A stretch of 42,984 bases of DNA from contig NZ_JABEQH010000027.1 of the NCBI RefSeq assembly GCF_014174305.1, positions 1 through 42,984 on the forward strand, written 5' to 3'. The notes below the pieces were generated by a model. The model had not been told where the DNA came from, did not search any database, and was given only the letters and a program-made list of their open reading frames with translations. The position numbers were made by a program, and so were the translations under genes. This document shows, piece by piece, positions 1-42,984 of this stretch. This DNA comes from Gluconacetobacter johannae (lineage in GTDB: Bacteria; Pseudomonadota; Alphaproteobacteria; Acetobacterales; Acetobacteraceae). Each line of letters begins with the position of its first letter. The stretch's first letter is position 1.

Positions 1-283
1 CGGGCGGCGGCGGCGGCGGCGGAGGCGGCGCTTCCTCGGGCGGGGCCTTTTCCGGCGGCGTCGGGGCCGGCGGGGCCTCCTGCGGCACGGGCGCCGGCGC
101 CGGCGCGGGCCTGGACGCCGGCTTGTCCGCCTTGTGGGGCATGCCGCCGCTGTCGGAGGTGAATTCCATCTCCACCGTCGGCGGCGGGGGCGGTTCGGGC
201 GGGACGGGCGACGGCAGGCCCAGCAGCACCGCCAGCAGCAGCGCGACATGGGCGCAGCCGGACAGCACGACCGACCGCCGCAT
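1..283 (-). CDS. tolA: TolA-like energy transducer, N-terminal part (cut by window edge)
   Basis: The visible 94 residues begin MRRSVVLSGCAHVALLLAVL, a short cytoplasmic tail followed by one hydrophobic segment (about residues 5-24). A proline/alanine-rich stretch follows and runs off the window as a polyproline run. This is the architecture of TolA/TonB proteins: a membrane anchor that contacts TolQ/TolR and a long periplasmic arm that carries proton-motive-force energy to the outer membrane. It lies 65 bases downstream of tolR in the same direction, the normal tolQ-tolR-tolA order. The start chosen is the ATG at 283. The C-terminal domain is outside the window, so TolA is preferred over a generic TonB only on gene order. 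Confidence 0.8.
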   Translation of the reverse strand, partial: MRRSVVLSGCAHVALLLAVLLGLPSPVPPEPPPPPTVEMEFTSDSGGMPHKADKPASRPAPAPAPVPQEAPPAPTPPEKAPPEEAPPPPPPPPP

Positions 284-348
284 CAGGACAATTTCGGAAC
301 GACGCGGCTGAACCACGACGAGGATGCTCCTACCCGGCGAACGGGAGA

Positions 349-789
349 TCAGGGCGCCGCACCGGCGGGCGGCTGCTGGGCCAGCAGGGCGACATGGGTG
401 AAGCCGCCGGCGGTGATCCGTCCCATCACCTCCATGACCCGCCCGTAATCAATGTGGGAATCCCCGCGCACGAAGATCCGGTGCGCCGAGTCGTTTTCCG
501 CCGCCGCGCGCAACTGGTCCACCAGCTGGTCCGATGACACGGGGTTGTCGCCCAGGTACAGCGCCCCGTCCGACCGGATGGACACGGTGATGGGCTTGCT
601 CTCCGCGTTGACGGGCGCCGCGTCGGTCTTCGGCAGGTCGACATTGACGCCGCTGGTCATCATCGGCGCGGTCACCATGAAGATGATGAGCAGCACCAGC
701 ATGACGTCCACCAGCGGGGTGACGTTGATGTCCGACATGGGACGCCGGCGGCCGCGACGGCCCCCGCCTCCACCGAGCGAAACGCCCAT
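349..789 (-). CDS. tolR: TolR, ExbD/TolR-family biopolymer transport protein
   Basis: This 146-residue inner-membrane protein of the Tol-Pal complex uses the proton gradient, together with TolQ, to drive TolA during cell division and outer-membrane maintenance. It shows the family pattern. A basic glycine-rich N-terminus is followed by SDINVTPLVDVMLVLLIIFM, one transmembrane helix (about residues 22-42) containing the conserved aspartate (LVDVMLVLL) that takes part in proton translocation. A periplasmic domain of about 90 residues ends GGFTHVALLAQQP. Length is normal for TolR. The start ATG at 789 lies 3 bases after the tolQ stop codon, so the two are surely cotranscribed. Confidence 0.95.
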   Translation of the reverse strand: MGVSLGGGGGRRGRRRPMSDINVTPLVDVMLVLLIIFMVTAPMMTSGVNVDLPKTDAAPVNAESKPITVSIRSDGALYLGDNPVSSDQLVDQLRAAAENDSAHRIFVRGDSHIDYGRVMEVMGRITAGGFTHVALLAQQPPAGAAP

Positions 790-792
790 GGC

Positions 793-1512
793 TCAGCCCC
801 TTTCCTCGGACTGGCGGGACAGGATGGCGGCGAATTCGGTGCCGAACCCGCCCAGCCGGTCCTCGAACAGCGCCAGGCTGTTGTTGATGACGTTATAGGC
901 GATCACGGCCGGAATCGCGGTCACAAGGCCGATGGCGGTGGCGAACAGCGCCTCGGAAATGCCGGGGGCGACGACGGCCAGGTTGGTGTTGTGCATCGCC
1001 GCGATGGCCCCGAAGGCGTGCATGATGCCCCACACCGTGCCGAACAGGCCGATGAACGGCGCCACCGGGCCGATGGTGGCCAGGAAGATCATCCAGCGGC
1101 CCAGCCGTTCCATCTCGCGCGTGATGGTGATGGTCATGGCGCGGTCCACGCGCTCCTGCACGCCGCCGCGCGCCAGGTCGACGCCGGCGATCCGCGCCGA
1201 GCGCCGCCATTCGCCCATCGCGGCCCCGAACACCGCCGCCAGCGGATGCAGCGGCTTGGCGCCGTCCGATTCGTACAGGTCGTCCAGGCTGCCGCCCGAC
1301 CAGAACCGGTCCTCGAATTCCGATGCCAGGCGGTTGACGCGCCGCAAGGTCACGATCTTGTCGAAGATGATGCCCCACACGACGATGCTGCTGAGCACCA
1401 GCCCGATCATCACCAGTTTGACGACGATCGCCGCATGAAGGAACAGACTCCAGAGCGACAAACCGCCGGCCGCAGCCGCGCCCAGATTCGCCGCGTTAAC
1501 CGCTTGGTCCAA
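793..1512 (-). CDS. tolQ: TolQ, MotA/TolQ/ExbB proton channel protein (TTG start)
   Basis: This is the inner-membrane motor subunit of the Tol-Pal system, forming a proton channel with TolR. Three hydrophobic segments are visible, near residues 15-45, 135-165 and 175-205. The family core is present in the stretch LATIGPVAPFIGLFGTVWGI, followed by GISEALFATAIGLVTAIPAV. The frame stays open upstream to an ATG at 1626, but that extension is arginine- and proline-rich and unlike TolQ. A TTG at 1512 has a full AGGAGG ribosome binding site 5 bases upstream and gives 239 residues, the usual TolQ length, so I place the start there. The rare TTG start may set a lower translation level. Confidence 0.93.
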   Translation of the reverse strand: MDQAVNAANLGAAAAGGLSLWSLFLHAAIVVKLVMIGLVLSSIVVWGIIFDKIVTLRRVNRLASEFEDRFWSGGSLDDLYESDGAKPLHPLAAVFGAAMGEWRRSARIAGVDLARGGVQERVDRAMTITITREMERLGRWMIFLATIGPVAPFIGLFGTVWGIMHAFGAIAAMHNTNLAVVAPGISEALFATAIGLVTAIPAVIAYNVINNSLALFEDRLGGFGTEFAAILSRQSEERG

Positions 1513-1517
1513 AAACG

Positions 1518-1523
1518 CCTCCT
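1518..1523 (-). promoter_or_regulatory. Ribosome binding site that fixes the tolQ TTG start
   Basis: A perfect AGGAGG on the minus strand lies 5 bases before the TTG at 1510-1512. No comparable site precedes the upstream ATG at 1626. This decides the tolQ start. Confidence 0.8.
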
Positions 1524-1588
1524 GCACCTTCTGCCCGCAACCGCGCGATCGCACGGGGGGCAGTCTGACACTGCACTCCAGTGCGTTC

Positions 1589-1594
1589 CTTATA
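1589..1594 (-). promoter_or_regulatory. Possible -10 element upstream of tolQ
   Basis: TATAAG on the minus strand lies about 77 bases before the tolQ start, in the 159-base gap after ybgC. No good -35 hexamer is visible at the expected distance, so this is only a candidate for an internal tolQRA promoter. Confidence 0.25.
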
Positions 1595-1644
1595 GGCTTC
1601 CGCGGAAAAGCAGAAGCACCCCCCACCGCTGTACCACCATGACA

Positions 1645-1663
1645 GGACGAAGAATTTTCGTCC
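1645..1663 (-). terminator. Hairpin just downstream of ybgC
   Basis: A perfect 7-base inverted repeat (GGACGAA / TTCGTCC, 5-base loop) begins 9 bases after the ybgC stop. There is no following T-run on the minus strand, so it may be an RNA-stabilising hairpin or weak attenuator rather than a true terminator. Confidence 0.35.
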
Positions 1664-1671
1664 GTATCCCC

Positions 1672-2072
1672 TCAGTCCACCAGCCCGCTCAGAAGATCAC
1701 GCCATAAGGGCGGAAATCGGGCAGGCCGCCCGTCGGATACGCGCACGCAGGCCAGCCGAACCTCCAGTTCGGCGCACAGGGTCCCGCCCAGCAGGAAAAG
1801 CTGCTCCAGCCGGCAACTGGCCGACCCCAGTTCGATCAGGCGCGTGGTGACCCTCACCAGGTCGTCCAGGCGCAGCGGCTGGCGGTAGCCGATGCTCGCC
1901 TGGCGCACGACGAAGGCCAGCCCATAGTCCTCCAGCAGCGCCGAGACCGGCTTGCCCAGGCCACGGATCGCCTCGGTCCGCGCGCGTTCGGCGAAGGCGA
2001 GGTAGCGGGCGTGATAGACGACGCCGCCGGTATCGGTGTCCTCGTAATAGACCCGGAAGTCGATGCCATGCC

Positions 2073-2076
<4 letters not shown>
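1672..2076 (-). CDS. ybgC: YbgC-type acyl-CoA thioesterase (hotdog fold)
   Basis: This is a small cytoplasmic thioesterase of the YbgC/4-hydroxybenzoyl-CoA thioesterase family, which hydrolyses acyl-CoA or acyl-ACP and is found next to tol genes throughout Proteobacteria. The N-terminus [20 protein letters not shown] carries the family's catalytic-loop aspartate in [16 protein letters not shown]. The rest reads as one hotdog domain of 134 residues. The start is the ATG at 2076, which overlaps the ruvB stop as ATGA. A longer frame to 2148 would run into ruvB and adds only a low-complexity Ala/Gly/Arg stretch. Translational coupling to ruvB is likely. Confidence 0.92.
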
Positions 2077-3118
<1,042 letters not shown>

Positions 3119-3122
<4 letters not shown>

Positions 3123-3721
3123 CGCGCCAGCTCCCGCAGGCTTTCGCGGATCACGACGTCCAGATCCGCCTTATCGTCCAGCCGGGCCACGATCCGCGCC
3201 ACCACCGGATGGGCCTCGGCCCGCCGGAAGCCCAGGCCCGCCAGCGCCAGCAGCGCGTCGGCCTCGACCCCGCCGCCGGCCGCCTGCACCGGCATCGCGA
3301 TCCCCGGCCCGGTGGGCATCCGCCCCGTCTTGTCACGCAGTTCGGTCAGGATGCGCTCGGCCAGCCGCGCGCCGACGCCGGGCGCGCGGGTCAGGCTGGC
3401 CTTGTCGGCCGAGGCGATCACCGCGCCCAGCTCGCCCGACGACAGGGACGACAGAATGGCCAGCGCCACCTTCGCCCCCACCCCCTGCACCGTCGTCAGC
3501 AGGCGGAACCATTCGCGTTCGGCGCTTTCGGCAAACCCGTACAGCAGGAACGCATCCTCGCGCACCACGGTCTCGATCAACACGCGCACCGTCTCGGGCG
3601 GGCGGGGCAGGACGGACAGCGTGCGCGTCGAGGCCTGGACCAGATAGCCGACGCCATTGACGTCCACGACGCAGCGATCGGCCTCCACCTGGCTGACCTG
3701 GCCCGTCAGATGCGCGATCAT
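3119..3721 (-). CDS. ruvA: RuvA, Holliday junction DNA-binding subunit
   Basis: RuvA tetramers bind the four-way junction and load RuvB. The 200-residue protein begins [20 protein letters not shown], the typical N-terminal OB-fold (domain I). It continues with helix-hairpin-helix repeats around [16 protein letters not shown] and [16 protein letters not shown] (domain II). A flexible alanine/glycine linker leads to the C-terminal RuvB-binding domain III, which starts near [15 protein letters not shown]. Both ends overlap neighbours by 4 bases (ruvC upstream, ruvB downstream). Confidence 0.98.
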
Positions 3722-4224
3722 GCCATGCGCGTCCCGGCCATCACGCGCAGCGCACTGGCGCGGTGATGTGCGTGGCAGATCGCGACCGCCAGCGCGTCCG
3801 AGGCATCGGCGCGGCGGATCGTGGCCCCGGGCAGCAGGCGGCGCACCATCATTCCCACCTGGTCCTTGCTGGCGGCGCCGGTGCCCACCACCGCCCGCTT
3901 CACCGCCATGGCACCGTATTCGGAAACCGCGATTCCGGCCAGCGCCGGCACCAGCAGGGCGACCCCGCGCGCATAGCCCAGCTTCAACGTCGAGGACCCG
4001 TTGCGGTTGACGTAGGTTTCCTCGACCGCCGCCTCGTGCGGGCGGTGGGCCTGCACCAGCGCCAGCAGGGCGTCATGCAGCAGGCGCAGCCGCTCGGGGA
4101 CCGGGCTGTCCCCGTCGGTCGCGATCACCCCATCGGCGACATGGCACAGCCGGTTGCCATCGACATCGACGATGCCCCAGCCCGTGAAGCGCAGGCCCGG
4201 ATCGATGCCCAGCAACCGGACCAT
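3718..4224 (-). CDS. ruvC: RuvC, Holliday junction resolvase
   Basis: RuvC is the endonuclease that cuts junctions symmetrically after RuvAB branch migration. It has 168 residues, close to the E. coli length. The four acidic catalytic residues are recognisable: an Asp in LLGIDPGLRFTGWG near the N-terminus, a Glu in AAVEETYVNRN (about residue 67), and the two aspartates of RRADASDALAVAICH near the C-terminus. The stop overlaps the ruvA start. Its start lies 8 bases after the yebC stop, so yebC may share the transcript. Confidence 0.97.
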   Translation of the reverse strand: MVRLLGIDPGLRFTGWGIVDVDGNRLCHVADGVIATDGDSPVPERLRLLHDALLALVQAHRPHEAAVEETYVNRNGSSTLKLGYARGVALLVPALAGIAVSEYGAMAVKRAVVGTGAASKDQVGMMVRRLLPGATIRRADASDALAVAICHAHHRASALRVMAGTRMA

Positions 4225-4232
4225 GCGCGCGG

Positions 4233-4982
4233 TCAGGCCGAAAGCCTCTCGGCCACGTCGTCGGGCAGGTCGAAATTCGCGTACACCGCCTGCACGTCGT
4301 CATTCTCCTCCAGCACGTCGACCAGCTTCAGCAGGCTGCGTCCCTTGTCCTCGTCCAGGGTGACGACGGTGCCCGGACGCCAGTCCAGCCGGGCGCTGGC
4401 GGGCTCGCCGAAGCGGGCCTCCAGCGCGTCGCGCACGGCGAAGAACGATTCGATGGGGCAGGTGACCTCGTGCGTCTCGGCCGACGATTCGACGTTCTCG
4501 GCCCCGGCCTCGATCGCGGCCTCCAGCATCTCGTCCTCGCTGGCGACGGAAGCCGGATAGGTGACGACGCCCAGCCGGGTGAACATGAAGGACACCGAAT
4601 TGGTCTCGCCCAGCGACCCGCCATGCTTGGAGAACGCGGCCCGCACGTCCGACGCGGTGCGGTTGCGGTTGTCGGTCAGGGCCTCGACGATCACCGCGAC
4701 GCCGGCCGGGCCGTAGCCCTCGTACCGGACTTCGACATAATCGTCGCCCCCGCCGGCGCCGGTCGCCTTCTTGATCGCGCGCTCGACCGTGTCCTTGGGC
4801 ATGTTGACCTCGCGCGCCGCCGAAATCGCGGCGCGCAGGCGCGGGTTGGACGCCGGGTCCGGCAGGCCCGACCGCGCGGCGACCGTGATTTCGCGGATCA
4901 CCTTGGCGAATTGCCTGGCCCGCCGGGCGTCCTGCGCGCCCTTGCGATGCATGATGTTCTTGAACTGGGAATGACCCGCCAT
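4233..4982 (-). CDS. yebC: YebC/PmpR family protein
   Basis: The protein has 249 residues and the full-length family signature: [20 protein letters not shown] at the N-terminus, then [19 protein letters not shown] and [13 protein letters not shown]. The family was named as a DNA-binding regulator (PmpR in Pseudomonas). Recent work links YebC proteins to translation of proline stretches; which applies here cannot be read from sequence. It directly precedes ruvC, as in many proteobacteria. The start ATG at 4982 gives the canonical N-terminus. Confidence 0.96.
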
Positions 4983-5021
4983 CGTTCGTCTCTAACCTTC
5001 GTCTTCAGTCCAGCCGGGCCG

Positions 5022-7805
<2,784 letters not shown>

Positions 7806-8045
7806 GTAGACCTTCCGGAATGGCGCGGCTCCGCGCCCGTCCGGACACCCGGGCAGGCTGGAACTGTAGGAATGGCATTCTCGCGCGGCATCTCAGATAA
7901 GACCCGCGCCGCCACCGGTCAACCGAAGCCGCCGCCTGCCGGCCGTGGCCCGGCGTGCGAAGGCGCGCACCGGGGCAGCCTTGCAGGACCGGGCAGCCTC
8001 GGCCATGATGCCCCGAGACGCTTTATATCTTAGGGTTTTCAACAC

Positions 8046-8972
8046 ATGCGGCTTTCCAGCCCGGCAGCTTCCTTCGTGGCGGCGGCCCTGCTCGCTCCTG
8101 CGCTTTTCGTCCCTCATGCCCACGCCGCCGCCCCCGCGGCGACGCCGGCCGCCCCCGCCGCCCCCGCGGCCCCGGCCAATCCCAACCCGGTCGTCGCCAC
8201 CGTGAATGGCGAGGAGATCCATCTGGACGACGTGCGCCAGGCCGCCGGCTCGATGCCCGCGCAGCTGCGCCAGCTCCCGCCCAACATGATCTTCCCGATG
8301 CTGCTGAACCAGCTCATCGACCAGAAGGCCATCCAGGCGGCGGCGCTGCGTACGGGCCTGCAGAACCAGCCGGACGTCCAGGCGCAGATGCATGCCGCCG
8401 CCACCAGCGCGCTGCAGAACGCCTACCTGTCGCAGCAGGTCGCCCCGACGCTGACGGATGCGGCGATCCAGGATTATTACAACCAGAACTACGCCAACAA
8501 GAAGCCCGAGACCGAGGTCCACGCCCGCCACATCCTGGTGGCGACCGAGGCCGAGGCGACCGGCATCATCAAGCAGTTGAAGGCCGGGGCCGATTTCGGG
8601 GCGCTGGCCACCAAGCTGTCCACCGACAAGGCGTCGGCCAAGCAGAACGGCGGCGACCTGGGCTGGTTCAAGAAGGGCGACATGCTGCCGGCGTTCTCGG
8701 ACGCGGCCTTCGCCATGAAGCCCCACAGCTTCAGCCAGACCCCGGTTCATTCGCAGTACGGCTGGCACGTGATCGAAGTGCTGGACACCCGTACCGCGGC
8801 CGTGCCCAAGCTGGACGCGGTGCGTGACGAGATCCGCCAGAAGCTGATCCAGCAGGGCGTCCGCCAGGCGGTGGACAAGGCGGTGGCGGGCGTGACGATC
8901 GTGCGTTACGATCCCAGCGGCAAGCCGATCCCGGCCACCCCGCCGGCCCCGGCGACCCCGCCGAAGAAGTAA
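8046..8972 (+). CDS. Periplasmic parvulin-type peptidyl-prolyl isomerase
   Basis: This is an exported PpiC/SurA-family foldase of 308 residues. A Sec signal peptide (about 1-28, ending AHA) is followed by an Ala/Pro-rich linker. A SurA-like helical N-domain comes next (VNGEEIHLDDVRQ to about residue 150), then one parvulin domain from EVHARHILVATEAEA to YGWHVIEVLD (about 158-248). A C-terminal helix and a Pro/Ala/Lys tail complete it. It probably assists folding of outer-membrane or periplasmic proteins, alongside SecA-dependent export encoded next door. With one rotamase domain it resembles the PrsA/PpiC group more than the two-domain SurA. Divergent from secA. Confidence 0.9.
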   Translation: MRLSSPAASFVAAALLAPALFVPHAHAAAPAATPAAPAAPAAPANPNPVVATVNGEEIHLDDVRQAAGSMPAQLRQLPPNMIFPMLLNQLIDQKAIQAAALRTGLQNQPDVQAQMHAAATSALQNAYLSQQVAPTLTDAAIQDYYNQNYANKKPETEVHARHILVATEAEATGIIKQLKAGADFGALATKLSTDKASAKQNGGDLGWFKKGDMLPAFSDAAFAMKPHSFSQTPVHSQYGWHVIEVLDTRTAAVPKLDAVRDEIRQKLIQQGVRQAVDKAVAGVTIVRYDPSGKPIPATPPAPATPPKK

Positions 8973-8999
8973 GGCGGGCGGCCCAGGCCGTCCCCGCCG

Positions 9000-9023
9000 C
9001 CCGGCCCCCTCACCGGGGCCGGG
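9000..9023 (+). terminator. GC-rich hairpin between the PPIase gene and argJ
   Basis: A perfect 9-base stem (CCCGGCCCC / GGGGCCGGG) with a 6-base loop lies 27 bases after the PPIase stop. It lacks a T-run, so termination would be inefficient or factor-dependent. Confidence 0.4.
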
Positions 9024-9065
9024 TCACGACCGCCCCGCAGCCGCGCAGGACAGAAGACCGGACCG

Positions 9066-10301
9066 ATGGCAGCCCCCCTTCCCGTATCCCCTCTCGCCCG
9101 GCCGATGCCGGCATTGGCGCCGGTGGCCGGCGTCCGGTTCGGCGCGACCGCCGCCGGCATCCGCTATACGGGGCGGACCGACCTGGTCATGGCCGAATTC
9201 GCGCCCGGCACCACGGTCGCGGGGGTCTTCACCCGCAGCAAATGCCCCGGCGCCCCGGTCGACTGGTGCCGCGCCGCCCTGCCGCAGGGCGTCGCCCGCG
9301 CGCTGGTGGTCAATGCGGGCAACGCCAACGTCTTCACCGGCCGCGCCGGGTTCGAGGCCACGCAGGCCAACGCCGCCGACGCCGCCCGCCTGGTCGGCTG
9401 CGCCGCCAGCCAGGTCTTCCTGGCCTCGACCGGCGTGATCGGCGAGGTCCTGCCCTACCAGAAGATCACCGCCGCCCTGCCCGGCCTGTACGCCACCCTG
9501 TCCGACGACGGCTGGGCGGATGCCGCGCGCGGCATCATGACCACCGACACCTTCCCCAAGGGCGCGGTGCGCGAGACCACCATCGGCGGCGCCCCCGTGC
9601 GGATCCAGGGCATCGCCAAGGGCAGCGGCATGGTGGCCCCCGACATGGCGACCATGCTGTGCTTCGTCGCGACCGACGCCGCCTTGCCCGCCCCGGTCCT
9701 GCAGGCGCTGCTGTCGGCCGGCGCCAGCAGGAGCTTCAACCGCACGACGGTCGATTCCGATACCTCGACCTCGGACATGGTGCTGCTGTTCGCCACCGGG
9801 CAGGCCGGCAATCCGCCCATCGCCGCCGAAACCGACCCCGCCCTGGCCGATTTCGCCGAGGCCCTCGATTCCCTGCTGCTGGAACTGGCGCTGCTGGTAG
9901 TCCGCGACGGCGAGGGCGCCACCAAGCTGATCCGCATCCAGGTCACCGGCGCCACGTCCGACGAGTCCGCCCACCGGGTGGCGCTGGCCGTCGCGAACTC
10001 GCCGCTGGTCAAGACCGCGATCGCCGGCGAGGACGCCAACTGGGGCCGCGTCGTCATGGCCGTGGGCAAGAGCGGCGAGCCCGCCAACCGCGACACGCTG
10101 TCCATCGCGATGGGCGGCGTCTGGATCGCGCGCAACGGCACCGTGGTGGCCGGGTATGACGAAACGCCGGTCGTCGCCCACATGAAGGGGCAGGAAATCG
10201 ACATCGACATCGACCTGGGCCTGGGCAACGGCGCCAGCACCGCCTGGAGCTGCGACCTGACCCACGGCTATATCGACATCAACGGATCCTACCGGAGCTG
10301 A
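9066..10301 (+). CDS. argJ: ArgJ, glutamate N-acetyltransferase / ornithine acetyltransferase
   Basis: ArgJ transfers the acetyl group of N-acetylornithine to glutamate, closing the cyclic arginine pathway; some members also use acetyl-CoA. It has 411 residues. The self-cleavage site is visible in KGSGMVAPDMATML: cleavage before the Thr at about residue 196 would give alpha and beta chains with that Thr as the nucleophile. Other family blocks are NAGNANVFTGRAG, TSTSDMVLLFATG and ANWGRVVMAVGKSG, with the normal C-terminus DINGSYRS. The gene is followed by an unrelated RDD gene, so there is no arginine operon here. Confidence 0.97.
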   Translation: MAAPLPVSPLARPMPALAPVAGVRFGATAAGIRYTGRTDLVMAEFAPGTTVAGVFTRSKCPGAPVDWCRAALPQGVARALVVNAGNANVFTGRAGFEATQANAADAARLVGCAASQVFLASTGVIGEVLPYQKITAALPGLYATLSDDGWADAARGIMTTDTFPKGAVRETTIGGAPVRIQGIAKGSGMVAPDMATMLCFVATDAALPAPVLQALLSAGASRSFNRTTVDSDTSTSDMVLLFATGQAGNPPIAAETDPALADFAEALDSLLLELALLVVRDGEGATKLIRIQVTGATSDESAHRVALAVANSPLVKTAIAGEDANWGRVVMAVGKSGEPANRDTLSIAMGGVWIARNGTVVAGYDETPVVAHMKGQEIDIDIDLGLGNGASTAWSCDLTHGYIDINGSYRS

Positions 10302-10350
10302 CCGCCGCCCCCGGCCCAGTTCCCCACGATCCCTGCCAAGGACGCCCACC

Positions 10351-10968
10351 ATGTCCGTCAAGCCTTTTGGGTCCGATACGCCTTTTGGCACCAGCCCGTT
10401 CGGCCGCGTCCCGCCCCGCCATGTCTGGGTCTATGCCGGTTTCTGGTTCCGCGTCCTGGCCTGGTGGGTCGATACGATGGTCGTCTGCGTCCTCGGCTGG
10501 GCCGTCAGCCTCGCGGTCGCGCCCAGCCTGTCCATCACCATCCTCGACAGCGGAACAGGCGGCGGGCTGGGCGGCGGCAAGTACCAGATCGCCGACATCG
10601 TGCCCGCCGACTATTCCTATTCGTACAACATGCTCCAGCCGACATGGCATGGCAGCGGCCTGTACGAAGCCCTGCAATTCGTGTTGCCGGCGCTATATTT
10701 CATCCTGTTCGAATCCTCGCGCCTGCAGGCCACGCCGGGCAAGCTGCTGTGCCGCATGCGCGTCACCGACGTGCAGGGCGCGCGCATCGGCGTCCGCCGC
10801 GCCGCCGGCCGGTATTTCGGCAAGTTCCTGTCCCTGCTGCTGTGCGGCTTCGGCTTCCTGATGGTCATGTGGACGTCGCGCAAGCAGGGGCTGCATGACC
10901 TGCTGGCCGGCACCTGCGTGATCCGCCGGCAGGAGGAGGCCCTGCTCACCTTTACCCCGCCGGGCTGA
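10351..10968 (+). CDS. RDD-family membrane protein
   Basis: This 205-residue protein has a hydrophilic N-terminus containing PFG repeats and two or three hydrophobic segments. The RDD hallmark is present: an arginine and aspartate in the first helix (FWFRVLAWWVDTMVV), with the second half reading TPGKLLCRMRVTDVQGARIG and ending QGLHDLLAGTCVIRR. RDD proteins are inner-membrane proteins of mostly unknown role; some have been linked to Na+/H+ exchange or other transport. Function cannot be assigned. It starts 50 bases after argJ and ends 21 bases before thiM, which may place the three genes on one transcript. Confidence 0.85.
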   Translation: MSVKPFGSDTPFGTSPFGRVPPRHVWVYAGFWFRVLAWWVDTMVVCVLGWAVSLAVAPSLSITILDSGTGGGLGGGKYQIADIVPADYSYSYNMLQPTWHGSGLYEALQFVLPALYFILFESSRLQATPGKLLCRMRVTDVQGARIGVRRAAGRYFGKFLSLLLCGFGFLMVMWTSRKQGLHDLLAGTCVIRRQEEALLTFTPPG

Positions 10969-10989
10969 CCCGGCGCGGAGGGAGGTTCC

Positions 10990-11832
10990 ATGTCCCCGCC
11001 CGCCCCGTTCACCTCCGCTGCCGTCGCCGACACGCTGGAACGCATCCGCGCGCGCACGCCGCTGGTCCACAACATCACCAACATCGTCGTGGCCAACAGC
11101 ACCGCCAACGCCCTGCTGGCGATCGGCGCCTCGCCCGCGATGGTCGAGGCCGAGGACGAAGTCGCGCAACTGGTGCCCCTGGCCGCCGCCCTGGTGGTCA
11201 ATGTCGGCACGCTGACCGTGCCGCAGGCCGCCGCCATCGCGCGGGCCACCCACGCGGCGCGCCTGTCGGGCACGCCCTGGATCCTCGACCCGGTCGCGGT
11301 CGGGGTGCTGGATTTCCGCTCGCGCGTCGCGCTGGACTGCCTGGCCGACGCCCCCCGGGCCATTCGCGGCAATGCGTCCGAAATCATGGCGCTGGCGCAT
11401 CTGCGCGGGGCCGGCGGCGACGCCCCGCCGCCGGGGCGCGGCGTCGATTCGCTGTCCGGCGCGGCCGAGGCCCTGCCGGCCGCCCGCAGCCTGGCCCGCG
11501 CCACCGGGGCCTGCGTCGCCGTCAGCGGGGCCACCGACCACATCACCGACGGTCCACGGGTCGCCACGGTGGCCAACGGCCATCCGATGATGACCCGCGT
11601 CACCGGGCTGGGCTGCACGGCCACCGCCATCGCCGGCGCCTGCCTGGCGGTGGGGGACGACGCCATGGCCGCCTGCGCCCATGCCATGGTCCTGATCGGC
11701 CTGGCCGGCGAACTGGCCGCCCGCATCGCGCCGGGGCCGGGCAGCCTCCAGGTGGCGATCCTGGACATGCTGTACCGGCTGGACAGGCAGGCGGTGATGG
11801 AACACGCCCGGATCGCCCCCCTCGAACCCTGA
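10990..11832 (+). CDS. thiM: ThiM, hydroxyethylthiazole kinase
   Basis: ThiM phosphorylates 4-methyl-5-(2-hydroxyethyl)thiazole, letting the cell salvage the thiazole half of thiamine. The 280-residue protein shows the family blocks in order. These are TPLVHNITNIVVANSTANALLAIGASPAMV near the N-terminus (given here only as a landmark, residues 18-47), PWILDPVAVGVLDFR, IRGNASEIMALA, and the anion-hole/catalytic loop VTGLGCTATAIAGACLA. A strong ribosome binding site (GGAGG) precedes the ATG. No thiE or other thiamine gene, and no obvious TPP riboswitch, lies next to it. Confidence 0.93.
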   Translation: MSPPAPFTSAAVADTLERIRARTPLVHNITNIVVANSTANALLAIGASPAMVEAEDEVAQLVPLAAALVVNVGTLTVPQAAAIARATHAARLSGTPWILDPVAVGVLDFRSRVALDCLADAPRAIRGNASEIMALAHLRGAGGDAPPPGRGVDSLSGAAEALPAARSLARATGACVAVSGATDHITDGPRVATVANGHPMMTRVTGLGCTATAIAGACLAVGDDAMAACAHAMVLIGLAGELAARIAPGPGSLQVAILDMLYRLDRQAVMEHARIAPLEP

Positions 11833-11863
11833 TCCGGTTTTCCCTATACAGGATATCCCTGCC

Positions 11864-11880
11864 CGGTCCGCGACGGACCG
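11864..11880 (+). terminator. Hairpin downstream of thiM
   Basis: A 7-base perfect stem (CGGTCCG / CGGACCG, loop CGA) lies 31 bases after thiM and is followed by TTCCCTC. It may separate thiM from the mscS gene; the pyrimidine tail is weak. Confidence 0.4.
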
Positions 11881-11911
11881 TTCCCTCGGCAACAGGAGGC
11901 ACTCAACAGGC

Positions 11912-14353
11912 ATGCCGGTTTCCCCCGTTTCCAGATCCCCGTCCCCCCGCCCCCTGGGGAAGACCATCCATCGGAGAGCGTGGTCCGGCCTGGTTGCCGC
12001 CCTGTTTCTGCTGCTGTCGGCGGGCGCCGGCCCGGCCCTGGCCGCCGACACCGCCCCCACCATGACCGCCCAGCAGGCGCAGCAGGTGCTGGGCGTGCTG
12101 AACGATCCGCAGAAGCGGGCCGAATTCACCCGCACCCTGTCGGCTATCGCCGGCAGCCTGCCCGCGTCCCCGGCCGCCGCCAAGCCCGCCGCCACGCCCG
12201 CCCCGGCGGACACGTCCGATGACGGGACGCTGGAACCCGACAGCCTGGGCAGCGACATCGTCGGCGAACTGTCGGGCGTGCGCGACGCCACGGTGCGGCA
12301 GGCCCGGCAGTTCGCCGGCCTGTTCTCCGACCTGGCCTTCGTCGGCCGCTGGCTGCACAGCGAACTGGCCAGCCCGCAATCGCGCCAGACGCTGTTCGAC
12401 GCGTTCGGCCGGGCCGGGGCGATCGTGCTGGTAGCCCTGGCCGCCGAACGCGGGCTGTCCATCGCCCTGCGCCGGCCGCTGGCCGCCGTGACCTCGCGCG
12501 CGGTCGAGGCCGAGCGGCGCCTGAACCGCCGCGCGACCGAGGCCCCCCACCCCACCGAGGCCGCTCCCGAGACGGCGGCCGAACAGAAGACGCAGGAAAC
12601 CCGCCAGCAGGACGACCGCAAGCAGCACGAAACCCTGCGTATCATCGGGCGCATCCCCTTCTCGCTGCTGCACCTGCTGATAAAGCTGATCCCGGTCGCG
12701 CTGTTCGTGGGCATCGGCTACGCGGGGGCGGCGTTCCTGACGGTCAGCGACCAGGCGGAACTGGTGACGCTGACCCTGACCAACGCCTATGTCATCGCGC
12801 GGGGCGCCTATCTGCTGGTCGAGACGGTCTTCGTCCCGAAATCGCCGACCATCCGCCTGTGCAAGGCCTCGGATTCCACCGCCCGCATCGTCATCCGCTG
12901 GTGGACCCTTCTGGTCGCGGTGCCGTCCATCATCGTCTGCCTGTCGTCGCTGGGCGCGCTGTTCCACCTGGCCCCGCGCGGAACCCAGGCGATGATCCGC
13001 GCCATCGTCCTGGGCGAACATATCCTCATCGCCCTGTTCATCTGGCGGATCCGCCGGCCGGTCGCCGGCGCCCTGCAACCGCCCGAACGGTTCCGGGGGC
13101 GGTCGTTCTGGGTTTTCGTCGGGCGGCTGGTGCAGTTCTGGTGGCTGCCGGCGATGGTCTTCGACCTGGCGCTGTGGCTGGTGTGGGCCACGCAGATCCG
13201 TGGCGGCTACGCCTGGATCTGGCGCACCATGGCGCTGACCGTCATCGTGATCCTGCTGTCGCGGGTCCTGGCGGTGCTGGCCTTCGGCATGCAGAACCGC
13301 CTGTTCCATGTCAGCGACGATGTCGAGGCCCGCTATCCCGGCCTGCAGGCGCGGGCGGATTACTATTATCCCCTGGCGCGGCGCAGCCTGTCGGCGCTGC
13401 TGGTCTTCGCCACCGTCGTCATCCTGCTGCAATCCTGGGGGATTCCCACCTTCGCCTTCTTCCTGCACGGCGCGCTGGGCACCCGCATCGTGGCCGCCGT
13501 GCTGTCGATCCTGATCGCCTTCACCATCGCCGCGGTGGTGTGGGAAATCGCCAATGCCGCCCTGCAAACCCAGATCACCCGCTTCGAGACGACCGAGCAG
13601 GCCTCCCGCGCGATCCGCCTGCGTACCGTCCTGCCGATCATCCGCACCGTGCTGCTGACCTTCATCGTCGTCATCGTCGCGGTGACGACCCTGTCGCAGA
13701 TCGGCATCAACGTCGCGCCGCTGCTGACCGGCGCCGGCATCCTGGGCGCCGCCATCGCCTTCGGATCGCAGAGCCTGGTCAAGGATTTCATCACCGGCTT
13801 CTTCATGCTGGTGGAAAACGCCATGCAGGTCGGCGACTGGGTGACGGCGGGCAGCGTCTCGGGCACGGTCGAACATCTGTCGATCCGCACGCTGCGCCTG
13901 CGTACGACGTCGGGCGATGTCCATATCATCCCCTTCTCGTCGGTCACGTCGATCGCCAACACCTCGCGCGACTACAACGTCATCGTCGTGTCCTTCATGC
14001 TGGACCTCAGCGAGGACCCCGACCGCGTCGCCGCCATCCTGGCCGACGTCGTGGCGGGCATGCGCGCCGACGACGCCTTCGCCCCGATGATCCTGTCGGA
14101 CTTCACCTTCCTGGGCGTCGACGCCGCGGACGGCAACGGGGCGAAGTTCCTGGGGTCGATCCGCACGACACCCGGCACCAAATGGAAGGTGTCGCGCGAA
14201 TATTACCGCCGGCTGGGGCTACGCATGGTCAAGGAGGGCGTGAAATTCCCGGTCCCGACCGCCATTTCCATGATGGCCAATGCCGGGCCCGATCCGCTGC
14301 GCGTCCGCCAGGACACGCCCGAACCGCTCCATCCGGACCCCGCCCATGACTGA
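11912..14353 (+). CDS. Large MscS-family mechanosensitive channel (YbiO-like)
   Basis: This 813-residue protein begins with a signal peptide (cleavage expected near ALAADTAP, about residue 45) and a periplasmic domain rich in Ala/Gln. Many transmembrane helices follow. The conserved MscS pore and beta domain lies at about residues 590-690: GILGAAIAFGSQSLVKDFIT, then FMLVENAMQVGDWVTAGSVS, RTLRLRTTSGDVHIIPFSS and IANTSRDY. Such large MscS relatives open under hypo-osmotic stress to release solutes. The extra N-terminal domain and helices resemble YbiO/MscK rather than the 286-residue MscS. The gene overlaps the next start by 8 bases (ATGACTGA), implying coupled translation with the oxygenase gene. 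Confidence 0.9.
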   Translation: MPVSPVSRSPSPRPLGKTIHRRAWSGLVAALFLLLSAGAGPALAADTAPTMTAQQAQQVLGVLNDPQKRAEFTRTLSAIAGSLPASPAAAKPAATPAPADTSDDGTLEPDSLGSDIVGELSGVRDATVRQARQFAGLFSDLAFVGRWLHSELASPQSRQTLFDAFGRAGAIVLVALAAERGLSIALRRPLAAVTSRAVEAERRLNRRATEAPHPTEAAPETAAEQKTQETRQQDDRKQHETLRIIGRIPFSLLHLLIKLIPVALFVGIGYAGAAFLTVSDQAELVTLTLTNAYVIARGAYLLVETVFVPKSPTIRLCKASDSTARIVIRWWTLLVAVPSIIVCLSSLGALFHLAPRGTQAMIRAIVLGEHILIALFIWRIRRPVAGALQPPERFRGRSFWVFVGRLVQFWWLPAMVFDLALWLVWATQIRGGYAWIWRTMALTVIVILLSRVLAVLAFGMQNRLFHVSDDVEARYPGLQARADYYYPLARRSLSALLVFATVVILLQSWGIPTFAFFLHGALGTRIVAAVLSILIAFTIAAVVWEIANAALQTQITRFETTEQASRAIRLRTVLPIIRTVLLTFIVVIVAVTTLSQIGINVAPLLTGAGILGAAIAFGSQSLVKDFITGFFMLVENAMQVGDWVTAGSVSGTVEHLSIRTLRLRTTSGDVHIIPFSSVTSIANTSRDYNVIVVSFMLDLSEDPDRVAAILADVVAGMRADDAFAPMILSDFTFLGVDAADGNGAKFLGSIRTTPGTKWKVSREYYRRLGLRMVKEGVKFPVPTAISMMANAGPDPLRVRQDTPEPLHPDPAHD

Positions 14354-15083
14354 CGTCGCCCCCCTGCCCACCCTCGAACAGGTCGAGGCCCCGTTGCGCG
14401 CCGGCGGGTTCGCCTTCCTGCGCGCGCCGGTGATGCGGGCCTTGCTGGAGCCCTGCGGGCTGGCCGACTGGGCCGGCTTCGCCGATAGCTGGAACCGCCT
14501 GGGGCTGGACCGCTACATGGCCGATGGTGGACGCTATCGCCGGCGGCGGCATGCGACCTTCACCGTCACCGCCGACGCGACCGAGCGCAAGAAGCACCAG
14601 CCCCATTATCAAAGCCGCGACTACAACGAGCTGAATGGCGGGATCGAACGCTGGTTCCGCCCGGTCGAAACCGCCATCGGCGCCCACCCCGCCCTGCTGG
14701 CCATCCTGCGCCTGATGCACCGGCTGGTGACCGACCTGACGCCGCCCGCCGGGCGGCCCGACGCCTGGCATGCCGAAATCCATCAGTTCCGCATCGAGGC
14801 CCGGCCCGACGAACCGGGCGAGCCGACGCCCGAGGGGCTGCATCGCGACGGTGTCGACTGGGTGCTGGTCCTGATGGTCCGGCGCGAGAACGTGGCCAGC
14901 GGCGAGACCTCGATCCACGACCTGCACCGGCGCCAGCTCGGCCATTTCACCCTGGCCGACCCGCTGGACGCGGCGCTGGTCGATGACAACCGGGTCTATC
15001 ACGGCGTCACCGCCGTCCGGCCGATCGACCCCGCGCGCCCGGCCTATCGCGACGTGCTGGTCGTGACCTTCCGGCACCAGTAG
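14346..15083 (+). CDS. 2-oxoglutarate/Fe(II)-dependent oxygenase (2OG-Fe_Oxy_2 type)
   Basis: This 245-residue cytoplasmic enzyme starts at the ATG at 14346, which overlaps the mscS stop. The iron-binding triad is clear: His166 and Asp168 in GLHRDGVDW and His219 in VYHGVTAV, followed by an Arg (AVRPID) suited to bind 2-oxoglutarate. Sequence elements such as WHAEIHQFRIEA and EPTPEGLHRDG match the group that contains L-isoleucine 4-hydroxylase (IDO), which hydroxylates free amino acids. The substrate here is unknown. Coupling to an osmotic-release channel would be compatible with a hydroxylated osmolyte, but that is speculation. Confidence 0.8.
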   Translation: MTDVAPLPTLEQVEAPLRAGGFAFLRAPVMRALLEPCGLADWAGFADSWNRLGLDRYMADGGRYRRRRHATFTVTADATERKKHQPHYQSRDYNELNGGIERWFRPVETAIGAHPALLAILRLMHRLVTDLTPPAGRPDAWHAEIHQFRIEARPDEPGEPTPEGLHRDGVDWVLVLMVRRENVASGETSIHDLHRRQLGHFTLADPLDAALVDDNRVYHGVTAVRPIDPARPAYRDVLVVTFRHQ

Positions 15084-15100
15084 GCCGACGCCACGCCGGC

Positions 15101-16474
15101 ATGCTGTTCAGTACCCAAGGCTTCCTGCTGGGCTTCCTGCCGGCGACGCTGATCCTGTTCCATCTCTGCGCCCGTCGCCGCACGGCCCGGCAGGTGGTGC
15201 TGGTGGGCGCCTCGCTGGTCTTCTACGGCATGTGGGACTGGCGCTTCGTCCCGGCGCTGGTCGGGCTGACGCTGGCCAACTGGGGGCTGGGCCGCGCGTG
15301 GGGGGCGACGGGACAAAGGGCCTGGCCCGTCGCGGGGCTGGTGCTGAACCTGCTGGTCCTCGGCGCCTTCAAATATGCGAACTTCCTCACCGACAGCATC
15401 GCCACCGCCCTGGGGCGGCATCACACGGCCTGGGCCATCGCCCTGCCGCTGGGCGTGTCGTTCTTCGTGTTCCAGAAGATCGCCTATCACGCCGACCTGC
15501 TGCGCGGGGCCCGACCGGTACGCAGCGTGCTGGATTTCCTGGAATTCGTCACCTTCTTCCCGCAGCTCATCGCCGGCCCGATCGTCCGGCATTCCGAGAT
15601 CGTCCCGCAATTCGAAACCGACCCGCACGGCCCCGCCCTGTGGGAAAACCTGTCGCGCGGGTCGATGCTGCTGCTGCTGGGCCTGGCGAAGAAGGTCGCC
15701 CTGGCCGACAGCCTGGCGCGGGTCTGCACCCCCCTGTTCGATCAGGCCGCGCAGGGCGCTTCGCTCAACATGGCCCAGGCATGGCTGGCCGCGATATCCT
15801 ACAGCCTGGAAATCTTCTTCGATTTTTCCGGCTATTCGGACATGGCCATCGGCATGGCGCTGCTGTTCGGCCTGCGCCTGCCGTTCAATTTCGACGCGCC
15901 CTATCGCGCGACCAGCATCCGGGCCTTCTGGCAGCGGTGGCACATGACGCTGTCGCGCTTCCTGCGCGACTATCTCTACATCCCGCTGGGCGGCAACCGA
16001 AAGGGCATGCCGCGCCAGATCGCCAACCTGGTCGCGACGATGGCCCTGGGCGGGCTGTGGCACGGCGCGGGATGGACGTTCGTGGCCTGGGGCACGCTGC
16101 ACGGCGCGGCCCTGTCGGTCAACCATGTCTGGCGCCGGACCGGCATCCGGCTGGCCGCGCCGCTGGCCTGGGCCGCGACCATGCTGTTCGTCATCCTGGG
16201 CTGGGTCCTGTTCCGCGCCCCCGACATCCCCACCGCGACGCGGATGCTGCGCGCCATGACGGGTCTTCAGGGCGTGGGGCGCGCACCCGTCCACGATGCC
16301 GCGGTGTTCTGGATCGCGCTGGCCGTGGCCCTGGTCGGGCCGTCGTCGCAAAATGCGGTATGGCGGATGCGCCCCACCCCGCTGCTGGCCGTGCCGGCGG
16401 GCATCGCCTTCGTGCTTCTGCTGCTGCTGATCGGGGGGCGGATTCCGGATGTGTTCATCTATTTCCAGTTCTGA
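15101..16474 (+). CDS. MBOAT-family O-acyltransferase (AlgI/DltB-like)
   Basis: This polytopic membrane protein has 457 residues and about ten hydrophobic segments. The MBOAT core is visible in GVSFFVFQKIAYHADLLRG, FFPQLIAGPIVRH, DFSGYSDMAIGMALLFG, RWHMTLSRFLRDYLYIPLGG and GGLWHGAGWTFVAWG, the last with the invariant catalytic His at about residue 320. Such proteins move acetyl or acyl groups across the inner membrane onto extracellular polysaccharides or teichoic acids. The partner gene that follows overlaps it by 26 bases. No polysaccharide synthase lies nearby, so the acceptor is unknown; in acetic acid bacteria an exopolysaccharide or cellulose is plausible. Confidence 0.93.
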   Translation: MLFSTQGFLLGFLPATLILFHLCARRRTARQVVLVGASLVFYGMWDWRFVPALVGLTLANWGLGRAWGATGQRAWPVAGLVLNLLVLGAFKYANFLTDSIATALGRHHTAWAIALPLGVSFFVFQKIAYHADLLRGARPVRSVLDFLEFVTFFPQLIAGPIVRHSEIVPQFETDPHGPALWENLSRGSMLLLLGLAKKVALADSLARVCTPLFDQAAQGASLNMAQAWLAAISYSLEIFFDFSGYSDMAIGMALLFGLRLPFNFDAPYRATSIRAFWQRWHMTLSRFLRDYLYIPLGGNRKGMPRQIANLVATMALGGLWHGAGWTFVAWGTLHGAALSVNHVWRRTGIRLAAPLAWAATMLFVILGWVLFRAPDIPTATRMLRAMTGLQGVGRAPVHDAAVFWIALAVALVGPSSQNAVWRMRPTPLLAVPAGIAFVLLLLLIGGRIPDVFIYFQF

Positions 16475-17516
16475 CCGGCCCCGTGCCGGCCAGGCAGGGG
16501 CCTGGCGGCGCTTCGCCCTGACCTTCGCCGCCGCACTGGCGGGGGCGGGGCTGTTCGTCTTCCTGTTCGTCGCGACGGTCGATCCGTGGGACATGCTGCC
16601 CCTGTCGCCACCGCTGCATCGCATCCCGATTTCGACCAACGCGCGCTATACCATGCCGGCGCTGGCCCGCAGCGACCGGTTCGATTCCACCATGATCGGC
16701 ACCTCGACCGGGCGCCTGCTGCAACCGGCGGTCATGGACGCCCCCTTCGGCGCGCACCTGTCGAACATGGCGATGAACAGCGCCACCCCGTGGGAGCAGG
16801 ACCGGCTGCTGCGGCTGTTCCTGCGCCACCATGCCGCCCCGCGCGTCGTGCTGATCGGCATCGACGCATCCTGGTGCTTCGCCTCGCCCTATACCATCGC
16901 CAGCCCCAACCGGCCGATGCCCGGCTGGATGTACGAGGGCTCGCCCTGGCGCGGCTATGCGGACATGATGAACATGTATGCCGTGCAGGAAGCCGCCAAC
17001 CAGTTCATGTGGCTGATCGGACACAAGCGCCAGCGCTTCGGCTCGGACGGCTATACCCGCTTCGTGCCGCCCGACGACCAGTACGATCCCCGCCGGGTCG
17101 ATGCCCAGTTCCGGCGCTGGGACATCGACCGCCGCATGGCGACGGGGCCGGCCGCCCCCCCGCTGTCGATGCCGATGCTGCGCCGGCTGGTCGCCGCCAT
17201 TCCCGCCGACACCACCAAGATCCTGTGGTTTCCCCCGACGGCGCCCGAAATTCAGGGCGCGCCGGGCAGCGTCGTCGCCGCGATGCGGGATGCCTGCCGC
17301 CAGGCCGTGGCCGCCATCGGCCGCGACAGCGCAAATACGCTGGTGATCGATTTCGACATCGCCGGGCCGCTGACGGCCGCGCGCGACAATTTCTGGGACC
17401 CCCTCCATTACCGCATGGCCGTGGCGCGGACCATCATGGACGACCTGGCCGCCGCCCGCGCCGGCCACCCCGTCCCCCCGGCCGAGGCGCGAATCCTCGT
17501 GCCGCTGACGCACTGA
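16449..17516 (+). CDS. Membrane-anchored SGNH-like partner of the MBOAT acyltransferase
   Basis: This 355-residue protein has one N-terminal hydrophobic segment (about residues 23-45) and an exported domain. I do not recognise a named family. A GTSTGRLLQ motif near residue 83 sits where SGNH/GDSL enzymes carry the serine nucleophile, and DPLHYR near residue 318 fits the Asp-x-x-His block. A fold like AlgJ/AlgX or DltD is therefore likely. Together with the overlapping MBOAT gene it would form an acyl relay: MBOAT brings the acyl group across the membrane and this protein hands it to a polymer. The start ATG at 16449 lies inside the MBOAT gene. A later start is possible but would trim only the cytoplasmic tail. 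Confidence 0.7.
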   Translation: MCSSISSSDRPRAGQAGAWRRFALTFAAALAGAGLFVFLFVATVDPWDMLPLSPPLHRIPISTNARYTMPALARSDRFDSTMIGTSTGRLLQPAVMDAPFGAHLSNMAMNSATPWEQDRLLRLFLRHHAAPRVVLIGIDASWCFASPYTIASPNRPMPGWMYEGSPWRGYADMMNMYAVQEAANQFMWLIGHKRQRFGSDGYTRFVPPDDQYDPRRVDAQFRRWDIDRRMATGPAAPPLSMPMLRRLVAAIPADTTKILWFPPTAPEIQGAPGSVVAAMRDACRQAVAAIGRDSANTLVIDFDIAGPLTAARDNFWDPLHYRMAVARTIMDDLAAARAGHPVPPAEARILVPLTH

Positions 17517-17629
17517 CGCCCCGCTTTCGGGCATCGGGCGCCATGCGCCGGGTGGCCTTGCCGATGACCGACCATCTGTTATGGAAGATGATCGTCCCGA
17601 CGGAGGCCCCGAACCGATTGGAGAGCCTG

Positions 17630-18766
17630 GTGAACACGACCGATCACGGCCAGCCGGAATGGCGCCTGGATAGCGATGCGTCCGGGACCGTGATCGTCCT
17701 GTCCGGGGAATGGATCGCCCAGGATGGCCGCATCCCGCCCTTTCCCGCCGACGGGTTGCGCCAGGTGAAAAAGGGGCAGGGCATCGCCTTCCGGACCGAC
17801 TCCCTGGGGCGATGGGACACCGCACTCATCAGCTTCCTGTGGGACGTGAAACAGCAGGCGACCCGCGCGGGGCTGGACCTGCGCGCCGACACGCTGCCGG
17901 ACTCGGCGCGCAAGCTGCTGGACCTGCTGCCGGAACAGGCCGCGCCGCCACCACCCCCGCCGCATCGTCGCTTCGCGCCCGTCACGGCCATCGGCGCCCA
18001 CACCCTCGACAGCCTGACCGAGATCGGGACCGTCACCGAACTGGGGGCCGAGACCGCGCGCGGCGCCCTGGCGGCGGCCACCGGTCGCGGCCGGATGCGG
18101 ATGACGGACCTGATGTCCAACGTCCGCGACGCCGGGCCGTCGGCGCTGCTGATCGTCGGCATCGTCAATTTCCTGGTCGGCGCCATCCTGGCCTTCGTCG
18201 GCGCGGTGCAGCTCCATAAATTCGCCGCCGATATCTATGTCGCCAGCCTGGTCGGCATCGCCGTGGTGCGCGAGATGTCGGCCGTCATGACCGCGATCAT
18301 CATGGCGGGGCGCACCGGCGGCGCCTATGCCGCGCGCATCGCCACCATGCAGGGCAACGAGGAAATCGACGCCCTGACCGTCTTCGGCATTCCGGTGTCC
18401 ACCTACCTGATCCTGCCGTCGATCCTGTCGCTGATCCTGACCATGCCCTTCCTGTACCTGTATGGCTGCCTGATCGGCATACTGGGCGGGTTCTGCGTCG
18501 CGATCGGCATGCTGACGGTAACCGGCGCGGGCTATTTCCACCAGACGATCAATGCCATCGCGCTGAACCAGTTCGAATTGGGCTTCATCAAGAGCATCTT
18601 CTTCGCCGCCCTGATCGGCCTGACCAGTTGCCGCATCGGCCTGCGGGCCGGACGCAGCGCGGCCGATGTCGGCATAGCGGCGACACGTGCGGTGGTGGTC
18701 GGCATCGTCGGCGTCATCGCGCTGGATGCGATCTTCGCCGTCATCGCCAACACGCTGGGGATCTGA
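17630..18766 (+). CDS. mlaE: MlaE-family ABC permease with N-terminal STAS domain
   Basis: This is the inner-membrane permease of an MCE/Mla phospholipid transporter. Residues about 10-95 read as a STAS (MlaB-like) domain (GTVIVLSGEWIAQDG, LDLRADTLPDSARKLLDLL), then a proline run. Residues about 120-378 are the MlaE permease with REMSAVMTAIIMAGRTGGAYAA and MQGNEEIDALTVFGIP. The fused STAS domain removes the need for a separate mlaB. I start at GTG 17630, which has GGAGAG 4 bases upstream. In-frame ATGs at 17543, 17564 and 17588 are alternatives without a good ribosome binding site. It is followed after 3 bases by the ATPase gene. Confidence 0.9.
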   Translation: MNTTDHGQPEWRLDSDASGTVIVLSGEWIAQDGRIPPFPADGLRQVKKGQGIAFRTDSLGRWDTALISFLWDVKQQATRAGLDLRADTLPDSARKLLDLLPEQAAPPPPPPHRRFAPVTAIGAHTLDSLTEIGTVTELGAETARGALAAATGRGRMRMTDLMSNVRDAGPSALLIVGIVNFLVGAILAFVGAVQLHKFAADIYVASLVGIAVVREMSAVMTAIIMAGRTGGAYAARIATMQGNEEIDALTVFGIPVSTYLILPSILSLILTMPFLYLYGCLIGILGGFCVAIGMLTVTGAGYFHQTINAIALNQFELGFIKSIFFAALIGLTSCRIGLRAGRSAADVGIAATRAVVVGIVGVIALDAIFAVIANTLGI

Positions 18767-18769
18767 GGC

Positions 18770-19570
18770 ATGAGCGACATGCCCCCTGGCGGCGCGAACC
18801 GCGAAACCCTGATGTCGCTGCAGGATATCACGCTGGCGTTCGGGTCGAAGATCATCCAGCAGAACGTGTCCTTCGACGTCCGGCGCGGCAGCATCTTCGC
18901 CGTCATGGGCGGGTCGGGCTGCGGCAAGAGCACCATCCTGAAAAGCATGATCGGCCTGCTGCGCCCGCGCCAGGGCCGGTACCTGGTCGGCGGCGACGAA
19001 TACTGGCAGGGCGACGACGCCCACCGCGTGGCGGTCAACCGCCGCTTCGGCGTGCTGTTCCAGAGCGCCGCGCTGTGGAGTTCGCTGACGGTGGGCGAGA
19101 ACGTGGCCCTGCCGATGCAGATGTTCACGAAGCTCGACCCCGCCGCCATCCGCCGCCTGGTGGAGCTGAAGCTGGGCCTGGTGGACATGCTGCATGCCAT
19201 CGACCAGTACCCCTCCGAACTCAGCGGCGGGATGAAGAAGCGCGCGGGGCTGGCGCGGGCCATGGCGCTGGACCCCGACATCCTGTTCTTCGACGAGCCC
19301 TCGGCCGGGCTGGACCCGATCACCTCGGCCCGGCTGGACGACCTGATCGTGAACCTGCGCGACGGGCTGGGGGCGACGATCGTCATCGTCAGCCACGAAC
19401 TGCCCAGCCTGTTCGCCATTGCCGACGACGGCATCTTCCTCGACGCGCAGACCAGAACGCCGATCGCCCGGGGCGCGCCCTCCTGGCTGCGCGATCATTG
19501 CGACGATCCGCAGGTCCACGCCTTCATGCACCGCGAACGCCCCGAAACCCCGTCCGGGAGGACCGACTGA
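18770..19570 (+). CDS. mlaF: MlaF-family ABC transporter ATPase
   Basis: This is the cytoplasmic ATPase of the MCE lipid transporter, with 266 residues. Walker A is GGSGCGKST (residues 47-55), the Q-loop is FGVLFQSAALWSSLTV, the ABC signature is LSGGMKKRAGLARA, and Walker B with the catalytic Glu is ILFFDEPSAGLDP. The H-loop is in IVIVSHEL. The residues SAALWSSLTVGENVALP are typical of the MlaF/Ttg2A group. It sits between the permease and MCE genes with gaps of 3 bases on both sides, so it belongs to one operon. Confidence 0.95.
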   Translation: MSDMPPGGANRETLMSLQDITLAFGSKIIQQNVSFDVRRGSIFAVMGGSGCGKSTILKSMIGLLRPRQGRYLVGGDEYWQGDDAHRVAVNRRFGVLFQSAALWSSLTVGENVALPMQMFTKLDPAAIRRLVELKLGLVDMLHAIDQYPSELSGGMKKRAGLARAMALDPDILFFDEPSAGLDPITSARLDDLIVNLRDGLGATIVIVSHELPSLFAIADDGIFLDAQTRTPIARGAPSWLRDHCDDPQVHAFMHRERPETPSGRTD

Positions 19571-19573
19571 CCC

Positions 19574-20542
19574 ATGGCAAACAGACAGACAGCCGTCGGC
19601 GCGTTCGTCGTCGGAGGCGTGGCGCTGGGGATGGCGGCCCTGCTGTTCTTCGGTAATTTCCACTTTTTCGCCGGCACCCGACAGGCCGTGGTGATCTTCC
19701 AGGGATCGACCTCCGGCCTGACGGTGGGCGCGCCGGTTACGTTCCGGGGCGTGCGCGTCGGCGCGGTGGACGAGATTTCGATCACCTTCGACCCCAAGGC
19801 CCATGCCGCCTTCATCCCGGTCACGATCGAATTGCAGCCCGGCAAGGTGATGCTGAGCGGCGCGGACCACGGCCATCGCCCCCTGCTCCTGCAGGACCTG
19901 ATCGACCATGGGCTGCGGGCGTCGCTGAACCTGCAGAGCTTCGTGACCGGACAATCGGAAATCGACCTGGATTTCGATCCGGCGTCCCCCGCGATGCTGC
20001 ATCCCGACATCGCGACGATGACCGAAATTCCCACCCGGCAATCCGCCATCCAGAAGGTCCAGGAAACCCTGACCCAGTTGCCGCTGAAGGAACTGGCCGA
20101 CAACGCCAATATCGCGTTGCAGAGCATCCGCCAGTTGTCCGAGCGGCTGGACCGCGACCTGCCGCCGCTGGTCGACAGCGTGAAGCAGACGTCGGACCAT
20201 TCGCGGACCGCCGTCGACGCCGCCGCCCGCGCCATCGACGACCTGCAACGGCGCCTGGATACGACCCTGACCGGCATCGACACCCTGGCCTCCACCGGCA
20301 CGCGCCAGCTTGACGCCCGGGGCGCCGACCTGCACGCGCTGCTGGTCAGTTCGGACCAGACGGTGATCCAGGCGCGCGAGGCGCTGGCCGGCGTGCGCGA
20401 CATGATTTCGCCGCGTTCGGCCGACCGCGCCAACATCGACTCCACCCTGCGCGACCTGTCGGCCGCCGCCGCCGCCCTGCGCGGCTTCGCCAGCGACGTC
20501 GAGCGCAATCCGCAACTTCTGCTGATGGGACGTCGCCCATGA
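19574..20542 (+). CDS. mlaD: MlaD/MCE-domain substrate-binding protein
   Basis: This 322-residue protein has one N-terminal transmembrane helix (about 8-28) and a single MCE domain (about 38-120: FQGSTSGLTVGAPVTFRGVR, then VGAVDEISITFDPK). A long helical C-terminal half contains heptad-like stretches around QSIRQLSERLDRDLPPLVDS. MCE proteins form hexameric rings in the periplasm that hold or channel lipids between membranes. The long helical tail resembles PqiB/YebT-style needles more than the short E. coli MlaD. Its stop overlaps the following lipoprotein start (ATGA). Confidence 0.92.
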   Translation: MANRQTAVGAFVVGGVALGMAALLFFGNFHFFAGTRQAVVIFQGSTSGLTVGAPVTFRGVRVGAVDEISITFDPKAHAAFIPVTIELQPGKVMLSGADHGHRPLLLQDLIDHGLRASLNLQSFVTGQSEIDLDFDPASPAMLHPDIATMTEIPTRQSAIQKVQETLTQLPLKELADNANIALQSIRQLSERLDRDLPPLVDSVKQTSDHSRTAVDAAARAIDDLQRRLDTTLTGIDTLASTGTRQLDARGADLHALLVSSDQTVIQAREALAGVRDMISPRSADRANIDSTLRDLSAAAAALRGFASDVERNPQLLLMGRRP

Positions 20543-21168
20543 TGACCCGCCCCCCTTCCCGCCCGTCGCGTCCCACCCATGCGGCCCGCATGGCGCTGTC
20601 CGCGCTGCTGCCGATGCTGGTGCTGGCGGGCTGCGCGTCGCCGCCGGTGCGCTTCTACACGCTGGGGGCGCCGGCGATCGCGACCGGCGCGGTGCCCGTC
20701 ACCGCGTCCCCGCTCGCCACCGCCACCCCGGTCGTCGAGGTCGGGCGGATCGTCCTGCCGGATTACCTGGACGGGCAGGACATCGTGGTCCGCGCCGGCA
20801 ACCAGATCGAACGCAGCGCCGGCGGCCGATGGGCCAGCCGCTTGTCGGTGGGGGCCACCGACCTGATTACCGCGCGCCTGGCGCAGGCCCGGACGGACCT
20901 GTTCGTCACCGACCAGCCCCAGCCCCTGCCGGCGACATGGCGCCTGACGGTGAATATCAGCCGGCTGGACGTGACGCGCGACGGCGCGGCGGCGCTGGAC
21001 GCCGACTGGTCGATCATCCCGCACGACCCGCACCTGCCCATCCTGCGTAGCCGCGCCAGCCTCACGCAGTCGGGCTCCGCCGCCACCGACGGCGCGGTGG
21101 CGACCCTGACGCAGGCGCTGCTGGACAAGCTGGCCGACCGGATCGTGGCCGGCTGGCCCAAAGGATAA
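20539..21168 (+). CDS. PqiC/YmbA-type auxiliary lipoprotein of the MCE transporter
   Basis: This 209-residue lipoprotein has a hydrophobic signal ending in the lipobox LAGCASPP (Cys near residue 32). It carries the ABC-type transport auxiliary lipoprotein domain: RFYTLGAP, then VEVGRIVLPDYLDGQDIVVR and AGNQIERSAGGRWAS. In E. coli the PqiC lipoprotein partners the PqiB MCE protein at the outer membrane, and a similar role is expected here. It is the last gene of the four-gene MCE operon, overlapping mlaD by 4 bases. No MlaA or MlaC is adjacent. Confidence 0.88.
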   Translation: MMTRPPSRPSRPTHAARMALSALLPMLVLAGCASPPVRFYTLGAPAIATGAVPVTASPLATATPVVEVGRIVLPDYLDGQDIVVRAGNQIERSAGGRWASRLSVGATDLITARLAQARTDLFVTDQPQPLPATWRLTVNISRLDVTRDGAAALDADWSIIPHDPHLPILRSRASLTQSGSAATDGAVATLTQALLDKLADRIVAGWPKG

Positions 21169-21197
21169 GCTTTCGGGGCATCAGGCCGATCGACAAA

Positions 21198-21238
21198 GGC
21201 AAGGGCCGAGGCCCTTGCCGGGTTCGGGCAGCGCCCGA
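21198..21238. terminator. Two hairpins between convergent operons
   Basis: The first stem is GGCAAGGGC / GCCCTTGCC (9 bases, loop CGAG, 21198-21219). The second is TCGGGC / GCCCGA (21224-21238). They lie in the 75-base gap between the plus-strand MCE operon and the minus-strand purine genes and could end transcription from both sides. Neither has a long T-run. Confidence 0.55.
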
Positions 21239-21243
21239 CCTTC

Positions 21244-22377
21244 CTACGGCGCAGCAGGCGCCGCTTCGGGCACGTGCGTGGCATAGCGGTCCCAGTTGCG
21301 GGACAGTTCGCGCACCACCACGCTGCCGACCTGATAGGCCGCGACGACCGATGGCAGGTAGCCGGAATAGCCGCCCTCGCTCGCCTCGGACTTCAGCAGG
21401 TCGGCCGCCGTCTGGCCCGGCGGCGGCATGTCGAAATTGCTGGCGGTCCGCAGCAGCAGCACGCGGTTCAGATCCACGCGCCCGGCCTGCGCCTGCAAGG
21501 ACAGCGCCTGCATGAAGCCGACATCCTCCTCGGCCGTGGTGGCGAAAACGCCCTTGCCCTCGGTCCAGTAGCGCACCCAGCGCTCGGCCCAGTCATTCAT
21601 CCGGGCGCCGACCCAGAAGGTCTCGCCCGACAGCGTATCGCCCAGCAGGACCGACGGGGGCGCCTGCGCGGGGACGAAGCCCTTGTACCGCGCGCGGATC
21701 GCCTTCAGCGCCGTGGTGTCCTCCAGCGGCAGCGAGCGCGTCAGGGCATAGGCCCAGCCGACCAGCCCCGGATTGAGCGTATAGGCCATGTCGCCCGACA
21801 GGGAATGCAGCGGCGGCACCGGCCGTTCGTCCGGGCGGCTGCCCTGCACGGGCGTATAGCCGTCGGGCCAGTCCGCCGGGATTTCACGCGCGTCGATCGC
21901 ATGAGCCAGCCCCCCGTTGATGACGCGCGGCGCCCAGACCGCCGAGCCGACCGACCCGAATTTCGGGTCGATCCCGGCAATGCCCGCCAGCACGAAATAG
22001 GCCTGGCGCAGGTCGAAGCGCGGGTCGAGGACCAGGGCGGTGATGGCCGAGGCCATATGTTCCGGCCCTTCGCCGCTGGCGATGCCCAGCACCTGCAGGT
22101 CGGGGTTGTAGCGCATCACGCCATGCCAGGTGCCGGGGGCCGGCAGTTCCTGCTTCAGCGGCAGCTTCTCGACCCACGTCTGGAATTCGCCCGGCATGTC
22201 GCCGGTGTCCTTGCCGATCTCGAACGTGGTCACGACGACCACCCGCACCGGGATCGGCGCGGTGGCGGCGGCGGTGGCGGCCGCGCGCGCCGGGGCCGGG
22301 GCCATCAGGCCGGCCGCGATCCCGGCCCCCATCACGCAGGCCCCCATCATGCCTGTCAGGCGCACTGTCAGTTTCAT
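21244..22377 (-). CDS. Purine nucleoside permease family protein (NUP), exported
   Basis: This 377-residue protein has a signal peptide (about 1-33, ending ARAAA). It resembles the NUP family, named after the Candida nucleoside permease and distantly related to nucleoside phosphorylases. Features are PIPVRVVVVTTFEIGKDTGD, EFQTWVEKLPL, LVLDPRFDLRQAYFVLAGIA, GIDPKFGSVGSAVWAPRVI and EEDVGFMQALSLQAQAGRVD. The soluble fold with a signal peptide argues for a periplasmic nucleoside-binding or cleaving protein rather than a membrane permease. Its start overlaps the adenosine deaminase stop (ATGA), so it works with that enzyme in purine nucleoside use. Confidence 0.8.
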   Translation of the reverse strand: MKLTVRLTGMMGACVMGAGIAAGLMAPAPARAAATAAATAPIPVRVVVVTTFEIGKDTGDMPGEFQTWVEKLPLKQELPAPGTWHGVMRYNPDLQVLGIASGEGPEHMASAITALVLDPRFDLRQAYFVLAGIAGIDPKFGSVGSAVWAPRVINGGLAHAIDAREIPADWPDGYTPVQGSRPDERPVPPLHSLSGDMAYTLNPGLVGWAYALTRSLPLEDTTALKAIRARYKGFVPAQAPPSVLLGDTLSGETFWVGARMNDWAERWVRYWTEGKGVFATTAEEDVGFMQALSLQAQAGRVDLNRVLLLRTASNFDMPPPGQTAADLLKSEASEGGYSGYLPSVVAAYQVGSVVVRELSRNWDRYATHVPEAAPAAP

Positions 22378-23954
22378 CCGTTCCCCTCTTGCCGACCGGT
22401 CGCGGCCCCCCGGCCGCCCTCGCCGATCAGTCCGATCTCGAAATCATGAAGCCGCCGCTCCAGCTCCCATTGCAGGCGCGCCTTGTCGCTGCGGGCCAGC
22501 AGGTCGTGGCAGGCGCCCCGCGCCGGAGCCGGCCCGGCGGGCACGGCGGCGCAGGCCGCGACCATGCGGTAGGGCGCGGTGCTGCGCCACAGGCTGTCGC
22601 CCGGCACGAACGCATATTCCAGCCCGGCGCGCGACAGGTCGCGCAGCGCCCCGTACTCCAGCGCATAGGTCGTCGCCGCGCGTTCGTATTCCCGCGTCAG
22701 GTCGATGCGCGACACGCCCTCGTCATCCGTCGACAGGGCCACCGGAACGCCGGCGGCGCGATAGGCGGTGAAGGGATGGGCCGCGCCGGCGACGCCCAGG
22801 ATGACGTCGTTGCTGGTCAGGTTGATTTCCACCATCACCCGGCGGCGCGCCATCTCGGCCATCAGCCCGTCCGGGTCGTCCTCATGCTCGATATCGACGC
22901 CATGGCCGATCCGCCGCGCCCCCGCGACCTCGACCGCCTCGCGGATATGGCCGCGCAGCCCCTCGGGCGGGACCAGCCCCGGCGCCAGCTCCCCGGCATG
23001 CAGCGACAGCTTCACCTGCGGGTCGCGACGGGCCAGCCAGCCGAACATACGCATGTGCAGGCTGTAGTCGCGCATGGCCACGGCATCGTCCTCGGGCGCC
23101 ACGATGTTCACGCCCACGAAACGCGGATCGGCCTTGACCAGCGCATAGCCGAAATCGAGCTGCGGGAAGACCATGGCCGGCGGCATGGTGCGGACCGTCT
23201 GGTACAGGTAGCGCACCGCAACGCCGCACCCCGGCCGCGCCTGGGCGGTGCCGCAGCGCAGCACGTCGCGCATGCGCCCCTCCATCGCGTCCACCTCCTG
23301 CCGGGCCGCGGCCACCAGCGCGGGCAGCGCCGGCGCCATCGCCTGGTCGGCGGCGGCGAACCCCTCGTCGTGCAGCGGGTACTTCAGGCCCAGCCGCGCC
23401 ACCGGCAGCAGTTGCGGCGAGACCATCAGTTCCAGATACAGGACATGGTCGCCCGCCGCATGGGTCACGGCCTCGGCCAGCATGTCGCCGCCATGCGTGG
23501 CCTCGACCGGCATGAAGCGCGCGAAGGTCGCGAAGAAATGGTCATGCCCCGACCGGTCATCCGCCGTGGGCACGAAATCGCGCATCGACAGCGCGTCGAT
23601 CATCCGCGCCCGGTCGTCGGGGCGGGCGGCAAGGTCGCCGGCCGGCACCTGTCCGGGCGCGGGCGCCGGCGCGCAGGGGCCGGACAGGACGCGCCCCTGG
23701 CCGGGGGCCACGCACAGGCCGTCCCGCGCCGCCCAGTCCAGCAGGCTTTCGGCATAGATCGCCCCGGCCAGATGGTTGTGCAGGTCCGCCCCCTTGGGCA
23801 TGGCGCGCAGCACGACCGCCAGGCGGTCGGGGTCGTGGCGGATGTGCTCGAAGGCCATATCCGCCGGGTCCGGCGCTGCAGCGGCGGGCATGACGGCCCA
23901 GGGCAGGAAGGCGAGGCCCCCGGCCAGGGCGCAGGCGACGGCGATTCGTGACAT
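22374..23954 (-). CDS. Exported adenosine deaminase (ADGF-like)
   Basis: Adenosine deaminase converts adenosine to inosine and ammonia. The 526-residue protein carries a signal peptide (about 1-27, ending AAAAP), so it acts in the periplasm or outside, unlike housekeeping Add. Metal ligands and catalytic residues are visible: HNH in GADLHNHLAGA (59-61), KLSLHAGEL with the catalytic His-Ala-Gly-Glu, RRIGHGVDIE, and VALSTDDEGVSR with the Asp pair. An insertion between the first strand and barrel is like secreted ADGF/CECR1-type enzymes. Cys pairs (GLCVAPG, SGPCAP; RCGTAQARPGCG) may form disulphides. The start is the ATG at 23954. It is coupled to the downstream NUP gene. Confidence 0.88.
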   Translation of the reverse strand: MSRIAVACALAGGLAFLPWAVMPAAAAPDPADMAFEHIRHDPDRLAVVLRAMPKGADLHNHLAGAIYAESLLDWAARDGLCVAPGQGRVLSGPCAPAPAPGQVPAGDLAARPDDRARMIDALSMRDFVPTADDRSGHDHFFATFARFMPVEATHGGDMLAEAVTHAAGDHVLYLELMVSPQLLPVARLGLKYPLHDEGFAAADQAMAPALPALVAAARQEVDAMEGRMRDVLRCGTAQARPGCGVAVRYLYQTVRTMPPAMVFPQLDFGYALVKADPRFVGVNIVAPEDDAVAMRDYSLHMRMFGWLARRDPQVKLSLHAGELAPGLVPPEGLRGHIREAVEVAGARRIGHGVDIEHEDDPDGLMAEMARRRVMVEINLTSNDVILGVAGAAHPFTAYRAAGVPVALSTDDEGVSRIDLTREYERAATTYALEYGALRDLSRAGLEYAFVPGDSLWRSTAPYRMVAACAAVPAGPAPARGACHDLLARSDKARLQWELERRLHDFEIGLIGEGGRGAATGRQEGNG

Positions 23955-24004
23955 GCGGCCATGGTGGAGCGATCGATTCCAAAACGCAACAGGGCCCCGG
24001 GGGA

Positions 24005-24235
24005 TCAGCAGTCGGGGGCCGCGTCCGGCCCGATGGGCCGGAAACGGGGCACACCCTCCACGTCCTCGACCCACATCGACAGGGGACGGACCCAGTAATC
24101 GCCCCCGGCCTCGCTGCGATAGGTGACCAGCCATTCCTCGGTCTCGGAATGGCGGCCGACGCACAGCAGGGTGTAAAGCCCGCCCTTGTAGTGCCGGTAC
24201 AGCCCCGGCCGCGTCCTGTCGTCGGTTGCGGTCAT
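24005..24235 (-). CDS. DUF1653 family protein
   Basis: This is a small 76-residue protein with the DUF1653 pattern: PGLYRHYKGGLYTLLCVGRH, then EWLVTYRSEAGGDYWVRPLS and a C-terminus that includes RFRPIG. The family is widespread, of unknown function and probably a small beta-rich fold. The ATG at 24235 is used because the upstream frame has no family similarity. It lies 50 bases upstream of the adenosine deaminase gene on the same strand. Confidence 0.88.
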   Translation of the reverse strand: MTATDDRTRPGLYRHYKGGLYTLLCVGRHSETEEWLVTYRSEAGGDYWVRPLSMWVEDVEGVPRFRPIGPDAAPDC

Positions 24236-24351
24236 GCGTCGTTTCCCCCCGTGATGCGTTGCCTGTTGCGTCTCGCCCCCCGCGCCGGCCGGGGCTATCA
24301 TCGCGACGGCCGTGCCACGGCGGCCGGCACGAACCGACGGAACTTCATCGC

Positions 24352-24912
24352 ATGAACCGCCTGCCCCGTCATATGCTTGCCCTTCTCCTCGTGACGGCGG
24401 CGTCGGCCCTGGACCGGCCCGCCGGGGCGGCGCCCGCCCAACACCCATCCCACACCGCCCTTCCCGATGGTCCGGTCGTGCTGACGCAGCAGCCGGGCAC
24501 GGCCCTGGACCAGACGGCGCGCCGGCTCAATGCCGGCGACCTCGCGGCGGCGGCCAAGCGCGGCGACACGCCGGTGGTGCTGGTGGGCTCCGCGCCGCTT
24601 TCGACCCGGCCGGGGGAAACGGCGCTGTTCGTGCAGTTGCAATCCGCCGCCCTGTGCGGGTCCGCCGGATGCGCCACGTCGGTCTACCTGCAAAAGGGCC
24701 ATGGCGAGTGGAGCAAGGTGCTGGATTCGGTCAGCGGCCCGGTCTCGCTGTCGCGCCGGACCCACGGCGGCATGCACGACCTGGTCATCAACGGGACCGA
24801 TCGCTGGGTCTGGAACGGCCACGCCTATCGCGACACCATGCCGGCCCCGCCGATGGACGATCTGCGCCGCTCGATCGAACGCTACCAGGCGCAGCATCCG
24901 AAACCGCACTGA
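24352..24912 (+). CDS. Hypothetical exported protein
   Basis: This 186-residue protein is not a family I recognise. The start ATG at 24352 opens a signal peptide (MNRLPRHMLALLLVTAASAL, then a likely cut near AGAAPA). The mature part has a compact domain with two cysteines in ALCGSAGCATSVYL, probably a disulphide, and ends in a proline- and charge-rich tail. The layout SAALCGSAGCATSVYLQKG followed by a WVWNGHAY stretch resembles small periplasmic proteins of acetic acid bacteria. The frame stays open further upstream, but that part is not signal-like. It is divergent from the DUF1653 gene. Confidence 0.7.
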   Translation: MNRLPRHMLALLLVTAASALDRPAGAAPAQHPSHTALPDGPVVLTQQPGTALDQTARRLNAGDLAAAAKRGDTPVVLVGSAPLSTRPGETALFVQLQSAALCGSAGCATSVYLQKGHGEWSKVLDSVSGPVSLSRRTHGGMHDLVINGTDRWVWNGHAYRDTMPAPPMDDLRRSIERYQAQHPKPH

Positions 24913-24923
24913 CGGGATGGGCG

Positions 24924-24997
24924 TGGAGCGGGTGAAGGGAATCGAACCCTCGTATGCAGCTTGGGAAGCTGCCGTTCTACCATTGAACTACACCCGC
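24924..24997 (-). tRNA. tRNA-Gly (CCC)
   Basis: The reverse strand folds as a full cloverleaf of 74 bases including an encoded CCA. The acceptor stem pairs GCGGGTG with CACCCGC, and the T-arm reads GGTTCGATTCC. The anticodon stem GCAGC/GCTGC encloses the loop TTCCCAA, giving anticodon CCC. It closely resembles E. coli glyU. Confidence 0.95.
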
Positions 24998-25084
24998 GGC
25001 GCTGACGCCCTATAGCCCAGCGTCGCGGGCGATGCAATCCGTCCAGGCGGGCCGCAGGCAGGCAGGCCGCGCCGGACGCGATGG

Positions 25085-25113
25085 TTGACGACGCCCGCCC
25101 AGATCCGCAATAA
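25085..25113 (+). promoter_or_regulatory. Likely promoter of the SAM-II riboswitch and metZ
   Basis: TTGACG (25085-25090), a 17-base spacer and CAATAA (25108-25113) lie about 35 bases before the riboswitch aptamer. Transcription would start near 25120, upstream of the aptamer as required. Confidence 0.55.
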
Positions 25114-25147
25114 CCCTGTCGTCCGGCGTACCTTGCGGTTTGTCCGG

Positions 25148-25208
25148 GCCCTCGTGATTTGATCGGCCGGCTTGCGACGAGGTTAAACAGACGCGCTAAA
25201 GAGGCCTG
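25148..25208 (+). ncRNA. SAM-II riboswitch (SAM_alpha) upstream of metZ
   Basis: The leader contains the conserved core of the alphaproteobacterial metA/metZ riboswitch: CTCGTGATTTG, then CCGGCTTGC, GAGGTTAAACA and GCTAAAGAGG in order. Stem P1 pairs CCTCGT (25150-25155) with ACGAGG (25177-25182). The downstream GCTAAAGAGGCC can form the pseudoknot with the GGCC of the first loop (25165-25168). SAM binding is expected to lower metZ expression, probably at translation. The aptamer ends about 115 bases before the metZ start, a longer gap than usual for direct masking of the ribosome binding site. Confidence 0.85.
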
Positions 25209-25321
25209 ACTCCGCCACAATCCCGGGGGCGTCACGGTTTCCACGGTCGGATAGCCGCGTCGGGGTGGGCCGGAAGGCCACAGCCTCGGCACTTCTGACG
25301 ATTCTGTTCCGGGAGCTCCTG

Positions 25322-26524
25322 ATGAGCAACGACCCCACCGACACCGCCTACCGTCCCGCGACGCGCCTTCTGCACGCCGGCATCGAGCGCACCCCCTTCG
25401 GCGAGACCAGCGAGGCGATGTTCCTGACGTCGGGTTTCGTCTACGACAATGCGGAGCAGGCCGAGGCGACCTTTACCGGCGATGTCGTCCATTACCAGTA
25501 CAGCCGTTTCGGCAACCCCACGGTCGCGGCGCTGGAACGGCGCCTGGCGGACCTGGAGGGGGCCGAGGCCTGCATCGCGACCTCGACCGGCATGGGCGCG
25601 GTGTCGTCCGCCCTGCTGTCGCACGTCAAGGCCGGCGACCGGGTGGTGGCGTCGCGCGCCCTGTTCGGGTCCTGTCACTGGATCGTCGCCAACCTGCTGC
25701 CGCGCTACGGGGTCGAGACGGTGTTCGTCGATGGTGGCGACCTGGCCGGGTGGGCGGCCGCGCTGTCCCGGCCCACGGCCGCCGTGCTGCTGGAAAGCCC
25801 GTCGAACCCGATGCTGGAAATCCTGGACATCCGCGCCATCGCCGACCTGGCGCACAAGGCCGGGGCCATTGTCGTGGTCGACAACGTCTTCGCCACCCCG
25901 CTGCTGCAGAAGCCGCTGGAACTGGGGGCCGACGTCGTCGTCTATTCCTGCACCAAGCATATCGACGGCCAGGGCCGCGTGCTGGGCGGCGCGGTGCTGG
26001 GCCGCCAGGACTGGATCGCCAACACCCTGCAGCCGTTCACGCGCAACACCGGCAACGCGCTGTCGCCCTTCAACGCCTGGGTCATGCTCAAGGGGCTGGA
26101 GACACTGACCCTGCGCGTCCGCGCGATGACCGAAAACGCCGCCGCCGTCGCCGATTACCTGGCCGGGGCCGAGGGGGTCACGCGGGTGTTCTATCCCGGC
26201 CGGCCGGACCATCCGCAATACGAACTGGCGCAACGCCAGATGACGGGCGGATCGACCCTGGTCGCCTTCGAGGTCGCGGGCGGCAAGGCCGGGGCGTTCG
26301 CCTTCATGAACGCCCTGCGGCTGATCGCGATTTCCAACAACCTGGGCGACGCGCGGTCGATGGTCACCCATCCCGCCACCACCACCCACATGAAGATCAG
26401 CCCCGAGGACCGCGCCCAGCTTGGCATCACCGACGGCGTCATCCGCTTTTCGGTCGGGCTGGAAGACGCCGAGGACCTGAAGAACGACCTGGCCCGCGGC
26501 GTCGTCGCCCTCGGGCTTCGCTGA
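25322..26524 (+). CDS. metZ: MetZ, O-succinylhomoserine sulfhydrylase
   Basis: MetZ is a PLP-dependent enzyme of the Cys/Met-metabolism family that makes homocysteine from O-succinylhomoserine and sulfide. It has 400 residues. Visible elements are HYQYSRFGNPTVAALERRLA, the cofactor loop ATSTGMGAV, SPSNPMLEILDI, and VVDNVFATPLLQKPLELGAD. The PLP lysine (about Lys212) is in SCTKHIDGQGRVLGG, and ISNNLGDARSMVTHPATTTH follows. The length and this pattern fit MetZ better than MetB or MetY. The ATG at 25322 has GGGAG upstream; an in-frame start at 25265 lies in the leader and is rejected. Regulated by the SAM-II riboswitch. Confidence 0.95.
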   Translation: MSNDPTDTAYRPATRLLHAGIERTPFGETSEAMFLTSGFVYDNAEQAEATFTGDVVHYQYSRFGNPTVAALERRLADLEGAEACIATSTGMGAVSSALLSHVKAGDRVVASRALFGSCHWIVANLLPRYGVETVFVDGGDLAGWAAALSRPTAAVLLESPSNPMLEILDIRAIADLAHKAGAIVVVDNVFATPLLQKPLELGADVVVYSCTKHIDGQGRVLGGAVLGRQDWIANTLQPFTRNTGNALSPFNAWVMLKGLETLTLRVRAMTENAAAVADYLAGAEGVTRVFYPGRPDHPQYELAQRQMTGGSTLVAFEVAGGKAGAFAFMNALRLIAISNNLGDARSMVTHPATTTHMKISPEDRAQLGITDGVIRFSVGLEDAEDLKNDLARGVVALGLR

Positions 26525-26546
26525 CGCCCGCAGGCAGGAACCCGCC

Positions 26547-27023
26547 ATGGCCAACGACAGACCGCCTCCCCCCCGGATGGATCCCGACCCGGACGCCGTG
26601 CTGTCCGAGGCCATGGAAAACGCGCCGTGCTACGACGCGACGACCGACGCGATCCGCGTGACCGTCCGCACGTTCTGGCTGGACGACCAGTCCCAGCCGG
26701 ACGCGCACCGCTTCACCTGGGCCTATCGCATCCGGATCGAGAATCACGGCGCCGAGACGGTCCAGCTTCTGCGCCGCACCTGGGACATCACCGACGGCTC
26801 GGGCCGGATCGAGCATGTCCATGGCGACGGCGTGGTCGGCGAACAGCCGGTCCTGGAACCCAGCCAGGCGTTCGAATATACCTCGGGGGTGGCGTTGCAG
26901 ACGCCCACCGGCTTCATGCGCGGGCTGTACCACATGATCCGCCCGCACACGCACCAGCAGTTCGACGTCCAGATCCCGCCCTTCAGCCTGGACTGTCCGT
27001 ATCACCCAGCGATCATCCACTGA
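26547..27023 (+). CDS. apaG: ApaG family protein
   Basis: This 158-residue protein carries the ApaG domain (about 35-150), a fibronectin-like beta sandwich: IRVTVRTFWLDDQSQPD, FTWAYRIRIENHGAETVQLL, RRTWDITDGSGRIEHVHGDG and VVGEQPVLEPSQAFEYTSG. The C-terminus includes QFDVQIPPFSLD. ApaG (CorD) is linked to cobalt tolerance and Mg2+ efflux in enterics, and its biochemical role is unclear. It has a non-conserved N-terminal extension of about 30 residues. It starts 22 bases after metZ, so it may share the SAM-regulated transcript. Confidence 0.95.
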   Translation: MANDRPPPPRMDPDPDAVLSEAMENAPCYDATTDAIRVTVRTFWLDDQSQPDAHRFTWAYRIRIENHGAETVQLLRRTWDITDGSGRIEHVHGDGVVGEQPVLEPSQAFEYTSGVALQTPTGFMRGLYHMIRPHTHQQFDVQIPPFSLDCPYHPAIIH

Positions 27024-27106
27024 CGCCCCTTCTCGCCCCTTCCATCTGACCCGCGCGCCTGTTCCCGGATGTTTTCGGGCGGCCGCCTTCCCGGCAAGAC
27101 ACAGTA

Positions 27107-27724
27107 ATGACCTCCTCCGATACGTCCCCCCTGCCCCGTCCCTCGCGCGAGGAGGCGGAAGACGCGATCCGCACCCTGTTGCGCTGGGCCGGCGAGGACC
27201 CGTCGCGCGAGGGGCTGCTGGACACGCCCGGCCGCGTCGTGCGGTCGTACGAGGAATTCTTCCAGGGCTACGGCGACGACCCGGCCGCCATGCTGTCGCG
27301 CACCTTCGCGGAAGTGGAGGATTATGACGAGATCGTCCTGCTGCGCGACATCCGCTTCGAAAGCCATTGCGAACACCACATGGTGCCGATCATCGGCGTG
27401 GCCCATGTCGCCTACCTGCCCCGCACCCGCGTCGTGGGCATCTCCAAGCTGGCGCGGGTGGTCGAGACCTATTCCCGCCGGCTCCAGATCCAGGAACGGC
27501 TGACGGCGCAGATCGCCAACACGATCAACGACGTCCTGCAACCGCACGGCGTCGCGGTCATCGTCGAGGCCGGACATCAATGCATGACGACGCGCGGCGT
27601 GCATCGCCCGGGCGTGTCGATGGTGACCAGCCGCATGCTGGGCGTGTTCCGCAGCAATTCGGACACCCGGCGCGAACTGATGGCGATGCTCAACCGCCCG
27701 TCGGTCGCCAACGCCCACATCTAG
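27107..27724 (+). CDS. folE: FolE, GTP cyclohydrolase I
   Basis: FolE makes 7,8-dihydroneopterin triphosphate from GTP, the first step of folate synthesis. The 205-residue protein has [20 protein letters not shown], then [20 protein letters not shown] with the zinc Cys and His (around residues 88-91). [13 protein letters not shown] follows, and [14 protein letters not shown] contains the second zinc Cys (about 159). The zinc ligands are intact, so it is a type IA, zinc-dependent enzyme. It marks the right end of the high-GC core segment; composition changes right after its stop. Confidence 0.97.
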
Positions 27725-27911
27725 GCCGTCACGACGCCGGGCAAAGCCGGGATCGTCGCGTTTCACGCCATCGGCCACTGCGGGCAGGCGAGCAAATCCT
27801 GCCAAGGGGCCTGTCCCGAATTCCGGATGTAGGGGGCAATAATGATTGCCTGATTTCAGGGATAAATTTGCCGCGAATCGGTTAAAGACAATTTGGTATG
27901 GTAAATATTAT

Positions 27912-28457
27912 TTATTCTATTGACGTTAGACGAATATTGGCCTCATCGAGTTCACCCTTGCAGATCATATCCTTCACTATTGCAACGGATAAAGAAGGCG
28001 CTTTCGTCTTGGTGCGTTGATACTTCTCGTTGTCGATCTCGATAAAGGTCCTGGTTGACGCATCGAGATAGCCGTAGGCGCACAGATGCTGGTTACGCAC
28101 ATCGGCCATGACGGCAACGACATGATAACGCCTCCTCCCGACCCAGTACTCGGCGACCGAGTCCTGATCGACTCCGGGGTAGTTGAAGGTCACCCCCCGA
28201 GAATGGAGATAATCGAAAACACCCCCCATCAGGGCGCTCATCAGCTTTTGTTTCTTTGGATTGAATTCGAATCCATAATAGAAATAATCCAGATAGATTT
28301 TTTCTTCCTTCGGGAGGGAATTCGGATTGACCCATCCCAGGATGCTCTGAATCGCAGAGGGCTTGGGCTTTGTCTTGACTGGCCGATCGCGGAAAATGAC
28401 AGCCCCACGATGGTTGTAGAAGATCGGAATAATAACGTGTTTCGGACTATCATCCAT
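27912..28457 (-). CDS. Hypothetical protein, AT-rich orphan
   Basis: This 181-residue protein is not a family I recognise. The ATG at 28457 has a perfect AGGAGG 7 bases upstream, a strong sign that the gene is real. It is soluble, with no signal peptide or membrane segment, and rich in aromatic and basic residues (IYLDYFYYGFEFNPKKQK, EYWVGRRRYHVVAVMADVRN). Codon use is clearly less GC-rich than folE and metZ upstream, and it is alone on its strand. This suggests recent acquisition. Without a family match I give no function. Confidence 0.65.
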   Translation of the reverse strand: MDDSPKHVIIPIFYNHRGAVIFRDRPVKTKPKPSAIQSILGWVNPNSLPKEEKIYLDYFYYGFEFNPKKQKLMSALMGGVFDYLHSRGVTFNYPGVDQDSVAEYWVGRRRYHVVAVMADVRNQHLCAYGYLDASTRTFIEIDNEKYQRTKTKAPSLSVAIVKDMICKGELDEANIRLTSIE

Positions 28458-28780
28458 GGGAAGGCCTCCTAAGTCTTGCAATATCAGACCTTTCCCATTC
28501 CCGGCAATGGTCTGACATCAAGTTCATCCATCAATACCAGTACATATTGAGGATGACTGCCAAGGAGGATGTCCTCCATTTTGAAATAGAGCCCGGCCTA
28601 TTGAGAGGACAGGCCGATGAGGCGCAACCGTTTCGGCGGCACCGGGTCGCCCTGCCCAACGCGACCGCGGCGGGGCCCGCCGCAGGCCGCCCACGCTGGG
28701 CCAGGGCACCGAGGCGGTCAGGCATGACAGAACGAAAAATAAGTCTTGAATTATGTCTTACGATATACATATCATAAGAC
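28458..28780. other. Intergenic region between the orphan gene and padR
   Basis: These 323 bases separate two divergent genes. They contain a short palindrome, GGAGGATGTCCTCC (28564-28577), a GC-rich block (28610-28720) unlike the AT-rich flanks, and the PadR palindrome at the right end. Short open frames exist on both strands but none has a convincing start or family pattern. Confidence 0.5.
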
Positions 28781-28782
28781 AT
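28753..28782. promoter_or_regulatory. Probable PadR autoregulatory operator overlapping the padR start
   Basis: A 30-base inverted repeat has arms ATGTCTTA and TAAGACAT, with an inner GATAT / ATATC pair. It runs into the padR ATG at 28781. PadR-family operators commonly have ATGT and ACAT ends, matching these arms. Binding here would block transcription start or translation start, indicating autorepression. Confidence 0.65.
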
Positions 28783-29407
28783 GTTTAAAGATCACTTCTC
28801 CCCCCACCGCTTCCATCATATCCTCCACGCGATCGGGCAGGGCCGCGGTCGTCGCGGCTTCGGCCGGGGCTTCGGCCACGGGTTCGGACGAGGTTATGGC
28901 GGCGGCGATTTTCCGGCCGGCCGCAAGCTCAGTTCGGAGGAACTCCAACTGATCCTGCTCGCCCTTCTGGCCGGGCGTCCCGCCCACGGCTACGAACTGA
29001 TCCGGCAGATCGAGGAACATTCCGGCGGCTTTTATGCCCCCAGCCCCGGTATGGTCTACCCGGCCCTGACCTACCTGGACGAGATCGGCCATGCCGCCGT
29101 GACGCAGGAAGGCAACCGCAAGCTTTATACCCTGACCGACGAGGGACGGGCTGACCTGGAAAGCCGCCGCGAGCAAGCCGATGCCATCCTCGAGACCCTG
29201 GCCCGTATCGGCAGCCGCATGGCCGAGGTCCGCGATGCGTTCGCAGGCGTAGACGCGCCGGACGGACCTGGCGGCGACGCGCTGCACCAGGCCCGGCACG
29301 CCCTCAAACATGCGCTGAGGCGCAAACGCGGCTGCGCCCCCGACGAAGCGCAACGCATCGCCGCGATTCTCGACCGCGCAACCGCCGAAATCCTCGGCAA
29401 GGCATGA
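28781..29407 (+). CDS. PadR-family transcriptional regulator, YqjI-like
   Basis: This 208-residue regulator has an unusual N-terminus (about 1-48) rich in His, Gly, Arg and Phe, with RGFGRGFGHGFGRGYGGGD-type repeats. A PadR winged helix follows (SSEELQLILLALLAGRPAHG, YELIRQIEEHSGGFYAPSPG, MVYPALTYLDEIGHAAVTQE), then a C-terminal dimerisation helix pair ending DRATAEILGKA. The layout matches E. coli YqjI, a metal-responsive PadR repressor with a His-rich N-tail that controls a ferric reductase. A metal-sensing role here is inference. No reductase gene is adjacent. There is almost no ribosome binding site, so the mRNA may be leaderless or start within the operator. Confidence 0.88.
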   Translation: MFKDHFSPHRFHHILHAIGQGRGRRGFGRGFGHGFGRGYGGGDFPAGRKLSSEELQLILLALLAGRPAHGYELIRQIEEHSGGFYAPSPGMVYPALTYLDEIGHAAVTQEGNRKLYTLTDEGRADLESRREQADAILETLARIGSRMAEVRDAFAGVDAPDGPGGDALHQARHALKHALRRKRGCAPDEAQRIAAILDRATAEILGKA

Positions 29408-29743
29408 CGGCGCAAAGACGCGCATATTCCGCCGGTAGAACCGCATTGCATGAAAACAGCCGACGGACGGGCACGGCATCCCTAGGCGTCTGGCAAACCC
29501 GCCTTGCCGGGTAATTCGGCATCTATGCCCATCTCCCACGCCTGTTCCGGCAGATCTGGCGGTGCAGGCTGATGCTGTCGGTGTGGGAGAGACTTGGTCG
29601 AGTTCCCTATAACGCTGCCCATTCCCCATATGAAGCGGGCCGATCCGCCGCATGCGCTGGTGATTTCGAGCGCCGCCATTCTGGCGACCATGATCGTCCG
29701 GATTAATGGACAAAAGGCAGGCAAGCGTATCGCCGTCCTCTTG

Positions 29744-29989
29744 TCACGGGCTGGACAGCGTGAAGACGGGCGCAGGAGAACACGACCGCCCCCCCTTTCG
29801 GGGCGCTGAATGCCCGCTGACCGAATTCCGGAAAAGCCAGACCGCCCCTTCATAATCATCATTGAGATTGATCGACACGGCGAACCGTCGATGGAGATTC
29901 TGCAGGACGTCCCCGATTGCCGGGTCCGTGGAGCATAGGAAGAAAAACAGAAGGATATTGCGGCCGGGCTCAGTCGTGATCCAGGGCAT
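29744..29989 (-). CDS. Small orphan reading frame behind a HutC-type operator
   Basis: This possible 81-residue protein begins MPWITTEPGRNILLFFFLCS and has the core NLHRRFAVSINLNDDYEGAV. It belongs to no family I recognise. The support is its upstream signals: GGGGAGA just before the ATG, a TTGATG-16-TATGGT promoter, and a 28-base HutC-type palindrome above that. The C-terminal third (Ser/Pro/Arg-rich) looks less protein-like, so the gene may be truncated or frameshifted. If the operator is functional, this would be an undescribed member of the histidine-utilisation regulon. Alternatively the signals are remnants of a lost hut gene. Confidence 0.4.
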   Translation of the reverse strand: MPWITTEPGRNILLFFFLCSTDPAIGDVLQNLHRRFAVSINLNDDYEGAVWLFRNSVSGHSAPRKGGRSCSPAPVFTLSSP

Positions 29990-30019
29990 GCTTCTCCCCA
30001 GAGCGGATATGGACAGCGA

Positions 30020-30047
30020 ACCATAACAAGGGTTTCGACAGCATCAA
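30020..30047 (-). promoter_or_regulatory. Possible promoter of the small orphan frame
   Basis: On the minus strand TTGATG (30042-30047) and TATGGT (30020-30025) are separated by 16 bases. They lie directly downstream of the palindrome at 30048-30075 and about 30 bases before the ATG at 29989. Confidence 0.4.
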
Positions 30048-30075
30048 GGCCATAGTTGTATATACAACTACGGCC
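30048..30075. promoter_or_regulatory. HutC-type operator (best palindrome in the window)
   Basis: The core TAGTTGTATATACAACTA (30053-30070) is a perfect 18-base palindrome. It extends outward to GGCC on both sides with one mismatched pair, giving 28 bases. TTGTATATACAA is the shared centre of the GntR/HutC-like sites found elsewhere in this cluster. Confidence 0.6.
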
Positions 30076-30364
30076 ATAAATTTGAGATCCGCCCATCAGA
30101 AGCACTCGGAACATTGCCGCCCAACGGATGATTTGACAGGGAAATTCAATTCAATACACTGATATAACTATATTTTTACGACTTTCGGTGGCCATGCAGA
30201 TCCCTTCTCAGGACAAAGACGTCAAAAATGTGCAAGGACACTCAAAGGGGCGCTGAACGAATTTTCCAAAAAAAATATATTATTAATGCGTTGATTTAAA
30301 ACGATAAATTATTACGTTTCAGCGCGCATAGACATATGATTCGTCATGTAAGGTAAAAAAATGA

Positions 30365-30378
30365 GTTGCATATGCAAC
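30365..30378. promoter_or_regulatory. HutC-type operator upstream of the TonB-dependent receptor
   Basis: GTTGCATATGCAAC is a perfect 14-base palindrome 48 bases before the receptor ATG and about 23 bases before a TATAAA (30402-30407). It differs from the TTGTATATACAA consensus by one symmetrical change per half. Confidence 0.5.
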
Positions 30379-30426
30379 ATGTGGTGCCATTGTAACTTCG
30401 ATATAAATTGATTCCGAGCAGGTGCC

Positions 30427-32817
30427 ATGCCAACCGTCAAACGCCGTCATGCTTGTGTAGCTCTTTCCACCATGACGTTCCTGGCTTCGACGTCTCTCGC
30501 CGGGGCCACCTCGCCGACGCCGTCACACCATCGACTGCCCGCACACACGTCCAAAGTGCCGAAAGCGGGAGAGTCCCACACTGTCACGCCCGTTCATGCC
30601 GAGGTCATTTCGATCAATGCGGATGGTGCGAACGGAGCATACGGCAAGGTTCGCCATATCGCGGGCGGGGGCTTGATGGCCCTTCAGACAGGCGGCGACA
30701 TGCGTAGCACCGTGACGTCCGAATATATCAACAAGCAGGCATCCACCACCACCGCCTACCAGGCCGTCTCCCTTACCCCCGGTGCCAATCTGGCCCAGAG
30801 CGATCCATACGGCTTTGCCGCGAATTCCATGCTGAGCGTGCGTGGACTGGGCGGAAATGAAATCGGCCAGGTGTGGGAGGGTATGCCGGTCAACGACATC
30901 GAAACCTATAACGGATATCCCACCTATTGGGCTGATGGGGAGGACATCGATTCCGTCAGTCTGACTCAAGGGTCTTCGTCCATTACGGCCCCTGTGGTCA
31001 ACGCGTCCGGCGGCCAGGTCACGACCACGATGCGCGATCCTGCCCACAAGATGGGGGGCCTGATCGACTACAGCTATGGAACGCTGAATCTGCAGCGTTT
31101 CTTCGGCCGCTTCGACACGGGCGATATCGGGCACACCGGCCTGTCGGCCTATGTCTCGTTTTCCAACGGGACCGCGAAAAACTCTCTCGGTCCGGGCCGA
31201 CAGATGCGGCGGCATATCGATTTCGGGTTCAAGAAGGAATTCGAGAACGGAGACCAGATGAAGCTGGTCGGCTCTTATGTCGACATGGATTACATGTATA
31301 ATCCGAACCCGACGCTCGCCGACTGGCAGACTTCCGGCCGAAGCTATGCCTGGGCTGGCACATTCGCGCCGGGAAGCTCGGATTACTGGCTCCAGAACCG
31401 CTGGAAATGGGAGCAGATCATGATGAGCCTGCCTTCCGATTTCACGTTGCCGGGAAAGGTGAAGCTGAATGTCACGCCGTATTTCCTGTATGCGATGCAG
31501 AACTCGCCGGCATCTTCGACGCTGTCCCCCGACGGGAACTATTACGGAACACAGCCCGTCTCGGTGAACATTCCCAATTACGATGCATCGGGCGGCAGCG
31601 TGCGAAGCGATTACGTAGGGCTGCAATCCGTTGGCGGCTTCAACGCATCGCTTTCACGGACTTTCGGAATTCAGAAGGTCACACTGGGATATTGGTACCA
31701 GTATAGTGTCGATGACCTTTCGATGCCATTTTCTTCAGTGAATTCCGGCGGAAGTCCCAGTTCGGCATGGAGCTCCCAGGACATCACCATGGGCAACGGA
31801 AAGCCATATCTTGCCGAGAAGGAGCATACCGTCACCCAGACGAATGCCCTCTACCTGCAAGACGAGATTTCCCTGCTGCATGATCGGCTGAAGATCGTCG
31901 GCGGGATCAAGACATTGATGATAAGCAAGGCGGGGACCAACAGCCTTCCTGGCACGCAGTATCATGTGGGTGCGAACAATTTCCAGCCCCTGCCCCGCGT
32001 ATCGCTGACATACAGGATCGACCCGCATAACCAGATCTTTATCAATGGCAGCACCAACACGTTGATGCCGATCGACGATACCCTGTACAATTTCTATTGG
32101 GGCGGAACGACATCGACACAGGGGAACCCGGCGATCCGCCCTGAATATTCGATCTCGGAAGAAATCGGATACCGGTATCAGGACAGCCTGTTGCATGCCA
32201 GCCTGGCGCTCTTCAATTACAACTTCACGAACCGTCAGGTGTCCAGCCTGACTTACGTCAACAATGTTCCGGTCTACTCAACGATTAATGGTGGCGGCCA
32301 GACCTCCCGCGGGGTGGATTTTGAAGCCGGCCTGATGCCGTTCCATGGCTTCTCGCCGTATATATCGGCGGAGTACCTGCATGCGAGTGTCGACAACAAC
32401 ATTCGTGTCGGAAACGACTATCTGCCGACGGCCGGGAAGACTGCCGTCCGCAGCCCGTCCTTTCAGGGATCGTTCGGTCTTGTCTACGATTACGGAAATT
32501 TCTTCGGAACCTTTTCGTTCAAATATACGGGGTCTCAATACTCCACGTTCATGAACGACGAAAAGATGCCCGCCTACAAGACCTTCAACCTGTCCCTGGG
32601 CTATCGCCTTCCGAATGTCTGGTTTGTCAAACATCCGGAAATCCGCGTGGCATTCATCAACCTGACGGATGAGAAAGTCCTGTCCGGCATTGCATCGCCC
32701 CAGCTCAATGCCCTGTCGACACGCGGAATTCACGGAACCACGATCGATGGCAGCTCGCCCGGATATTATATCGCGCCCCGCTTTACCACCGCGCTGACAG
32801 TGGCCGCCGGTTTCTGA
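30427..32817 (+). CDS. TonB-dependent outer-membrane receptor of the hut cluster
   Basis: This 796-residue protein has a signal peptide (about 1-28). A TonB-box-like EVISINA (59-65) is followed by a plug domain (NSMLSVRGLGGNEIGQVWEG, GMPVNDIETYNGYPTYWADG). A long beta-barrel rich in aromatic-alternating strands ends in a terminal Phe (TTALTVAAGF). Late motifs NPAIRPEYSISEEIGYRYQD and KTFNLSLGYRLPNVWFVK are typical of the family. TonB receptors take up scarce or bulky ligands. Lying 43 bases upstream of hutU behind a HutC-type palindrome, this one probably imports histidine, urocanate or a histidine-containing or metal-histidine compound. Confidence 0.92.
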   Translation: MPTVKRRHACVALSTMTFLASTSLAGATSPTPSHHRLPAHTSKVPKAGESHTVTPVHAEVISINADGANGAYGKVRHIAGGGLMALQTGGDMRSTVTSEYINKQASTTTAYQAVSLTPGANLAQSDPYGFAANSMLSVRGLGGNEIGQVWEGMPVNDIETYNGYPTYWADGEDIDSVSLTQGSSSITAPVVNASGGQVTTTMRDPAHKMGGLIDYSYGTLNLQRFFGRFDTGDIGHTGLSAYVSFSNGTAKNSLGPGRQMRRHIDFGFKKEFENGDQMKLVGSYVDMDYMYNPNPTLADWQTSGRSYAWAGTFAPGSSDYWLQNRWKWEQIMMSLPSDFTLPGKVKLNVTPYFLYAMQNSPASSTLSPDGNYYGTQPVSVNIPNYDASGGSVRSDYVGLQSVGGFNASLSRTFGIQKVTLGYWYQYSVDDLSMPFSSVNSGGSPSSAWSSQDITMGNGKPYLAEKEHTVTQTNALYLQDEISLLHDRLKIVGGIKTLMISKAGTNSLPGTQYHVGANNFQPLPRVSLTYRIDPHNQIFINGSTNTLMPIDDTLYNFYWGGTTSTQGNPAIRPEYSISEEIGYRYQDSLLHASLALFNYNFTNRQVSSLTYVNNVPVYSTINGGGQTSRGVDFEAGLMPFHGFSPYISAEYLHASVDNNIRVGNDYLPTAGKTAVRSPSFQGSFGLVYDYGNFFGTFSFKYTGSQYSTFMNDEKMPAYKTFNLSLGYRLPNVWFVKHPEIRVAFINLTDEKVLSGIASPQLNALSTRGIHGTTIDGSSPGYYIAPRFTTALTVAAGF

Positions 32818-32860
32818 TCCTTCCGACATTTCGCCATTTTGAACAACGGAGACCTTACCG

Positions 32861-34555
32861 ATGGTCAATGCATCTTCCCCGACTTCCCGCCTTGCCAACG
32901 ATCGCGTTATCCGATCCGCCCATGGAGCCGAAATCACCGCCAGATCCTGGCAGACGGAAGCTGCCATGCGGATGCTGATGAACAATCTCGATCCTGAAGT
33001 CGCGGAGAAGCCGTCGGAACTCGTCGTCTATGGTGGCATTGGACGGGCGGCGCGGAACTGGGCCTGTTACGACCAGATCGTGGAGTGCCTGCGCGTGCTC
33101 GGCGATGAGGAAACGCTCGTCGTACAGTCGGGCAAGCCGGTGGGCGTCTTTCGGACGCATGCCAATGCCCCGCGTGTTCTGATCGCCAATTCCAATCTGG
33201 TTCCGCACTGGGCCAACTGGGACAAGTTCAACGAACTCGACCGGGCGGGCCTTATGATGTACGGCCAGATGACGGCGGGTTCCTGGATCTATATCGGCAG
33301 TCAAGGCATCGTCCAGGGCACGTACGAGACGTTTGTGGAAATGGGGCGTCAGTATTACGGCGGCGACCTGAAGGGCCGCTGGATCCTGACTGGCGGTCTT
33401 GGCGGCATGAGCGGCGCGCAGCCACTGGCGGCCGTGATGGCGGGCGCGTCCATGCTGGCGGTGGAGTGCGAACCCTCCCGCATTCAGAAGCGCCTCGAGA
33501 CGGGCTATCTGGACCGGCAGGTCCAGGATCTCGATGAAGCCCTGCAGATCATTCACGAGGCTTGCGCCAAGGGCGAGGCCGTATCGGTCGGGCTGCTTGG
33601 AAACGCGGCCGAAGTGTTCCCCGAACTCGTTCGGCGCGGCATCCGCCCCGATGGCGTGACGGACCAGACGTCGGCGCATGATCCCCTGAACGGCTACCTG
33701 CCTGCCGGGTGGTCGCTGGACAAGGCTGCGGCGCTGCGTATTACGGATCCGGCGTCTGTGGAAAAGGCCGCGAAAGCCTCCATGAAGGCGCAGGTGGCCG
33801 CCATGGTGGCGTTCCATCGCATGGGGGTGCCGACCTTCGATTATGGAAACAATATCCGGCAGATGGCGCTGGAAGAAGGACTGGAGGACGCATTCGCCTT
33901 TCCGGGATTCGTCCCTGCCTATATCCGGCCCCTGTTCTGCCGGGGGATCGGCCCGTTCCGATGGGCCGCCCTTTCGGGCGATCCGGAGGACATCTACAAG
34001 ACCGATGCCAAGGTCAAGGAACTGCTGCCGGACGACAGGCACCTGCATAACTGGCTGGACATGGCGCGCGAGAAAATCCAGTTCCAGGGCCTTCCCTCCC
34101 GCATCTGCTGGGTCGGCCTGGGGGACCGCCATCGGCTGGGCATGGCCTTCAACGAGATGGTCGCGAAGGGCGAACTGAAGGCGCCGATCGTGATCGGACG
34201 GGACCATCTGGACAGCGGCTCGGTGGCCAGCCCCAATCGCGAAACCGAGGCGATGCGCGATGGGTCGGACGCGGTTTCCGACTGGCCGCTGCTGAATGCG
34301 CTGCTCAATACGGCGTCGGGCGCGACATGGGTCTCTCTGCATCATGGTGGCGGCGTCGGAATGGGGTTTTCGCAGCATTCGGGAATGGTGATCGTCGCGG
34401 ATGGAACCGAGGATGCCGCAGCCCGGCTGGAGCGCGTTCTATGGAACGATCCTGCCACAGGCGTGATGCGCCATGCCGACGCGGGCTACGACATCGCAAT
34501 CGCCTGTGCACACGAAAAAGGCCTGAACCTGCCCATGGTCACCAACAGCAAATAA
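32861..34555 (+). CDS. hutU: HutU, urocanate hydratase
   Basis: HutU converts urocanate to 4-imidazolone-5-propionate, the second step of histidine breakdown. The NAD+-dependent enzyme has 564 residues. Visible signatures are [20 protein letters not shown], the NAD-binding [40 protein letters not shown] and [39 protein letters not shown] follows, with the Cys (about residue 415) corresponding to the active-site Cys410 of the Pseudomonas enzyme, then [20 protein letters not shown]. All conserved blocks are present, so it should be active. Cotranscribed with the receptor gene. Confidence 0.98.
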
Positions 34556-34564
34556 GACGCGCGC

Positions 34565-34606
34565 GGCACGCCCCCCCCTTCCTCCCAAGGGCGGGCGTGC
34601 CTTCTT
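34565..34606 (+). terminator. Rho-independent terminator or attenuator after hutU
   Basis: GGCACGCCC (34565-34573) pairs perfectly with GGGCGTGCC (34592-34600), followed by TTCTTT. It lies between hutU and the permease gene on the same strand, so it would reduce read-through into the permease. Confidence 0.65.
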
Positions 34607-34633
34607 TGGCATGACAGGAAAATTGCGATCATC

Positions 34634-35881
34634 ATGACAGGCATGCGGGCCCTCGGTCATTTTCCCGGACGGACGTTACTTCTTCTTTCGCTCGGGCTGA
34701 GCATCTGCTCGGGATGCGCGTATCTCGGATCGTCCGTCATGCCGTTCCAGATCGATGCCCTGATGTCGGGGCTGCACCAGTCGGCCAGCCGCGCCGGCAT
34801 GTTCGGCTTCTTCGAGATCATGTCGTTCGCGATTTTCATGATGCTGCTGTCGCGGCTGAAACCGCGCTTCTCCGTCGTCGCGACCGCCTTTCTCGGCGCG
34901 GGCCTGGCCATCATCTCGTCCTTGCTGACCGCCAGCGGTCCCACATCCTCCGTCTGGACATGGGGCTGTGCGGTGATCTTCGGACTGGCCGAGGCCCTGC
35001 TCGGGCGATCCTATGTCTGTGCTGCGTCCGCAAGCGACAATCCCGAGCGGATGTACGCGATTTCGAATGGTGGCGGGCTGCTGGTGCTGGTGGCCGTGAT
35101 CGATGCGATCCCTTACGCCACGCGGACCTTCGGGGATCTGGGGGTGTTCGTCGGCATCGCGGCAATCGTCGCGTGCATCGCACCCTTCATGATGACGCTG
35201 CGTCATGCGCCCGCAGCACCAATCGTTCAGAATACGGAAAAGCTGCGCCTGACACGAGGGGCCGTCGCCCTGTTGTTCATCTGGGTCGGGTCTTCCCTCG
35301 GTTCCAGCATGGCATGGTCGTTTGCCGAGCGCGTGGGCCGGTCCATTCAGCTGTCGGCGGACTATATCGTCCTTCTCTCGACCGTGGGCATCGTCTCCAG
35401 CGTCGTGGTGAGTCTCGTGGCCGGCGCCCTGACGCGCCGTCTGCCGCGCGAGATCATTCTGCCACTGACACTCGTGGGAACCGGGATAGGAGGGCTCCTT
35501 GCCTGCTCGGCCTGGAATTCCTGGAGCTATACGATCGGCGTGATCGTCTACTGGAACTGTTCGATGCTTTCCTACGCATGGCTTCTGGGCAGTGCGGCAG
35601 CCCTGGACCATACGGGGCGGCTCGGCACGTTCTGCGGCGGCATGGACCGCATGGGATACGCACTGGGGGCCCCGCTTGGAGGGCTGATCGTCGACCACAC
35701 GTCCTTCATGATGCTGGGGATCGCGGGATGCGCGGCCTGTATTGTCAGCATCCCCTTCGGGTTACCGGTTCTGCTGAAGGAAATCCGTCACCCCGGCATC
35801 GTGGAGCAACCTGCCCCCCCCATCGCAACGCCCGGCGCTTCCCTCGCCTGTCGGGGGGGAGAGGCTCAGGGCGGAGACTGA
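34634..35881 (+). CDS. MFS transporter of the hut cluster
   Basis: This 415-residue inner-membrane protein has about twelve hydrophobic segments in two halves, split by a cytoplasmic loop around LRHAPAAPIVQNTEKLRLTR. It ends in a Pro/Ala/Gly tail. It belongs to the major facilitator superfamily but not to the amino-acid permease families (HutT, HutM) usually found in hut operons. Position after hutU suggests transport of urocanate, histidine or a product. Whether it imports or exports cannot be told from sequence. Its last 16 bases overlap the 3' end of the convergent hutH-like gene. Confidence 0.85.
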   Translation: MTGMRALGHFPGRTLLLLSLGLSICSGCAYLGSSVMPFQIDALMSGLHQSASRAGMFGFFEIMSFAIFMMLLSRLKPRFSVVATAFLGAGLAIISSLLTASGPTSSVWTWGCAVIFGLAEALLGRSYVCAASASDNPERMYAISNGGGLLVLVAVIDAIPYATRTFGDLGVFVGIAAIVACIAPFMMTLRHAPAAPIVQNTEKLRLTRGAVALLFIWVGSSLGSSMAWSFAERVGRSIQLSADYIVLLSTVGIVSSVVVSLVAGALTRRLPREIILPLTLVGTGIGGLLACSAWNSWSYTIGVIVYWNCSMLSYAWLLGSAAALDHTGRLGTFCGGMDRMGYALGAPLGGLIVDHTSFMMLGIAGCAACIVSIPFGLPVLLKEIRHPGIVEQPAPPIATPGASLACRGGEAQGGD

Positions 35882-37356
35882 ACCGCCATCCATGCCTCCA
35901 GCCCCGCGATATCGGCCGCCAGGGGACGATCCTCTTCATAGAAGGGAACAATCGCCCTGACCGCGCGGTACAGGGCTGCCGTGCGGGGCGAGATCTCATC
36001 GGCAAGATCGGCGAGGTCGATGGCCTGGCAGAGAGCCAGAAGCTCGATAGCGAGAATGGACCGGGTATTGGCGAGCACATCGTACGCCTTGAGGGCGGCC
36101 GGTGTCGCGTGAACGAGAATATCCTCCTGAAGGCCGGAGGTAATGCCCCCATCCAGACTGGCGGGAAGCGCCAGACGCCGGTTCGCTCCCACCAGGGATG
36201 CCGCGCTATATTGCGCGATCATGAAACCGCTTCCTGTTCCGGAATCGCTCGACAGGAAAGCCGGGAACGGGCTGGTCAGAGGATTGACCATACGATCGAG
36301 GCGCCGTTCGGACACCGCCCCCAGGGATGCGAGCGCGATGGCGGCCTCATCCATGACACGCGCGATGCTGGCCCCGACCGCATGCGCCTCCGAGAACGCG
36401 CCAATGCCGGTGTCGTCTTCGATGATGGCGGGGTTGTCCGAAAGGCTGCGCAACTCCTGCCCGACAGTCTGATGGATGCTTTCGAGCGCATCATGAACGG
36501 ACCCGTGAATCTGCGGAATGGCACGAAGGCTGAGGGCGTCCTGTACGCGTTGCCCCTTGGCCTTCGCAATCCTCACCGAACCCGCGAGGTCGTGGTTGAG
36601 CGCCCGCGCGACCTGCCTGTGTCCCGACATGATGCGTAATCCGGCGGATCGGGGGTCAAACGCGTTCTGCTGCCCGCCGAGAACGTCAAACGTGGCTGCC
36701 GCGATGCGGTCTGCCCACTGGAGACAGGACCGGCCCTCCTGGGTGACAAGACTGGCGACCCCCGTGGCACAGGACAGCCCGTTGACCAGGCAAAGCCCTT
36801 CCTTCGCTTCCATTACCAACGGTTCAAAGCCCAGGCGTTCGAGAACCGCAGCGGCGGGCTGAAGCGCGTTGCCGACGTCAAGCTCTCCATGGCCGATCAG
36901 CGTCAGGGAAATATGCGCCATATGGGTCAGATATCCCACCGAGCCGTCTCGGGGCACGACCGGCAGGCAGTCATGGTTCAGAAGCGCGACCAGGCGTTCG
37001 ACGATGCCTTCCCGCAACCCGGAATAACCCAGACAATATTCATTGACAGCACACGCGATGATGGCGCGGGTGGCTTCACGACCGAGAGGGCGCCCTATGC
37101 CCGTGGCATGACTGAAAAGGATCTTGCGCGAAAGGATGGATTGTTTTTCAGGCGTGATCCGCGTGTCCGACAATCCGCCGACGCCCGTATTGAGGCCATA
37201 GGCAGAAGCCGCGCCGTCCACCAGGACGCGCAGGCGCCCGTGTGCATCCCGCAGTCTTTGCCGCGCCGCGTCAGAAAGACGGATCTTCTTCCTTTTCCAG
37301 GCGATGTCGTACACATCTCGCGGGGCAAGAGGCTGATCGAGCAGGATTTCGGACAT
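35866..37356 (-). CDS. hutH: HutH-like aromatic amino acid lyase homologue without the MIO tripeptide
   Basis: This 496-residue protein is homologous along its whole length to histidine ammonia-lyase, which makes urocanate from histidine. Conserved parts are SAYGLNTGVGG (Tyr53), LFSHATGIG (His83), GLCLVNGLS (Asn192), RVQDALSLRAIPQIHG (Gln272, Arg278) and SGLQEDI. The loop that should read GSVGASGDLAPLAH reads GSVGYLTHMAH (residues 138-148). The Ala-Ser-Gly that cyclises into the MIO cofactor is missing by a clean three-residue deletion. The residue equivalent to catalytic Tyr280 is Leu275. The gene is otherwise intact and has its own promoter and HutC-type site, so it is not a decayed pseudogene. 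Its reaction is uncertain. Confidence 0.85.
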   Translation of the reverse strand: MSEILLDQPLAPRDVYDIAWKRKKIRLSDAARQRLRDAHGRLRVLVDGAASAYGLNTGVGGLSDTRITPEKQSILSRKILFSHATGIGRPLGREATRAIIACAVNEYCLGYSGLREGIVERLVALLNHDCLPVVPRDGSVGYLTHMAHISLTLIGHGELDVGNALQPAAAVLERLGFEPLVMEAKEGLCLVNGLSCATGVASLVTQEGRSCLQWADRIAAATFDVLGGQQNAFDPRSAGLRIMSGHRQVARALNHDLAGSVRIAKAKGQRVQDALSLRAIPQIHGSVHDALESIHQTVGQELRSLSDNPAIIEDDTGIGAFSEAHAVGASIARVMDEAAIALASLGAVSERRLDRMVNPLTSPFPAFLSSDSGTGSGFMIAQYSAASLVGANRRLALPASLDGGITSGLQEDILVHATPAALKAYDVLANTRSILAIELLALCQAIDLADLADEISPRTAALYRAVRAIVPFYEEDRPLAADIAGLEAWMAVQSPP

Positions 37357-37372
37357 GAGACGCCTGGATTTA

Positions 37373-37413
37373 TTGTATAGACAACCATAATCGGCATGCA
37401 TACCGAACGTCAA
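37373..37413 (-). promoter_or_regulatory. Promoter and HutC-type operator of the hutH-like gene
   Basis: On the minus strand TTGACG (37408-37413) and TATGGT (37384-37389) are 18 bases apart. TTGTCTATACAA (37373-37384), a near-palindrome of the HutC type, touches the -10 and ends 17 bases before the ATG. A repressor here would block transcription start. Confidence 0.55.
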
Positions 37414-37457
37414 TCCGTACGCTTCACTTCTCTTGCCATTGTCCGGAGGCTTTCCCG

Positions 37458-38183
37458 TCAGGGGCGATAGCGCCCCCCGAAGCTGTAGCGGTTTCCGGAA
37501 TAGGTAAAGATACCCTTCATGACAACGCGTCCATCGACCCATGTCCGACGGATCAGCTGCAAACAGGCTGCGGGTTTATCAAGTTGCAGAAGTGTGCAGA
37601 TGTCCAGTGGCGGCGTCACGGCGAATACGACGTGTTCGATTTCTTCCGGCCCCGCGATTCCGTAAAGGTGACGATGCGGGTTTGTCTGGGCAAAATCCTG
37701 CTCCAGATAATCCGGTGCAAAGTGCGGAGAGACATAGCGCTCTTCCATCTGAATCGGAAGATCGTCTTCGTAATGGACGATCAGCGAGCGAAACAGGCGT
37801 GCTCCGGGCCGCTGTTCGAAGGCCGTCGCCAGATCGCTGTCGGCGCGGACAGTCTCGACGGCGATCACTTCGGCGCGATGCTGATGCCCGCTTGCAACGA
37901 TGTCGTCGACAATATCGCGGATTTCCAGCAGTTCGACGCGATTCGCCGGCTGCGCCACGAATGTCCCGACCCCCTGGGCGCGACGGACGATGCCGTCCGC
38001 CGTCAGTTCACGCATGGCGCGGTGAATGGTCATCCGCGATACGCCCAACTGTTCGACAAGCTCGTGTTCGGATGGCAGGCGATGACCGACCTCCCACTCT
38101 CCGCGATCGATTCGCTCGATGATGAAAGCCTTCACCTGCTCGTAACGCGCGACCATCTTCGCCTTGTCCAGGGTCTGCGACAC
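37458..38183 (-). CDS. hutC: HutC, GntR-family repressor of histidine utilisation
   Basis: HutC represses hut genes and is released by urocanate. The 241-residue protein has an N-terminal GntR winged helix (about 12-78: WEVGHRLPSEHELVEQLGVS, RMTIHRAMRELTADGIVRRA, GVGTFVA) and a C-terminal UTRA effector domain (about 95-235: RAEVIAVETVRADSDLATAF, MEERYVSPHFAPDYLEQDF, LLQLDKPAACLQLIRRTWV). The start is GTG at 38183 with AGGGGAG just upstream; the next in-frame ATG (38156) has no such site. It is divergent from hutD across a 123-base gap that contains a HutC-type site, suggesting autoregulation. Confidence 0.95.
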   Translation of the reverse strand: MSQTLDKAKMVARYEQVKAFIIERIDRGEWEVGHRLPSEHELVEQLGVSRMTIHRAMRELTADGIVRRAQGVGTFVAQPANRVELLEIRDIVDDIVASGHQHRAEVIAVETVRADSDLATAFEQRPGARLFRSLIVHYEDDLPIQMEERYVSPHFAPDYLEQDFAQTNPHRHLYGIAGPEEIEHVVFAVTPPLDICTLLQLDKPAACLQLIRRTWVDGRVVMKGIFTYSGNRYSFGGRYRP

Positions 38184-38261
38184 GTCTCCCCTACCTTTTC
38201 ATCTCTCGAGGACTGATCCGCCACCTGTTGGCGAAAGACCATTTTTTGTCGTGCCAGGTTA

Positions 38262-38273
38262 TTGTACTTACAT
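38262..38273. promoter_or_regulatory. HutC-type operator between hutC and hutD
   Basis: TTGTACTTACAT matches TTGTATATACAA in both half-sites except the centre and one outer base. It lies in the divergent hutC/hutD intergenic region, 34 bases before hutD, where it could control both genes. Confidence 0.45.
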
Positions 38274-38306
38274 ACGAGGCACACCCATAAACAGGCACAT
38301 GGATAT

Positions 38307-38909
38307 ATGAAGCCAGATCCGGAAAATGACAATCTTTTCCCATCGGCCCCATACGCGGAAGCAATTTCCAGCCAGCCCTCCCGGCTCTGGAAAAATGGCG
38401 GCGGCCTGACGAAGGTCATTGCGGATCATGCGGACTGGCGGCTGAGCGTTGCCGATATCAGCCGGGATGGCGCCTTTTCCCACTTTCCAGGAATCGTACG
38501 GCACATCGCCCTGCTGGAAGGGGCGGGAGCCCGCCTCTCGCTGTCGGATGGGACGAAGCGCGATATTGCCGGAACTGGCGATGCCCACACGTTTTCGGGC
38601 GATCTTTCGGCGGATGTGGCGCTGGTCTCCGGGCCGGTCAGGGTCGTGAACCTGATGCACCCGCCATCCCGTCCCTATCGTCTGGAGGCTGTACAGGCCC
38701 CCTGCCAGTGCGTGGGGGAAGCATCGCTTGCCGGCGCGCTGGTCGTCGTGCGCGGACGCTGGGTTCTCGAGACCGCATCGGGCCGCAAGCAGAGCTGTCA
38801 AGCAGGCGAATTCCTCCTTCTTCCCGAAGGGACGGGTGGCATCCTGAGCGTCGAGGATGGGGACGACCCGCTGCTGTACCGGGTGGCCCCCATCCGGGCT
38901 CAGGCCTGA
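38307..38909 (+). CDS. hutD: HutD family protein
   Basis: This 200-residue cupin-like protein of the HutD family (PF05962) contains SQPSRLWKNGGGLTKVIADH, WRLSVADISRDGAFSHFPGI and VRHIALLEGAGARLSLSDG. HutD is found in hut operons of proteobacteria. Work in Pseudomonas suggests it limits excessive hut induction, perhaps by binding formylglutamate or urocanate, but its mechanism is not settled. The ATG at 38307 starts the conserved region. The 3' end overlaps the convergent hutG stop by 10 bases. Confidence 0.92.
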   Translation: MKPDPENDNLFPSAPYAEAISSQPSRLWKNGGGLTKVIADHADWRLSVADISRDGAFSHFPGIVRHIALLEGAGARLSLSDGTKRDIAGTGDAHTFSGDLSADVALVSGPVRVVNLMHPPSRPYRLEAVQAPCQCVGEASLAGALVVVRGRWVLETASGRKQSCQAGEFLLLPEGTGGILSVEDGDDPLLYRVAPIRAQA

Positions 38910-39706
38910 GGGGCCGGTCGCCAGGCCACTGCGGTATCGATCAGTCTTTCAATCGCCCCGGAGAGGGTGGCCGCGGCCTGAAGATCGATGGGCCAGGGAT
39001 CGTTCTCAGACGCGAGATATGTCGATTGTGCGATTTCCAGTTGCACGGCATGGATACCCGTCTCGGGCCGGCCGTAATGACGGGTTGTATGGCCGCCTTT
39101 GAAGCGTCCATCCCGCACATGCGAATAGGACGCGAGCCCCTCCGCGCAGGCCAGGACGTCCCGTGCCAGGGAAGGCGCGCAGGATTGGCCGCTATTGGTT
39201 CCAAAATTCAGATCCGGCAACCGGCCTTCGAACAGCCGCGGAATTTCGGAGCCGATCGAATGGACATCCCACAGAATGGCCCATCCGCACGCTTCGCGCA
39301 GGCGGTCCAGTTCGTTCCGGATCGCGTCGTGATATGGTTGCCAGTAGCGTTTCGTGCGTTCGGCGACCTCGGCCGGCCCCGGTTCCCGACCTTCGGAATA
39401 GATGGGCTGCCCGTCGAAACCCAGTAGCGGTACCAGGCCGGTACTCGGGCGCCCCGGGTATAATGCCGCGTCGTCATGTCCACGGTTGAGATCAACGACA
39501 TAACGCGAGAAATTCGCACGCAGGACACCGATCCCCCTGGACAGGGCGAACGCGTATAGGTGCTCCATGTACCAGTCGGTATCGGGTAGCCTTTTTCCCC
39601 TTGGGGTCATCCGATCTTCCATTCCCGGCGCCAGTCGGTCGCCCGCATGGGGAATGGTGATGAGGATGGGGAGATGACCGGGCGTCAGGGAGAAGATGTT
39701 CGTCAT
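38900..39706 (-). CDS. hutG: HutG, N-formylglutamate deformylase
   Basis: HutG is the last enzyme of the five-step pathway, hydrolysing N-formylglutamate to glutamate and formate. The 268-residue protein belongs to the N-formylglutamate amidohydrolase family. Its motifs are LITIPHAGDRLAP, LPDTDWYMEHLYAFALSRGI, NFSRYVVDLNRGH, LWDVHSIGSEIPRLFEGRLP and GIHAVQLEIAQSTYL. These carry the expected metal-binding His/Asp/Glu residues. It follows hutF after 22 bases on the same strand, so the two consecutive enzymes are cotranscribed. Confidence 0.95.
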   Translation of the reverse strand: MTNIFSLTPGHLPILITIPHAGDRLAPGMEDRMTPRGKRLPDTDWYMEHLYAFALSRGIGVLRANFSRYVVDLNRGHDDAALYPGRPSTGLVPLLGFDGQPIYSEGREPGPAEVAERTKRYWQPYHDAIRNELDRLREACGWAILWDVHSIGSEIPRLFEGRLPDLNFGTNSGQSCAPSLARDVLACAEGLASYSHVRDGRFKGGHTTRHYGRPETGIHAVQLEIAQSTYLASENDPWPIDLQAAATLSGAIERLIDTAVAWRPAPQA

Positions 39707-39728
39707 GGGTTCGATCCGAAAACTTCTG

Positions 39729-41099
39729 TCAGGCGGACATCAGGTCGCGAAGTGACGCACGAAAGGCGTTTGTAATGCGCTTTTCGTCAGGGTGATGTCC
39801 ATCAATGATGCGCCAGCGCCCGTCCGACATGACATGCCGGACAGGCGGTCTGGAGGTTGCGAAAATGGCTGAGTCGAGAAGATCGTCGCCCTCGAGGTCC
39901 GGGAGGGAAAGGGCGTCCTCGTCGATCACGCATAAATCCGCGCGGGCGCCGGGTACGAGCCCGGCGACCGGCAGCCCACAGGCTTGCGCGCCGCCCTTGA
40001 GGCTTTGCTGGAAAAGCCAGCCTCCGATCGAGCCTTTCCGGCCGGCCGGAAGAGCGACGCATCGTTTCTGCCAGTTGAGGCGCAGGCCATATTCCAGCAG
40101 ACGCAGTTCTTCCCAGGGGCTGATGAGGACGTTGCTGTCACTTCCGATCCCGAAGTGGCCACCCTGATCGACATAGGACTCGAATGGAAAGATGCCGTCT
40201 CCCAGATTGGCTTCCGTAATGGGGCAGAGCCCGGCCACGGCCCGCGAACTCGCGATGGACGTCACCTCGGCTTCTGAAAGGTGGGTGGCGTGCACCAGGC
40301 ACCAGCGCTCGTCCACAGCCAGATGGCTCATCAGGTAATCGACGGGGCGCTGCCCCGTCACGGCAAGGCACGCATCCACTTCGCGCTGCTGTTCCGCAAC
40401 ATGGATATGGATCGGCGCGCCGGGGCCGGCGACATTCAGAAAGTCGCCGATGGACTGGATATCGACGGCTCGCAGGGAGTGCAGCCCTATGCCGACATGC
40501 ACCAGGTTCGACCCGCGCCAGTGGGACCGGATGTCGGACACGATGCGCGCAATCCTGTCGGGGTGGCCCGCAAAACGTTTCTGGGCATCGGCCAGAGGAC
40601 TGCCATCCAACCCGCCACGCGCATAGAGCGTGGGGAGAAGCGTGATCCCGAGACCCGCGTCGGTAGCGGCTGCGACCAGGCGGCTGGACATTTCGGCAGG
40701 GGATGCGTAGGCGCGGCCATCGACCTCATTGTGGAGGTAGTGGAACTCGGCTACCTGTGAATACCCGGCCTTGAGCATCTGCATATACAGGAAGGCCGCG
40801 ACGTTCTGCATCTGCTCCGGCGAGATCCGGTGGGCCAGTTGATACATGAGCGTGCGCCAGGTCCAGAATGTATCGTCCGGATTCTGTCTCTTCTCGGCCA
40901 GTCCTCCCATCGCACGCTGAAAGGCGTGGGAGTGAAGGCTGATCTGCGGAGGCACCACCACGTCGAACCGCTCTGCCCCGGCTTGAGGGGCGCTGTCCGG
41001 AAAGATTGCTGAGAAGGTTCCATCCTTCCCGACGGCGATCGTGACGTTCCGACGCCACCCGTCGGGCAGCAGGGCCTGTTTTGCAAACAATTCGGTCAT
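39729..41099 (-). CDS. hutF: HutF, formimidoylglutamate deiminase
   Basis: HutF deiminates N-formimino-L-glutamate to N-formyl-L-glutamate and ammonia, the fourth step in the HutF/HutG branch. The 456-residue protein is an amidohydrolase-superfamily enzyme. Metal and catalytic motifs are ISLHSHAFQRAMGG (about residues 65-78), VAEFHYLHNEVDG, IHIHVAEQQREVDACL, CLVHATHLSEAE and HFGIGSDSNVLISPWEELRL. The ATG at 41099 begins the conserved part; an open extension to 41132 adds eleven non-conserved residues. Divergent from hutI and cotranscribed with hutG. Confidence 0.96.
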   Translation of the reverse strand: MTELFAKQALLPDGWRRNVTIAVGKDGTFSAIFPDSAPQAGAERFDVVVPPQISLHSHAFQRAMGGLAEKRQNPDDTFWTWRTLMYQLAHRISPEQMQNVAAFLYMQMLKAGYSQVAEFHYLHNEVDGRAYASPAEMSSRLVAAATDAGLGITLLPTLYARGGLDGSPLADAQKRFAGHPDRIARIVSDIRSHWRGSNLVHVGIGLHSLRAVDIQSIGDFLNVAGPGAPIHIHVAEQQREVDACLAVTGQRPVDYLMSHLAVDERWCLVHATHLSEAEVTSIASSRAVAGLCPITEANLGDGIFPFESYVDQGGHFGIGSDSNVLISPWEELRLLEYGLRLNWQKRCVALPAGRKGSIGGWLFQQSLKGGAQACGLPVAGLVPGARADLCVIDEDALSLPDLEGDDLLDSAIFATSRPPVRHVMSDGRWRIIDGHHPDEKRITNAFRASLRDLMSA

Positions 41100-41182
41100 C
41101 ACGAAATTCCAGGTTGCACGGCATGAAGGCACATGGCGGCATGCCCTCTGTTCACTCTGTTCCGGGCGGGATCATAATGGGA

Positions 41183-41210
41183 TTGACTGATATGTATATA
41201 CATATATTAA
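41183..41210 (+). promoter_or_regulatory. hutI promoter with a HutC-type palindrome in its spacer
   Basis: TTGACT (41183-41188) and TATTAA (41205-41210) are 16 bases apart. The perfect palindrome ATATGTATATACATAT (41190-41205) fills the whole spacer, so a bound repressor would exclude RNA polymerase. The site may also act on the divergent hutF. Confidence 0.65.
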
Positions 41211-41237
41211 CAAGTTCGGACAATACGGAGCGGAACC

Positions 41238-42464
41238 ATGTGGGACACCCTGTGGCTCGATGTTCATCTGGCAACGGGCGATGACAGGCTCATCACGTCC
41301 GGGGATGGATATGGATGCATCCATGACGGTGCCGTGGGCATCCACGACGGTGCGATCTGCTGGGTAGGATCGCGCGCGGACCTACCCGGAATACCCGACG
41401 GCCTGGCCCGCAAGGTGGAACATGGTCATGGTGGATGGCTCACTCCGGGCCTGATCGACGCGCATACCCATGTGGTGTTCGCCGGAGATCGCAGCCAGGA
41501 ATTCGCCGAACGCCTGAATGGCGCATCCTATGAGGACATCGCCCGCAAAGGCGGCGGCATCCTCTCCACGGTAAAGGCAACCCGCGCGGCATCCGAGCAG
41601 CAACTCCTTCAGGTTTCACTGAAACGGGTGGAGCGGATGATTCAGGAGGGGACGACCTCGCTGGAGATAAAATCCGGATATGGCCTGACGCTGGCCGATG
41701 AATTCAAGCAGTTGCGGGTTGCCCGCGCGATCGGCAAGACATTGCCCGTACGCGTCCATACGACCTTTCTGGGGGCGCACGCGGTTCCCCCCGAATATTC
41801 GGGACGTGCGGACGATTACGTGACGTTCCTGGCCGATGAGCTTCTGCCCAGGCTTCACGAGGAAAATCTGGTCGATAGCGTCGACGCATTCTGCGAGACT
41901 ATCGCCTTTTCACCCACGCAGACCGAATTCCTGTTCGAAACGGCACGGAAGCTGGGCCTGCCGGTCAGAATCCATTCGGAACAACTCTCGCTCAGTGGTG
42001 GAACCGCCCTGGCCGCGCGCTATGGCGGCCTGTCGGCGGATCATCTGGAATATGCGGATGAAAATGCCGTCATGAGCATGGCGCACCATGGAACCGTGGC
42101 GATGCTCCTGCCGGGGGCGTTCTACTTCATCCGGGAGAAGCAGCTCCCTCCCGTTGATCTGCTTCGCAAACATAATGTCAGCATTGGTCTGGCAACGGAC
42201 TGCAATCCCGGAACGTCCCCTGTTCTGGGCCTGACATCCGTCATGAACATGGGTTGCACGCTGTTCCGGCTGACTCCCGAAGAAAGCTTCCGGGCGGTCA
42301 CCTCTGTCGCGGCCCGCGCTCTCGGAATCGAGCACGAAACCGGGATGCTCCGCGAAGGTCTGCGGGCGGACATGACTTTGTGGGATGTTACCGGGCCACA
42401 TGAGCTGTCTTACTGGGTCGGCGGTATCCGGCCTGTCCGACGCATCTATGGCGGCTTGGGATAA
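41238..42464 (+). CDS. hutI: HutI, imidazolonepropionase
   Basis: HutI opens the ring of 4-imidazolone-5-propionate to give N-formimino-L-glutamate, the third step. The 408-residue amidohydrolase shows [20 protein letters not shown] (first metal-binding His pair, near residues 76-78), [62 protein letters not shown] and [20 protein letters not shown]. All blocks are in order and length is normal. It is transcribed alone from its own operator-containing promoter and is the last intact gene of the hut cluster. Confidence 0.97.
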
Positions 42465-42475
42465 ATATCTTTCCA

Positions 42476-42491
42476 TCCAGCTCGGGCTGGA
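42476..42491 (+). terminator. Small hairpin after hutI
   Basis: A 6-base stem, TCCAGC / GCTGGA, with loop TCGG starts 12 bases after the hutI stop. It is weak and has no T-run, but its position fits the end of the hutI transcript. Confidence 0.3.
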
Positions 42492-42595
42492 ACGTCCAGT
42501 CGGCGGCGTTTCAGTTGATCTGCTCCCGGTAAACTGGATCGTTTTTGGTTAGATGTTTAGTCCCGGGATTTGATGATGCGGATTTTGTATGAACC

Positions 42596-42874
42596 GTGAT
42601 GGTTCTCTTTCCCACTGCTGCGATCTACGCCCGCAAGGTCGGCCGCCTGACCGACGCCCTCAACCGGCCTGAGGAACGGCTGGAAGCCGCCGAGGCGCTG
42701 CGGGCACTGATCGAGAAGGTGGTACTTACTCCCGGCCCGAACCGGGACGAAATCGACGCCATGCTGTATGGGGAACAGGGGGACGATCCTGACCTGGATC
42801 GAGCGGCAAGCCATTGGAAATGGTTCAAAACACGAACACTCCCGGAGCGTTGCTCACGGGAGTGTCGGTATCAG

Positions 42875-42889
<15 letters not shown>
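42596..42889 (+). pseudogene. Remnant of a serine site-specific recombinase (C-terminal piece)
   Basis: The stretch AAIYARKVGRLTDALNRPEE, then AAEALRALIEKVVLTPGPNR and DEIDAMLYGE (about 42617-42775) matches the coiled-coil and C-terminal region of large serine recombinases. These commonly read as a Y-x-x-KV-x-x-L-x-x-AL segment followed by A-x-EALR-x-LIE-x-I-x-L-x-P. The catalytic N-terminal resolvase domain and zinc ribbon are absent, and the reading frame degenerates after GDDPDLDR. It is therefore a non-functional fragment. It lies between hutI and the initiator tRNA, consistent with debris from an integrated element. Confidence 0.7.
42836..42865 (-). terminator. Strong hairpin downstream of tRNA-fMet
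   Basis: ACACTCCCG pairs with CGGGAGTGT (9 bases). The stem extends inward with GAGC / GCTC around one bulged base. On the minus strand it follows the tRNA gene by 9 bases and is followed by TTCGTGTTTTG, so it is the likely tRNA terminator. Confidence 0.6.
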
Positions 42890-42951
<62 letters not shown>

Positions 42952-42984
42952 GTGGTAAAGGTGGACTGGAAGACCTGGCGGCGA

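Follow-up and report, generated by a model that had tools for sequence, protein, structure and literature searches.

A conserved clade of HutH homologues without the MIO tripeptide in Pseudomonadota, predicted to act as hercynine trimethylamine-lyases

We identified a conserved clade of histidine ammonia-lyase (HAL, HutH) homologues which have lost the Ala-Ser-Gly tripeptide of the MIO cofactor and keep much of the remaining active site, including a member encoded within a hut gene cluster of Gluconacetobacter johannae. Based on residue patterns and gene neighbourhoods, we consider it fairly probable that these proteins are MIO-independent hercynine trimethylamine-lyases of the HutH fold which make urocanate. 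Such an enzyme would neither make nor need MIO, and hercynine (N,N,N-trimethyl-histidine) is the most likely of the N-quaternised histidines on which it would act, the imidazole and carboxylate being held as HutH holds histidine. The retained Tyr53 base would take the beta-proton, and trimethylamine, a far easier leaving group than ammonia, would be expelled. The urocanate formed would pass to glutamate via HutU, HutI, HutF and HutG, and would relieve HutC repression. Evidence from sequence and regulation is strong; we infer the substrate, the leaving group and the activity, together with the roles of the MFS-like carrier and TonB-dependent receptor encoded alongside, from the comparisons presented below. 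In the open-licence literature we found nothing that treats hercynine, trimethylamine and urocanate together.

Results and discussion

The G. johannae lyase lacks Ala-Ser-Gly and scores below the HutH equivalog

The stretch of DNA analysed (hereafter the window) comprises 42,984 nucleotides of contig NZ_JABEQH010000027.1 (assembly GCF_014174305.1). The likely start of its lyase gene is the ATG at 37356 (MSEILLDQPL...), near the starts of homologues, giving the following features:

35866..37356, minus strand: MIO-less HutH homologue, predicted hercynine/histidine-betaine lyase; 496 residues plus stop (PF00221, TIGR01225)
36925..36945, minus strand: loop GSVGYLT, residues 138-144, with the MIO Ala-Ser-Gly deleted (codons and alignment)
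36532..36534, minus strand: Leu275 codon at the catalytic Tyr280 position (alignment)

Minus-strand codons, read directly, give the loop as GSVGYLTHMAH, compared with GSVGASGDLAPLAH in HutH, and the HMMER alignment to Pseudomonas putida HAL places a three-residue gap in the query at this point between matching flanks. These data bear out the initial annotation, which had described the loss of exactly three residues between aligned flanks; its placement of the loop at residues 138-144 of a minus-strand gene also holds with the ATG at 37356, and codon 36534-36532 verifies its reading of Leu275 at the Tyr280 position. The Phe329 position is occupied by Ala, so that the Tyr280 and Phe329 pair of HutH is absent along with Ala-Ser-Gly. 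As had likewise been proposed, alignment indicates that Tyr53, His83, Asn195, Gln277, Arg283 and the QED motif (HAL numbering) are retained, and the same applies to Glu414. Profile searches, scored on a lyase frame with 14 extra N-terminal residues, placed the protein within the aromatic amino acid lyase superfamily (PF00221, 452.4 bits; cut-off 27.3) and below the HutH equivalog (TIGR01225, 434.2 bits; cut-off 539.15). Among eight other members of the clade defined below, seven (L044 and six more) also scored under the TIGR01225 cut-off and one (L055; 546.9 bits against 539.15) exceeded it, and would hence be named a histidine ammonia-lyase. Pfam and NCBIfam give the clade no name, and NCBI cut-offs label at least one member as histidine ammonia-lyase. 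The clade is widespread and often misnamed.

MIO-less proteins form a distinct and conserved clade

The GSVGYLTHMAH pattern was matched in 13 of 398 Pseudomonadota genomes, the window genome included, genome counts here and below not being independent of each other. A contig scan with two peptide patterns, neither of which covers the loop, located relatives at 586 or more places, from which the best 80, a selection biased towards kin of the query, were kept. In 80 out of these 80 the matched gene carries the loop deletion. These best 80 of at least 586 places include Gluconobacter, Komagataeibacter, Acetobacter, Rhizobium, Agrobacterium, Burkholderia, Paraburkholderia, Pseudomonas, Leisingera and others, and the closest among them to the window lyase are Gluconobacter (81 and 79% identity) and Komagataeibacter (72%) proteins. 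Genome groups f66 and f1 were taken, from inference, for Pseudomonadaceae and Acetobacteraceae, respectively.

Recurrence of the deletion bears directly on the possibility that the gene is a pseudogene in decay or a product of faulty sequencing or assembly, a reading for which we found no support and to which we assign a negligible probability. The frame is open, two Gluconobacter records share 79-81% identity with it, and the sequencing error of nine bases that the initial annotation had named as a refutation is excluded because the same deletion is present at all 80 loci found by patterns not covering the loop. A local artefact or pseudogene is ruled out by recurrence across genomes.

We assembled 94 MIO-less proteins from the 80 scan loci, 12 loop-pattern loci, a protein of the window's own genus found via PF00221 (genome G008) and the window lyase. 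Since this set was defined by its loop, the deletion in 94 of 94 is circular, and the 80 of 80 provides the unbiased count. Position 280 is Leu in 94 of 94 rows, a state for which the scan may enrich given that one of its patterns contains this position; position 329 is Ala (82 rows) or Pro (12 rows), and position 412 is Leu throughout. In the 25 HutH rows with Ala-Ser-Gly the same three positions are invariably Tyr, Phe and Asn. Conversely, Tyr53, His83, Asn195, Gln277, Arg283, Met382, Gln413 and Glu414 are invariant across the 94 MIO-less rows.

Phylogenetic reconstruction, performed on 66 rows chosen by hand from 128 distinct aligned rows so as to cover their spread, and rooted at the midpoint, resolved the MIO-less rows as one clade (support 100/100) beside the Ala-Ser-Gly HutH proteins. 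Ergothionase-like proteins fall outside, the branch uniting the MIO-less clade with HutH having support of 100/99. The loop of L092 reads GSVGYLTHMAH, and the MIO-less state corresponds to one change on the tree. The suggestion that such proteins represent a distinct clade shared with pseudomonads, as opposed to a local accident, is therefore upheld by this 100/100 branch and by the 80 of 80 deletions among the best 80 of at least 586 places. Together, these sequence comparisons support a distinct and coherent clade, often hut-linked, in Pseudomonas and far beyond, and show the loss of MIO, as read from the loop, in a conserved, apparently regulated and catalytic-looking lineage.

Retained residues are those expected for binding and proton removal

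Each of the residues equivalent to Tyr53, His83, Asn195 and Glu414 proved essential when a Geobacillus HAL was mutagenised (PMC11432326). In the P. putida enzyme, the same source describes a 100-2200-fold fall in activity for F329A and a failure to form MIO for F329G, and proposes that the Phe329 residue may stabilise a cationic intermediate (PMC11432326). Given that the clade keeps the HAL-essential residues and has lost MIO, Tyr280 and Phe329, the lost part would appear to serve MIO chemistry on histidine, and the residues kept would serve imidazole and carboxylate binding and proton removal. This is the pattern expected of an imidazole amino acid lyase not needing the activation of ammonia, and it argues for the different chemistry that the initial annotation had offered as one option.

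Another of its options, a regulator acting through ligand binding, appears unlikely, with the HAL-essential residues outside the MIO set invariant in 94 of 94 rows. More broadly, loss of the cofactor alone would fit a pseudoenzyme, i.e. a non-catalytic paralogue whose binding of histidine or urocanate makes it a regulator or a decoy subunit. We regard this as very improbable, however, as invariance of Tyr53, His83, Asn195, Arg283 and Glu414 across all 94 rows indicates selection on catalysis, and a profiled transporter is encoded within 6 kb of the lyase at 80 of the 94 loci.

Linkage to HutC and HutU points to urocanate as product

The lyase of the window is accompanied by an MFS-like carrier, a TonB receptor and a full hut set consisting of HutC, HutD, HutG, HutF, HutI and HutU:

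30057..30066, plus strand: HutC-like operator TGTATATACA, upstream of the TonB receptor gene (pattern search)
30427..32817, plus strand: TonB-dependent outer-membrane receptor (PF00593, 111.8 bits; operator upstream)
32861..34555, plus strand: HutU urocanate hydratase (TIGR01228, 958.9 bits; cut-off 375)
34634..35881, plus strand: MFS-like transporter, candidate substrate importer (PF07690, 32.4 bits, just under the cut-off of 33.4; synteny)
37374..37383, plus strand: HutC-like operator TGTATAGACA, 17 bases before the lyase ATG (pattern search)
37458..38183, minus strand: HutC repressor (TIGR02018, 266.1 bits; cut-off 220)
38262..38909, plus strand: HutD (PF05962, 97.2 bits; cut-off 25)
38900..39706, minus strand: HutG N-formylglutamate deformylase (TIGR02017, 324 bits; cut-off 278.75)
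39729..41132, minus strand: HutF formimidoylglutamate deiminase (TIGR02022, 548.7 bits; cut-off 413.05)
41193..41202, plus strand: HutC-like operator TGTATATACA, between hutF and hutI (pattern search)
41238..42464, plus strand: HutI imidazolonepropionase (TIGR01224, 439.8 bits; cut-off 298.15)

Operator searches used the consensus TGTNTANACA, which we take to represent HutC-type sites, and returned three sites in the window where 0.02 were expected; the site at 37374-37383 confirms the operator that had been proposed for the lyase gene. The TonB receptor gene is probably the first of a predicted tonB-hutU-MFS run, and the MFS-like gene adjoins the lyase in six of the seven loci seen from the window's family. 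The hydratase was also considered as a thiourocanate hydratase, an assignment we rejected (NF058530, 697.6 bits against a cut-off of 930, with TIGR01228 well above its own), and a search of the window genome for a second hutU-like match found none.

Across the clade, HutU was found in 35 of 35 clade-bearing genomes examined, and in 154 of the 398 Pseudomonadota genomes, including all 13 positive for the loop motif. HutC is encoded within 6 kb of the lyase at 72 of 94 loci. The association extends to loci with no hut enzyme within this distance (60 of 94), 49 of which have HutC within 6 kb. HutC-type sites were located up to 5.2 kb upstream at 45 or more of the 94 loci, compared with 1.75 expected from single-base shuffles; this is a lower bound, since the upstream count, which starts inside the stop-to-stop segment, does not include the window's own site at 37374. 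Among loci of the Burkholderia group, 32 of 35 possess a HutC-type site within the upstream stretch. In the 29 of these that could be measured, the site precedes by 151-330 bp the N-terminus of the mature binding protein heading the transporter-lyase operon. The same assumed pattern found no site at eight f66 loci (L047-L051 and L053-L055).

HutC represses when urocanate is absent (PMC8871633). Taken with the linkage of HutC to the clade, this makes the enzyme most simply a producer of urocanate, a predicted product which we consider well supported by gene context.

Linked transporters point in part to a quaternary amine

To examine possible substrates, we profiled transporters encoded within 6 kb of the lyase at the 94 loci, applying a threshold of 150 bits. 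The most common was an ABC system of SBP_bac_3 type (49 loci), followed by OpuAC-type, i.e. betaine-type, ABC systems (23 loci), the MFS type of the window (6 loci) and BCCT-like carriers (2 loci), while 14 loci have none of the profiled types. No OpuAC, SBP_bac_3 or BCCT match, and a single OpuA-type permease, was found at 21 control loci encoding Ala-Ser-Gly HutH, all of them alphaproteobacterial, such that the contrast may be partly taxonomic; two of these controls (L148 and L160) have weak transporter matches of 59-67 bits, below threshold.

The OpuAC protein of L049 (PF04069) has glycine-betaine binding proteins as its best matches. Three of its tryptophans (Trp106, Trp189 and Trp238) are kept in every one of the 25 rows that the 23 loci supply, and Trp189 and Trp238 align with Trp140 and Trp188 of ProX, in which Trp side chains hold the trimethylamine group (PMC9732360). 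EgtU, an ergothioneine transporter of the betaine family, is described as having an affinity for hercynine approximately 10,000-fold below that for ergothioneine (PMC9732360), indicating that membership of the betaine family does not settle the ligand. In two genomes of group f73 a BCCT-like carrier directly precedes the lyase. Both carriers score below the cut-offs of the NCBIfam BCCT models (at L045, 333 bits where the cut-off is 650 and 308 where it is 407.55), and the L045 locus also encodes an ergothionase-like gene approximately 2.4 kb from the lyase.

The SBP_bac_3 protein of L044, standing for the 49-locus group, has as its closest solved relatives proteins which bind octopine and nopaline. 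This family is not the betaine family, and its solved opine-binding relatives take N-substituted amino acids. The protein retains an Asp within an FDD motif, presumably the counterpart of the amine-binding Asp of HisJ. Also identified near the lyase, at seven of 94 loci of rhizobial type, was a gene for an N-methyltryptophan-oxidase-like flavoenzyme.

These observations bear on a second reading, in which the clade comprises MIO-independent, urocanate-forming lyases acting on some other imidazole substrate with another leaving group, such as an opine-type N-substituted histidine, N-methyl- or N,N-dimethyl-histidine or an imidazole-lactate derivative, perhaps varying by subclade. The similarity of the L044 protein to octopine- and nopaline-binding proteins and the flavoenzyme at seven loci both lend it some weight, as does the window's candidate importer, an MFS-like protein. 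Nevertheless, we judge it rather unlikely. Without MIO, an amine that is secondary or tertiary makes a poor leaving group, which counts against it; the active-site pattern is uniform across the clade, and OpuAC proteins with conserved Trp residues, along with the BCCT-like carriers, suggest a quaternary amine.

The transporters may thus be said to point partly to a quaternary amine, and the neighbourhood taken together suggests an N-methylated histidine, and probably a quaternary one, as the substrate, for which the initial annotation had made no proposal. Hercynine is listed among the abundant quaternary amines of soil (PMC8550315). A search for EgtD in the window genome found none, this being a weak search which matched one of 14 control genomes, under the cut-off; for the window organism, hercynine would likely come from an outside source. 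Counting against hercynine as the substrate are the weak binding by EgtU, the reported part of HutXWV in histidine uptake (discussed below), the opine-type SBP_bac_3 proteins, the scores of the BCCT-like carriers below the NCBIfam cut-offs and the 14 loci without a profiled transporter.

Genomes with and without a conventional HutH

In the window genome (99.99% complete), a whole-genome search found no second PF00221 gene. The initial annotation was hence correct that this is the only HutH of its cluster, the gene being the sole PF00221 match of the genome, and its alternative that a true HutH stands elsewhere in this genome was not borne out. Such an arrangement does hold in other organisms: of the 34 other clade genomes, 30 contain a match exceeding 600 bits, which by score is in the range of Ala-Ser-Gly HutH, and one more (G365) a match of 524.5 bits, judged by score alone. 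Besides the window genome, we saw no Ala-Ser-Gly HutH in Komagataeibacter intermedius (G457), Gluconobacter sp. Dm-62 (G455) or Pseudogemmobacter humi (G481), and in the latter two an ergothionase-like gene is the only second HutH-like lyase.

For these four genomes the alternative is that the MIO-less enzyme itself acts as histidase, and this is the strongest point against the hercynine reading. A genuine histidine ammonia-lyase operating by another, MIO-free route would account for the only HutH-like lyase lying beside a complete hut set in the window genome and similarly in G457, for G455 and G481 otherwise carrying just an ergothionase-like gene, and for an f66 member scoring above the NCBI hutH equivalog cut-off. 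Against this, MIO, Tyr280 and Phe329 have been lost together, Phe329 being the residue whose replacement in F329A so reduces activity (PMC11432326). Further, 30 of 34 clade genomes also have a likely normal HutH, making a duplicate reaction unlikely, and hutH1 of Pseudomonas fluorescens SBW25, a probable member of the clade, is dispensable on histidine (PMC8871633). We therefore consider an MIO-free histidase improbable, and favour the interpretation that in these four genomes the hut enzymes serve hercynine and urocanate utilisation.

Extending the hercynine lyase reading to the clade as a whole, it is on balance plausible that hercynine (histidine betaine) trimethylamine-lyase constitutes an unnamed enzyme class present across Pseudomonadota under the name of HutH. 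Such a class would have its own HutC-controlled transporters and provide a second entry to the histidine pathway. Some acetic acid bacteria and a Pseudogemmobacter would have no other HutH-like entry, making their hut clusters histidine-betaine clusters, and MIO would have been lost apart from ergothionase, with the same change of Tyr280 to Leu. If true, this would explain the second, dispensable hutH of some pseudomonads, provide an enzyme for recycling hercynine, a quaternary amine of soil, and identify a new bacterial source of trimethylamine. It would also show that a sufficiently good leaving group allows the MIO fold to dispense with its cofactor.

Comparison with known systems

Pseudomonas HutH1 offers the first comparison. 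The eight f66 loci (L047-L051 and L053-L055) encode, in a row, hutU, a cytosine/purine-type permease, OpuAC, a permease, an ATPase and the MIO-less lyase. An Ala-Ser-Gly hutH follows the MIO-less lyase directly in five of these (L047-L051), and is found elsewhere in the stretch in the other three. In SBW25, hutH1 sits in a hutTu-hutXWV-hutH1 insert (PMC8871633), an operon position equal to that of the lyase in L047-L051. By this position SBW25 hutH1 probably belongs to the MIO-less clade, and Pseudomonas HutH1 would then probably be included among the hercynine lyases. The clade-linked transporter resembles HutXWV and ProX-type ABC systems in that its binding protein is of the OpuAC family with conserved Trp positions. 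It differs in that its ligand is a prediction, whereas HutXWV is itself described as a histidine transporter, reported to participate in histidine uptake (PMC8871633).

With respect to HutH itself, an AlphaFold model of the window lyase (pLDDT 82.9; 10-row alignment; 510-residue frame, in which loop residues 154-156 fall below 50 and are thus of low confidence) matched the P. putida enzyme (1b8f) with a TM score of 0.85 in Foldseek. The two are also similar in length, imidazole- and carboxylate-binding residues, base and hut context, and probably share urocanate as product. They differ in the absence from the clade of Ala-Ser-Gly, and with it MIO, in the substitutions Tyr280 to Leu, Phe329 to Ala or Pro and Asn412 to Leu, and in separate clade membership, the window protein being 29-35% identical to the 25 Ala-Ser-Gly HutH rows.

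Ergothionase (6s7j) converts ergothioneine to thiourocanate and trimethylamine, without MIO and with a HutH-type fold (PMC13405746). The Treponema denticola structures (6s7j/6s7q) matched the window lyase model with a TM score of 0.83, and PDB alignments place Leu at position 280, with SSIGEGD at the loop. Counting ergothionase itself, seven of eight distinct ergothionase-like rows have Leu at this position, two of the rows being near-identical. The clade therefore shares with ergothionase the absence of MIO, Leu at 280 and a retained base, together with, as predicted, trimethylamine as leaving group. Conversely, ergothionase has its own loop (SSIGEGDITTLSH) of another length, keeps Phe at 329, differs from the clade at 382 and 412, is 26% identical to the window protein and occupies a separate branch of the tree. 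Its thiourocanate goes to thiourocanate hydratase, whereas the hydratase of the window is an ordinary HutU. Membership of the window lyase in the ergothionase family was considered and is ruled out by tree, loop and hydratase. With ergothionase differing at 382, 412, 329 and in loop length, the parallel is one of analogy. On that analogy, the clade would work like ergothionase from outside the ergothionase family, having descended beside HutH without HutH's defining feature.

Genomic context of the MIO-less lyases

We identified a HutC-like operator ahead of a TonB-dependent receptor gene in the window:

30057-30066, HutC-like operator
30427-32817, TonB-dependent receptor gene

This placement suggests that the receptor actively imports a scarce substrate of the hut pathway across the outer membrane. 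Also identified were two Acetobacter loci (L092 and L095) comprising tonB-MFS-lyase runs, each headed by a receptor of the same family with a HutC-like site upstream; in neither locus does a gene for a hut enzyme lie within 6 kb of the lyase. In a subclade defined by the loop GSAGYLTH, the MIO-less lyase is followed by an N-methyltryptophan-oxidase-like flavoenzyme (L115, L119, L121, L126, L129, L133 and L135).

At a Gluconobacter wancherniae locus (L062, about 6-9 kb), the hutI, hutF and hutG frames beside the lyase were recovered as partial or split matches, as if these genes were decaying or misassembled. A second hut cluster in this genome possesses an MIO-type (ASG) HutH (L163).

Annotation and related lyases

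The MIO-less protein of one locus scored above the NCBI hutH equivalog cut-off (546.9 vs 539.15), and annotation pipelines would therefore name it histidine ammonia-lyase:

L055:8446-9975, MIO-less protein

Three further PF00221 proteins lacking the MIO triad came up as split matches in profile searches:

L166:8559-10163, loop WEGQGGAGEIL
L167:6532-8016, loop WGSMGQSDM
L168:6955-8451, loop SSGQGGAGEIL

A genome of the same class as the window's was also found to encode an apparent ergothioneine-degradation cluster:

L059:4018-8441, adjoining ergothionase-like, thiourocanate hydratase and thiohydantoin desulfurase genes

Lyases with a similar loop, GSIGCADVG, occur in the same-genus genomes G002, G004 and G007.
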